From the NCBI GenBank assembly GCA_025351825.1, contig JANXVE010000165.1:1-43410 (forward strand): a stretch of 43,410 nucleotides of DNA, in the 5' to 3' direction. The notes below the pieces were generated by a model. That model was not told the origin of the DNA, did not search any database, and saw nothing but the letters and a program-made list of their open reading frames with translations. The translations under genes and the position numbers were made by a program. This document shows, piece after piece, positions 1 to 43,410 of the stretch. Source of the DNA: Chamaesiphon sp. 341R_metabat_111 (lineage in GTDB: Bacteria; Cyanobacteriota; Cyanobacteriia; Cyanobacteriales; Chamaesiphonaceae). Within the stretch, counting starts at the first letter, position 1; the number at the start of each line of letters is the position of its first letter.

Positions 1-152
1 TGACAAGTGGGGCAGGACGTGTACCTCACTATAAAACGCCGTAGAGGGAAAGAAGGAGTACCTTGAAGGAAGGTCTTGATATCCTTAACGGGACTCAGAT
101 GCCTACAACATACCGCTTGCGGTTGGTGTAGGAGCGTCACAGGTTAGATATA
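1..152 (-). promoter_or_regulatory. Ribosomal protein L10-type leader (partial), upstream of off-window rplJ
   Basis: This minus-strand leader lies downstream of rplA and its terminator, exactly where rplJ-rplL is expected, and it runs off the left edge. Read on the minus strand it folds into a long arm: CCTACA (near 133) pairs with TGTAGG (near 106), enclosing ACCGC-AA-GCGGT. Further 3' are shorter complementary blocks (ACCTT/AAGGT). In bacteria the L10(L12)4 complex binds such leaders to repress rplJL. Position and folding support the call; I could not test a covariance model, so a plain 5' UTR remains possible. Confidence 0.5.
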
Positions 153-170
153 TTAAGTGCTGATTAAGAT

Positions 171-203
171 AAAAACCCGACTTTTCCAGAAAGTCGGGTT
201 TTT
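171..203 (-). terminator. Intrinsic terminator after rplA
   Basis: A perfect 14-bp stem (AAAAACCCGACTTT / AAAGTCGGGTTTTT) with a 5-nt loop lies about 50 nt past the rplA stop. It is symmetrical, with A-tract and T-tract in the stem, so it could work on both strands. It separates the secE-nusG-rplK-rplA unit from the L10 leader. The same AAACCCGACTT hairpin recurs at 10816-10850, so it is also a dispersed repeat. Confidence 0.75.
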
Positions 204-255
204 AGCTAGCACTAGTCTTATTGACTCAATCGCGAATGATAGATTAATCTACTAA

Positions 256-963
256 TTATTCTGTTTTAGCATCACGGAGAGTGTTTATATCGATTTCGAT
301 CGAAGGTCCCATTGTCGCAGAGACGTACATACTGCGCCAGAAGCGACCCTTTGCACCAGATGGGCGATTCCGCTCGATGCTCTCTTGCAACGCCTTCAGG
401 TTGACAAGGAGGTCTTCTGGAGCGAAGTTTGCCTTACCGAATAGGATATGGACGATCCCAGCTTTGTCGGCACGATACTCCAATTTACCAGCTTTGAACT
501 CAGTAATTGCCGCACCTAAGTCAACTGCTACAGTACCAGCTTTGGGCGAAGGCATCAAACCGCGTGGGCCGAGGACTCGACCGAGTTTAGCGATCTGGGG
601 CATCATATCAGGAGTCGCGATCAACAGATCGAAATCCATTTTACCAGCAGCGATTTCGGCGATTAGTTCTTCAGAGCCGTAGATATCGGCACCAGCAGCA
701 GCAGCTTCAGCTACTTTCTCACCACGGGCGATTACGGCAACGCGGATCGTTTGTCCGGTACCTTTTGGTAAAGCTACAGTCGTCCGTAATTGTTGGTCGG
801 TATACTTAGGATCGATACCTAGACGGACGTGAACTTCAGCAGATTCTGCAAACTTGGCAGTAGCTGTTTCATTGATCAGCTTCATTGCTTCGAGCGGATC
901 GTAAGCACGCTGCTCGACTTTCTTGGCTAATTCTTGATAACGACGGGAATACTTTTTGGTCAT
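256..963 (-). CDS. rplA: 50S ribosomal protein L1
   Basis: This 235-residue protein has the normal length and architecture of bacterial L1: a two-domain fold in which the central domain carries the [17 protein letters not shown] signature (about residues 128-144). L1 binds 23S rRNA in the L1 stalk, which moves deacylated tRNA out of the E site, and in many bacteria it represses its own operon. It is the last gene of the minus-strand unit secE-nusG-rplK-rplA, 67 nt after rplK, and a terminator follows. Start and stop fit the family; there is no sign of damage. Confidence 0.98.
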
Positions 964-1030
964 GAGTTTTGGCGGGGTAATTGGCGAGGTTCAACCTCTC
1001 CCCCAGATATTGGTAATAGTGGATAAAAAA

Positions 1031-1456
1031 CTAGTCAACGATCGCAACACCCATATTGCGGGCGGTACCAGCAACAATTTTCATCGCTGCGTCAATGTCA
1101 TTAGCATTGAGATCGGGCAATTTGATTTGGGCGATTTCTTGCAGTTGCGCCGTGGTAATTTGACCGACTTTTTTCTTGTTTGGCTCGTTGGAACCAGCTT
1201 CGATTTTTGCGTACTTCTTGATCAGAATTGACGCAGGCGGTGTTTTGAGAACGAAGGTGAAACTGCGATCTTCAAAGATCGAAATTTCAACTGGAATTAC
1301 CGTACCAGTTTGCTCGGCGGTTTTGGCATTATATTCTTTGCAGAATGCCATGATGTTTACACCATGTTGACCCAGTGCTGGGCCGACTGGAGGTGCGGGG
1401 TTAGCTTTACCAGCATTGAGTGCTAGCTTAACAATTGCGACTACTTTCTTTGCCAT
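1031..1456 (-). CDS. rplK: 50S ribosomal protein L11
   Basis: This 141-residue protein is a full-length L11. The N-terminal domain has the proline-rich [16 protein letters not shown] segment (about residues 20-36), the site of thiostrepton action, and the C-terminal domain (about 70-141) binds the 23S GTPase-associated region. L11 forms the base of the stalk that recruits translation factors. The gene starts 12 nt after nusG stops, so the two are translated from one message, and rplA follows. The order nusG-rplK-rplA is the ancestral bacterial arrangement. Confidence 0.98.
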
Positions 1457-1468
1457 TTGATGTATTTA

Positions 1469-2101
1469 TTAGCCCTGTCTTTGGACTTGATTAAATTCGA
1501 GTTCTACGGGGGTGTCTCTACCAAAAATAGAGAGCAAGGCTTTCAGTTTACTCCGTTCTGGACTCACTTCAACGACCTCACCTGCAAAGTCCTTAAATGG
1601 ACCAGATATCACCATAATCTTATCGCCTTCGGTCAGATCTGTCTTCACTACTGGCTCTTGTTCGAGAACTTGCTTGAAGATCCGATCCGCTTCACCGCGA
1701 GAAAGGGGCAATGGTTTGACGTGTCCACGTCCGCGTCCGTAGCCGCGTTTCTGCTCTGAGCCAACGAAGTTGATCACGTTAGGGGTGTTTTTGACTACCT
1801 GCCACGCATCATCATCCATTGACATACTCACCAGCACATAGCCAGGGAAAACTTTTTCCTCAGCAGGTGTCTTGGATCCATCTTTCTTGAGTCTGATGGT
1901 GGGAGTTTGGGGAATCTCGATCTGGTAGATCCGTTCGCCCATCCCGAAGGAGTGAATCCGTTGTGACAGATCGATTTTGACTCGATTTTCACAGCCAGAT
2001 GCGACTTGAACTGCGTACCAGCGGGCGGGTTCTTTGACCTTACTCCCACGAGTTTGCTCATCAAGATCGTCATCGATATCTTCATCTCTGATAAAACTCA
2101 T
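1469..2101 (-). CDS. nusG: Transcription termination/antitermination factor NusG
   Basis: A 210-residue NusG. The NGN domain (about residues 27-140) begins ARWYAVQVASGCE, followed by a linker rich in Gly and Arg (YGRGRGHVKP), and the C-terminal KOW domain has GDKIMVISGPFKDFAG. NusG binds the RNA polymerase clamp and influences pausing, Rho action and coupling to the ribosome. An acidic N-terminal extension of about 25 residues precedes the NGN domain, as is common in cyanobacteria. Its ATG overlaps the secE stop by 4 nt (ATGA), implying coupled translation. Confidence 0.97.
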   Translation of the reverse strand: MSFIRDEDIDDDLDEQTRGSKVKEPARWYAVQVASGCENRVKIDLSQRIHSFGMGERIYQIEIPQTPTIRLKKDGSKTPAEEKVFPGYVLVSMSMDDDAWQVVKNTPNVINFVGSEQKRGYGRGRGHVKPLPLSRGEADRIFKQVLEQEPVVKTDLTEGDKIMVISGPFKDFAGEVVEVSPERSKLKALLSIFGRDTPVELEFNQVQRQG

Positions 2102-2337
2102 ACAAACACCTTGCTAGCAGCCCAACTAAACAGGTTATTCACCAAATAAATGGTGGTAGCAGATAACGTCACCATCGCGATCACCGCGAGGGATTCACTA
2201 ATCAGTTGTTGACGACTCGGCCAAATTACTTTAGCGAGTTCGTCTTTGCTGTCTTGGATGAGTTGAACCGGATTGAGTCCAGATGTCGATTCGACGGCCC
2301 CTAGATCGTTTTTAGCTGGTTCGGGTTTTTTGACCAT
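2098..2337 (-). CDS. secE: Preprotein translocase subunit SecE
   Basis: A 79-residue protein with one C-terminal transmembrane segment (about residues 50-72) preceded by the amphipathic stretch ELAKVIWPSRQQL, the SecE signature. SecE clamps SecY in the plasma and thylakoid membrane translocon. The short single-span form is usual in cyanobacteria and chloroplasts. AGAGGAG lies 9-10 nt upstream of the ATG as ribosome binding site. It heads the transcription unit with nusG, rplK and rplA; no tRNA-Trp gene was seen upstream. Confidence 0.95.
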   Translation of the reverse strand: MVKKPEPAKNDLGAVESTSGLNPVQLIQDSKDELAKVIWPSRQQLISESLAVIAMVTLSATTIYLVNNLFSWAASKVFV

Positions 2338-2840
2338 AATCTCTGGCTCCTCTTAGTTGACAAAAGGATATGAGGTTGACAGATTACTAGTCTACCTGAA
2401 ATTTTTGTCCCGCGCGCAAGTAAATTCCGCCACCAAATTACGCTGTCAGTATTCGCGATCCGTTTGGTCAAATGAACCATATTCAGGCATGGATCGAGCA
2501 GATCCGGACAGTTTACAAATTAGATCTAGAAATTAATTGGATGTGTCGATCGGCAATTCTTATTACACCATCAGGGTTGTAGCATTTGTATGTACGTGAA
2601 TCCACTTATGTACCGAAAAAACACTTAGCCAGATTTCCGTAGATTAACGCTGTTTGAGATTGGGGTGGGTAGATAAGAATGTAGCAGTGGAGAAAACAAA
2701 TCCAGGAATTCACACCGAAGTTCATTTCTTTCACAACTCACTCTGCTTTCGACTTCCGTACCCTCCTGATGTGATTATGCCCACTCAAATGGCAAATTGC
2801 ATCAATCCCACAGCATCTATCTCTAAATAAGGTTGTTTAC
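2338..2840. other. Divergent intergenic region between secE and sigF
   Basis: About 500 bp separating the divergently transcribed secE and sigF must hold both promoters. AT-rich stretches occur on both sides, but no box matches a consensus well enough to mark. The only ORF of note (2472-2582, 36 residues) has no ribosome binding site and no recognisable product. I see no tRNA and no strong hairpin. Confidence 0.4.
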
Positions 2841-3623
2841 ATGATGGCTACTCAGGTTTCTGCTCATTCCGAATCGATGTCCTTACTGACTGCCTACTAT
2901 CAACAGCCTACTGTCAGAGTCCGCAACCAATTAGTATTGTTAAATGCTGGTCTAGTCAGACAAATCGCTCATCGGATCGGTCGTCAATGTGCAGAACCCT
3001 ATCAAGATTTAGAGCAGATTGGTTACTTAGGTTTGATTCGCGCGATCGAACGCTTCAATCCCCACCAAGGCTGTGCTTTTAGTTCTTTTGCCGTTCCATA
3101 CATCCGAGGTGAAGTCCTGCACTTCCTGCGCGATAAGAGCAGCGTTTTGAAGATTCCTCGCCGCTGGCAAGAACTCCAAAAAGAGGGTGAAAAAGTCCGC
3201 CAACAATTGGCAGGCAAATTGGGCCGAAAAGTGACCGATGAAGAAATTGCTGATGTATTGAATGTCTCTGTAAACGAATGGCGCGAAACTCAAGCCGCAG
3301 AACACAATCGTCAAGCCCTCAGCCTCGATGCTACTGTCGGTCAAATGTTAGATTGTCCCGTAACTCTGGGTGATAGCTTACCCGATACTCGCGAACAACA
3401 GCGTCAATATGTCGAGGAAGAACGCCAGCAGTTAGAAGGAGCGATTTCTGAACTCGAAACCAAAACAAAACAAGCGATCGAATTTGTCTACATCAAAGGA
3501 CTTCCCCGCAAGGAAGCTGCCAAAAGAATTGGGGTCAGTCCGATGACTGTAACTCGCCACCTTCAACGCGGTGTCAAGCAATTGTCCACACTTTTACATC
3601 CAGAAGAAGCTTTATTGTCTTAG
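2841..3623 (+). CDS. sigF: RNA polymerase sigma factor SigF (group 3, SigB/SigF/SigG type)
   Basis: This 260-residue alternative sigma factor has region 2 (about 35-105) with DLEQIGYLGLIRAIERFNP and FSSFAVPYIRGEVLHFLRD, region 3 (about 110-165, PRRWQELQ onward), and region 4 with a helix-turn-helix (about 215-250, KEAAKRIGVSPMTVTRHLQRG). Length and sequence match the cyanobacterial SigF group, whose Synechocystis member controls type IV pilin genes and phototactic motility; that role is known from the family, not seen here. The start could be Met1 or Met2. A strong terminator follows. No anti-sigma gene is adjacent, as is usual for cyanobacterial SigF. Confidence 0.88.
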   Translation: MMATQVSAHSESMSLLTAYYQQPTVRVRNQLVLLNAGLVRQIAHRIGRQCAEPYQDLEQIGYLGLIRAIERFNPHQGCAFSSFAVPYIRGEVLHFLRDKSSVLKIPRRWQELQKEGEKVRQQLAGKLGRKVTDEEIADVLNVSVNEWRETQAAEHNRQALSLDATVGQMLDCPVTLGDSLPDTREQQRQYVEEERQQLEGAISELETKTKQAIEFVYIKGLPRKEAAKRIGVSPMTVTRHLQRGVKQLSTLLHPEEALLS

Positions 3624-3685
3624 CTTATTGGTTCGCCACTCACCCATCAAAATTGGCACAAATTTTCAGGAACCCTAAATTTAGA

Positions 3686-3710
3686 AGTGAGGATCGATCC
3701 TCACTTTTTT
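3686..3710 (+). terminator. Intrinsic terminator after sigF
   Basis: AGTGAGGATC/GATCCTCACT forms a perfect 10-bp self-complementary stem followed at once by TTTTT. It is 62 nt past the sigF stop and faces the convergent gene ending at 3738. Confidence 0.85.
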
Positions 3711-3737
3711 ATTGCTATTCAAATAATAACTATTCTA

Positions 3738-4097
3738 TCAATCATTTCCTTTTGGTAAAATCGAGAATCGATAAATCAGATATAAAATCACTCCGAAAGT
3801 AGAAAGAGTAATTAAAGAAGTAATTAGTTGAAAAACGCTTTTAACGATCGTCATGCTAAACAATGCACAAGCAACGATCGCCAGCAACTTACCACTGGCT
3901 GGAATCTCATTAAACCAAGTGAGAAACTTTTGATAGGTATTTTGAAGTGACTCGATGTTTATGTTTGGAAGGCTGGGAAAATTTACATTAATTTCCTTGA
4001 GCGGCTGGGGATTGGATGCGACAGTTTTCGCTCGATCGAACCCAACTTTCATATCTTGGAAGCGGCGTTGCCAGTCGGATGGTTGTTGTTCGGTCAT
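3738..4097 (-). CDS. Small membrane protein of unknown function
   Basis: I do not recognise this 119-residue protein. About 70 soluble N-terminal residues, charged at first and then rich in Asn/Pro/Leu (about 28-55), precede two adjacent hydrophobic segments (about 69-88 and 90-112) ending in a short basic and polar tail. The pattern suggests a cytoplasmic N-terminal domain anchored by a C-terminal hairpin. The next gene upstream on the same strand (4215-4580) is also a small membrane protein, but a repeat-rich spacer of 117 nt separates them. The reading frame is clean and looks real. Confidence 0.6.
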   Translation of the reverse strand: MTEQQPSDWQRRFQDMKVGFDRAKTVASNPQPLKEINVNFPSLPNINIESLQNTYQKFLTWFNEIPASGKLLAIVACALFSMTIVKSVFQLITSLITLSTFGVILYLIYRFSILPKGND

Positions 4098-4130
4098 AAG
4101 TCTTGGTAGATAATAGAGGTAGGGGTTGGA

Positions 4131-4209
4131 CTTTAGGCTTTGGGCTTTAGGATTGGGATATTAGATCGACCGATCCCTAAAGCCTAATCTCTAAAGCCTA
4201 AAGCCCAAT
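4131..4209. repeat. CTAAAGCCTAA-type repeat cluster, imperfect inverted repeat
   Basis: Copies of CTAAAGCC/GGCTTTAG occur in both orientations around a centre near 4166, giving an imperfect inverted repeat. The same unit (CCTAAAGCCTAATCCCTAAAGCC) recurs at 11430-11459 and 38376-38421. It lies between two minus-strand genes. Confidence 0.6.
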
Positions 4210-4214
4210 GAAGC

Positions 4215-4580
4215 TTAATCTTGAACTACTTCAACTGCGATGACATCGATCGTGTCAGGGGGAGTATCGCGGACAAATTGACCTCGATCGACTTTGAGCA
4301 CTTCACCACAGTTGGTACATTGAATCTCGCTGCCATTTACACCTTGAATCGGATTGCTACAGACGGGACATTCCGCTTCGACGATACTGCGGCGAAGCCA
4401 CCAGAAAAAGCCCAAAAATCCAATAATGGGGGTGATAATTGCCAAGCCAACCACAACGAGGGCTGATTTGACCACCCAGCCCAGTCCGAGACTACCTAAC
4501 AACAGGCATACTGCCAGAATTGTCAGCCAGGATTGAAACCGAGGCAAATTGACCTGAAATAAATTAGGGTTGTTGTTCAC
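4215..4580 (-). CDS. Membrane protein with C-terminal zinc ribbon
   Basis: This 121-residue protein has two hydrophobic segments (about 15-35 and 37-62) followed by a soluble tail with a four-cysteine zinc ribbon, CPVC (about 71-74) and CTNC (about 88-91). The remainder is acidic. It is probably a membrane-anchored small zinc protein; the partner or substrate is unknown. Similar two-helix plus zinc-ribbon proteins occur across cyanobacteria without assigned function. The ATG is followed by an Asn-rich start (MNNNPN), and no better start is seen. Confidence 0.65.
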   Translation of the reverse strand: MNNNPNLFQVNLPRFQSWLTILAVCLLLGSLGLGWVVKSALVVVGLAIITPIIGFLGFFWWLRRSIVEAECPVCSNPIQGVNGSEIQCTNCGEVLKVDRGQFVRDTPPDTIDVIAVEVVQD

Positions 4581-4828
4581 TCAAGTTTAGCTCCATTGAA
4601 CTGGAAGCTTAGTCTTTGTCTAATTGAGGATCGTTCTCTATCCTTTAGTTTACCCTGAATATCTGGTTACGGCGACTACTTGCGATCCTGAAGAAACTCT
4701 GTAGAAATTGCCAGTTCGACGCTTTGTCATTGGCGGATCCCTACATTCAGTTGTTAGATTGGAGAGAGTTATAAAAAAACTTATAGATTCTTATTAAATT
4801 GCAACGAGTTCTATCTACCGACATTTTT

Positions 4829-6268
4829 ATGACTTCGATTCAAGATCGCAACAATGTTGTTACGGCTACTTTACCTAGACCTAATGTAGAACCACTACCG
4901 ATCGATCTCCCCGATAGTGCGGCGCAGATTTGGCTCTACTCAGGGATATTTTGGATGTCGATTACGATGCTAATCGGTGTCGTCGAAGCAATTAAGCTCT
5001 TCTATCCTGAATTCTTACAAGGTGTGCCAGCATTAGCTTACGGTCGGCTCCGCCCTGTGCATATCAATATCGGGCTGTTTGGGTTCATGAGCATGGGCTA
5101 TTTGGGTGCAACATTTTATATGGTGCCGCGTTTGACTCAGACACCGCTATTTTCCGAACGGTTGGGTTCGCTGACTGCCTGGTTCTGGAATTTCAACTTG
5201 CTCGGCGGCTGTATGGGCATCATGATGGGCTTTAGCAAGGGTAAGGAGTATACGGAGATTCCGTTTCCGTTTGATATGACGATCGGCTTGCTGGTAATTG
5301 CGATCGCTGGAAATCTATTCTCAACAATTACCTTACGTCAGGAGCGGCGGGTGTATGTATCGCTCTGGTACATCTTGCTGGCGATCATTCCGTTCCCGAT
5401 TTACTACACTTTGGGCAATGCGTCCAAATTCAGTGGGATTGAAGATGCGATTATCAATTGGTTCTATAGTCACAATCTGTTCGGAATTTGGCTGACCACA
5501 CTCGGTCTGGCTACCCTCTATTACATGGTGCCCAAACAGGTCAATAAGCCCCTGTATAGCCATATTGTCTCATTTGTGGGCTTCTGGACATTGGCGGCGT
5601 TTTATCCCTGGAATGGCGGACATCACGTGATCTGGGGGCCTGTACCGATGTGGGTGATGACTGCTTCGGTGACGGCTTCGATCGCAATGTTTATTCCCAC
5701 CTGTGCGACGATGATCAATTTCGGTGGTACCGCTTGGGGTACGTGGGAAATTATGAAGCGGGATATTGGCTATCGATTTAGTCTACTCGCTTATGTTTGC
5801 TACGTTGGCGCATCTCTGTGGGGAACGGTTCTGGCCGTAATGTCGCTCAATGCCATGCTCCATTTTACCAATATGACGATCGCCCATGTCCACCTGGGAT
5901 TTTTGGGATTTGGCGTACCTGGCTTGATTGCATTTACCTACTTTTATCTCGAACGTTCGCTCAAGTTAAAGTACTCACAAAATCTAGCCGAATGGCACTT
6001 CTGGCTGACGATGCTGGGAATTATTGGCTATGTGGTATCGATGGGCATTAGCGGTTGGATGGAAGGCACTGCGTGGGAAGCAGGTGGGTCGCCTCAGAGT
6101 ACGATGCTCGATCGATACCCCTACCATGTTGCCCGTGCTGTCAGTGGCCTGATCGTCATGGCAGGGCAGTTTCTATTCGTCTGGAATGTCTATAAAACAG
6201 TGAACTATCCAATTAACTTACCAGCAACTTCCCCCGATGCTCTCGAACAATCAAGTGTTACATCATGA
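4829..6268 (+). CDS. ccoN: cbb3-type cytochrome c oxidase subunit I
   Basis: A heme-copper oxidase catalytic subunit of 479 residues and about 12 membrane segments. Numbered from the ATG at 4829, ligands expected of the C-family are present: His78 (RPVHIN) for low-spin heme b, His215 (YSHNLFG) and His265-His266 (WNGGHH) for CuB, and His353/His355 (IAHVHLG) for hemes b3 and b. The C-family cross-linked tyrosine is Tyr259, six residues before His265, so O2 reduction rather than NO reduction is expected. A TTG 30 nt upstream is in frame, but the ATG gives a more natural N-terminus. ccoO overlaps the stop codon by ATGA. Cyanobacteria normally use aa3-type Cox, so this is unusual. Confidence 0.9.
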   Translation: MTSIQDRNNVVTATLPRPNVEPLPIDLPDSAAQIWLYSGIFWMSITMLIGVVEAIKLFYPEFLQGVPALAYGRLRPVHINIGLFGFMSMGYLGATFYMVPRLTQTPLFSERLGSLTAWFWNFNLLGGCMGIMMGFSKGKEYTEIPFPFDMTIGLLVIAIAGNLFSTITLRQERRVYVSLWYILLAIIPFPIYYTLGNASKFSGIEDAIINWFYSHNLFGIWLTTLGLATLYYMVPKQVNKPLYSHIVSFVGFWTLAAFYPWNGGHHVIWGPVPMWVMTASVTASIAMFIPTCATMINFGGTAWGTWEIMKRDIGYRFSLLAYVCYVGASLWGTVLAVMSLNAMLHFTNMTIAHVHLGFLGFGVPGLIAFTYFYLERSLKLKYSQNLAEWHFWLTMLGIIGYVVSMGISGWMEGTAWEAGGSPQSTMLDRYPYHVARAVSGLIVMAGQFLFVWNVYKTVNYPINLPATSPDALEQSSVTS

Positions 6269-6810
6269 GATATATTAGTGTTTTTCCGATCGTTGTCATT
6301 CTCTCGATTCTATTTGGATCGGCCTTCACTGGGCTGGTAATTGCCCCTGGAGTTGCTTCCGATGTCGTGCGCTCTCCTAGTGTCGGTTTGGTTGCGTACT
6401 CGCCCACAGAAGCCAAAGGGCGCAAAATCTACGCCCGCGAGGGCTGTGTTTATTGCCACTCTCAGCAAGTCCGCAATGTCAAAGCTGATGAGAATTTAGT
6501 AGCTGCATTTGGAGTCTCCAAGGCGGGTGACTACTTCTACGATTTACCTCACTTCCTGGGGACTTCGCGCCAGGGGCCGGATCTGTCCAATGAAGGGCGA
6601 GTCTGGCGACGCGATATCGGTCAACCTGCGCGAGATTATCTGATCGGGCACTTTATCAATCCCCGTCAGTACAACCCCAATTCGATCATGCCTGCCTTTG
6701 ACTATTTATCGACTCAAGAACTATCCGATCTGACCGATTATATTCAGTCATTGGGCGCGTGGAAAGATAACGTTAAAGAACCGCTCAAAGTAGCGACGGC
6801 GGGATTATGA
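6265..6810 (+). CDS. ccoO: cbb3-type oxidase monoheme cytochrome c subunit
   Basis: A 181-residue membrane-anchored c-type cytochrome. One N-terminal helix (about residues 5-28) is followed by a heme c motif CVYCHSQ at about residues 60-66 and the candidate axial methionine in SIMPAF (about 147). The CHSQQVR sequence after the heme site is characteristic of CcoO. It passes electrons from soluble donors to the binuclear centre in CcoN. It is at the short end for the family, mainly because inter-motif loops are trimmed. Its ATG overlaps the ccoN stop and its own stop overlaps the next start, so all three genes are translationally coupled. Confidence 0.9.
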   Translation: MRYISVFPIVVILSILFGSAFTGLVIAPGVASDVVRSPSVGLVAYSPTEAKGRKIYAREGCVYCHSQQVRNVKADENLVAAFGVSKAGDYFYDLPHFLGTSRQGPDLSNEGRVWRRDIGQPARDYLIGHFINPRQYNPNSIMPAFDYLSTQELSDLTDYIQSLGAWKDNVKEPLKVATAGL

Positions 6811-7037
6811 ATCAATTAATCAGTCTATATTTGGGTGTGACAGCAGCTCCAGAAAAGCACGCTCAGATGGGCAGTTGGTTTGGAGTCGGTGACGGCGTAG
6901 TAATTATGTGGTCGCTGGTGTGGGTGCTACTACCGATCGGTGTTTTGGCATTGGTATCATTAGCCTGGGCAACTAAAAACGGTCAGTTCAAAGATGCTCA
7001 AGAAATCGCCGAACGTCAGTTGAGAATTGAAGACTGA
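6807..7037 (+). CDS. CcoS-like small membrane protein of the cbb3 operon
   Basis: A 76-residue protein with one hydrophobic segment (about 29-54) followed by WATKNGQFKDAQ, close to the 'GQFDD' motif just after the membrane helix in CcoS, the small cbb3 assembly factor. A 28-residue N-terminal stretch before the helix (LYLGVTAAPEKHAQMGSWFGVG) is longer than in typical CcoS, so it could be a fused or divergent subunit (CcoQ-like). It starts inside the ccoO stop (ATGA). No ccoP follows. The family assignment rests on the short motif and operon position. Confidence 0.6.
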   Translation: MNQLISLYLGVTAAPEKHAQMGSWFGVGDGVVIMWSLVWVLLPIGVLALVSLAWATKNGQFKDAQEIAERQLRIED

Positions 7038-7059
7038 ATGTTTGAGTTGATGCGTGGAT

Positions 7060-7275
7060 ATTTACCCCACCCTAGCCCTCCCCTTGTAAAGGGGAGGGGA
7101 CAAGAGTCCCAGTTTTTAAAGGGAAATTCTTTCCGTATATGTAAGTTGAATATAGTCAACAATAACCTAGCTCCTCCCCTTAGAAAGGGGAGGTTGGGTG
7201 GGGTATGGATCTACGCATCATCTCAAAGACACTTGTGTATACACGGCAGCCCTTATAAAGGGGAGGGAGCCGGAT
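7060..7275. repeat. Cluster of CCTCCCCTT/AAGGGGAGG hairpin repeats
   Basis: Three hairpin-like units built on CCCTCCCCTT-n-AAGGGGAGGG occur at 7076-7098, about 7173-7193 and about 7252-7268. They fill most of the 349-bp gap between the cbb3 operon and the USP gene. An open frame through them is repeat-encoded, rich in Pro and Lys-Gly, and not a believable gene. A separate small palindrome (GTAGGGTGGGCAATGCCCACC) follows at 7290-7310. No clear terminator for the cbb3 operon is distinguishable from the repeats. Confidence 0.75.
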
Positions 7276-7386
7276 AAGAAATATTATGTAGGGTGGGCAA
7301 TGCCCACCAGCTAAGGTTTACGCACTCCATCTCTAGCAAATCTTGGCAATCAGCTACTTACCCGAACATTACCTAAAAGTTATCCA

Positions 7387-8847
7387 ATGAAAATTTTAGT
7401 TGCAGCGGATATTTCGCCTACGGCTGTGCGGATTTGTGAATTTCTTCAGAACTATCTCAAGCCACTAGCAGCAGATCTACCTGAAGTGACGATCCTGCAT
7501 GTCTACGAGCCAGAATTAGACTATTCCGAAGCAGCTCCAACCCAAAATTGGCAAGCTACCCCAACCAGCGAACATGAGTTGCGTCACATTTTTCAGCCGC
7601 TAGATTCTACTTGTAAATTGAACTATGTGGTGGTCGATCGAGGATTGGGTGATACCATTCTTGAGTATGCTGCCAAAGTCGATTTAGTCGTGATGGGGCG
7701 GCGACGACGGGGGCAGATGGTGGAGATGATGACGGGTAGCCTCAGCCAGTTTGTGCTGCATCGGGCTTCCTGTCCGGTAACGATCGTGCCAGAACCGACG
7801 ACTCGTCAGTTAGCCTACAAAATGCTCCAAATCGAATCGTTGCCACCAACGCGGATGTCGCCGGAAGCTCTGGCTCGGCTGAAAGTGCTGATCGGAGTCG
7901 CTCAATCCGATGGTGAGATCGCGGCACAGGAGCGACTATGGTTGGAATCGAATGTGCCCCAACAGAATTTTCCCGCTGGGATCGTCTGGGACACACTACT
8001 ATCGGAACCTGTGGATCTAGCTCGGGAATTAGTCAAGATTACCGATCCTGCCCAGCAAGAATTGACCTACTATGCGGCTTATTTACTGGCAAATACTGGG
8101 ACTGAATATCATCCCGCCGAACGACAGACAATCGACCTGATTGCTGCTACATTTAACCTAACCGCCGAGAAAGTCGCCCAATTGTCTGGGCTGGTGAATT
8201 CATCCCAGGAGCGGTTACAGCAAAGTGACGGCGAATTAATTGCCGATCCCGCTCAAAGATCTGCAATTATTGAAGCGAAAATTCTGCGCTACGCGACAGC
8301 CGCAGCCGTGCTGGGAGCGGATCCATCCCCATTACTGAGTTCCTATACCCAATCGGCAGCATTGGGGCTACAGATGAATCTGATTGCTGAAATTGCCGAT
8401 GTTTGGGGGACAACTGAGTTTGCCGTCAAGCCATTTTTTGAGGAAATGGTGGGGAGTTTGGGCTTGGTGAGTGCGTGGCTGATGGCACTGGATCTGACTA
8501 AACTAGTGCCGAAAGTTGGAGCTAGTTTGGGCGCAGCCGATGCATTTACCGCGACTTGGGCGATGGGACAAACTACTGTTGTTTACTTTGAGGCAGCAGC
8601 CTCGCAGCCCGAAGTGACTCTAGACGCGATCGCACTCCGTCAATTGTTCAAACAAAATCGCAAAGTTGCTGAGGCTATTTACGATCGCAATGAGCTAACA
8701 ATTGAAGCCCAAAAACAAGAATATGCCACCCAAATCAAGGGGCTGACTGAAGCTGTGAAAGCCGGAAAAATTCCGACTGAAAGCTATCAAAAACGCTTGC
8801 AGCAACTGCTGTTGACGGTCGATCGGCCCGAACTTATTTTGTTTTAG
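7387..8847 (+). CDS. Universal stress protein fused to TerB-like and DUF697-like domains
   Basis: A 486-residue multidomain protein. Residues 1-135 are a UspA fold: MKILVAADIS start, VVMGRR near 101-106, and TGSLSQFVLHRASCPVTIVP at 116-135. The nucleotide loop is altered: Arg replaces the second glycine of G-x2-G-x9-G-S. Residues about 160-270 resemble TerB (LKVLIGVAQSDGEIAAQERLWL). Residues about 295-402 are hydrophobic and Ala/Gly-rich like DUF697 (LQMNLIAEIADVWGT...). The tail (about 410-486) is helical and charged. USP proteins often accompany cbb3 oxidases under low oxygen; here the gene follows the ccoNO-ccoS-like operon on the same strand after a repeat-filled gap. Domain calls 2 and 3 are by eye. 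Confidence 0.75.
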   Translation: MKILVAADISPTAVRICEFLQNYLKPLAADLPEVTILHVYEPELDYSEAAPTQNWQATPTSEHELRHIFQPLDSTCKLNYVVVDRGLGDTILEYAAKVDLVVMGRRRRGQMVEMMTGSLSQFVLHRASCPVTIVPEPTTRQLAYKMLQIESLPPTRMSPEALARLKVLIGVAQSDGEIAAQERLWLESNVPQQNFPAGIVWDTLLSEPVDLARELVKITDPAQQELTYYAAYLLANTGTEYHPAERQTIDLIAATFNLTAEKVAQLSGLVNSSQERLQQSDGELIADPAQRSAIIEAKILRYATAAAVLGADPSPLLSSYTQSAALGLQMNLIAEIADVWGTTEFAVKPFFEEMVGSLGLVSAWLMALDLTKLVPKVGASLGAADAFTATWAMGQTTVVYFEAAASQPEVTLDAIALRQLFKQNRKVAEAIYDRNELTIEAQKQEYATQIKGLTEAVKAGKIPTESYQKRLQQLLLTVDRPELILF

Positions 8848-8919
8848 AAGTCAGGATTCAATCAGATCCGAATTTATCTCCATCCCCGCTCAAAATCGCG
8901 TAGAAACTAACTTAATGAA

Positions 8920-8957
8920 ATAGCCCCGAATTCTACTAGAATTCGGGGCTATCTTTT
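8920..8957 (+). terminator. Bidirectional intrinsic terminator between convergent genes
   Basis: ATAGCCCCGAATTCTA/TAGAATTCGGGGCTAT is a near-perfect stem of about 15 bp with a very small loop, followed by CTTTTATTT on plus and by TTTCATT on minus. It sits between the USP-fusion gene (ends 8847) and the convergent gene ending at 8988, and probably serves both. Confidence 0.85.
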
Positions 8958-8987
8958 ATTTACTAACCTGTTTGGTGCTTGAGATAT

Positions 8988-9263
8988 TTAGGCATTTCTA
9001 GTAACCAAGCCCCAGATGAAGATTGCTACCATCGAGCCTAATACGGCACATACCAATGAAGGGATTAAAGTTGCACCAGTCATAGCTCCCAGTGCAAACT
9101 TCCCTGTCGCTAGTAGTGTGTATAGAGTACCGCCAACAAACGCACCAATCAGACCTAAGATCATCGTCGCAATCAATCCACCACCCTGAGCACCAGGATA
9201 GATTGCTTTAGCGATCGCTCCAGCGACTAGACCGAGCACTGCCCATCCAATAATACCGCCCAT
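8988..9263 (-). CDS. GlsB/YeaQ/YmgE-family stress-response membrane protein
   Basis: The chosen ATG (9261-9263) gives a 91-residue protein starting MGGIIGWAVLGLVAGAIAK, the usual N-terminus of this family; an in-frame upstream start would add 18 unlike residues. Three hydrophobic segments (about 3-22, 30-52 and 62-85) with many Gly residues (GLIGAFVGG) match the transglycosylase-associated / GlsB family. These are general-stress-inducible membrane proteins of uncertain function. The sequence between the second and third helices (ATGKFALGAMTGATLIPS) is slightly longer than in YeaQ. Convergent with the USP-fusion gene across a shared terminator. Confidence 0.8.
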   Translation of the reverse strand: MGGIIGWAVLGLVAGAIAKAIYPGAQGGGLIATMILGLIGAFVGGTLYTLLATGKFALGAMTGATLIPSLVCAVLGSMVAIFIWGLVTRNA

Positions 9264-9405
9264 AGTTTTAGTTCTCCAATGTTGATGTTTATTAAATCGA
9301 TAATTCGATCTTACCAACTTTAATCGGGTCTTAGCACTAGATTAAAGATCGGTTTTCACTAGTTTAGTCGATCGGCTTAGACGCTCTCGATCGGTTAATT
9401 AATTC

Positions 9406-10761
9406 TTAACTTTTTACACCGAATCCAGTCTTTTTCGGCTGAGACTTAGGCTTGGCTTTCTCTTTACTTACTGTTAGAACTGCTGACTGAAGCAATTTGT
9501 GGAGATGGATTGGTACACTGGCTGAGTCGGGGAGATCTGGCTGTAGGTACTTATTGAATTTGGTGAGGATTTTTTCTAGGAAGAGGGGGGAGGGAAGTGT
9601 GGGGAGTGTGGGGGGTAAATCGAATAGATCGATCGTTTGGCGAATTGCGGTTTCTAACTGTTGGGGAAACTCGGTTGCTAACCGTCGCCAAACGAAGGCG
9701 TTCATCAGTGGATCTGCCAGACACTTATAGATAAATTTGAGATCTGCGGGGAAATACTGAGCAGCTTCATTCGCTAGCAAGGTTTTGAGGCGGGGATAAT
9801 CGACTAAAAACATTTGTCCCCAATGCGGATCGCTGAGGGCGGTGACGGCAGTTGCCGATCTGAGCTGGGGTGGGAGTTCAACCTTGGGTGAAACCATCTT
9901 GCCAATGGCGGTTGTCTGCTCTGGCGCGGCACTAGATTCGGTCAATCCGAGGGTTGTAGTCAAAGCGGCTAAATCCTCAGCTTCTAGCCCAGCATCGGTG
10001 GCTAGTTCGGTGAGTGATTTCGACTTGTCAACTCCGGCTGCGTCTAATTGCTGAGTTACCATCCAAGTCTGAAATTCACCAATTCGCAGCTCCAGTTCTT
10101 TACCAGTCAGCGTGATTTCATCGGTACCAAAAAACTCGACAAATCGATCGTGATAAACAACGACGGATGCCCATGAAAGTGCCAGTTGTTCGGGCGCATC
10201 GCTGTAGAGATAGTGGGGATAATTTTGGCGAAAAGCACCGACGGCAACGGCTAATTTTGGATTACCCAATTTTCCCAAGGCAATCCAGGGAGCTAAAATT
10301 GCCCACTTTTTATCGATTACGCGACTGATTTGGGCGATGATAATATCGCCAATTTTGAGCCTGTCCATTGCCGTCTGAGCTGGCAGATCGGTAAACTGAA
10401 TCCGATAATGCTTGGCAGTCAGCCAGTTCATTACTTCTAAACCATCGGGAAATATTTGCTCGATCGATAGTAACCCGACAAAGCTCTTGCGCCAACCCAG
10501 GATAAGCTGACGATCGGCATTCGTTAGATCCATCTGGCTAGCCAAGAATAAGTCCAGTGGTGCTTTACCATCAATTTCACCCTCGATCGCAAATCGATGG
10601 ACTAATAATTTACGTTGTCCCGCATCTAACTGGGGGTTGCGGATTAATTGCTTGGCAGTATAGCGTTCGAGAGCAGTCGCCACCGTCCCTTCAGCCGCTT
10701 GAATAAACTCAATAATTGCTGTCCACAGTACGCCAGCACGAGTAAAGGTGGGATCGAACAT
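9406..10761 (-). CDS. Conserved cyanobacterial protein of unknown function
   Basis: I do not recognise this 451-residue protein. It is soluble, has no signal peptide and is mostly helical by composition. An N-terminal region (about 1-130) is followed by a compact middle (about 130-250) with aromatic-rich stretches, a low-complexity Ala/Thr/Glu-rich linker (about 250-290), a second helical region (about 300-440) containing a Pro/Leu run (PPTLPTLPSPL), and a basic tail with KAKPKSQPKKTG. The tail could bind nucleic acid or acidic surfaces. It does not look like an enzyme: I see no P-loop, metal cluster or catalytic motif. It appears monocistronic, and G-rich repeats lie just upstream of its start. 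Confidence 0.6.
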   Translation of the reverse strand: MFDPTFTRAGVLWTAIIEFIQAAEGTVATALERYTAKQLIRNPQLDAGQRKLLVHRFAIEGEIDGKAPLDLFLASQMDLTNADRQLILGWRKSFVGLLSIEQIFPDGLEVMNWLTAKHYRIQFTDLPAQTAMDRLKIGDIIIAQISRVIDKKWAILAPWIALGKLGNPKLAVAVGAFRQNYPHYLYSDAPEQLALSWASVVVYHDRFVEFFGTDEITLTGKELELRIGEFQTWMVTQQLDAAGVDKSKSLTELATDAGLEAEDLAALTTTLGLTESSAAPEQTTAIGKMVSPKVELPPQLRSATAVTALSDPHWGQMFLVDYPRLKTLLANEAAQYFPADLKFIYKCLADPLMNAFVWRRLATEFPQQLETAIRQTIDLFDLPPTLPTLPSPLFLEKILTKFNKYLQPDLPDSASVPIHLHKLLQSAVLTVSKEKAKPKSQPKKTGFGVKS

Positions 10762-10799
10762 GGGGATGGGGGGACTTGGAGACTGGGGGACTTGGAGAT
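10762..10799. repeat. G-rich tandem repeat GGGGGACTTGGAGA
   Basis: Two imperfect copies of GGGGGACTTGGAGA plus GGGGAT lie directly 5' of the 9406-10761 gene. With four or more G-runs on the plus strand it can form a G-quadruplex. It is related in style to the larger G-rich array at 37655-37745. Confidence 0.6.
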
Positions 10800-10815
10800 A
10801 AATTCTTTGGATATT

Positions 10816-10850
10816 AAGAAACCCGACTTCTCCAAGAAGTCGGGTTTCTT
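10816..10850 (-). terminator. AAACCCGACTTC hairpin, likely terminator of the 10862-11167 gene
   Basis: A perfect 15-bp stem (AAGAAACCCGACTTC / GAAGTCGGGTTTCTT) with loop TCCAA lies 12 nt past the stop of the minus-strand gene. It has no clean U-tract beyond the stem, but resembles the rplA terminator at 171-203 and may be a dispersed repeat reused as a terminator. Confidence 0.55.
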
Positions 10851-10861
10851 ACGGAGATTAA

Positions 10862-11167
10862 TTACTCTTCAGGAGTAGTTTTCGGGCGAATTTGCTCTAG
10901 TTCGTGACAGTCATCAGATACTAGTGGCTCACTATTGCCGCGATGAACTGAGGCTAATTTCTGACTGATAGAGGCGATACTTTCGAGCCGCACCATTTCT
11001 TCCCAAGCGGAGACTTCATCATCTTCATCAGTCTCATAGCGGATCGTGACCAAATCACCCTCGATGTCAGTAATTCGCGCACGTTCGATCCAGCGTTGTT
11101 GGTCTCTGAGGAAAATACATACTTCCCGACCATCTTCACACATTTGATAAAGCTTACGGTGTAACAT
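10862..11167 (-). CDS. Small conserved cyanobacterial protein (DUF6679-like)
   Basis: A 101-residue soluble protein. The first 65 residues (MLHRKLYQMCEDGREV..., IFLRDQQRWIERARITDIEGDLVTIRYETDEDDE) look like a small beta-rich, SH3-like domain, and an acidic/polar tail follows. I recall near-identical sequences throughout cyanobacteria under the label DUF6679; that name is from memory. Function unknown. The frame is intact and strongly protein-like. Its start is preceded by AGGAGAG (near 11176), a good ribosome binding site. It seems to be a single-gene unit ended by the hairpin at 10816-10850. Confidence 0.75.
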   Translation of the reverse strand: MLHRKLYQMCEDGREVCIFLRDQQRWIERARITDIEGDLVTIRYETDEDDEVSAWEEMVRLESIASISQKLASVHRGNSEPLVSDDCHELEQIRPKTTPEE

Positions 11168-11429
11168 GGCGAACTCTCCTAAACAAATAAATCTGGCGGT
11201 GGAACTGGGAATCTAGTAGTGCTGTAGACAGTAACTAGGTTATCTTTCCCAAAATTAACTAGAAGGGATCGGTTTAGTTGAGGAATTTCATGTAAGCAGC
11301 CAATATTTGAATTACTCGATCGATATTTACGCAACGGCGATCGTGTAGCCTATATAACTATAATACCCGTTTGCTCGTCTCTTTGCTTAATAAGTTGCGA
11401 CCTATTAACCTAAATTGCCTTAATTCCCA

Positions 11430-11459
11430 ACACCTAAAGCCTAATCCCTAAAGCCTAAA
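11430..11459. repeat. CCTAAAGCCTAATCC repeat directly upstream of the epimerase gene
   Basis: Two tandem CCTAAAGCCTAA units end 4 nt before the ATG at 11463. They belong to the family also at 4131-4209 and 38376-38421. They occupy the place where a ribosome binding site would be, and none is apparent. Confidence 0.6.
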
Positions 11460-11462
11460 CTT

Positions 11463-12335
11463 ATGTTTACCATCACCAAACAACCTCAAACCGAACCTGT
11501 GTATATCCTCAACGACACAGACACCAAGAGTTCTTTAACTATTTATCCCGATCGCGGCGGCATTGCAACGAGCTGGAAAGTCAACGATCGAGAGTTGATG
11601 TACCTGGATGTCGATCGATTTAATGAAGATCCAAGTCTCAGTGTACGCGGTGGTTTCCCGATTCTATTTCCGATTTGTGGGAACTTGCCTGACAATGCTT
11701 ATGCTGTTGACGGTAAATCGTACTCACTCAAGCAGCATGGTTTTGGGCGCGAATTACCTTGGACGGTTAGCCACCAATCCACCACCACTGATGCTAGTCT
11801 AACCATCACACTGACTAGTAACGAAGCTACCCGTGCCGTCTACCCGTTTGATTTTAGCGTCAGCTTTACCTATCGCCTCGCTGGTGGTCAATTAACGATC
11901 GATCAAACATACACCAACAAATCTACCACCCCCATGCCGTTTAGTAGTGGATTGCATCCCTACTTCCTCGCCCCAGCCAAAGATAGCCTGACGTTTGAGA
12001 TTCCCTCAGCCAGCTATACCGAGAAAAACACAGGCGTAACTCATGCCTTTGCAGGGAAATTTGACTTTAGCCAAGCCGAAATCGATGCTGCCTTTACCAC
12101 CGTCACTGGTACCGTCGCCACCGTTAAAGATGCCAGCCAAAATCTTACGCTCACCATGACATCGAGCGAAAATTATCGGACGATCGTGTTTTGGACTGTG
12201 GCAGACAAAAATTTCTACTGTCTCGAACCTTGGACAGGTCCCCGCAATAGCTTGAACACAGGTACAGATCTACTCCATGTCGCCCCAGGTGAAACTCTCA
12301 GCACCACTGTTACCTTTGCTGCCAAGTTTAATTAA
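11463..12335 (+). CDS. Aldose 1-epimerase family protein (galactose/hexose-6-phosphate mutarotase-like)
   Basis: This 290-residue protein has a beta-sandwich mutarotase sequence. Family features are RGGFPILFPICG (about 62-73), KQHGFGR with a His (about 89-95), GLHPYF with the catalytic His (about 163-168), and the catalytic Glu in CLEPWTG (about 257-263). It interconverts alpha and beta anomers of free or phosphorylated hexoses. Length and the RGG-PILFP motif are closest to the YeaD/hexose-6-phosphate epimerase branch, but substrate cannot be fixed from sequence. No signal peptide, so cytoplasmic. It is followed by tRNA-Lys and fba. Confidence 0.85.
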   Translation: MFTITKQPQTEPVYILNDTDTKSSLTIYPDRGGIATSWKVNDRELMYLDVDRFNEDPSLSVRGGFPILFPICGNLPDNAYAVDGKSYSLKQHGFGRELPWTVSHQSTTTDASLTITLTSNEATRAVYPFDFSVSFTYRLAGGQLTIDQTYTNKSTTPMPFSSGLHPYFLAPAKDSLTFEIPSASYTEKNTGVTHAFAGKFDFSQAEIDAAFTTVTGTVATVKDASQNLTLTMTSSENYRTIVFWTVADKNFYCLEPWTGPRNSLNTGTDLLHVAPGETLSTTVTFAAKFN

Positions 12336-12342
12336 AATCGGC

Positions 12343-12372
12343 TTGCAGAATTTCAAACCTCCGTGCTATATT
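12343..12372 (+). promoter_or_regulatory. Candidate promoter of tRNA-Lys
   Basis: TTGCAG (12343-12348) and TATATT (12367-12372) are spaced 18 bp, close to the sigma-70-type consensus, and lie about 30 bp before the mature tRNA 5' end. A small hairpin (CGCGA-TATTT-TCGCG, 12381-12395) lies in the short leader. Confidence 0.5.
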
Positions 12373-12402
12373 ATTAAAGGCGCGATATTTTCGCGTCAAA
12401 AA

Positions 12403-12474
12403 GGGACGCTAGCTCAGTGGTAGAGCATTCGGCTTTTAACCGACTGGTCCCGGGTTCGACCCCCGGGCGTCCCA
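12403..12474 (+). tRNA. tRNA-Lys (anticodon TTT)
   Basis: A 72-nt cloverleaf. The acceptor stem GGGACGC (12403-12409) pairs with GCGTCCC (12467-12473), with discriminator A at 12474. The D arm is GCTC/GAGC, the anticodon loop CTTTTAA (12433-12439) places TTT at 12435-12437, and the T arm CCGGG-TTCGACC-CCCGG is complete. The outermost anticodon-stem pair (T12428 with C12444) is mismatched; the inner four pair. CCA is not encoded. A terminator follows. Confidence 0.97.
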
Positions 12475-12487
12475 TCAATATTAATAG

Positions 12488-12521
12488 AGGGAGTAGTTCA
12501 AAACTGCTCCCTTTGTTGTTT
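12488..12521 (+). terminator. Terminator after tRNA-Lys
   Basis: AGGGAGTAGTT-CAA-AACTGCTCCCT is an 11-bp stem with one G-U pair, followed by TTGTTGTTT. It lies 14 nt after the tRNA. Confidence 0.75.
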
Positions 12522-12649
12522 CAAAATTTAATTTAGGGTAAATAGATCGGTACCTACAAATATTTGGTAAAGTATCCTTAGTTAATAATCGCAAATTGTA
12601 GATCTATCTGGTTCTACATCTAAAGATTTAAATATAGGAGAAAATTCTA

Positions 12650-13729
12650 ATGGCATTAGTCCCAATGAGACTCTTGTTGGATCACGCGGCTGAAAACGGC
12701 TACGGTATTCCAGCATACAACGTCAACAACATGGAGCAGATCCAAGCAATCATGCAGGCTGCCCAAGAAACTGACAGCCCAGTCATCCTTCAAGCGTCTC
12801 GCGGTGCGCGGACTTATGCTGGTGAAGCATTCCTGCGCCACTTGATTTTGGCAGCAGTCGAAACATATCCAAACATTCCCATATCCATGCACCAAGATCA
12901 TGGCAACAGCGCGGCAACCTGCTACTCAGCAATGAAGCAAGGTTTTACCAGCGTCATGATGGATGGCTCACTCGAAGCTGATGCCAAAACTCCAGCTAGC
13001 TTTGAGTACAACGTCGATGTCACCCGTCGCGTCGTCGAAGTTGCTCACGCAATCGGAGTCAGCGTCGAAGGCGAACTCGGTTGCCTCGGCTCCCTCGAAA
13101 CAGGCATGGGCGAAGCTGAAGACGGACACGGCTTTGAAGGTGCTCTGTCCCACGATCAACTCCTGACTGACCCCGATGAAGCAGTACAATTCGTAGAAGA
13201 AACTGGTGTAGATGCACTAGCAGTGGCGATCGGTACCAGCCACGGAGCCTACAAGTTTACCCGCAAACCAACTGGTGAAATCTTGGCTATCAGCCGGATT
13301 GAAGAAATTCATAACCGCCTCCCCAACACCCACTTAGTCATGCACGGTTCTTCTTCCGTACCAGAAGACTTACTCGCAATCATCAACAAGTTCGGTGGTA
13401 AAATCCCTGAAACTTACGGTGTACCTTTAGAAGAAATTCAAAAAGGGATCAAATGCGGCGTGCGGAAAGTCAACATCGACACCGACAACCGCCTCGCGAT
13501 CACCGCAGCAGTCCGCGAAGCCCTATTCAGCAAGCCTGAAGAATTCGATCCGCGCCACTTCCTGAAACCATCGATCAAGTACATGCAAAAAGTATGTGCA
13601 GAACGCTACACAGCTTTCTGGGCTGCTGGGAATGCTAGCAAAATCAAAACTGCATCATTGGATGAGTTTGCTGTTAAGTACTCCAAAGGTGTATACCCAG
13701 CTCCTAAAATCATTGTTAGCGTCGGCTAG
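12650..13729 (+). CDS. fba: Fructose-bisphosphate aldolase class II
   Basis: A 359-residue zinc aldolase of class II (CbbA/FbaA type). The HQDHG motif (about 81-85) contains the catalytic Asp and a zinc-binding His, zinc-binding His residues follow in TSHGAYK (about 198-204) and MHGSSSVP (about 234-241), and VNIDTD (about 277-282) is part of the phosphate/substrate site. The enzyme joins glyceraldehyde-3-phosphate to dihydroxyacetone phosphate in the Calvin cycle and gluconeogenesis, and in cyanobacteria class II enzymes also serve the sedoheptulose branch. AGGAGAAA lies 8 nt before the ATG. It ends at a strong terminator and appears monocistronic. Confidence 0.96.
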
Positions 13730-13746
13730 TAACTAGATTAGGTGAG

Positions 13747-13790
13747 AAAAGCCCTGTTTTCAAATTGATTGAAGACAGGGCTTTTGTTAT
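13747..13790 (+). terminator. Terminator after fba
   Basis: AAAAGCCCTGTTTTCAA / TTGAAGACAGGGCTTTT forms a 17-bp stem with one G-U pair and a short loop, then TGTTAT. It is 17 nt past the fba stop. Confidence 0.85.
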
Positions 13791-13868
13791 GCTGGGATTC
13801 TGTATAACAATAAATATAAATCGCTGAAATTTAAGCTAGTGGGCAGCCCACCCTAAGCGATAGCTATG

Positions 13869-14000
13869 CTCACATCTTACGCCAGTATAGAAATATTAGT
13901 ACTAAGCATAGATCTAGGGTACCCACGAGGGGCACCCCTACAGGTAACTTGTAGGGGTGCCCTTAATGGGTACCCTAGATCTACGCTTGGTAATAGTGAG
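13869..14000. repeat. GGGTACCC/GGGCACCCC palindromic element, copy 1
   Basis: The core at 13911-13981 runs GATCTAGGGTACCC...GGGCACCCCTACA...TGTAGGGGTGCCC...GGGTACCCTAGATC, an almost perfect 71-bp palindrome. The left flank CTCACATCTTACGCCAGT (13869-13886) matches the terminal repeats of copies at 33226-33343 and 35432-35637; the right terminal repeat is degenerate here. A different repeat (14003-14033, TGTTGGGTTTC...CAACCCAACCTAC) directly follows. Together they fill the fba-pheT gap. Confidence 0.8.
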
Positions 14001-14002
14001 GC

Positions 14003-14033
14003 GTGTTGGGTTTCATTCTTCAACCCAACCTAC
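14003..14033. repeat. TTGGGTT/AACCCAACCTAC repeat, short copy
   Basis: GTGTTGGGTTTC-n-CAACCCAACCTAC is a short inverted repeat of the same family as the longer element at 43302-43385. Confidence 0.6.
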
Positions 14034-14080
14034 AGATCTGAGGTTATAGGTAGCAACTTAGGTTATCTAAGAATTTAGCT

Positions 14081-14110
14081 ATCAACTATCAACTATCAAC
14101 TATCAACTAT
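14081..14110. repeat. Heptanucleotide tandem repeat (ATCAACT)x4
   Basis: Four perfect copies of ATCAACT followed by AT end 4 nt before the pheT start codon. Short tandemly repeated heptamers are a known class of cyanobacterial repeats. Here they replace the expected ribosome binding site region. Confidence 0.85.
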
Positions 14111-14114
14111 TGAA

Positions 14115-16583
14115 ATGTATATTGCTCTAAATTGGTTAAAAGAACTAGTAGACTGTCAGCTAGAGCCGGAAGAGTTGGCAAAAACCCTGACACTGGCTGG
14201 CTTTGAGGTTGAATCGATCGAGGATCGCAGTACTTGGGCAGATGGAGTTGTCGTCGGGCGAGTATTAACACGGATTCAACATCCCAATGCTGATAAATTG
14301 AGCGTCTGTACTGTCGATGTTGGCGGCGAGGAGCCACTACAAATCGTCTGTGGTGCTGCTAATGTCCGAGCGGGAATTCATGTGGCTGTAGCGACAGTCG
14401 GCACCTATCTGCCTAAAATCGATCTCAAAATTAAGCCCGCTAAACTGCGCGGTGAAAAATCTGAAGGGATGATTTGTTCGCTCTCAGAAGTGGGACTGAG
14501 TAAAGATTCACCAGGAATTCACATCTTTGGAGAAGCCGAAGATCTCAATACGCCAGAGATCGGCACGGATGTTCGATCGCTATTAGGATTAGATGATGTG
14601 ATCCTCGATCTATCTTCTACTGCTAACCGTGCTGATGCTCTGAGCATGGTGGGAATTGCGCGAGAAGTCGCCGCGCTAACTGGGGGAGTATTAAAATTAC
14701 CTACCGTCGATCGATCCGCGATTACAACCCAACCGCAATTGAGCGTTAAAGTCAGCGAACCCGCCGCCTGTGCGATTTATGCAGCGACACTGATTCAAGG
14801 TGTCAAAATTGCCCCATCTCCCGAATGGCTCCAGCGTCGGCTTCAAGCAGCCGGAATTCGCCCAATTAATAACGTGGTGGATGTGACTAATTACGTCTTA
14901 TTGGAGTGGGGACAACCGTTGCACGCTTTTGACGCGGATAAATTGCAAGCAGTAGGTGGAAGTGAAGTTGTTCAAATGGGCGTGCGCTATGCCGAGAAGC
15001 AGGGTGAAACGCTAAAGACTCTAGACGGGCAAGAGCGGCAGTTGCAGGCTTTAAATCTCCTAATCACCGTTAACAATACCCCTGTCGCTCTCGCAGGTGT
15101 CATGGGTGGCGAAAATACCGAGGTATCTGAAGGTACTCAAAACATCGTCCTAGAGTCGGCAATATTTGATTCAGTTGCGGTGCGAAAATCAGCGCGAAGC
15201 CAGGGCGGAATCCGATCGGAAGCATCGACTCGCTACGAGCGGGGTGTCAATTTAGCAGAGCTAGAAACAGCAGCACATCGCGCGATCGAACTAATTATCC
15301 AACTCGCGGGTGGTACGGTTGTCTGTCAGGATCTTAACGATCATCGCCCAGATCTGACCCTCCAACCTCGATCGATTAATCTCCGATTGGAACGATTGAA
15401 TCACATCTTAGGACCGATCGATGATGATGGTGAGCCTGGGGATATTACGCCTGAAGATGTCGAGCGGACATTGACAGCCTTGGGATGTCAACTAGCCGTT
15501 ACCGCAGGTGATGCCGAAGAAACTGTGTGGGCGGTAATTGTCCCACCCTACCGTTATCGCGATCTGGAACGGGAAATTGACCTGATCGAAGAAGTAGCCA
15601 GACTGTACGGTTACGACCGATTTATGGATACACTTCCCTCAGAATCAGCAGCAGGCTTCCTCTCCCTAGATGAGGAATTATTACGTCAAATTCGAGCCGC
15701 TTTTCGAGCAGTTGGCTTGAACGAAGTCGTCCAATATTCCTACGCAATTGAGAAGCTAAATGATGGCTCTCAAGTAGAAATCATCAACCCAATGTTCACC
15801 GAATATTCGACCTTGAGATCGGAATTAATCTCTGGTTTAATTCAAAGTTTCCAGACCAATCTGGCTCAAGGAAATGGCCCACTCCAGGGTTTTGAAATCA
15901 GTAAAGTTTTTGGACGAAATGAGATTGGATTAACTGAAACCGATGTCCTCGCGGGCATCCTCGGTGGCGATCCTGGCGTGGGGCGGTGGACGACTGGCGG
16001 CAAGCCCCAACCCCTGACTTGGTATGAAGCCAAAGGAATGCTCGAAAGCGTCTGCCACAGCCTCAAACTACCTGTAGAGTATCAGGCAGATCGATCGAAT
16101 CCCCAGCTCCATCCAGGGCGCACAGCCTCATTGTGGCTCCAGGGTCAAAAACTCGGCCACTTCGGACAACTCCATCCCCAACTTCGCCAGGAAAAAGACC
16201 TCCCCGCAGCAGTATATGTCTTCCAACTCAACCTCGACCCGATCCTCAATTACCTTGCGGATGAAGAACGGCTAGTGCCAGTGTACAAGAGCTATTCTAG
16301 CTATCCACCATCCGATCGAGATATTGCCTTCTTTGCACCGATAGATCTATCCCTCGCCGATATTCAAAAATCAATTACCAAGGCTGGTGGTGAGCTGTTA
16401 GAAGAAGTATCAGTCTTCGATGAATATCGCGGTACCAATGTCCCCGCAGGACAGCGGAGTTTGGCGATTCGGTTGATTTATCGCGCACTCGATCGAACCT
16501 TAACCGATACTGATGTTGAACCATTGCAACAGAAAGTCAGAGATGTTTTAGTCGATAAGTTTCGGGTAACTTTGCGAAGCTAA
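14115..16583 (+). CDS. pheT: Phenylalanine--tRNA ligase beta subunit
   Basis: An 822-residue PheT of normal bacterial length. It has an N-terminal tRNA-binding/OB domain (about 40-150, [21 protein letters not shown]), a B3/B4 editing region (about 215-400, with [10 protein letters not shown] and GVMGG), a B5 domain (about 405-500), a catalytic-like core, and a C-terminal anticodon-binding FDX-ACB domain (about 730-822, [13 protein letters not shown]). With PheS it charges tRNA-Phe. PheS is not in the window, so the subunits are unlinked here. The usual bacterial N-terminus ([12 protein letters not shown]) fixes the start although the tandem repeat upstream leaves no clear Shine-Dalgarno. Confidence 0.97.
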
Positions 16584-16600
16584 ATTAGCTACAGTGTGCA

Positions 16601-16656
16601 GGCAATTAAATAGGGTAGGGGTAATTCATGAATTACCCCTACCCTATTTAATTGCC
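16601..16656. repeat. 56-bp perfect palindrome
   Basis: From GGCAATTAAATAGGGTAGGGG to its exact complement CCCCTACCCTATTTAATTGCC, centred on AATTCATGAATT, the sequence is a perfect palindrome with no spacer. The arms continue imperfectly (GTGCA / TGCAC). It lies 18 nt after pheT and may act as its terminator, although no U-tract follows. Confidence 0.85.
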
Positions 16657-16743
16657 CTGCACCGTAATAAAGTTTTACCAGGCTACCTGTAAAACCACTG
16701 TTCCAACTACTACACTAGAAGATACCGCGTTGGAGAGCAGCAT

Positions 16744-18429
16744 ATCGAGACCATCTACGGCAACTTACAGGGATTAAAATCCAACCAGATTAAGCAACTG
16801 CGAAAGTTGTATAATCAGAGATTACCAGGCGATCGATTGACTACGCCAGAGTTTGCCCAACAGCTAGCCGCGATTAGTGCTCAAGTTGGCGATCCGATCA
16901 CTGTATATATTAATCGGCGGGGGCAAGTGATCCGGCTGGGAGTCGGAACACCGCACCAAACTCAGATCCCCGCATTAGAACTTCCCCGTTATGGAGCCGA
17001 GCGGTTGAGCGGTATTCGGTGTATTTCCACTCAACTCAAACCCGATCTTCCCAGCGACAGCGCGCTCACATCAATGGCGTTGCAACGACTAGACGCGCTA
17101 GTAATTCTCAATATCACGGGCAGCGGCTTTACCAAACGTGGCGGTGGCGCGACTGGATACATTCAAGATACCTACCTCGCGCACTTAGTACCGCACCCAG
17201 AGACTAATTGGACGATTTCGCCGCCGCTGAGTTTGGACGATCTGAGTGACCAAGATTTTCTCGATCTTGTCGATGCGATCGAAAGTGAGTATGCGCGAGA
17301 TGTTGCCAATCAGCATATCGCCAATGATACCGATCGAGTAATCTTAGTGGGAGTCAAAACCGATGCTGTGACTACCCAGCGATTTACCGACGGCTTGGCA
17401 GAAATCATCAAGCTGGTAGAAACTGCGGGGGGCGAAGTCCTCGAAACAATTCAGCAAAAGCGATCGAAACTACACCCCCAAACCGTTGTCGGTGAAGGAA
17501 AGATCCAAGAGATTGCCCTCGCCGCTCAAAAAATCGGCGCAAACCTGATCGTATTTGACTGCAATCTCTCCCCCAGCCAAGGTCGCAACCTGGAAACGCA
17601 AATTGGGATTCGGGTAGTAGACAGAACTGAAGTGATCCTAGATATCTTTGCCCAACGCGCTCAATCAGGCGCGGGGAAATTGCAAGTGGAGCTAGCTCAG
17701 TTGCAATATATGATGCCACGGCTGACAGGGCGTGGTCTAGCAATGTCTCGCCAAGGCGGTGGCATCGGCACCAGAGGGCCTGGAGAAACCAAGCTCGAAA
17801 CCGAACGCCGTACCATTCAAAAGCGGATATCGCGGCTCCAGCAGGACGTAGACCAGCTCCAAGCCCATCGTTCCCGCTTGCGACTCCAACGTCAGCACCA
17901 CGATGTCCCCTCCGTCGCCCTCGTCGGCTATACCAACGCTGGCAAATCCACCCTGCTAAATATCCTCACCAACGCCGAAGTCTACATCGCCGACCAACTA
18001 TTCGCCACCCTCGATCCGACTACCCGCCGCTTTCAGGTACCAGCCAGCAACGAAGGCGACTTGCGCCAAATCCTCCTTACCGATACCGTCGGCTTCATCC
18101 ACCAGCTTCCACCACCCCTGATGGACGCATTCCGTGCCACCCTAGAGGAAGTCACCGAAGCCGATGCCCTCGTTCACCTGATCGATCTATCCCATCCGGC
18201 ATGGCATAGCCACATCCGCTCAGTTATGGGTATTCTGAGTGAGATGCCAATCGCCCCAGGGCCATCCCTGATCGTGTTTAATAAGATCGATCGAGTAGAT
18301 GAAGAAAGACTCGCTGAAGCTGCCGAAGAATTTCCTAACGCTGTTTTTATCGCCGCAGCAGAACATCTCAACTTAGAGACACTCCGCCAGCGGATCGGAC
18401 AGCTTATCGCTTACACAGTGCCAGCTTGA
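16744..18429 (+). CDS. hflX: GTPase HflX
   Basis: A ribosome-associated GTPase that splits stalled 70S ribosomes. The long cyanobacterial form carries an N-terminal region of about 170 residues before the HflX domain (about 198-370 of this model, VVGEGKIQEI and GRGLAMSRQGGGIGTRGPGE), then the G domain: G1 GYTNAGKS (about 395-402), G3 DTVGF and G4 NKID. The first standard start in frame is TTG at 16807, but conserved-looking coding sequence (IETIYGNLQGLK) extends 21 codons upstream to 16744, where GGAGAG sits 6 nt before an ATC codon aligned with the usual Met. I annotate from that ATC; the TTG is the conservative alternative. No ATG, GTG or TTG occurs between the upstream stop (16690) and 16807 in this frame. 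Confidence 0.85.
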   Translation: METIYGNLQGLKSNQIKQLRKLYNQRLPGDRLTTPEFAQQLAAISAQVGDPITVYINRRGQVIRLGVGTPHQTQIPALELPRYGAERLSGIRCISTQLKPDLPSDSALTSMALQRLDALVILNITGSGFTKRGGGATGYIQDTYLAHLVPHPETNWTISPPLSLDDLSDQDFLDLVDAIESEYARDVANQHIANDTDRVILVGVKTDAVTTQRFTDGLAEIIKLVETAGGEVLETIQQKRSKLHPQTVVGEGKIQEIALAAQKIGANLIVFDCNLSPSQGRNLETQIGIRVVDRTEVILDIFAQRAQSGAGKLQVELAQLQYMMPRLTGRGLAMSRQGGGIGTRGPGETKLETERRTIQKRISRLQQDVDQLQAHRSRLRLQRQHHDVPSVALVGYTNAGKSTLLNILTNAEVYIADQLFATLDPTTRRFQVPASNEGDLRQILLTDTVGFIHQLPPPLMDAFRATLEEVTEADALVHLIDLSHPAWHSHIRSVMGILSEMPIAPGPSLIVFNKIDRVDEERLAEAAEEFPNAVFIAAAEHLNLETLRQRIGQLIAYTVPA

Positions 18430-18854
18430 GGTCAACTACAGCAATCTAAACTGCTCATGAAAAGACAAATCATACACCTTGAATCATGACTTTTTAGTTA
18501 CCTTTTGACCTTTAGACTGATGAGTAAAAACGTTAAAATATGCTTACGTGTACTTGAGAGGACTCTAATTTAATGTAGTTTCCGAACAATATACAGGGTG
18601 GTTTGGTTTAGAGTGCGGGGTCGATCTGCATGACGATTTTACAATCGACTCCTCTACTTTTTCTTTCCAACTCAGTATCCCTGATAGTTACGGCAGACAA
18701 TTTACGTCTAATCGACGGTTGAAACACAGCTTTTAAATTAATCAAATGATACTTACTTTTCACCTAGACTGGATTTAGGTGAAAACACTTGCATTTTAAT
18801 AATATATTTGTTACAATTCTTAATAAGAGATAACAAAAAACTTTAAAATCCAGC

Positions 18855-18978
18855 ACTAACAGCCGATCCGTGAGAGACAACGAGGTCGCATCAGTTTTTG
18901 TCAGAGTCTAAGGAACGAGTTTTCTCCTCCCAACATAGCCATTTTGCCAGCCGACACGATACGTCTGCTGGCATTTTT
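18855..18978 (+). ncRNA. Candidate small RNA ending at an orphan terminator
   Basis: A plus-strand intrinsic terminator has no coding gene within 515 bp upstream. TAAAAT at about 18844-18849 could be a -10 box, giving a transcript of roughly 120 nt that contains an unpaired pyrimidine stretch (TTTTCTCCTCCC, about 18920-18931) before the terminator, a layout common in regulatory RNAs. I cannot assign it to a known family (Yfr1, Yfr2, 6S not evident). It might instead be the distant hflX terminator. Confidence 0.3.
18945..18978 (+). terminator. Orphan plus-strand intrinsic terminator
   Basis: TGCCAGC-C-GAC / GTC-T-GCTGGCA forms a GC-rich stem followed by TTTTTATT on the plus strand only. The minus-strand side has no U-run, so it does not obviously terminate the gene ending at 19000. 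Confidence 0.8.
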
Positions 18979-18999
18979 ATTAGTATTTAAAAACCGATC

Positions 19000-20037
19000 C
19001 TAGATTAATAACTCCGATAATTGCTTGAGATTGCAATCGATATTATTGAACACCGGAATATCTGTAAACTCCGCTAATTCCCGCAGAAACAACGGCGAAC
19101 TCGAACAGACACCTGAAATTGCATCGGGAACTAGCCCAAATTCGTTCTTGAGGACATTCAATCCACCAATTGCCCCGAAAGTATCATGAGCCGCAAATAT
19201 CAGCTTGTGAATCCGAGAGCGCACATCTGGAGATCGTAATAATAATGCCGTCTCTCGTTGTAAAATACCATCAGCCAATTCCACACACCAATAATTTTTA
19301 GGATTATTGGCATATTTCAGATCGAGATCGTTAAATATTTTGACTACTTCCTTCTCTTCCAATAAATAAGTAGATGGAAATCCAAAATGCGTGAAATCAT
19401 TAACGATCGAAGCCCCAGCATCTTGCATGTGGAGAATATCCTTTAGACTCGCCGTACCCGTCACCTTAGAAGCCCTGACATCATACCCCATATTCGTAAG
19501 TGCCCAACAACAAGCCGTTGCACTAGTACTCTTCCCAGAGTTCATACTAGTGCCAATAAATAAAATTAGTCTCGATCTATCTTCTTTCTTTTCTGTTTTC
19601 TTGGGCTTAATCAGCGGATAGCTACGAGTATTTAGAACTTCTCCATTGGCATCACAGACATACCCCAAAATCTGGATCTGAGTGGGTTCTTTAACTGATG
19701 AGTTTTTAACATGCACATTGCCAATAATACCCGATCGAGCCAAGAGATCGACTTTATTTATCATCGTTGTGGGAATTACGCCTTCATAGAAATCAGGTGC
19801 ATAACGATTTCCAAATACAAATATTGCCGTCGATCCTTCATTCAACCGATGAATTCTACCCGACTTATTTTCTAGTTCGACATGTTGACCGAGACGAATA
19901 ACCTTACCATAGACAACATCACCGTTCTCCGGCTGTTTATCTAGAAAAGTATAGTGCTTGATTTGCTTTCTACTAATCGTAAATGCAGCACTAGGGAGAA
20001 TATACCAGTCAGGAATCTTGTGCATCTGATTCGTCAA
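19000..20037 (-). CDS. P-loop NTPase of unknown role (BioD/DUF1611-like)
   Basis: A 345-residue protein in two parts. The N-terminal 145 residues are beta-rich (GDVVYGKVIRLGQHVELENK and following) without a known motif. From about 157 a P-loop NTPase domain begins with IGTSMNSGKSTSA (Walker A, about 161-173), followed by VRASKVTGTASLKD, DAGASIVNDF and GFPSTY. This pattern, with a KVTGT motif after the P-loop helix, resembles dethiobiotin-synthase-like and DUF1611-type proteins that phosphorylate or ligate small molecules. The substrate cannot be told. No signal peptide. It is the farthest downstream of four or five short genes on the minus strand (20140-21435), about 100 nt after the nearest. 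Confidence 0.6.
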   Translation of the reverse strand: MTNQMHKIPDWYILPSAAFTISRKQIKHYTFLDKQPENGDVVYGKVIRLGQHVELENKSGRIHRLNEGSTAIFVFGNRYAPDFYEGVIPTTMINKVDLLARSGIIGNVHVKNSSVKEPTQIQILGYVCDANGEVLNTRSYPLIKPKKTEKKEDRSRLILFIGTSMNSGKSTSATACCWALTNMGYDVRASKVTGTASLKDILHMQDAGASIVNDFTHFGFPSTYLLEEKEVVKIFNDLDLKYANNPKNYWCVELADGILQRETALLLRSPDVRSRIHKLIFAAHDTFGAIGGLNVLKNEFGLVPDAISGVCSSSPLFLRELAEFTDIPVFNNIDCNLKQLSELLI

Positions 20038-20139
20038 GAACTATCTACACCATCTTCTCGCAACTCGATCGACGCTCGCTGTGCTGTTTTATGCAATCTG
20101 TAATAACTTTCATAAAGCACCGCCATTAAAAAACATCAA

Positions 20140-20352
20140 TCACGATCGATCTAAATCTTGTGCTGCTAATATACGCGGTACGATAATCAAAAAATAAGTC
20201 CACCACACCACAATTAGGATCGCAACTGGCGCAGTTAACCAGAGAGTTTGAAACAATAACCAACTACCTGCAATGATTGTTATCCCAGTCAAAATAATTG
20301 TCCAAGGCTGACACCACCAAGGTTTAGATTCCCAAAGATTTGTATTGCTCAT
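20140..20352 (-). CDS. Small two-helix membrane protein (DUF6737-like)
   Basis: A 70-residue protein with two hydrophobic segments (about 17-36 and 38-60) and a Trp-rich N-terminus (SKPWWCQPWTI). The KPWWCQPW start is familiar to me from a cyanobacterial family labelled DUF6737, recalled and not checked. Function unknown. It begins 10 nt after the tautomerase-like gene stops, so they probably share a transcript. Confidence 0.7.
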   Translation of the reverse strand: MSNTNLWESKPWWCQPWTIILTGITIIAGSWLLFQTLWLTAPVAILIVVWWTYFLIIVPRILAAQDLDRS

Positions 20353-20362
20353 AATTGCTAGA

Positions 20363-20752
20363 TTATACGTCTACTTTATATCCCAAAGTCAATTCATCAC
20401 CACACAAACCCCGAATTCCCCAGTTGTGTTTTGGAGTTTCATAGATCGTGATTTCGACATCTTGAGGTTTAATCCCCACTTCTCGCTCAATATTCGCAAA
20501 CAGTAACCGAATTAATGATTTCTTTGCCTCGATCGATCGACCCTCAAACATTGATATTTCAATGATAGTATAATTTTCACTGCGATCGGCAGGATAGATA
20601 AATTCCGACTTTTCCAATCCAATCAGCCGATGAAATTTCTTCTCGGGTGAATACACTAATGCCTCGACAATCGCAGTGTGAATAGCAGCCGACAACAAAT
20701 CTGCATGTGCCATCAGTGGCGTTTTTAAACCGTATATTTTTACTTGTACCAT
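20363..20752 (-). CDS. Tautomerase-superfamily protein lacking the N-terminal proline
   Basis: This 129-residue protein has the tautomerase/MIF-like beta-alpha-beta repeat: two related halves beginning VQVKIYGLK... and YTIIEISMFEGRS..., the latter with IEAKKSLIRLLFANIEREVGI resembling 4-oxalocrotonate tautomerase-type helices, then DVEITIYETPKHNWGIRG. Catalysis in the superfamily normally uses Pro1 after Met removal; here residue 2 is Val, so the classical mechanism is excluded. It may have another role or substrate. It lies 15 nt downstream of the aspartic protease gene and 10 nt upstream of the small membrane protein, in an apparent operon. Confidence 0.75.
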   Translation of the reverse strand: MVQVKIYGLKTPLMAHADLLSAAIHTAIVEALVYSPEKKFHRLIGLEKSEFIYPADRSENYTIIEISMFEGRSIEAKKSLIRLLFANIEREVGIKPQDVEITIYETPKHNWGIRGLCGDELTLGYKVDV

Positions 20753-20767
20753 CTACTCTTGTGAAAA

Positions 20768-21157
20768 TCAATTATTCATTAAACTGAAATTAAATAATGT
20801 TTCGATCGTTACTAGTCCGCCTTCGATCGTATCTACTTGTAATCGATATCCTCTAAGTAAAGTCATCCCTACTAATGGTTCTGTTTCTGCGGCATCAATC
20901 TCGATTTCTCGTAATTGTCCATTCCAGATAATCTCTGCATTGTAGACATCAAATACCGTCTCGCTACCATCACCTAAAGTAGCTCGGTCACGATAACTCC
21001 ACTGTAGTCCGAGTTCTAGAATAATATCACTGGGAAGACTCAAGAAGCCTGTGAATCCTGTATCGATTACAGCTTCAATAGATTTGAAGCTACCACTATG
21101 TTTCACGACGACAGAAATAATTGCTTCGTAGTTTTCATTGACATATCCCTGCATCAT
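20768..21157 (-). CDS. Clan AA (retropepsin-like) aspartic protease
   Basis: The chosen ATG overlaps the stop of the preceding gene (ATGA), giving 129 residues; an in-frame upstream start would add 22 unlike residues. The single catalytic motif IDTGFTG (about 31-37) followed by FLSLP and a later hydrophobic LVGMTLL (flap and 'hydrophobic-hydrophobic-G' partner, about 95-101) is typical of one-domain retropepsin-like proteases that act as dimers. There is no signal peptide. The tight coupling to the upstream small protein suggests the two work as a pair. Substrate unknown. Confidence 0.8.
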   Translation of the reverse strand: MMQGYVNENYEAIISVVVKHSGSFKSIEAVIDTGFTGFLSLPSDIILELGLQWSYRDRATLGDGSETVFDVYNAEIIWNGQLREIEIDAAETEPLVGMTLLRGYRLQVDTIEGGLVTIETLFNFSLMNN

Positions 21158-21435
21158 AAAGCGTCTTTTAAGCTCCGCGCTCCAAATCGACGCACAGCAC
21201 GGTAGCCAATCCGCACCACCCAAGGCTGTGCATCTGGCAATCGCTCGTAGAGTTGTCGAGTTGCCATCATTGTATCGTCAGCTAGTTCAAATTCTCCGGT
21301 TTCAATATCGATCGCGACGATCCTACCACGATCGATCTCTTCGTCGATTTGTTGGCGTACCTGCGATTGATAAATTTCATCACCACGTCGAGCAAATTCC
21401 TCTTTGCTGTAGCGGGGTTGTCGAACTGTCGTCAT
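21154..21435 (-). CDS. Small partner protein of the aspartic protease
   Basis: A 93-residue protein if started at the ATG at 21433-21435 (MTTVRQPRYSKEEFARRG). The first half is a charged helical region (DEIYQSQVRQQIDEEIDRGRIVAIDIETGEFEL), the second has LPDAQPWVVRIGYRAVRRFG and a basic end. The 'G-x-V-A-I-D-I-E-T-G-E-F-E' stretch followed by WxxRIG is one I recognise from many small cyanobacterial genes placed just before clan AA proteases. Function unknown; the arrangement resembles toxin-antitoxin pairs (small charged first gene, 4-nt overlap), but this is inference. Confidence 0.65.
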   Translation of the reverse strand: MTTVRQPRYSKEEFARRGDEIYQSQVRQQIDEEIDRGRIVAIDIETGEFELADDTMMATRQLYERLPDAQPWVVRIGYRAVRRFGARSLKDAL

Positions 21436-21590
21436 AGGTTTTATCTCTTCAGCGACTGCATACAATCATTTTAGCTTGAAGTTCGATCGTCTTGCGCCAG
21501 AGGCTACACTAACGATCGAGACACACCATAAAGATTGTAAAATTACAAGTGTATCGAGTACGATATCTAAATAATATTTTTCAAGCTACT

Positions 21591-21935
21591 ATGGCAAGGC
21601 TATCTCCAGAGATTAGGACAACTTTGAGTCAACAGAAAGAGCAACTGTTAGATATTATAGATCGCTCTAAATCTTTAGAATTTTTGCTGCTGGAGAGTAT
21701 TGGTGAAAATATAGAAACGATCTCAACGTTAGAACAACTAACGGAGATAACCGAACAAGCTAGAACTAGATTATCTCAACTATCGACGCTGCACTTGCGA
21801 ATTGCCGAAGTTCAACCCACTGTCTCTGTCGATCTGCTAAAATTGACGAATGAGGCGATAGCAAATATTCAAAACCGCATCCCAGCTTTAGAGCGGAGTC
21901 TAGAAGAGATTAAACTCGATTGGAGATTAAAATGA
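21591..21935 (+). CDS. Coiled-coil protein of unknown function
   Basis: 114 residues from the ATG at 21591; a GTG at 21549 would add 14. It is almost entirely helical and charged, with heptad-like leucines (LSQQKEQLLDIIDRSKSLEFLLLESIGENIETI..., LTNEAIANIQNRIPALERSLEEI), and no cysteine or membrane segment. It overlaps the next gene by ATGA. Divergent from the protease pair across 155 nt. A structural or scaffold role is possible but unproven; I do not recognise a family. Confidence 0.55.
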   Translation: MARLSPEIRTTLSQQKEQLLDIIDRSKSLEFLLLESIGENIETISTLEQLTEITEQARTRLSQLSTLHLRIAEVQPTVSVDLLKLTNEAIANIQNRIPALERSLEEIKLDWRLK

Positions 21936-22120
21936 GTTCTATGCACACTTCACCAGAACCAGAAAAGATTAAGCAAACTTTAGCTAGAGCGCATCGAAAT
22001 TGTCAGGAAATGGAGCTGGCAGGTATTCAACTGGAAGAAGTTATTGCTAAACTCGATCGAGAAATATTGACTCAACGCAAACAACGGCTGGGTAAAGTAT
22101 TAGAGCAGGGACAAAATTAG
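21932..22120 (+). CDS. Small helical partner of the coiled-coil protein
   Basis: A 62-residue charged protein (from ATG 21932) that starts in the last codons of the preceding gene. It is predicted helical (EPEKIKQTLARAHRNCQEMELAGIQLEEVIAKLDREI) with a basic C-terminus (LTQRKQRLGKVLEQ). Translational coupling and shared coiled-coil character suggest a two-subunit complex. No family recognised; an ORF this short needs expression or conservation support. Confidence 0.5.
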   Translation: MSSMHTSPEPEKIKQTLARAHRNCQEMELAGIQLEEVIAKLDREILTQRKQRLGKVLEQGQN

Positions 22121-22307
22121 CACGATAAAATCACTCAACCCATTCAGCCTAAAGATGATTCTATCCCAAGGGATAAACTAACAAATCGAGTATTACCACA
22201 AAGATAATAAGATCGCGATCGAGTATTAGATCGATCGCACATTCATCATTATTTTCCATAAAAATGAAATGTCGATCGAGTAATAATATTCAAGTAAGTC
22301 ACCCTAT

Positions 22308-23837
22308 TTATAACTCTTTCCAAATACTTCGCCAAGCATCTATTTGGGTTGGATTAAATTTCTCAAATATTGGCTCAACCTTATCTAAATCTTGCTCGAT
22401 TTTCTTTTCTCCTGATTCTGGATCTATCACGACATAATATGCTCCTTCTTGATAACATTGTGCGATGGCTACAATCAAACTAGTCAAACACTCTGCATAC
22501 ACCACTGGTTCTCGATCTGGTAATTTACAATAAATTTTAGAGAATGTTTCTCTAGTATCAGGACAGATGGCATAATATATTTCATCTCGCTCTCCGCTGA
22601 AAAGTTTCAGCGCAGGATCAGGACTCAATCCAAATATGAGATTTTGACTAAATTCGGTGAAAGGATGAAAACATAGACCTGGGGCTAATGGATGATTGCC
22701 TTCATAAATTATGTTGTCAAACACATCTAATTCTTCTGACAAGTACAACGAATTTGCTGTCATGTTGGATTTGAGATTAGAATCACTTTGTCTCCAGTCA
22801 AAATCCATATTGCCATTATGATACTCGTGATAATGAAAAAGTATCCATTCAAAGATAATTTCACCATAGGCATATCCCATAATGTGTGACCATCCAGGAT
22901 GTCCATTTTCTTTCCAATGGCCATCTATATTAGTTCTCCAATAAACATCTATATTGTTTGGTAATTGGTTGCAAAATGATTTGTAACCAATACCTAACCT
23001 TAAAGTCGTTCCTAATTCTTCATGGTGATGCCAGTATCTACTCGTTGGGCTTTGTTGTTCGCTTAATATCCATTGAGCTTGCCAATTATCTGAATGAAAT
23101 TTTCCATATTTTGATAAAATTTCCAGCCCATGATAGCAATAAACTTCATGACCATCAGTATATTTTACAGCGGCTTTACCATCAGCATGAGGTAGCATTA
23201 GGAGATTGAGATAAAGTTCGCAGGGTCTTTCGATAATTATGCAAGCTCCATCATAAGTTATCAAGTATGGACATTCTATACTTAAAGACTTGATGATATT
23301 CCAAATCTCTAGATCGACTGTTTTTGTTGTCCGTTCGATGCAGAGATCGTAAAACCAAAGATTGGTGTTCTGTGCCTCGAAAGAAATAAGCTTGTAAAAG
23401 TTAGCATTAGGCAAATCACATTGATATATGGTTTCGCCATAGAGAATAGAACAAAATTTTTCAAACTTTTCTCCTTTCTGAGAGATATCGAACTTACTAG
23501 CATCATTATACAGAAGATATAAATCTACGTTTTCTATATGAGGCTTCTCTTCTAATAACTTAGCTAATTCTGCTATCAGGTCTCGCTTTAATTCAACAAA
23601 AGAGTGTACGTGGTCAGGGAAAGTTGATTTTAAGTTAGAGCATTGCTCTGGTGAAGGACTTGTTAGGAAATATATTTTTGGTGAAGATAACCCAACATAA
23701 TGATAAGCATCTAAGATAGCTTTTTCTGCTTTGGCTCGATCGACTGGCTGCGTCGAATATAGAATTTTGTCCCACTTGTCTAAATAAAAGTTAGTGAGAT
23801 CGATCTCTTCTTGAGTACGTTGGTTGTAATTCACCAT
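22308..23837 (-). CDS. DUF6745-like protein with SMI1/KNR4-like C-terminus
   Basis: The likely start is Met16 of the longest frame (MVNYNQRTQEEIDL), giving 509 residues. The N-terminal half has features I associate with DUF6745: a helical start with WDKILYSTQPVDRAKAEKAI, SP-rich 'FLTSPSPEQC', and later CEYLYL-type and HADGKAAVKYTDGHEVYCYHG sequences (about 210-235). The C-terminal segment (about 430-509, YAECLTSLIVAIAQCYQEGAYYV ... IFEKFNPTQ) resembles the end of cyanobacterial SMI1/KNR4 (SUKH) proteins, which are common immunity proteins of polymorphic toxins. Neither domain has a known catalytic role. Both names are recalled from pattern, not searched. Confidence 0.55.
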   Translation of the reverse strand: MVNYNQRTQEEIDLTNFYLDKWDKILYSTQPVDRAKAEKAILDAYHYVGLSSPKIYFLTSPSPEQCSNLKSTFPDHVHSFVELKRDLIAELAKLLEEKPHIENVDLYLLYNDASKFDISQKGEKFEKFCSILYGETIYQCDLPNANFYKLISFEAQNTNLWFYDLCIERTTKTVDLEIWNIIKSLSIECPYLITYDGACIIIERPCELYLNLLMLPHADGKAAVKYTDGHEVYCYHGLEILSKYGKFHSDNWQAQWILSEQQSPTSRYWHHHEELGTTLRLGIGYKSFCNQLPNNIDVYWRTNIDGHWKENGHPGWSHIMGYAYGEIIFEWILFHYHEYHNGNMDFDWRQSDSNLKSNMTANSLYLSEELDVFDNIIYEGNHPLAPGLCFHPFTEFSQNLIFGLSPDPALKLFSGERDEIYYAICPDTRETFSKIYCKLPDREPVVYAECLTSLIVAIAQCYQEGAYYVVIDPESGEKKIEQDLDKVEPIFEKFNPTQIDAWRSIWKEL

Positions 23838-23938
23838 TTTATCTAGCCGCCAGTCGGATATCGCTAGTAGCAATTGTAGCAATCAGGATCTGATAAGTTG
23901 CTAAGATGAGAAAACAAAATATATGAACTCAGCTATAG

Positions 23939-26521
23939 ATGTTAGAAGCATATCGCCAGCATACAGCCGATCGAGCCGCCTTGGGCATTCCCCCATTACC
24001 CCTCGATGCCGAACAAACCAGTGCATTGTGCGAACTATTGAAAAATCCCCCCCCAGGTGAAGCAGCCAATTTACTGGCATTATTGCGAGACAGGGTTCCA
24101 CCTGGAGTAGATCCGGCTGCTTATGTTAAGGCTGGCTTCCTGACTAGCATTACTACGGGTAAAGTTACTTGTCCGCTGATTAACAAGGTTGAGGCGATCG
24201 AATTATTAGGTACGATGTTAGGTGGTTATAACGTGCGATCGCTGATCGACTTGCTGCAATCGGAGAATACCGAACTCGCCACCGCCGCAGTCAAAGCACT
24301 GAGCAAAATCGTCCTCGTTTACGACGCATTTAACGATGTCTGGGAACTCTCTCAGACTAATCCCTATGCCAAACAGGTTATCGACTCCTGGGCGAATGCT
24401 GAATGGTTTACCTCGCGCCCGACATTACCCGAAACGATTACCGTTACTGTCTTTAAAGTTCCAGGCGAAACCAATACCGACGACTTATCCCCCGCAACTG
24501 AAGCTACCAGCCGCCCTGATATTCCCCTCCATGCTCTAGCGATGCTGGAAACCCGTCAGCCAGGGAGTTTAGAATCGATCGCTAAATTGAAGGAACTAGG
24601 ACATCCGATCGCCTATGTGGGCGACGTTATCGGTACGGGTTCCTCCCGCAAATCGGCGATTAATTCCGTCCTTTGGTACATTGGCGCAGATATTCCATGT
24701 GTCCCAAATAAGCGCACGGGCGGTTATATTTTGGGTAGTAAAATCGCGCCGATTTTCTTTAATACTGCCGAAGATTCGGGGAGTCTCCCGATCGAGTGTG
24801 ATATTACCATGCTCGAAACTGGTATGGTGATTACGATCCATCCCTACGCTGGCAAAATTACCAACGCAGCAGGCGAAACCATCTCCACCTTCAACCTCAA
24901 ACCCGACACTATCCTCGATGAAGTTCGCGCTGGCGGTAGAATCCCGCTCCTGATCGGGCGAACCCTCACCGACAAAACCCGCATCGCCTTGGGATTACCC
25001 CCCAGCACCATCTTTACCCGCCCCACTCAACCCACAGATACAGGCAAAGGCTACACCCTCGCCCAAAAAATGGTCGGTAAAGCCTGCGGATTACCTGGCG
25101 TGCGCCCTGGCGTGCCCTGCGAACCATTAATCACCACCGTTGGTTCCCAAGATACCACGGGGCCGATGACTCGCGACGAACTCAAAGAACTCGCCTGTCT
25201 CGGTTTCAGTGCCGATTTAGTGATGCAGAGCTTCTGTCACACCGCCGCCTACCCCAAACCAGTAGACATCCTCACCCACCAAGACTTACCCGACTTCTTC
25301 GCCCAACGCGGCGGCGTAGCCCTCCGCCCTGGCGATGGCATCATCCACTCCTGGCTAAATCGGATGCTCCTCCCCGATACCGTCGGCACGGGCGGCGACT
25401 CCCACACCCGCTTCCCCCTGGGCATTTCCTTCCCCGCAGGCTCCGGTTTAGTCGCCTTCGCCGCCGCTCTGGGTGCGATGCCATTAGATATGCCCGAATC
25501 TGTCTTAGTGTGCTTCACAGGCGAACTCCAGCCAGGAGTCACCCTCCGCGATGTCGTCAATGCGATTCCCTACGTCGCCATGCAAAAAGGCTTGCTCACC
25601 AACGACAAACAAAACAAGCAAAACGTCTTCTCTGGGCGGATTATGGAAATCGAAGGCTTACCAGATCTCAAAGTCGAACAAGCCTTTGAACTCACCGACG
25701 CAACCGCCGAACGTTCCTGCGCTGGCTCCACCATTAAACTCAGCATAGCCACCGTCACCGAATATATCCGCTCCAACGTCGCCCTCCTCAAAAATATGGT
25801 CGCACGCGGTTACGGCGATGCCCGCACCATTTTACGCCGCGTCGCTCAGATGGAAGCTTGGCTGGCTAATCCCATCCTGATGTCCGCCGATGCTGATGCC
25901 GAATACGCCGAAATTATCGAGATCGATCTCAATACTATTACAGAACCGATCGTCGCCGCCCCCAACGATCCTGATAACATCAAACTCCTGAGCGAAGTCG
26001 CAGGCGATAAAATCGATGAAGTCTTCGTCGGCTCCTGCATGACAAATATCGGACACTACCGCGCCACTGCCAAAGTCCTCGACGGCGAACCCGCAGTCAC
26101 CACTCAGCTATGGATTTGTCCCCCCACCCGCATGGATGAGAGCCAACTCAAAGCCGAAGGCATGTATGCCATCTTCGATGCCGCTGGCGCACGGACGGAA
26201 ATGCCAGGGTGCAGTCTCTGTATGGGCAATCAAGCCCGCACTGCTGATAACGCCACGGTGTTCTCGACATCCACCCGCAATTTCAATAACCGGATGGGTA
26301 AAGGTGCCCAAGTCTATCTCGGTTCGGCAGAATTAGCAGCAGTTTGTTCGCTGTTGGGACGGATTCCGACAGTGCCGGAATATCTGGATTTGATGAGTAA
26401 GAAAATCAACCCGTTTGCGGGGGATCTGTATCGTTATCTCAATTTTGATGAGATTGCTGGATTTGAAGATGAGGGGCGCATTGTATCGGTTGATGATGTG
26501 AGAAAGCTAGCCGAAGTCTAA
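23939..26521 (+). CDS. acnB: Aconitate hydratase B
   Basis: An 860-residue AcnB. N-terminal HEAT-like domain (about 1-160), then the swivel domain (about 170-370, with FKVPGETNTDDLSPA and GTGSSRKSAINS), and the catalytic domains. Cluster cysteines are in the final third: SCMTNIGHYRA (about 700) and CSLCMGNQA (about 759-767), plus FCHTAAYPK (about 437). It interconverts citrate and isocitrate via a [4Fe-4S] cluster; many AcnB enzymes also hydrate 2-methylaconitate. In cyanobacteria AcnB feeds isocitrate dehydrogenase and thus 2-oxoglutarate for nitrogen assimilation. The ATG yields the usual start MLEAYRQH. Confidence 0.97.
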   Translation: MLEAYRQHTADRAALGIPPLPLDAEQTSALCELLKNPPPGEAANLLALLRDRVPPGVDPAAYVKAGFLTSITTGKVTCPLINKVEAIELLGTMLGGYNVRSLIDLLQSENTELATAAVKALSKIVLVYDAFNDVWELSQTNPYAKQVIDSWANAEWFTSRPTLPETITVTVFKVPGETNTDDLSPATEATSRPDIPLHALAMLETRQPGSLESIAKLKELGHPIAYVGDVIGTGSSRKSAINSVLWYIGADIPCVPNKRTGGYILGSKIAPIFFNTAEDSGSLPIECDITMLETGMVITIHPYAGKITNAAGETISTFNLKPDTILDEVRAGGRIPLLIGRTLTDKTRIALGLPPSTIFTRPTQPTDTGKGYTLAQKMVGKACGLPGVRPGVPCEPLITTVGSQDTTGPMTRDELKELACLGFSADLVMQSFCHTAAYPKPVDILTHQDLPDFFAQRGGVALRPGDGIIHSWLNRMLLPDTVGTGGDSHTRFPLGISFPAGSGLVAFAAALGAMPLDMPESVLVCFTGELQPGVTLRDVVNAIPYVAMQKGLLTNDKQNKQNVFSGRIMEIEGLPDLKVEQAFELTDATAERSCAGSTIKLSIATVTEYIRSNVALLKNMVARGYGDARTILRRVAQMEAWLANPILMSADADAEYAEIIEIDLNTITEPIVAAPNDPDNIKLLSEVAGDKIDEVFVGSCMTNIGHYRATAKVLDGEPAVTTQLWICPPTRMDESQLKAEGMYAIFDAAGARTEMPGCSLCMGNQARTADNATVFSTSTRNFNNRMGKGAQVYLGSAELAAVCSLLGRIPTVPEYLDLMSKKINPFAGDLYRYLNFDEIAGFEDEGRIVSVDDVRKLAEV

Positions 26522-26535
26522 AAAACATCGCATGG

Positions 26536-26809
26536 AAAATCCCCTCCTCGGAGGGGTGCCCGAAGGGCGGGGCGGGTTGGATCTGCGCTAATTACTAGTT
26601 CTCGATCGATCGCGGGTACACTAAACCTGTACTTAGATGATTCGATCGATGTCAGAACCGAAATTAGATGATTGCGATCGATCTCAGCGGTTAGAATTGG
26701 GGGATTCGATCGAAAGTATGCCGCCTAATCCCAAACATTCGGGTTTTGTGAGTGCGATCAGAGATCTACCCACCCCGCCCGTTGGGCACCCCTCCGAGGA
26801 GGGGATTTC
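26536..26809. repeat. MITE-like element with about 48-bp terminal inverted repeats, copy 1
   Basis: The left end (26537-26584) AAATCCCCTCCTCGGAGGGG...GGCGGGGCGGG...GGATCT is the near-exact complement of the right end (26762-26808) AGATCT...CCCACCCCGCCC...CCCCTCCGAGGAGGGGATTT. Each end is itself a smaller hairpin (CCCCTCC-n-GGAGGGG). The element encodes the start and about the first 54 codons of the DUF559 gene in its right half. A second copy is at 28713-28947. Confidence 0.8.
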
Positions 26810-27182
26810 TCGGAGGGAGATTATTGGGTATGAGGGGTATTTGAAGGAGTTGGCGCGGAAGTTACGGCAGAATATGACTTTGGGTGAGGTGTTGTTGTGG
26901 CAACGCTTGAAGCGGAAGCAGATGCGGGGTTATGATTTTGACAGGCAACGACCGATCGATAGATATATTGTCGATTTTTATTGCAAGGATTTGAAGCTGG
27001 CTATTGAAATTGATGGTAGCAGTCATGATGGCGAAGAGGCAAAGATTAATGATGATATTAGACAGGAACGTTTAGAATCTCTGGGTGTGAGATTTTTAAG
27101 ATTTATGGATGCTGATGTGAAGCGGAATATGGAAATGGTAGTGGATTCGATCGAGCTTTGGATTGATGAATTGAGTCTGTGA
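26649..27182 (+). CDS. DUF559 family (Vsr-like) endonuclease-domain protein with repeat-encoded N-terminus
   Basis: From the ATG at 26649 (MSEPKLDD) the protein has 177 residues. The DUF559 domain covers about 65-177: ELARKLRQNMTLGEVLLWQRL, YDFDRQRPIDRYIVDFYC with the nuclease-type Asp, and LAIEIDGSSHD with the Glu of the D-(E/D)xK-like fold. The N-terminal 60 residues are encoded by the MITE-like element, including DLPTPPVGHPSEEG from its right inverted repeat. The second copy of the element has the same MSE...DSI start but no nuclease. Such proteins are related to Vsr and restriction enzymes; biological role unknown. A start at 26637 is also possible. Confidence 0.8.
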   Translation: MSEPKLDDCDRSQRLELGDSIESMPPNPKHSGFVSAIRDLPTPPVGHPSEEGISRREIIGYEGYLKELARKLRQNMTLGEVLLWQRLKRKQMRGYDFDRQRPIDRYIVDFYCKDLKLAIEIDGSSHDGEEAKINDDIRQERLESLGVRFLRFMDADVKRNMEMVVDSIELWIDELSL

Positions 27183-27289
27183 GTAGTCTCTGATCTAGGA
27201 AACTAAATTTGCGTAATTAGGCTGAAGCATAAAAAGCTTATACTATTTTGTACTCAATAATGTCTGAGTTCAAATTGTGAGTATACACC

Positions 27290-27502
27290 ATGAAAGATCG
27301 CGAAAAAGAAGCTGACCAAGAACGCGCCGCAGCTATACTTGCAGCAGCAGGTGGAGCCGCTGTTGGTGCTGGAGTTTCTACTGTAGGGGGAATGGGATTA
27401 GCAGTAGGTGGTACTGCTGTAGCTATTGGTATGGCTCCCCTTGCTGCTGCGGGAGCAGTAGTTGGATTAGCTGGTTACGCTTTAAGCAAATTGTTCAAGT
27501 AA
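27290..27502 (+). CDS. Small glycine-zipper-like hydrophobic protein
   Basis: A 70-residue protein with a charged N-terminus (MKDREKEADQERAAA) and a long Gly/Ala-rich hydrophobic segment (about 15-64: GGAAVGAGVSTVGGMGLAVGG, MAPLAAAGAVVGLAG) ending LSKLFK. G-x-x-x-G spacing suggests a pair of packed membrane helices, as in glycine-zipper peptides and some bacteriocin-like or pore-forming proteins. No known family recognised. It lies between the DUF559 and HNH genes, has its own terminator and may be independent of them. Confidence 0.55.
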   Translation: MKDREKEADQERAAAILAAAGGAAVGAGVSTVGGMGLAVGGTAVAIGMAPLAAAGAVVGLAGYALSKLFK

Positions 27503-27558
27503 GCAAAGGATATTTTAAATATCTTAAATTGATACACTTTTAGTTTGTATATTCTGCT

Positions 27559-27586
27559 AAATCTCCCTTCAAAAGGGAGATTTTAG
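27559..27586 (+). terminator. Terminator after the glycine-zipper gene
   Basis: AAATCTCCCTT-CAA-AAGGGAGATTT is an 11-bp perfect stem ending in TTTT, 56 nt past the stop at 27502. Confidence 0.7.
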
Positions 27587-27612
27587 TGTAAGTATTTTTT
27601 AAATGTACTCTT

Positions 27613-27969
27613 ATGCCTAAAGATAAACCAAACCCGTTTCAAAAATTAGTACGGGGATGGATTCGAGATAGAATCAATGAAATAAATCAAAAAACACCAA
27701 AGCCTCTTAAAGTAACCAAAATATCTGAACCTAAATCTCGATCTATAATAGAAGACAAGCCTTCACGTTATATTCCTCTATCGATTCGGGTTGATGTTTT
27801 TAGTCGAGATGGTTATAAGTGCGTATTTTGTGGACGTAATTCTAAGGAAGTTACTTTAGAGATCGACTACATTATTCCATTTTCAGGGGGAGGAAGTAAT
27901 AAGAGTGATAATTTACAAACTCTGTGTTTTGACTGTAATCGAGGCAAAGGAGCCAGAAAATTGAAATAG
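27613..27969 (+). CDS. HNH-endonuclease-like protein with a Tyr in place of the catalytic His
   Basis: A 118-residue protein with a basic, disordered N-terminus (about 1-50) and an HNH domain (about 55-115). Zinc-binding pairs are Cys70-Cys73 (YKCVFCG) and Cys105-Cys108 (LCFDCN). The HNH signature reads LEIDYIIP (83-89), where the family normally has LEIDHIIP; the general-base His is Tyr86. Later motif residues (Asn100, Asn109) are kept. It may be an inactive nuclease or DNA-binding protein. It converges on the truncated kinase (ends 28003) within 33 nt. Confidence 0.75.
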   Translation: MPKDKPNPFQKLVRGWIRDRINEINQKTPKPLKVTKISEPKSRSIIEDKPSRYIPLSIRVDVFSRDGYKCVFCGRNSKEVTLEIDYIIPFSGGGSNKSDNLQTLCFDCNRGKGARKLK

Positions 27970-28002
27970 GACGTTTGCAATATTTATCGATCGAGTATTT
28001 AC

Positions 28003-28641
28003 CTAGTTTGTCATCATATGTTCCGAACTACCAATCGCCGTTCCGGTTTTAGCCAACATCGATTGAGTCGCCTGCTTCGCCGCACCAAAATCGACCAATA
28101 CCAAACCACCATCACTGCGCCGCCGAATGATATTGGCTGGTTTGATATCACGATGAATGACTGGTGGTGACTGATGGTGGAGGAAATCTAAGACTGGTAA
28201 TAACGACTCCAGTAACTCACGGATCTTGGTTTGGTTAAAAGTGCCTGCGGTGGCTAATTCCTGCTCCAAATCTTGCCCATCGATAAACTGTTGTACCAGG
28301 TATGGTTGACCATCAACATCAAAGTAGGCGAGGAGTTCGGGAATCTGGCCGTGATTGCCCAATGTCTCTAAATGTTGTGCCTCCTCGTAAAACAGCTTGA
28401 GGGCAATCTGTCTGGTATCGGGATCGTTGTTGTTAAATGCAAACTGTTTGATGACACACAACGGCTGACGGGGTTGGTCTTCATCCACTGCTTTGAAGGT
28501 TTTACCAAACCCACCTTGTCCTAATAGCTTCAGAGCACGATAACGATCTTTGAGCAGGATCTTTGCCCCACAGGACATACAGAAATTGGTAGAGGGGCTA
28601 TTCTCTGGAGCGGGACAGGCGGGATTGATGCAGTAGCTCAT
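28003..28641 (-). pseudogene. Truncated serine/threonine protein kinase
   Basis: The 212-residue frame begins with a four-Cys zinc ribbon (Cys4, 9, 21, 24) and a kinase domain, as in the cyanobacterial family of zinc-ribbon Ser/Thr kinases. It has the Gly-rich loop LGQGGFGKTF (about 40-49), the lysine in CVIKQF, the catalytic loop HRDIKPANI (about 163-171) and DFGAAK (about 184-189). It then ends at GTAIGSSEHMMTN where the family reads GTxIGSxEYMAPEQ, so the activation segment and entire C-lobe are missing. Nothing kinase-like continues in the 33 nt before the HNH gene. The protein, if made, is unlikely to be an active kinase. Confidence 0.8.
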
Positions 28642-28712
28642 AGCTGGGGCGGCTGAGGTGGGAATATTCGTTACTTACAGTTAGTATTCCCATCCCCCAC
28701 CCACAATTCAAT
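28642..28712. other. Short spacer upstream of the kinase remnant
   Basis: This spacer lies between the kinase start codon and the second MITE-like element. It presumably held the kinase promoter. Nothing distinctive is seen in it. Confidence 0.3.
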
Positions 28713-28947
28713 AAAATCCCCTCCACGGAGGGGTGCCTGAAAGGCGGGGTGGGTCAGATCTTCGCTACTCACTTACCAATTCTCGATCGCAAGCACACTC
28801 AATCCATTATTTGACTCTACTTGAAATGTCAGAATTAGAAGACTCGATCGATAGCACTCCATTCAATTTCAACCATTCGGAGGGAGAGAGTGTAAGTGGA
28901 GATCTAACCCACCCCGCTCTACGGGCACCCCTCCGTGGAGGGGATTT
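28713..28947. repeat. MITE-like element, copy 2, without nuclease
   Basis: Left end AAATCCCCTCCACGGAGGGG...GGCGGGGTGGGTCAGATCT and right end AGATCT...CCCACCCCGC...GCACCCCTCCGTGGAGGGGATTT pair as about 48-bp inverted repeats, closely matching copy 1 at 26536-26809. It contains ATGTCAGAATTAGAAGACTCGATC (28826 on), the counterpart of the DUF559 gene start, but a 1-nt difference in the right end shifts frame and no nuclease follows. The remnant frame runs to 28999. Same orientation as copy 1. Confidence 0.8.
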
Positions 28948-29133
28948 ACATGCTAGAGTCGATCGTATGATGACTTTACTAAACATCATTTTTTGGTGAG
29001 ATTCAATTAAAGACTATGAGGAAATCGATCGATTGCCGCTTAACCCTTTTCCAACGGTAGATCGAGCATCTAGGAGAGCAAGTAATGTTTGATATCTAGC
29101 TCTTTACGCAAGGACAAAATAGAATTAGATTGC
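28948..29133. other. Spacer after MITE copy 2
   Basis: This stretch between the element and the gene ending at 29134 has several CGATCG sites. There is no gene or clear terminator. Confidence 0.3.
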
Positions 29134-30417
29134 TTACTCACCGATCGATTGCAATAAAATCAGGGATGAAGCATCTAGCTTGCCGAAATGGATGGACTCA
29201 GCAACATTCCAGTGTTCCAGAGATTTTACCAACCAAGCTACATCTTTGCAACGGGAGGATTCATAATGGTGGAATAGAATTGACAATCTACTCTCTAACA
29301 ATGGTTTAGTCTTAGGACAAATTAAAACAATTTTGAGTAATAAGCCAGTAGTAGCTGCTGCACCGAGATTATTAATAAGATCCATCAACACAAAGTGCTG
29401 TGCTTTAATCGAACTTTCAAGTACTAAATAATTGAGTAAATGTGTACAGATTTTAACTAGAATAACCTCGTCAAGTTGCTGAGAGTTACGATCGACTAAA
29501 ATACCATCAATAGTTTTGCCCAACCGATCGTTAAAACCCCGATTGCCATAGCTGCTGTCTATTCCAGCAACAAGATATTTATAAAGATCTCGTTTAAATG
29601 CTTTAATAGTTGGTTTTGATTGCAGCCGATCGGCAAAGTGGTGGGATAAATCTTGATAGCTACCACCGCTTTCTGCTTTGCCTGCAAATTGAATGAAGGC
29701 TATACCCAAATCTTTACTCGGTAATAAAGTGGGATTGGCAATTCGAGGCAGATTCTTGGCAGCATCGCGCCCGACTTGCGCCTTGATCCGAGATCTTCGC
29801 ACCTGATAGGTAAAGTACTGCGATAACTCAGCTTCTTGTCGATCTTGTAAATTGTGTTGAATCCGTTCGACTGTTTGAATATTTTCTAGAGTGCGTTCGA
29901 CTGAGACTAAATAGTGTTCGTATAGGTAAGGATAACGGGTAATTAATTTACCAAGTGGTTCTAGTTCGATCGCATCTCTGTTTAAAACCTGACCACCAAT
30001 TGCAGTATTCAATCGATGTAGAATCTGATAATCATTGCTGCCTAAATATATTTTTAATAGTTGACGCAGCCGTCGCGAAATTTTAGAGTATTTACCTGGA
30101 AGTGGATCGGGATTGGCTAGAATGGAAATAATTCTATCGATTGACTTATCTCCAGATGGCTGTAGTTGCCAGTGACCGATTAAAATATGGCAGCAGCGGT
30201 TAATAACTAGGGAGAAACTCTGTTCGGCAGTACTTTCAGAAGCTAGTTTCTCGATCGTTGCCCAAATTCGACTGTCGTCGTAACTAACACCCTCAATAAA
30301 TAGGCTCCGAAATCTTTCGAGCAATTGTTCTGGTGTCTCAGTTTTAATCAGACGTTGAAAATGCTCGTAAATTACTTGTTCGATACCACTACCGATCTTT
30401 TTTCCAACTGCAAACAT
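29134..30417 (-). CDS. Conserved helical protein of unknown function
   Basis: I do not recognise this 427-residue protein. It is soluble and helical throughout, with repeated patterns of Leu/Ile and charged residues (for example about 90-150 and 330-425), and no membrane segment, P-loop or metal motif. The first 25 residues (MFAVGKKIGSGIEQVIYEHFQRLI) are amphipathic. The middle has a short basic stretch (YQVRRSRIKAQVGRDAAKNLPR, about 200-221). Base composition and CGATCG use are like its neighbours, so it is probably native. It stands alone; upstream is a 279-nt gap shared with the divergent hydrolase gene. Confidence 0.55.
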   Translation of the reverse strand: MFAVGKKIGSGIEQVIYEHFQRLIKTETPEQLLERFRSLFIEGVSYDDSRIWATIEKLASESTAEQSFSLVINRCCHILIGHWQLQPSGDKSIDRIISILANPDPLPGKYSKISRRLRQLLKIYLGSNDYQILHRLNTAIGGQVLNRDAIELEPLGKLITRYPYLYEHYLVSVERTLENIQTVERIQHNLQDRQEAELSQYFTYQVRRSRIKAQVGRDAAKNLPRIANPTLLPSKDLGIAFIQFAGKAESGGSYQDLSHHFADRLQSKPTIKAFKRDLYKYLVAGIDSSYGNRGFNDRLGKTIDGILVDRNSQQLDEVILVKICTHLLNYLVLESSIKAQHFVLMDLINNLGAAATTGLLLKIVLICPKTKPLLESRLSILFHHYESSRCKDVAWLVKSLEHWNVAESIHFGKLDASSLILLQSIGE

Positions 30418-30696
30418 AGTCTCGTCTCTGTCGTGATTATCCGTAAATTGTTACTGCAAGTCTTGAGTGTAACTACCGTTCGTAGTCGAGATTTTTATCA
30501 CTCGATCGAAACTGACATGCACACTCCAAGCTGAAGTAGTTGGTGCGCTAAATCGCAAATTTAGCCATGTAGCTTGAGACAGCTCTTCCTACTATGCCCA
30601 CGATCTCATCTCAATCTGTCATTTTTGGAAATTTTGACTTTATGTCGGTACCGATCGATGATAATTTAAGCTGATAAACAGGGAAAAGTGCGAGTA

Positions 30697-31452
30697 ATGG
30701 CTCAAGTGCAATTAAATACCGTCCAACTGGGAGATCGTGGTCATCCCCTTGTTATGCTTCACGGCTGGGGGCAAAATCTCCAATCCCTGCAACCAATGGC
30801 AGAATTGCTGGCAACTCGAAGCCAGGTGCATGTTATCGATTTACCTGGCTTTGGCAAGTCGCCACCACCGCCAGAAGATTGGGATACGGCTCAGTATGCC
30901 GATCGAATTTACCAGTACTTGACAGAAAAAGGGATCGAATCAGCGGATATGCTGGGACACTCCTTCGGGGGCAGAGTCTCGCTGCGGTTGGCACATAAAC
31001 ATCCTGGCAAAGTTCGATCGATTACCTTAATTAATTCAGGTGGTTTGCAACGAACTAGCACACTCAAACAATCCCTCCGCCGTCAGTGGGTGCGGAACAT
31101 GCGAAATGCCTTCAAACTCTCGCCAATTAATCGGGATAAGCTGCTGACTTGGCATAGTCAAAAATACGGTTCCCGCGACTATCTCAATGCGGGAGTACTC
31201 CAAGGTACTTTAGTTAAAACTGTCAGCGAAGATTTGACTGAACTGGCTCGGCAAATTCCGCTACCAGCTTTGCTGCTGTGGGGTGAGGCGGATACTGAGA
31301 CTCCGGTAGAGATGGGTCATCGTTATCATAGTTTGTTAGCCAATTCGGAGCTAATTACGATTCCCAATCGCGATCACTTTATGTTCCAGGCAGAGGGATC
31401 TCATCTTTGCTCCTATTATGTGGATAAGTTTTTGACTAAACTATCGAATTGA
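30697..31452 (+). CDS. Alpha/beta-fold hydrolase
   Basis: 251 residues from the ATG at 30697; a GTG 9 nt upstream is also possible. Alpha/beta-hydrolase features: LHGWGQNLQS oxyanion region (about 21-30), DLPGFGKS (about 48-55), nucleophile elbow GHSFGG with Ser89, Asp199 in GEADTETP and His227 in NRDHFMF. It has no signal peptide and no lid signature that fixes the substrate; esterase, lipase-like or haloperoxidase-like roles are open. It lies 123 nt upstream of the Mur ligase gene on the same strand and may be co-transcribed, although a repeat (GGGTGGGCGGGTTT/AAACCCGCCC) sits between. Confidence 0.85.
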   Translation: MAQVQLNTVQLGDRGHPLVMLHGWGQNLQSLQPMAELLATRSQVHVIDLPGFGKSPPPPEDWDTAQYADRIYQYLTEKGIESADMLGHSFGGRVSLRLAHKHPGKVRSITLINSGGLQRTSTLKQSLRRQWVRNMRNAFKLSPINRDKLLTWHSQKYGSRDYLNAGVLQGTLVKTVSEDLTELARQIPLPALLLWGEADTETPVEMGHRYHSLLANSELITIPNRDHFMFQAEGSHLCSYYVDKFLTKLSN

Positions 31453-31463
31453 ATTAGCTAAAT

Positions 31464-31530
31464 GTAGGGTGGGCGGGTTTGTTTGAAGATCTCTGTAAAA
31501 ACTAAGACTACTGGCATAAACCCGCCCATA
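31464..31530. repeat. GGGCGGGTTT...AAACCCGCCC inverted repeat
   Basis: GGGTGGGCGGGTTTG and CATAAACCCGCCCATAC form an inverted repeat around a 30-nt loop, just after the hydrolase stop. It overlaps a weak TTG start of the Mur ligase frame, one reason for preferring the downstream ATG. Confidence 0.6.
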
Positions 31531-31575
31531 CAGATTCTAGATTTTACAGATCCCAAAATTCTCACGATATTGCCA

Positions 31576-33213
31576 ATGCTCACCATCATCTGCCTTACAC
31601 TCATCTCGGCTGCGACGATTATCTTTTTCAGTCGGCGGGGATTGCGTTATCTACGCTATTTTCAGCAAGAGGAATACAACAGCACCCGCTTTAAAGATTG
31701 GTTTTTAGAGAAACGTGCCTTCGATACCAAAGGTAGTCTGGTTGCTTTAGGTGCCGCCGCGCTGAGTGGATTTGCGACTGGTGGCGATATGGTGCTGTGC
31801 TTGGCTATTTGTGCCGTTGCTTCGGCTCTACTGGTATTCTTGGGATTCTCCGAGGAAGATCCGCGCAAAGTTGGCAAGATTAAGCTGAAAATGACCGATC
31901 GATCGACGGCGATTTACCAGTTGGCGATGGGACTGGATGCAATCGCGACAATTCTAGTCATCACTGGCGGCTACTTCCTCGGTGCGAGCGATAACATCTA
32001 CATCTACTGGCTAATTGCCGTTGGGTTGATTCAATCTACCCCTATTTGGATTGTGGCTGCCAATTCGGTCTTGTGGCCAAATGAATTTAAAAAGCAGCAG
32101 GCATTTCTGCAAGAAGCTAAAGACATTCTCGCTGACTACAAACCATACACGATCGGCATTACGGGCAGCTACGGTAAGACTAGTACCAAGGCTATTCTAG
32201 GCAGCATTCTCGAAGCGATCGAACCCACCTTCTGGACTCCAGGCAGTATCAATACCGAGATGGGCATCACCCGCCAGATTCGGGAAAATCTCAAGCCCCA
32301 GCAGGAAATTGCCATCATCGAAATGGGTGCCTATCAAATTGGTTCGATCGCTAAGTTATGTCGGTTTACACCCCCAAATGCTGGACTAGTTACCGCTGTT
32401 GGCGTGATGCATCTCGAACGCTTCGGCGGTATCGAAAATATCTACATAGCCAAATGCGAACTCGCCCAAGCAATTCCCGCCGATGGACTCTTGGTGTGTA
32501 ATGGTGACAATCCTGGCGCGCGGCAAATGGCGATCGACTATCCCAAAGCCACCACGATCCTCTACGGATTGGAGCCAGATATCGGCCATCTCGACTGCTG
32601 GATGTCGGATATTGATGCCAGCATCGACGGCACAACCTTTATTATTCACTGGCAAGGCAAAGAATATCCAGGTTTTACCAAGCTGCTAGGTGCGCCGATG
32701 CTATCAAATCTTGTCGGTTCCTTCGCAATGGCTTGCGCCCTCGATAAAGATCCCGACTACGTAATCGCCGCCATCCACAATATCGAACCCGCTAATAGCC
32801 GCCTCAACCTGAAGAAAAACGGCGATGGCTTCATCCTCGATGACTCCTACAACTCCAACCCGATCGGCTTTGCTTCAGCATTGGAAGTCCTCGAAGCCCT
32901 CGAAGGCGGTCGCAAAATTCTGATGACTCCAGGCATGGTTGAACTGGGCGACATTCAAGCCGCTGAAAACCGCCAGGTTGCTCTCAAAGCCGCATCAATC
33001 TGCGATTTAGCCATAGTAGTTGGAGATACTAATAAGGAAGCACTCAAGGCCGGATTACTCGAAGGTGGCCTCGCCCCCGAAAAGATAATGGAATTTCCCA
33101 ACCGCGATCTGGCTCTCGCCTATCTCACCAGCCCCGAACACCGTCAGGCGAAGGATCTGATTCTGATCGAGAACGATTTACCCGATTTGTATGAAGCGAT
33201 CGCTAGATTTTAG
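31576..33213 (+). CDS. Membrane-anchored Mur ligase family protein (MurF-like)
   Basis: 545 residues from the ATG at 31576; an in-frame TTG at 31483 would add 31 residues across a repeat. The N-terminal third has about five hydrophobic segments (about 2-20, 52-90, 118-140, 145-170), unusual for a Mur ligase. From about 195 the ligase begins: GITGSYGKTS (ATP-binding P-loop), SINTEMG, EMGAYQIGSIAKL, NGDNPGA, then the C-terminal domain with DDSYNSNPIGF and MTPGMVELG. MurF adds D-Ala-D-Ala to UDP-MurNAc-tripeptide; the membrane-fused homologs may modify other amino acids or lipids. Soluble MurF is expected elsewhere. It ends just before a palindromic element. Confidence 0.85.
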   Translation: MLTIICLTLISAATIIFFSRRGLRYLRYFQQEEYNSTRFKDWFLEKRAFDTKGSLVALGAAALSGFATGGDMVLCLAICAVASALLVFLGFSEEDPRKVGKIKLKMTDRSTAIYQLAMGLDAIATILVITGGYFLGASDNIYIYWLIAVGLIQSTPIWIVAANSVLWPNEFKKQQAFLQEAKDILADYKPYTIGITGSYGKTSTKAILGSILEAIEPTFWTPGSINTEMGITRQIRENLKPQQEIAIIEMGAYQIGSIAKLCRFTPPNAGLVTAVGVMHLERFGGIENIYIAKCELAQAIPADGLLVCNGDNPGARQMAIDYPKATTILYGLEPDIGHLDCWMSDIDASIDGTTFIIHWQGKEYPGFTKLLGAPMLSNLVGSFAMACALDKDPDYVIAAIHNIEPANSRLNLKKNGDGFILDDSYNSNPIGFASALEVLEALEGGRKILMTPGMVELGDIQAAENRQVALKAASICDLAIVVGDTNKEALKAGLLEGGLAPEKIMEFPNRDLALAYLTSPEHRQAKDLILIENDLPDLYEAIARF

Positions 33214-33225
33214 ACATATTGATGG

Positions 33226-33343
33226 CAGCGTAGATTTAGGGTACCCATTAAGGGCACCCCTACACAAGTTACCTGTAGGGGTGCCCTTAATGGGTACGGG
33301 TTTTAGCAGTAATGATAAATATCGACTGGCGCAAGATGTAAGC
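33226..33343. repeat. GGGTACCC/GGGCACCCC palindromic element, copy 2, abutting a start codon
   Basis: The core reads TAGGGTACCC...GGGCACCCCTACA / TGTAGGGGTGCCC...GGGTAC, followed by a right terminal repeat ACTGGCGCAAGATGTAAG (33326-33343, matching copies 1 and 3). It starts 12 nt after the Mur ligase stop and ends directly at the ATG (33344) of the BCS1-like gene, so it forms that gene's whole 5' region. Confidence 0.85.
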
Positions 33344-34516
33344 ATGTTAAATAGTCTCGATCCGATTTTATTATTCCTTGGTGGCTTAGTCATCCGCTAT
33401 GGCGGGGAACTGCTCAACCTCATTGTCCAATTTGGACTCCAGCGACTAGCCTGCCAAGTCACGATCGCCGAAACCAATCCGATCTACAGTGCGATCTGTT
33501 GGGAACTAGAGCGCACGGGCAAAGTTTATGATTTTAGTGAGCTGATTTACACTCATGCGCCCTTAGTTACTCCTGCGATCGAGTCACCCACACTCAAAAC
33601 TAGACTGCAACCGCGATCGGGTTGGATTGGGATCGGCCATCAGGGCGCGTATATCGGTATCCATCGCCACGATCTCAAAGTCACCGATTTGCAAAATACC
33701 CAGCTTTTGACCCTCGCCACAATCCGCTGGTGGCAACCTCAGATGCTGTCCTGGCTAGACCAATTAGAAACTAATTACAACCTCGAAGCTCCGCTGATTG
33801 TCCGCTTAATCGGTGGCACAATCTCGATCGTCCGCACCCAAACCAAGCGTAGGCGAGAAACCCTGGCGATCGACACCCTTACCGAAGCCGAATTATTCTC
33901 CGATCTCGATCGGTTTCTCGCCAGTCGAGATTTATACCGTCAACGAGGCATCCCCTGGCGACGTGGTTATCTCCTCTACGGCCCTCCAGGTACGGGTAAA
34001 AGCTCCCTAATTCAAGCGATCGCCAGCCACTACGATCGGCAGCTTGTTTCCCTCTCCCTGACCGATATGGACGATAGTGCCCTGCTCCGCGCCTGGTCGG
34101 AAATTACCGCCACTTCGATCGTTGCTCTCGAAGATATCGATAGTGTCTTTTCTGGTCGCAAACCCCTCGGTGAGCTATCGTTTAGTGCCCTGCTCAATAC
34201 CCTCGACGGCGCAGGAGCCGTCGAAGGCAGCATTACGATCCTGACTACCAATCATCGCGAACAGCTCGATCCTGCCCTGATTCGCCCTGGTAGATGCGAT
34301 CGAGAGTTTGAGCTAGGCTACCTCAGTGCCGAAACCTGTGCCAAGATGTTTAGCTGTTTCTTCCCCGATTCTGACTTGGCTCCCAAAGTTAGTCACAAGT
34401 TAGGTAGTTATCAAGTTTCCCCTGCCGCATGGCAAAATTATCTTCAGTGCCAAGACAATGCTCGGGATGCCGTAGCCAAATGTGACTTTGCCAAGCTCCA
34501 AGTACTAACGAAATAA
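33344..34516 (+). CDS. BCS1-like AAA+ ATPase
   Basis: 390 residues from the ATG at 33344; a longer frame from 33191 reads through the palindromic repeat and is rejected. The order is N-terminal hydrophobic segment (about 6-32), BCS1-like middle domain (about 40-180), and one AAA+ module: YGPPGTGKSS Walker A (212-221), IVALEDID Walker B (259-266), TTN sensor 1 (301-303), and RPGRCDR arginine finger (314-320). DLDRFLASRDLYRQRGIPWRRG just before Walker A is the hallmark of the BCS1 family, which in mitochondria moves the Rieske protein across the inner membrane. Bacterial roles are unknown. rca follows after 20 nt. Confidence 0.85.
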   Translation: MLNSLDPILLFLGGLVIRYGGELLNLIVQFGLQRLACQVTIAETNPIYSAICWELERTGKVYDFSELIYTHAPLVTPAIESPTLKTRLQPRSGWIGIGHQGAYIGIHRHDLKVTDLQNTQLLTLATIRWWQPQMLSWLDQLETNYNLEAPLIVRLIGGTISIVRTQTKRRRETLAIDTLTEAELFSDLDRFLASRDLYRQRGIPWRRGYLLYGPPGTGKSSLIQAIASHYDRQLVSLSLTDMDDSALLRAWSEITATSIVALEDIDSVFSGRKPLGELSFSALLNTLDGAGAVEGSITILTTNHREQLDPALIRPGRCDREFELGYLSAETCAKMFSCFFPDSDLAPKVSHKLGSYQVSPAAWQNYLQCQDNARDAVAKCDFAKLQVLTK

Positions 34517-34536
34517 TCAGCCTCCACACTTCCTTC

Positions 34537-35430
34537 ATGTCCTACTACATCGCCCCAGCCTTCCTCGACAAATTAGCCATCCATATCACCAAAAATTATC
34601 TCGATCTCCCTGGACTCAGAGTACCGCTCATTTTGGGCGTACATGGGCGCAAAGGTGAGGGAAAAACCTTCCAGTGTGAATTAGTATTCGATCGAATGAA
34701 GGTGGAAGCAATTCATATTTCCGCAGGTGAATTGGAAAGTCCTGATGCTGGCGATTCGGCACGGTTGATTAGATTACGCTATCGGGAAGCTGCTGAGATT
34801 ATTAAGGTGCGGGGCAGGATGGCGGTGCTAGTGATTAACGATGTCGATGCTGGCGCGGGAAGATTCGATCGGGGCACACAGTATACTGTCAATACCCAGT
34901 TGGTTAATGCCACGCTGATGAATATTGCCGACAATCCTACCAATGTCCAGTTACCAGGTAGCTATGATTCGACTCCGTTGCCACGAATTCCGATTATTCT
35001 CACAGGTAACGATCTTTCTACTCTCTACGCGCCCTTAGTTCGCGACGGGCGGATGGAAAAGTTCTATTGGGTGCCAACTCGTGATGACAAAATTGGAATT
35101 GTCAGTGGTGTCTTCGCGCCTGACAATATTTCGACGCGAGAAATTGTGAGTTTAGTTGACAGGTTCCCAGAGCAGGCGGTGGATTTCTTTGCGGCGATGA
35201 GATCGAGAATTTACGATGAGCAAATCAGAGATTTTATTCAAAAGATTGGGCTAGAACAAGTTGCAATGGAAGTAGTCAATCCTGCCAGTGGTATCAAGCC
35301 AACGTTCCCTAAACCCTATTTTACAGTCGATCGATTAGTAGAATTTGGCCATCTCTTAGTTCAAGAACAAAAATCACTGGCCGAAAGCAGACTAGTAGAA
35401 GAGTATAATCGTGTTAGATACGATCGTTAA
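34537..35430 (+). CDS. rca: Ribulose bisphosphate carboxylase/oxygenase activase, without SSUL domain
   Basis: This 297-residue AAA+ protein is close to cyanobacterial/plant RuBisCO activase from its start (MSYYIAPAFLDKLAIHITKN). Walker A is HGRKGEGKT (36-44), Walker B VLVINDVDAG (97-106), and the conserved PGSYDSTPLPRIPI and GRMEKFYW segments are present. It uses ATP to remove inhibitory sugar phosphates from RuBisCO. The protein ends at about residue 297 with a short polar tail; the C-terminal RuBisCO small-subunit-like (SSUL) domain, which many cyanobacterial Rca proteins use for carboxysome targeting, is absent. The stop is followed directly by a palindromic repeat (from 35432). Confidence 0.93.
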   Translation: MSYYIAPAFLDKLAIHITKNYLDLPGLRVPLILGVHGRKGEGKTFQCELVFDRMKVEAIHISAGELESPDAGDSARLIRLRYREAAEIIKVRGRMAVLVINDVDAGAGRFDRGTQYTVNTQLVNATLMNIADNPTNVQLPGSYDSTPLPRIPIILTGNDLSTLYAPLVRDGRMEKFYWVPTRDDKIGIVSGVFAPDNISTREIVSLVDRFPEQAVDFFAAMRSRIYDEQIRDFIQKIGLEQVAMEVVNPASGIKPTFPKPYFTVDRLVEFGHLLVQEQKSLAESRLVEEYNRVRYDR

Positions 35431-35431
35431 A

Positions 35432-35637
35432 CTCACATCTTGCACCAGTTTGAACATAATAGTGATAATCGTAGATCCAGGGTACCCATGAAGGGCACCC
35501 CTACACAATTAACCTGTAGGGGTGCCCTGTCTTGTCGTTTTCTTATTCGGGGGGAACCCCCGAATAAAAACGCCGCTTCATGGGTACCCGAAGATCTCTG
35601 CTTTTACTAGTCTTTATGTATTGGTGCAAGATGTGAG
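35432..35637. repeat. GGGTACCC/GGGCACCCC palindromic element, copy 3, with nested insertion
   Basis: Perfect 16-bp terminal inverted repeats CTCACATCTTGCACCA (35432-35447) and TGGTGCAAGATGTGAG (35622-35637) bound the core GGGTACCCATGAAGGGCACCCCTACA / TGTAGGGGTGCCCT...TCATGGGTACCC. The right arm is interrupted by about 50 bp containing its own palindrome (TATTCGGGGG / CCCCCGAATA, near 35546-35567). The element starts 1 nt after the rca stop and ends 53 nt before cofG. Confidence 0.85.
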
Positions 35638-35690
35638 TAAATTGATTTCTAATCATCATCAAGTTTTTGACGTTCTAGCCGTGCAACTCG

Positions 35691-36650
35691 ATGCAAATTA
35701 CATACAGTCCAGCTTATACGATCGTTCCAACCTATGAATGCTTTAACCTTTGTAGTTACTGCAATTTTCGGGTCGATCCCAAACATGATACTTGGATGAC
35801 GATCGATCGAGCTACTCAGATCCTTACCGATCTTCAGGGTACAGGTATTTGTGAAATATTGATTTTAAGTGGTGAAGTTCACCCCCAATCTTCTCGTCGT
35901 CAAGCTTGGTTCGATCGCATCTATAATTTGTGTCAATTAGCCTTAGATTTTGGCTTTTTACCACATAGTAATGTTGGCCCTTTGAGCTACTCAGAAATGG
36001 AAAAATTAGCTCAAGTCAATGTCTCGATGGGACTAATGTTGGAATCACTCGATCCGGCATTACAAGCGGGAGTTCATCGTCATGCACCCAGCAAAGTACC
36101 CGCAATTAGACTCGAACAACTCGATTGGGCTGGTGAGTTAAAAATTCCGTTTACAACAGGACTATTATTAGGGATTGGTGAATCCGAACGAGACTGGGAA
36201 ACTAGCCTCCAATCGATCGCTAATATTCATGCTCAATGGGGACACATTCAAGAAGTAATTCTTCAACCTTATAGTCCTGGTAGTCAGGAAAGTTTCGCTG
36301 GATTAGGTTTTGAGATTGTTAAATTACCCAGCGTAATTGAGTTGGCTCGGCAGATATTACCAGTAGATATTACGATCCAAATTCCACCAAATCTGATCCC
36401 TAGTCCAGATTTGTTATTAGCTTGTTTGACTGCTGGCGCGAGAGATTTGGGGGGGATTGTACCCAAGGATGAAGTAAATCCTGACTATCATCATTTGCAA
36501 TTATCAGAGTTAACTAAATTGCTCGCTAGTGCTGGCTGGGAGTTGTCTCCCAGATTGCCAGTTTATCCAGCACATGAACAAGATCTAAGCAAATTGCTAC
36601 AGGCTCATATTCAAGCTAACCATGATGCTAGTGGAACTAAATTGAGCTAG
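35691..36650 (+). CDS. cofG: 7,8-didemethyl-8-hydroxy-5-deazariboflavin synthase subunit CofG
   Basis: A 319-residue radical SAM enzyme with the cluster motif CFNLCSYC (Cys17, Cys21, Cys24) and CofG-type sequences: ILSGEVHP (about 63-70), VGPLSYSEMEKL, LMLESL, HAPSKVPAIRL, TGLLLGIGESERDW and GGIVPKDEVNP. With CofH it builds the deazaflavin F0 from tyrosine and a flavin precursor. In cyanobacteria F0 is the antenna of 8-HDF-type photolyases. CofH is not in this window. The ATG gives the natural start. The stop overlaps the trxA stop on the other strand within a CTAG. Confidence 0.92.
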   Translation: MQITYSPAYTIVPTYECFNLCSYCNFRVDPKHDTWMTIDRATQILTDLQGTGICEILILSGEVHPQSSRRQAWFDRIYNLCQLALDFGFLPHSNVGPLSYSEMEKLAQVNVSMGLMLESLDPALQAGVHRHAPSKVPAIRLEQLDWAGELKIPFTTGLLLGIGESERDWETSLQSIANIHAQWGHIQEVILQPYSPGSQESFAGLGFEIVKLPSVIELARQILPVDITIQIPPNLIPSPDLLLACLTAGARDLGGIVPKDEVNPDYHHLQLSELTKLLASAGWELSPRLPVYPAHEQDLSKLLQAHIQANHDASGTKLS

Positions 36651-36964
36651 AGAAACTTACCAATGCGATCGATCAATTGCTCCGCTTGTAATACGCCTTC
36701 GATTCGATCGACAGGTTGACCACCTTTGAATAACACTAGGGTTGGTAATGCTTGAATATGATGGGTAGAAGCAATTGCAGGATACTTATCAGTATCAATT
36801 TTCATCACTCGCAATTGCCCATTCAAGTCGATGTTGACTTGTTCGAGGATCTTGGACATCATCTGGCAGGGGCCGCACCAGGTTGCATAAAAATCGACTA
36901 ATATTGGCGTATCGCTATTGGCGATCGCATCTTCAAAACTAGTGAACTGTTGTTTGACTGCCAT
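36647..36964 (-). CDS. trxA: Thioredoxin
   Basis: This 105-residue thioredoxin has the classic active site ATWCGPC (Cys30, Cys33), the family cis-proline motif QALPTLVLF (about 73-81) and the C-terminal helix. It reduces disulfides of target enzymes with electrons from ferredoxin- or NADPH-dependent reductases. Start MAVKQQFTSFEDAI is usual for cyanobacterial m/x-type thioredoxins. GGAGCAGAT lies just upstream of the ATG. Convergent and overlapping by 4 nt with cofG. Its start is about 150 nt from the end of the DUF4079 gene, so it could share a transcript with it. Confidence 0.95.
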   Translation of the reverse strand: MAVKQQFTSFEDAIANSDTPILVDFYATWCGPCQMMSKILEQVNIDLNGQLRVMKIDTDKYPAIASTHHIQALPTLVLFKGGQPVDRIEGVLQAEQLIDRIGKFL

Positions 36965-37063
36965 AATCTGCTCCTGAAAAGAAAGTTTGAACTGGATCGA
37001 TTTTAAACAGTTTTAGTGCAATCGGAGCGCGATCGATCGAAAAATTTAACTAAGTATGGCTGG

Positions 37064-37103
37064 TTCCCTGTTTACTCACAGTTGAATATGAATAAACAGG
37101 GAA
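37064..37103 (-). terminator. Hairpin downstream of the DUF4079 gene
   Basis: TTCCCTGTTTA / TAAACAGGGAA pairs perfectly over 11 bp with an 18-nt loop, 13 nt past the DUF4079 stop. No U-tract follows on the minus strand, so it may attenuate or be a repeat and not a full terminator. Confidence 0.45.
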
Positions 37104-37116
37104 TTAATCGAGCTAA

Positions 37117-37605
37117 TTAGAACGATAGACCCAATTTCAACCCCATCATCGCATGAACGATCATCATCACCATAATGCCGCTGCCAAAGTAGGCATGAAA
37201 TTTCCGCAAGCCAGGATTATTACCACCAAATCCACTAAAGGAAACCGCGCTATTGATTGCCAGGAAAGTCAATACAATTGTTGCCGTGAGGAAGTGCGGA
37301 CTTGCCATTACTTCATGTTTCTGGATGACTAGAGATAAGATACCTCCAGTTGCGCCGATCGCCATAAAGCCAAACATTGCTGGCATAATCTTCTTGTGAT
37401 CGGTCTTATTTTTAATTGCTACATCCACATCAGTTGCGGTCAATACTCGACCTTTCCAGCCAGCATAGGCACCATATCCGCCCATCCCAAACATCACGAT
37501 GCTCATGAAAAATGGATGTCCCCAGTGGGTCAGGATGTCAGGCAGATTGAGAGCGCGAAATTGACTGGCAAGCGGTTCTAATGATTGTGCTAAACTTTCG
37601 CCCAT
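37117..37605 (-). CDS. DUF4079 family membrane protein
   Basis: This 162-residue protein has about four hydrophobic segments (about 28-48, 74-93, 103-124, 137-158) and conserved histidines near membrane faces (THWGHPFFM at about 26-34, KFHAYFGSG at about 134-142, VHAMMG at about 149-154). The pattern matches DUF4079, a family of cyanobacterial and plastid membrane proteins whose histidines suggest heme binding; this is an inference. It starts MGESLAQSLEPL. G-rich tandem repeats lie between it and the next gene, in its presumed promoter region. Confidence 0.85.
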   Translation of the reverse strand: MGESLAQSLEPLASQFRALNLPDILTHWGHPFFMSIVMFGMGGYGAYAGWKGRVLTATDVDVAIKNKTDHKKIMPAMFGFMAIGATGGILSLVIQKHEVMASPHFLTATIVLTFLAINSAVSFSGFGGNNPGLRKFHAYFGSGIMVMMIVHAMMGLKLGLSF

Positions 37606-37654
37606 GATACCTGTATTGCTCTCTCTAAAAAAAATCTTCGATCGCTATTGTACA

Positions 37655-37745
37655 GGGGGATGGGGGAGAGGGGGAGACTGGGGGCATGGGGGCATGGGGG
37701 TATGGGGGTATGGGGGCATGGGGCACGGGGGACTGAGGGACTGGG
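37655..37745. repeat. G-rich tandem array (GGGGGCAT)n
   Basis: Five near-perfect 8-nt units (GGGGGCAT / GGGGGTAT) are flanked by other GGGGGA-type runs, giving about 12 runs of four or more G on the plus strand. It can form G-quadruplexes. It occupies most of the 156-nt gap upstream of the DUF4079 gene and downstream of tspO. Confidence 0.85.
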
Positions 37746-37761
37746 AGTTCTCAATTCTCAA

Positions 37762-38229
37762 CTATCTATTCAATCCTTCCATTGTCCAGGTGACAAAGGT
37801 GCCGATCGGACTCCAGAGCAGGTAGGGTACTAGTAGAACTACAGCCATGCCTGAAATTGGCAATACTAATGTCGCTAGAATTGCCCCAATAAACCAGCCT
37901 GTGGCACCAACGATCGTGCCGACTCTCAGACTCCTAAACCAGAACATTGAGGGCGTGTAGACCATAATTGCCACCTCTAAGAGCAGATATAGTGCCATCA
38001 ATCCCCACGGCTGACTTTTTGGAGCTGTGGCTTCCCAAGTGACATAAGCTGACCAGGCACCACAGATAAAAACTACCGTCCAAATCAATGGAATCAACCC
38101 TTCAAATGTCAGCCATCGAGGGCGACGTTGACGATTGAACCAGCGATATCCTTCGGCTGTATTCAATTTAGTGAGTAAAAATCCTACCAGTACCGCAACA
38201 ATTCCAATTATTAGCCAGGATTTAATCAT
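37762..38229 (-). CDS. TspO/MBR family protein
   Basis: This 155-residue protein has five hydrophobic segments. Family marks include the RPRWLTFEG loop with PLIWTVVFICGAWSAY (about 36-62), and PYLLWSPIGTFVTWTMEGLN (about 134-153) matching the end of TspO. TspO proteins bind tetrapyrroles and, in bacteria, help control porphyrin and stress responses. Sequence is somewhat divergent, with the usual conserved Trp residues largely kept. chlM, another tetrapyrrole gene, is 4 kb away but not in the same unit. The start MIKSWLIIGIV begins the first helix. Confidence 0.8.
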   Translation of the reverse strand: MIKSWLIIGIVAVLVGFLLTKLNTAEGYRWFNRQRRPRWLTFEGLIPLIWTVVFICGAWSAYVTWEATAPKSQPWGLMALYLLLEVAIMVYTPSMFWFRSLRVGTIVGATGWFIGAILATLVLPISGMAVVLLVPYLLWSPIGTFVTWTMEGLNR

Positions 38230-38375
38230 GAGGTAGAGGGTAGAGGTTAGAAATTAGAGAGTAGGTGTGGTTTGCAATGGATATATCGATCGACTATCAA
38301 TTACTCTTCAATATCCCTCTGACTCGCATTAAAGTCAATCCGAGCTGATTTTTGCCTATGCCATCTTTGCCACAG

Positions 38376-38421
38376 GCTAATCCCTAAAGCCTAATTCCTA
38401 AAGCCCAAAGCCTAATCCCTA
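38376..38421. repeat. CTAAAGCCTAAT repeat, third locus
   Basis: Tandem and near-tandem CCTAAAGCC(T/C)AAT units lie just past the stop of the HtrA gene, in the same family as 4131-4209 and 11430-11459. Confidence 0.6.
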
Positions 38422-38425
38422 CCCT

Positions 38426-39769
38426 CTACTCTCTCACTGCTGCCAGTGGCGGTGCGGCAACTGGTGTAACATTCAGGCTGACGGTTTGACCGTTGCGGCG
38501 TACTTGGATTTGAACGCTGCTGCCGATCTTGGTTGTTTCGACTACTTGCTGCACTTCGTTAGAGTTTTGGACTTTTTTGCCGTTGACGGTTTGAATGATA
38601 TCGCCAGATTTCATCCCAGCATTAGCGGCGGGTGAACTTTTGACGACGCGGGCGATTAGGGTGCCTTTATCGACATCGATTTTGAGATTGGCTGTGGGAT
38701 CGCTGTTGATTTCTTCTTTGAGTTGAGGTGTGAGATTAATCATTTGGATGCCGAGGAAGGGGTGCTCTACCTTGCCTGTGGCGATTAATTGATTGGCAAT
38801 CCGCATGGCGGTATTGATTGGGATCGCAAAACCTAAGCCTTGAGTTCCGCGCAGGATGGCGGTATTCATGCCGATGGCTTGTCCCATTGCATTGAGGAGG
38901 GGGCCGCCGGAGTTGCCTGGATTGATGGCAGCGTCGGTTTGAATATAGTTGACTCGTTTGTCAGCAGCACCGATCTCCGCGCTGGTTCTGCCTGTCGCGC
39001 TGATGATTCCGGCGGTGACGGTATTGTCCAATCCTAGTGGATTGCCGATCGCAATCGCCCATTCGCCTGGTTTAATTCGATCGGAATTACCGATTTGAAT
39101 GGTGGGGAGATTTTTTTGGTCGATCTCAATTACCGCAACATCAGTGACTAGATCGATTCCCTTTACTTTACCAGGGATCGTCCGACCATCTTTGAGGGTG
39201 ACGGTAACTTTGGTTGCACCAGCGACTACGTGAGCATTAGTGATGATTTGACCATTATTATTGATGATAAAGCCTGAGCCAGTGCCTTGTTTGACTTCTC
39301 GATCGGCAGATCGACCTCTTTGAGGCATCCGATCTCCAAAAAACCGTCTGAAGAAGGGATCTTCAAAATCATCTTCCCCACTTGAACGGGCAACTACGGT
39401 GGTAGAAGCATTGATTCTGACGACTGCTGGCCCAACTTTATCGACAACTTGGGTGATAAAATTGGTATTGACTCCAGCTAAAACACTGCCACTATTAGCT
39501 ATTTGAGCGGTTGCGGGCGCGATATTCGCCGGAAGCTGTTCTTTAGCAGCAAGATAGCCAAATGAACAGCTAGCAATCGTACTTAAGAATAGCAGCGAGA
39601 TATATTTGCTACCTTGGCGCAATGTTTTAGTACCAGTACGGGAGCGTGGTAATGGATCGATCGATCGATCGACCACCGCAGGTTGAGGATCGTGAGTGGT
39701 TGACTGATTCTGTTCTGTTAGACTAGGATCTGACGATCCGAGCGGGAAATCTTTCTGGGGTTCTGACAT
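38426..39769 (-). CDS. HtrA-family serine protease (Deg/Hho type) with PDZ domain
   Basis: 447 residues from the ATG at 39767-39769; an in-frame GTG 9 nt upstream is less likely. The N-terminal 50 residues are polar, a membrane anchor or signal follows (about 57-75, SKYISLLFLSTIASCSFGYLA), then the trypsin-like domain with triad His180 (ITNAHVV), Asp210 (TDVAVIEID) and Ser287 (GNSGGPL), and a PDZ domain (about 330-435, LGIQMINLTP...). It degrades or refolds damaged envelope and thylakoid-lumen proteins under stress. The paralogue (HhoA, HhoB or HtrA) cannot be told from one window. A monocistronic unit. Confidence 0.92.
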   Translation of the reverse strand: MSEPQKDFPLGSSDPSLTEQNQSTTHDPQPAVVDRSIDPLPRSRTGTKTLRQGSKYISLLFLSTIASCSFGYLAAKEQLPANIAPATAQIANSGSVLAGVNTNFITQVVDKVGPAVVRINASTTVVARSSGEDDFEDPFFRRFFGDRMPQRGRSADREVKQGTGSGFIINNNGQIITNAHVVAGATKVTVTLKDGRTIPGKVKGIDLVTDVAVIEIDQKNLPTIQIGNSDRIKPGEWAIAIGNPLGLDNTVTAGIISATGRTSAEIGAADKRVNYIQTDAAINPGNSGGPLLNAMGQAIGMNTAILRGTQGLGFAIPINTAMRIANQLIATGKVEHPFLGIQMINLTPQLKEEINSDPTANLKIDVDKGTLIARVVKSSPAANAGMKSGDIIQTVNGKKVQNSNEVQQVVETTKIGSSVQIQVRRNGQTVSLNVTPVAAPPLAAVRE

Positions 39770-39991
39770 ACAAAGCACACCTATACAATTCTGGGAGCGA
39801 TTGCGGCTGGCTGGTGGTAGATCCCTGCTCTAAGCCGTTCGCATAGCACGCTATTTTCAGTCTATCTTAGACTTCACATATCATTCATGACGCAATCATG
39901 ATTAATTTGTTGCAAATTTACGATCGGATGATAGAGCTACAAACTATCACAAATCAGCGCAATTTTTCTAGTAATGTTTGATACATTTTTG

Positions 39992-41329
39992 TTAGAACAG
40001 TCCAGCCGTCTCATACAAACGGCGTAGGATTGCCGAAATTTTGATTGTGTACTGGACATCTGCCGACCATCTCCCATTTAACTGCCGCATTGTCGGCGCA
40101 ATGCCGCGTTTGACCAGATCGAATCTAGGCGCGACGCATTCTTGGACTAATAAATCGGTGCTTGCATAAGCCTTGAGTTGCTGGATGTGGGCGCGGATAC
40201 CGAGACGGAGATCGGCAAATTTTGCCCACTCGGTTTGCCTGTCGCCCAAACTAGCAAAGTTGTTAAATTCGGGTAAGATGGCACTGCCAAAGGTCAGGAA
40301 GCGGGTTTCTAGACACATTTGAGCAAAGGCTAGATCGTGGTTGACTCCTTCTGCGCTGGCTTCTTCAATATAGATCTCTGGTAGGTTGGGAAATTTTTCT
40401 AGAGCTTCAGGATGATTGGCGGTCAGAAACTCACTCAGATGAGTCGCCGTGGTGTGTCCGTCAACCATAATTCGATCGAATTCATCAGCATTAAATTGAT
40501 GCTGGGAGCGGATATTATATGTACGACCGATCTCTGAGACGATCGAGATATTCAGATCGCGAAGTTCGATCGCTTTGACATATACTACGCCACGATAGCG
40601 AATCCGGCGCATCTGCGGATTGAGGGCGAGATTTACACCCAGTCTATCGGCTAGATCGATCGGAATATAGACATTTCCATTAATTGCAATCCCCCGTTCG
40701 GGCGAAGGTTCATTGTTGACTTTGAGGTGAACGGGGACGGTGTGATTGTTGCTGGTAATTTGCATCTGGACATCGCGACTCCAAGGCACCAAGCCATCGG
40801 CAATGCCCAGGGCGATTTCGCGCCAGTAAGCTTGGATCGCCAATCGATCCTCACTCTCGATCTGAAAGCCAATTTCCATCAGTAGCGACGGGATTGTCAA
40901 TCGCCGACAAAAAGCTAAACTACCCGTACCTGCAACTGTATCTGGCTTTGCGCCGCGACTGGGTAGATCGGGAACGCGACTAGAAAAGGACAGCAACAGC
41001 ATCTGAGCATGATTTTTGCGTTCGCCATTTTTGGCAATATAAAACGTGCTCACCCCTTTAGTTTGGGAGTGAGCATAAGCATCGGCATGAATGCCCAGCG
41101 CGATATCTCCTGGCTTGGCACGTTTATCGATCCAGTCGATGCTCGATCTCGGATTGTCCGAGTCAGGCACCGCTAAAACTTCAAAGCCCCGATTGCGAAG
41201 CTCTGGAACGATCGAATCCCGCAAAAACACCATTTCTTTGGCTCCATTTGCGGCTCGTCCGATCGTTTCTGGATCGCCAGCAGCCCCTTCGTTGCCGCCA
41301 TAAATCGCACAAATAAAAATCCTGCCCAT
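39992..41329 (-). CDS. N-acetylmuramoyl-L-alanine amidase with glucosaminidase-like C-terminus; first zinc ligand replaced
   Basis: A 445-residue cell-wall hydrolase-like protein. Residues 1-175 are an amidase_3 domain: Glu32 (AKEMVFLRD), His81 (GIHADAY) and Glu152 (LLMEIGF) are in place, but the first zinc ligand, the His of the GHGG motif, is Tyr10 (AIYGGNEG). A middle region (about 185-265) resembles a copper-amine-oxidase-like/SH3-type domain, and the C-terminal region (about 290-445, FLTANHPEALEKF, EASAEGVNHDLAFAQMCLET) a glucosaminidase-type (LytF/flgJ-like) domain. No signal peptide is seen, as in related cyanobacterial proteins. The Tyr change probably weakens or abolishes amidase activity. 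Confidence 0.75.
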   Translation of the reverse strand: MGRIFICAIYGGNEGAAGDPETIGRAANGAKEMVFLRDSIVPELRNRGFEVLAVPDSDNPRSSIDWIDKRAKPGDIALGIHADAYAHSQTKGVSTFYIAKNGERKNHAQMLLLSFSSRVPDLPSRGAKPDTVAGTGSLAFCRRLTIPSLLMEIGFQIESEDRLAIQAYWREIALGIADGLVPWSRDVQMQITSNNHTVPVHLKVNNEPSPERGIAINGNVYIPIDLADRLGVNLALNPQMRRIRYRGVVYVKAIELRDLNISIVSEIGRTYNIRSQHQFNADEFDRIMVDGHTTATHLSEFLTANHPEALEKFPNLPEIYIEEASAEGVNHDLAFAQMCLETRFLTFGSAILPEFNNFASLGDRQTEWAKFADLRLGIRAHIQQLKAYASTDLLVQECVAPRFDLVKRGIAPTMRQLNGRWSADVQYTIKISAILRRLYETAGLF

Positions 41330-41575
41330 GAAAATTGTTCCCCTCGCCAGTTAATGGCAGAATATGAAGTGTATATACCGATTTATCTATATAAAAATTC
41401 TGGATATTAATTAAGGATTAACAATGATTTGTCGATCGCTTTATACTCTGTGTCTATATCTGCTGAAACTCGGTTCCTACCAGCCGCCAGATCGATAATG
41501 ACGGCAATCTTACCAATATTTATAGATATTAACCGATCGATCTATCGATCTCCTTGGGACATTTGGCTGTTTCCA

Positions 41576-41606
41576 CTGTTGATTCAGCCGGAAGGCTGAA
41601 TCACAG
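41576..41606. repeat. GATTCAGCC-GGAA-GGCTGAATC hairpin repeat
   Basis: A perfect 9-bp stem with GGAA loop is extended by CTGT/ACAG across a one-base bulge. Of a type common between cyanobacterial genes. Confidence 0.7.
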
Positions 41607-41668
41607 CTTATTCTCAATCGTTGGTTAGGCTATATGTCTTACATTAATGGAGAATTGAAAATTGCGGA

Positions 41669-41701
41669 TGCGCGTTCGTCGGGTTCCCCGACGAGCGCGC
41701 A
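41669..41701. repeat. GC-rich hairpin TGCGCGTTCGTCGGG
   Basis: A 15-bp stem with a 3-nt loop and one G-U pair, far more GC-rich than its surroundings. No gene or U-tract is attached. Confidence 0.7.
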
Positions 41702-41793
41702 CCAAGCAGAAAATTAGGGGACGAGGATGGAGTCTAAATCCTATCCTCATTACAATCCACCTCAAGGTGGGGGATTTGAACCACTGATCTTTG

Positions 41794-42348
41794 TTAGGTT
41801 TTAACTAGTTGAAGTCGATCTAATTCGGCTAATACTTCCTGGCTATGAGCGGTGGGATTAATGTCAGTAAAAGTGGCGCGCAAAATGCCTTGAGGATCGA
41901 TAATAAAGCTATGTCGCATCGAATAAATGCCCATCCAGGAACCATAGGCTTTACTCACCTTGCCATCAGTATCTGCTAACAGCGGAAATTTCAATCCTTC
42001 TGAATCGCAAAACTCGGCATGAGAGTCAACTGAATCAGCACTGACTCCGACGATTTCTGTTTGACGTTGCTGATACTTATTAATATCTTGCTGGAATCGC
42101 CGTGCTTCCAATGTGCAGCCAGATGTAAAATCTTTGGGATAAAAATATAAGACGATCCATTTCCCCACATAATCAGTTAGAGCTACTTGCCCCGTACCTG
42201 TATTAGTTGGTAATCTAAATTCCGGTGCTGGCTGGTTCATCAGCGGTAGTTTTCCGCCCATTGCCTGGGCTGTGGCACCAGCATTCATCCACAAAATCAC
42301 ACTTAAACAGATAGTGACTAGACTATTTAGAAAATAACGTCGAGACAT
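41794..42348 (-). CDS. Peroxiredoxin (PrxQ/BCP type) with signal peptide
   Basis: A 184-residue thiol peroxidase. Residues 1-29 form a signal peptide (MSRRYFLNSL, hydrophobic core to about 22, then AGATAQA), so the enzyme acts in the periplasm or thylakoid lumen. The peroxidatic Cys78 is in FTSGCTLEA; the classical second Cys five residues later is absent (LEARRF), and Cys114 (EFCDSEG) is the likely resolving residue. The GYxxF/RHSFIID segment is normal. PrxQ reduces hydroperoxides with thioredoxin. trxA lies 5 kb away. A cytosolic isoform is expected elsewhere. Confidence 0.88.
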   Translation of the reverse strand: MSRRYFLNSLVTICLSVILWMNAGATAQAMGGKLPLMNQPAPEFRLPTNTGTGQVALTDYVGKWIVLYFYPKDFTSGCTLEARRFQQDINKYQQRQTEIVGVSADSVDSHAEFCDSEGLKFPLLADTDGKVSKAYGSWMGIYSMRHSFIIDPQGILRATFTDINPTAHSQEVLAELDRLQLVKT

Positions 42349-42519
42349 AAGATATATAGGTTAAAACTAAAGAGCGTTGAAAAAGGCTCTAAGTATAATC
42401 TTACTAGAAAGCTAAAAACCTGGGTTTAGCCGAAATCTGCGCCAATACTATCTGACACCCTCGATCGCCTGCTATAGTGATCTACCGTTAGCATTAAATT
42501 TTTATACCCAATTTTTCTG

Positions 42520-43206
42520 ATGAACGTAGTGGACGATAAAGCGGTAGTCAAAGAATATTTTAATAATACGGGATTCGATCGCTGGCAACGGATCTACGGT
42601 GATGGTGAAGTGAACAAAGTCCAGCTTGCCGTGCGAATCGGGCATCAGCAGACTGTGGACACCCTCTTGGGCTGGTTCGAGGCAGATGGTAACTTAGAGG
42701 GGTTATCGATCTGTGACGCAGGCTGTGGCGTGGGTAGCTTGAGCATTCCGCTGGCAACTGGAAAAGCAATTGTCACCGCCAGCGACATTTCCGAGAAAAT
42801 GGTGGGAGAAGCCACCGAACGTGCGGCGGAACTATTTGGCAATAACGACAATCCCAGTTTCAGCGTTCAAGATCTCGAAAGCCTCAGCGGTAGTTACCAT
42901 ACCGTCGTCTGTCTAGACGTATTGATCCACTATCCCCAATCAAAAGCTGCGGAAATGATTTCCCACCTCGCCTCCCTAGCTCAATCGCGGCTAATCATCA
43001 GTTTTGCACCCAAAACTCCCGCTCTCTCAATCCTGAAAAAAGTCGGTAGTTTCTTCCCTGGAGCCAGCAAAGCTACCCGTTCATACCTGCACACCGAAGC
43101 AGACATCATCGCCATTCTTGAGAGCCAAGGCTTTGAAATTAAGCGCACAGCCTTTACCAAAAAAAGTGTCTACTACTCCCAAATGTTAGAAGCCGTAAAA
43201 CCCTAA
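42520..43206 (+). CDS. chlM: Magnesium protoporphyrin IX methyltransferase
   Basis: This 228-residue SAM-dependent methyltransferase has class I motif I DAGCGVGSLS (about 66-75), VVCLDVLIHYP (about 126-136) and the ChlM-type N-terminus VKEYFNNTGFDRWQRIYG and C-terminal KRTAFTKKSVYYSQMLE. It methylates Mg-protoporphyrin IX after Mg-chelatase, an early committed step of chlorophyll synthesis, at the thylakoid/plasma membrane. Length is normal. The ATG is preceded by an AT-rich region (TTTTTATACCC) that could include its promoter. It appears monocistronic; the PrxQ gene is divergent. Confidence 0.96.
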   Translation: MNVVDDKAVVKEYFNNTGFDRWQRIYGDGEVNKVQLAVRIGHQQTVDTLLGWFEADGNLEGLSICDAGCGVGSLSIPLATGKAIVTASDISEKMVGEATERAAELFGNNDNPSFSVQDLESLSGSYHTVVCLDVLIHYPQSKAAEMISHLASLAQSRLIISFAPKTPALSILKKVGSFFPGASKATRSYLHTEADIIAILESQGFEIKRTAFTKKSVYYSQMLEAVKP

Positions 43207-43301
43207 GATGTGTGACTGCGCTGGCGTTAGCCTACCTTCGGTAACTGCATCAGACACCAAAGCCCGATCGACGGACAAAACTCCTGAAACAACGAAAAAC
43301 C

Positions 43302-43385
43302 GTAGGTTGGGTTGAGCGATAGTGAAACCCAACAAACACTCAAACACCCTAGAAATGTTGGGTTTCGAGGCTCAACCCAACCTAC
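43302..43385. repeat. GTAGGTTGGGTTGAG...CTCAACCCAACCTAC palindromic element
   Basis: Terminal 15-bp inverted repeats (43302-43316 and 43371-43385) enclose a second inverted pair (AAACCCAACA / TGTTGGGTTT), so the 84-bp element forms a bipartite hairpin. A partial copy is at 14003-14033. It follows chlM by about 95 nt; in between, TACC-TTC-GGTA is a small hairpin. Confidence 0.8.
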
Positions 43386-43410
43386 CTTAAAAATATTTGT
43401 CCGTCAGTCA

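Follow-up and report, generated by a model that had tools for sequence, protein, structure and literature searches.

The window analysed here is a stretch of 43,410 nt from Chamaesiphon sp. 341R_metabat_111 (GenBank assembly GCA_025351825.1, contig JANXVE010000165.1). An inverted-repeat element at 26536-26809 bears the start of a DUF559 gene that runs from 26649 to 27182 on the plus strand, with 177 codons and a stop, and a gap of 14 nt separates the element from the stop codon of the preceding gene (23939-26521), which we take to be the aconitase gene acnB. The arms of the element are 93% complementary over 41 nt (26537-26577 and 26768-26808). The left arm (26536-26590, plus strand), recognised from its repeat family and from predicted single-strand folding, consists of the hairpin CCCCTC-CTCG-GAGGGG, a second small hairpin and a G-rich tail, GGATCTGCGCT. 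The right arm (26755-26809, minus strand), delimited by arm comparison, predicted folding and alignment, is inverted and is translated in frame as the N-terminus of the protein. Both arms are predicted to fold as single strands into the same hairpin plus the smaller second one, and another copy of the element in the window has a different loop. The folding energy of the window arms alone is unexceptional against shuffled sequences (z -0.8 to -1.5), and one stretch from Dyella reaches z -3.5.

An open frame extends from ATG 26637 to 27182. Alignment with two genomes of the same genus, G004 and G006, places the conserved start at ATG 26649, 12 nt further in, and the upstream ATG is conserved in neither of them. 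The translated right arm, DLPTPPVGHPSEEG, continues in frame into a DUF559 domain (Pfam PF04480, E 2e-31) that scores 108.5 bits against a curated cut-off of 20.6, which confirms the proposal of the first-pass annotation that the start codon and the N-terminal codons come from the inverted-repeat element and are in frame with DUF559. The indels between ATG 26649 and the domain, read off an alignment of three units, are of 39, 6, 12 and 3 nt, all multiples of three. This N-terminal extension is under weak constraint, with a dN/dS of 0.49 against G004 and 0.36 against G006. The nuclease domain itself (26841-27155, plus strand, delimited by profile, fold and structure model) is under strong purifying selection, with values of 0.047 against G004 and 0.125 against a G006 copy that contains an internal stop codon. 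No repeat was found downstream of the window's DUF559 gene; with both repeats upstream, the window unit is an atypical variant that may no longer move. A small HNH endonuclease gene (27613-27969) lies 3' of the DUF559 gene, in a region where the sequence following DUF559 differs in G004 and G006, and beyond it is a Ser/Thr kinase gene of 212 codons (28003-28641), seemingly shortened relative to the matching stretch in G006. A reading as an RNA family was dropped, there being no Rfam match in 26400-29100 at E up to 1, as was a reading as a defence system, for which the PADLOC matches were weak (the best being mREase_II at 1.5e-7).

In the AlphaFold model of the protein the nuclease domain is confident and the N-terminal extension is of low confidence. 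Foldseek matched it to 3hrl (E 6e-8), 3r3p (E 6.5e-5) and Vsr (1vsr, E 0.027), with mitoribosomal proteins ranked in between. Gonococcal NGO0050, itself a DUF559 protein by profile, and the homing endonuclease I-Bth0305I match best in structure; PvuRts1I follows at E 0.003. Together with a profile match to 3r3p (E 3e-5), these comparisons place the protein in the EDxHD/Vsr-like nuclease fold. The Pfam matches are to DUF559, MTES_1575 and DUF2726 only, with no HUH (Y1) nuclease domain. The accessible text of a 2005 study has YcjD among earlier-identified putative PD-(D/E)XK members with a profile link to Vsr (PMC1189080), and that of a 2022 study assigns a DUF559 gene to the EDxHD homing endonuclease family (PMC9403480).

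Repeat matches and comparison with G006 identify a second copy of the element at 28713-28947 (plus strand), in which both arms and the start region are present and the nuclease is absent. It had been described as keeping the same start; the ATG is indeed shared, but the frame is broken by one extra base in the right arm. G006 has a corresponding copy upstream of the same kinase-type gene, in which the right arm is followed by about ten codons resembling the DUF559 start (YLRKLRDNMT versus YLKELARKLRQNMT), with the gene missing thereafter. Since this counterpart keeps DUF559-start-like codons, the nuclease-less copy in the window is probably a relic left by deletion, as opposed to a separate MITE. 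The arms recur elsewhere in the genome (54 arms at 39 sites, of which 25 are single, 13 are close pairs and one is a triple), and the interior of the element is matched solely in the second window copy. Terminal inverted repeats of the MITE kind are thus present in this genome and many copies with a common interior are not, and because the interior is not shared among the copies we reject MITE as a general label for what had been called a MITE-like element. Dispersed arms, single and paired, are the pattern of REP and BIME sequences. The palindromic repeats at the 39 sites have this trait of REP/RAYT systems and behave like REP/BIME sequences, for which MITE is not the best word. The window also holds another dispersed hairpin repeat (TGTAGGGGTGCCC...GGGTACCCTAGATCTACGCT) in three copies, one of them a long inverted pair (13897-13995, 33227-33297 and 35467-35528), short repeats of the type CCTAAAGCCTAATC with a spacing of 14 nt (4173-4209, 11416-11466 and 38366-38430), and a perfect 28-nt palindrome at 16601-16656 (GGCAATTAAATAGGGTAGGGGTAATTCA plus its reverse complement).

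The genome has three DUF559 genes in all, each adjoining a different palindromic repeat. Immediately upstream of the C74 gene are GATCCCCC...CCCCCTT-AAGGGGG repeats, a type with few further matches in the genome. The C185 gene contains one internal stop and has CCTCCCCTTATAAAGGGGAGG-type repeats on both flanks; this type is dispersed through the genome, and repeat matches locate one pair of it in the window at 7052-7216 (7052-7105 plus 7171-7216, G000:C79). The repeat on one side of the C185 gene is interrupted (L033, 1175-1440) by a possible further small element whose ends are inverted (CTACCGTGTATACACAAG); similar ends occur near DUF559 in L061.

That other DUF559 genes might have no repeat ends had been raised as the point on which a link between nuclease and repeat would fail, and we found the opposite. 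Our general sample was the best 80 of 517 confirmed loci found with a consensus DUF559 protein, from Proteobacteria, Chloroflexi, Cyanobacteria and others. C-first hairpins, defined by an all-pyrimidine, C-rich first arm and counted within 400 nt of the domain, occur at 71 of these 80 loci (66 upstream, 65 downstream), versus one of the 80 for composition-matched purine-first (G-first) control hairpins. Hairpin density in this sample of the best 80 of 517 is 5.0 per kb within 200 nt versus 0.14 per kb at 1-4 kb, the latter figure including a rise to 0.4-0.7 per kb at 2.8-3.2 kb. The rise is mostly due to homologous Dyella, Rhodanobacter and Frateuria loci, which account for 30 of the 37 hairpins at 2.6-3.4 kb. 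Collapsing the best 80 of 517 into 51 groups, one per genus or single MAG, leaves 42 with such hairpins. Of the nine misses eight are Chloroflexi, and the four of these that we read (L097, L123, L147 and L169) have hairpins that fall outside our definition, with mixed arms or a long loop. Hairpin repeats lie within 400 nt of 32 of 42 DUF559 matches among cyanobacterial relatives, and all 18 loci of one Pseudomonas genus are positive (18 downstream, 3 upstream). As for controls, one of 11 aconitase-family genes without DUF559 was positive, as were three of 19 lysA genes without DUF559, each with a lone hairpin, and 17 of 139 points at a distance of 2.6 kb within the same loci.

Among 16 loci that we inspected, the gene often begins just inside the left repeat, and translation of its C-terminus often continues into the right one. 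Fusion of the repeat to the N-terminus, as seen in the window, did not hold up as a general trait. The common proteobacterial unit is CCCTCTCCC-loop-GGGAGAGGG-nnn-GGGTGAGGGG, the gene, and then the reverse complement. Long direct duplications flank two of 125 loci, L078 (159 nt, 96%) and L147 (100 nt, 93%); any flanking direct match at the gene is seen in 10 of 125, the other eight being 36-46 nt long and several of them pieces of the repeat. Control offsets gave duplications of 36-221 nt with 75-85% identity in 2 of 81 and 2 of 85 cases. With two of 125 loci, a long target-site duplication is rejected as a general mark, and short ones would be below the resolution of the comparison.

Many of these repeats carry the exact TMECO motif, which lies within 400 nt in 36 of the 80 loci (best 80 of 517), versus none of the 80 for the reversed motif. 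The G-rich tail faces the gene in 52 of 62 TMECO copies from the same best 80 of 517 (24 of the 31 upstream copies and 28 of the 31 that lie downstream). The window arms, built as a hairpin plus a second hairpin, do not match the TMECO/PIT motif CCCTCNCCCN3-6GGGNGAGGGN3GGGNGAGGG. In its accessible text, a 2015 study of the TMECO/PIT repeats reports that they form stable triplexes in vitro and are associated with local genome instability and variable sites, mentions no mobility gene near them and states their origin as open; it also places all TMECO repeats of E. coli K-12 between genes, with TMECO no. 9 at 1,351,204-1,351,239 in Table 1 (PMC4666352). The DUF559 gene of E. coli K-12, ycjD, lies at 1,351,407-1,351,760, 167 nt from TMECO no. 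9, and its final codons consist of a decayed repeat. Dyella flava has 111 copies of dispersed palindromic repeats, many of them in +/- pairs.

The ycjD region is present at a cover of at least 80% in 3362 of 5426 E. coli genomes. The fabI-sapF interval comes in two forms, one with ycjD and triplex repeats after fabI and the other with a TetR/RND efflux operon there (L096; L177-L179, L182, L183). Because the operon replaces ycjD there, we regard the interval as a swap of content, and with the TetR/efflux operon following fabI in five ycjD-minus records, ycjD was rejected as a clean case of an empty site; three further ycjD-minus E. coli records were covered for 300 nt outward.

Repeat and nuclease also go together at the level of whole genomes. 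In one Pseudomonas genus of 18 genomes, TMECO is found in all 13 that have a DUF559 match (15-58 copies) and in one of the five that do not (0, 0, 0, 0 and 13 copies). Among 229 genomes drawn evenly from the class of this genus, many of them probably incomplete, TMECO is present in 31 of the 54 with a strong DUF559 match versus 18 of the other 175 (odds ratio 11.8, p 6e-12, kinship ignored); counting all DUF559 matches, it is present in 33 of 77 versus 16 of 152 (p 5e-8, kinship again ignored). A logistic regression on the 229 genomes, likewise ignoring kinship, gave an LR of 42.3 for DUF559, 3.7 for Y1 transposases and 1.6 for genome size. A reversed-pattern control gave no copy per genome, and once a single copy. 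There are counter-examples in both directions: G106, G104, G222 and G152 have 43, 27, 17 and 16 TMECO copies with no DUF559 match, and 23 of the 54 strong-DUF559 genomes are without the exact motif. At 20 DUF559 loci from 19 of those 23 genomes, C-first hairpins lie within 300 nt in 16, and purine-first hairpins are near five of the same 20 under a looser hairpin definition. The repeats of L264 and L266 recall the window arms, with CCCCTCC...GGAGGGG followed by GTGGC or TGGCG.

Between genomes, repeat similarity rises with nuclease identity (Spearman 0.374, 0 of 2000 permutations; 26 loci and 315 pairs, kinship ignored), from a mean of 0.27-0.28 below 50% nuclease identity to 0.69 above 70%. 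Where a paralogue exists in the same genome, the repeat is closer to that of the nearest nuclease elsewhere at 10 of 14 loci, including L061, for which the difference is slight (0.62 versus 0.61); L042 favours neither side, and three loci (L044, L045 and L080) contradict a cognate pairing. Some pairs are a single locus by descent, as at the acnB site, and this inflates the figure. In these sequence comparisons the repeat type follows the nuclease clade.

Sites with and without the unit can be compared directly. In the Dyella flava family both flanks of the lysA locus were located in 28 of 30 fetched loci. DUF559 follows lysA in 11 of these 28, and in ten of the 11 a triplex-type repeat can be recognised; 15 hold just 8-240 nt at this position, and the remaining two are longer without DUF559. 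Within the genus of the window, the unit is absent after acnB in G003, where the exact junction could not be drawn because the right flanks differ in all four genomes.

A further kind of site lies inside proteins. Five of the 42 fetched cyanobacterial matches are in open frames of 975-1400 residues, and by Pfam all five host frames are restriction-modification-type methyltransferases. The host frame of L041 aligns to MmeI (5hr4) over residues 121-470 and 475-902, between which MmeI has four residues; the intervening 183 residues of L041 consist of translated repeat, DUF559 and translated repeat, all in frame. At the protein level L041 is an occupied site set against an unoccupied relative. L039 shows a two-stretch match to a solved methyltransferase and to Type_ISP_C, and L043 and L046 have translated repeats on both sides of the DUF559 domain. 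On a plasmid of Synechocystis sp. B12 (L218, 816-3261), a DUF1156 methylase gene seems to be split, with a DUF559 gene between its parts, and on pAQ6 (L217) DUF559 adjoins a DUF1156 gene. The original suggestion that nuclease and repeat form one unit gains support from the co-occurrence in the 229 genomes, the presence and absence after lysA and the in-frame case in an MmeI-like protein.

The arrangement is found in several phyla with clade-matched repeats, repeat and nuclease co-occur, and whole units are present or absent at homologous sites; one protein site is occupied in frame, and the window nuclease has a recognisable nuclease fold and is under purifying selection. The reading that we favour, with a probability of roughly 0.6, is that a stand-alone DUF559 gene makes up, with the inverted palindromic repeats that surround it, one small selfish unit, REP/RAYT-like and built with an unrelated nuclease. 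The layout of such a unit, of about 0.5 kb, would be a hairpin with its G-rich tail, the nuclease gene, and then the reversed tail and hairpin. The Vsr-like/EDxHD nuclease would recognise its cognate repeat, probably as a hairpin or a folded single strand at the replication fork, and would cut either there or at a target. Host repair would then place copies of the repeats elsewhere, either alone or together with the gene, and single repeats and inverted pairs would be non-autonomous or decayed copies. Movement, the cutting of the repeats by the nuclease, the copying step and the direction of cause are the parts of this scheme that we infer. The broader proposition seems to us evenly balanced, namely that DUF559 units are a widespread and previously unrecognised minimal selfish DNA, a Vsr-like nuclease of about 110-180 residues with a cognate hairpin pair, which needs no DDE, HUH, tyrosine or serine recombinase of its own to move and is the source of the TMECO/PIT repeats and their cyanobacterial counterparts.

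The repeats could instead be landing sites made by something else, with a free-standing DUF559 homing endonuclease cutting gene-less repeat pairs and being copied into them by break repair. DUF559 is related to an EDxHD homing endonuclease by profile and fold and in the accessible text of PMC9403480, genes are few (up to four matches per genome) and repeats many, and the gene often lies between inverted repeats of which gene-less pairs are common. We nevertheless consider this explanation unlikely: TMECO co-occurs far more strongly with DUF559 than with Y1 (RAYT-type) transposases, the repeat type follows the nuclease clade, and the MmeI-like case holds repeats and gene together where MmeI has neither. 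Distinctly improbable is a non-selfish alternative, in which DUF559 is a host repair nuclease, Vsr-like and acting on mismatches or particular structures, and the repeats are regulatory or substrate sequences for genome maintenance. The presence of DUF559 is patchy (the ycjD region in 3362 of 5426 E. coli genomes, a strong match in 54 of 229 genomes), copies with internal stops occur, units are located inside other proteins, and the three DUF559 genes of a single genome adjoin unlike repeats; these observations fit poorly with such a role, even though the nuclease domain is under strong purifying selection and the TMECO repeats, whose triplexes are stable in vitro, mark variable sites (PMC4666352, accessible text). 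Also in its favour is Caulobacter VsrA, which has a DUF559 domain; its accessible text ties this protein experimentally to a DNA-damage response in cells that lack a methylase and proposes a mismatch-repair nuclease (PMC12907096). That the hairpins are ordinary terminators or common G+C-rich repeats lying by chance in the gaps around a small gene is scarcely credible, despite the many such repeats in this genome and the intergenic position of all E. coli K-12 TMECO repeats in the accessible text of PMC4666352, and was rejected on the G-first control (1 of 80, best 80 of 517) and on the 9 to 16% of positives among other genes and distant points, with the inverted layout with tails towards the gene, the reversed-pattern control (0 per genome, once 1) and the in-frame position inside a protein also against it.

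The selfish-unit reading invites comparison with several known systems. The DUF559 units are like REP/BIME sequences and their RAYT (TnpA-REP) enzymes in that a nuclease gene adjoins, or is enclosed by, palindromic repeats that are scattered both as single copies and as inverted pairs. On the RAYT side, too, enzyme and repeat appear to be matched. However, RAYTs are HUH (Y1) enzymes, whereas DUF559 has the PD-(D/E)XK Vsr-like fold and no HUH domain, and because the defining HUH enzyme is missing the DUF559 units are set apart from REP/RAYT proper. MITEs and the Rickettsia palindromic elements are known for terminal inverted repeats and for translated palindromes inside proteins. The DUF559 units share these features and differ in that their arms have no common interior in this genome and there is no general long target-site duplication; no parent transposase was found for the repeats. 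I-Bth0305I has a related catalytic domain by profile and fold, and its PDB entry describes a mobile intron protein, whereas DUF559 stands alone between repeats. Vsr itself is a weak match in fold, and Caulobacter VsrA shares the DUF559 domain, with no repeat bracket described in the accessible text (PMC12907096). The link to TMECO/PIT rests on the exact motif near 36 of 80 DUF559 loci (best 80 of 517) and on the position of ycjD beside TMECO no. 9; the accessible text of PMC4666352 has no mobility gene nearby, whereas here a nuclease gene is linked to the repeats and variant repeats have the equivalent role at other loci. Among the literature matches listed, with subscription journals mostly outside the coverage, no paper was found that links DUF559 to repeats.

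An enzyme and its repeats acting as one tiny selfish element could explain the origin of a class of bacterial repeats that has long been known. With a nuclease gene that adjoins or separates TMECO repeats, predicts them and exists in E. coli K-12 as ycjD, the question of where the repeats come from becomes directly testable. If our reading is true, there would be a role for a family that Pfam still names as being of unknown function, and a REP-like system would have arisen with an enzyme unrelated to the RAYTs.
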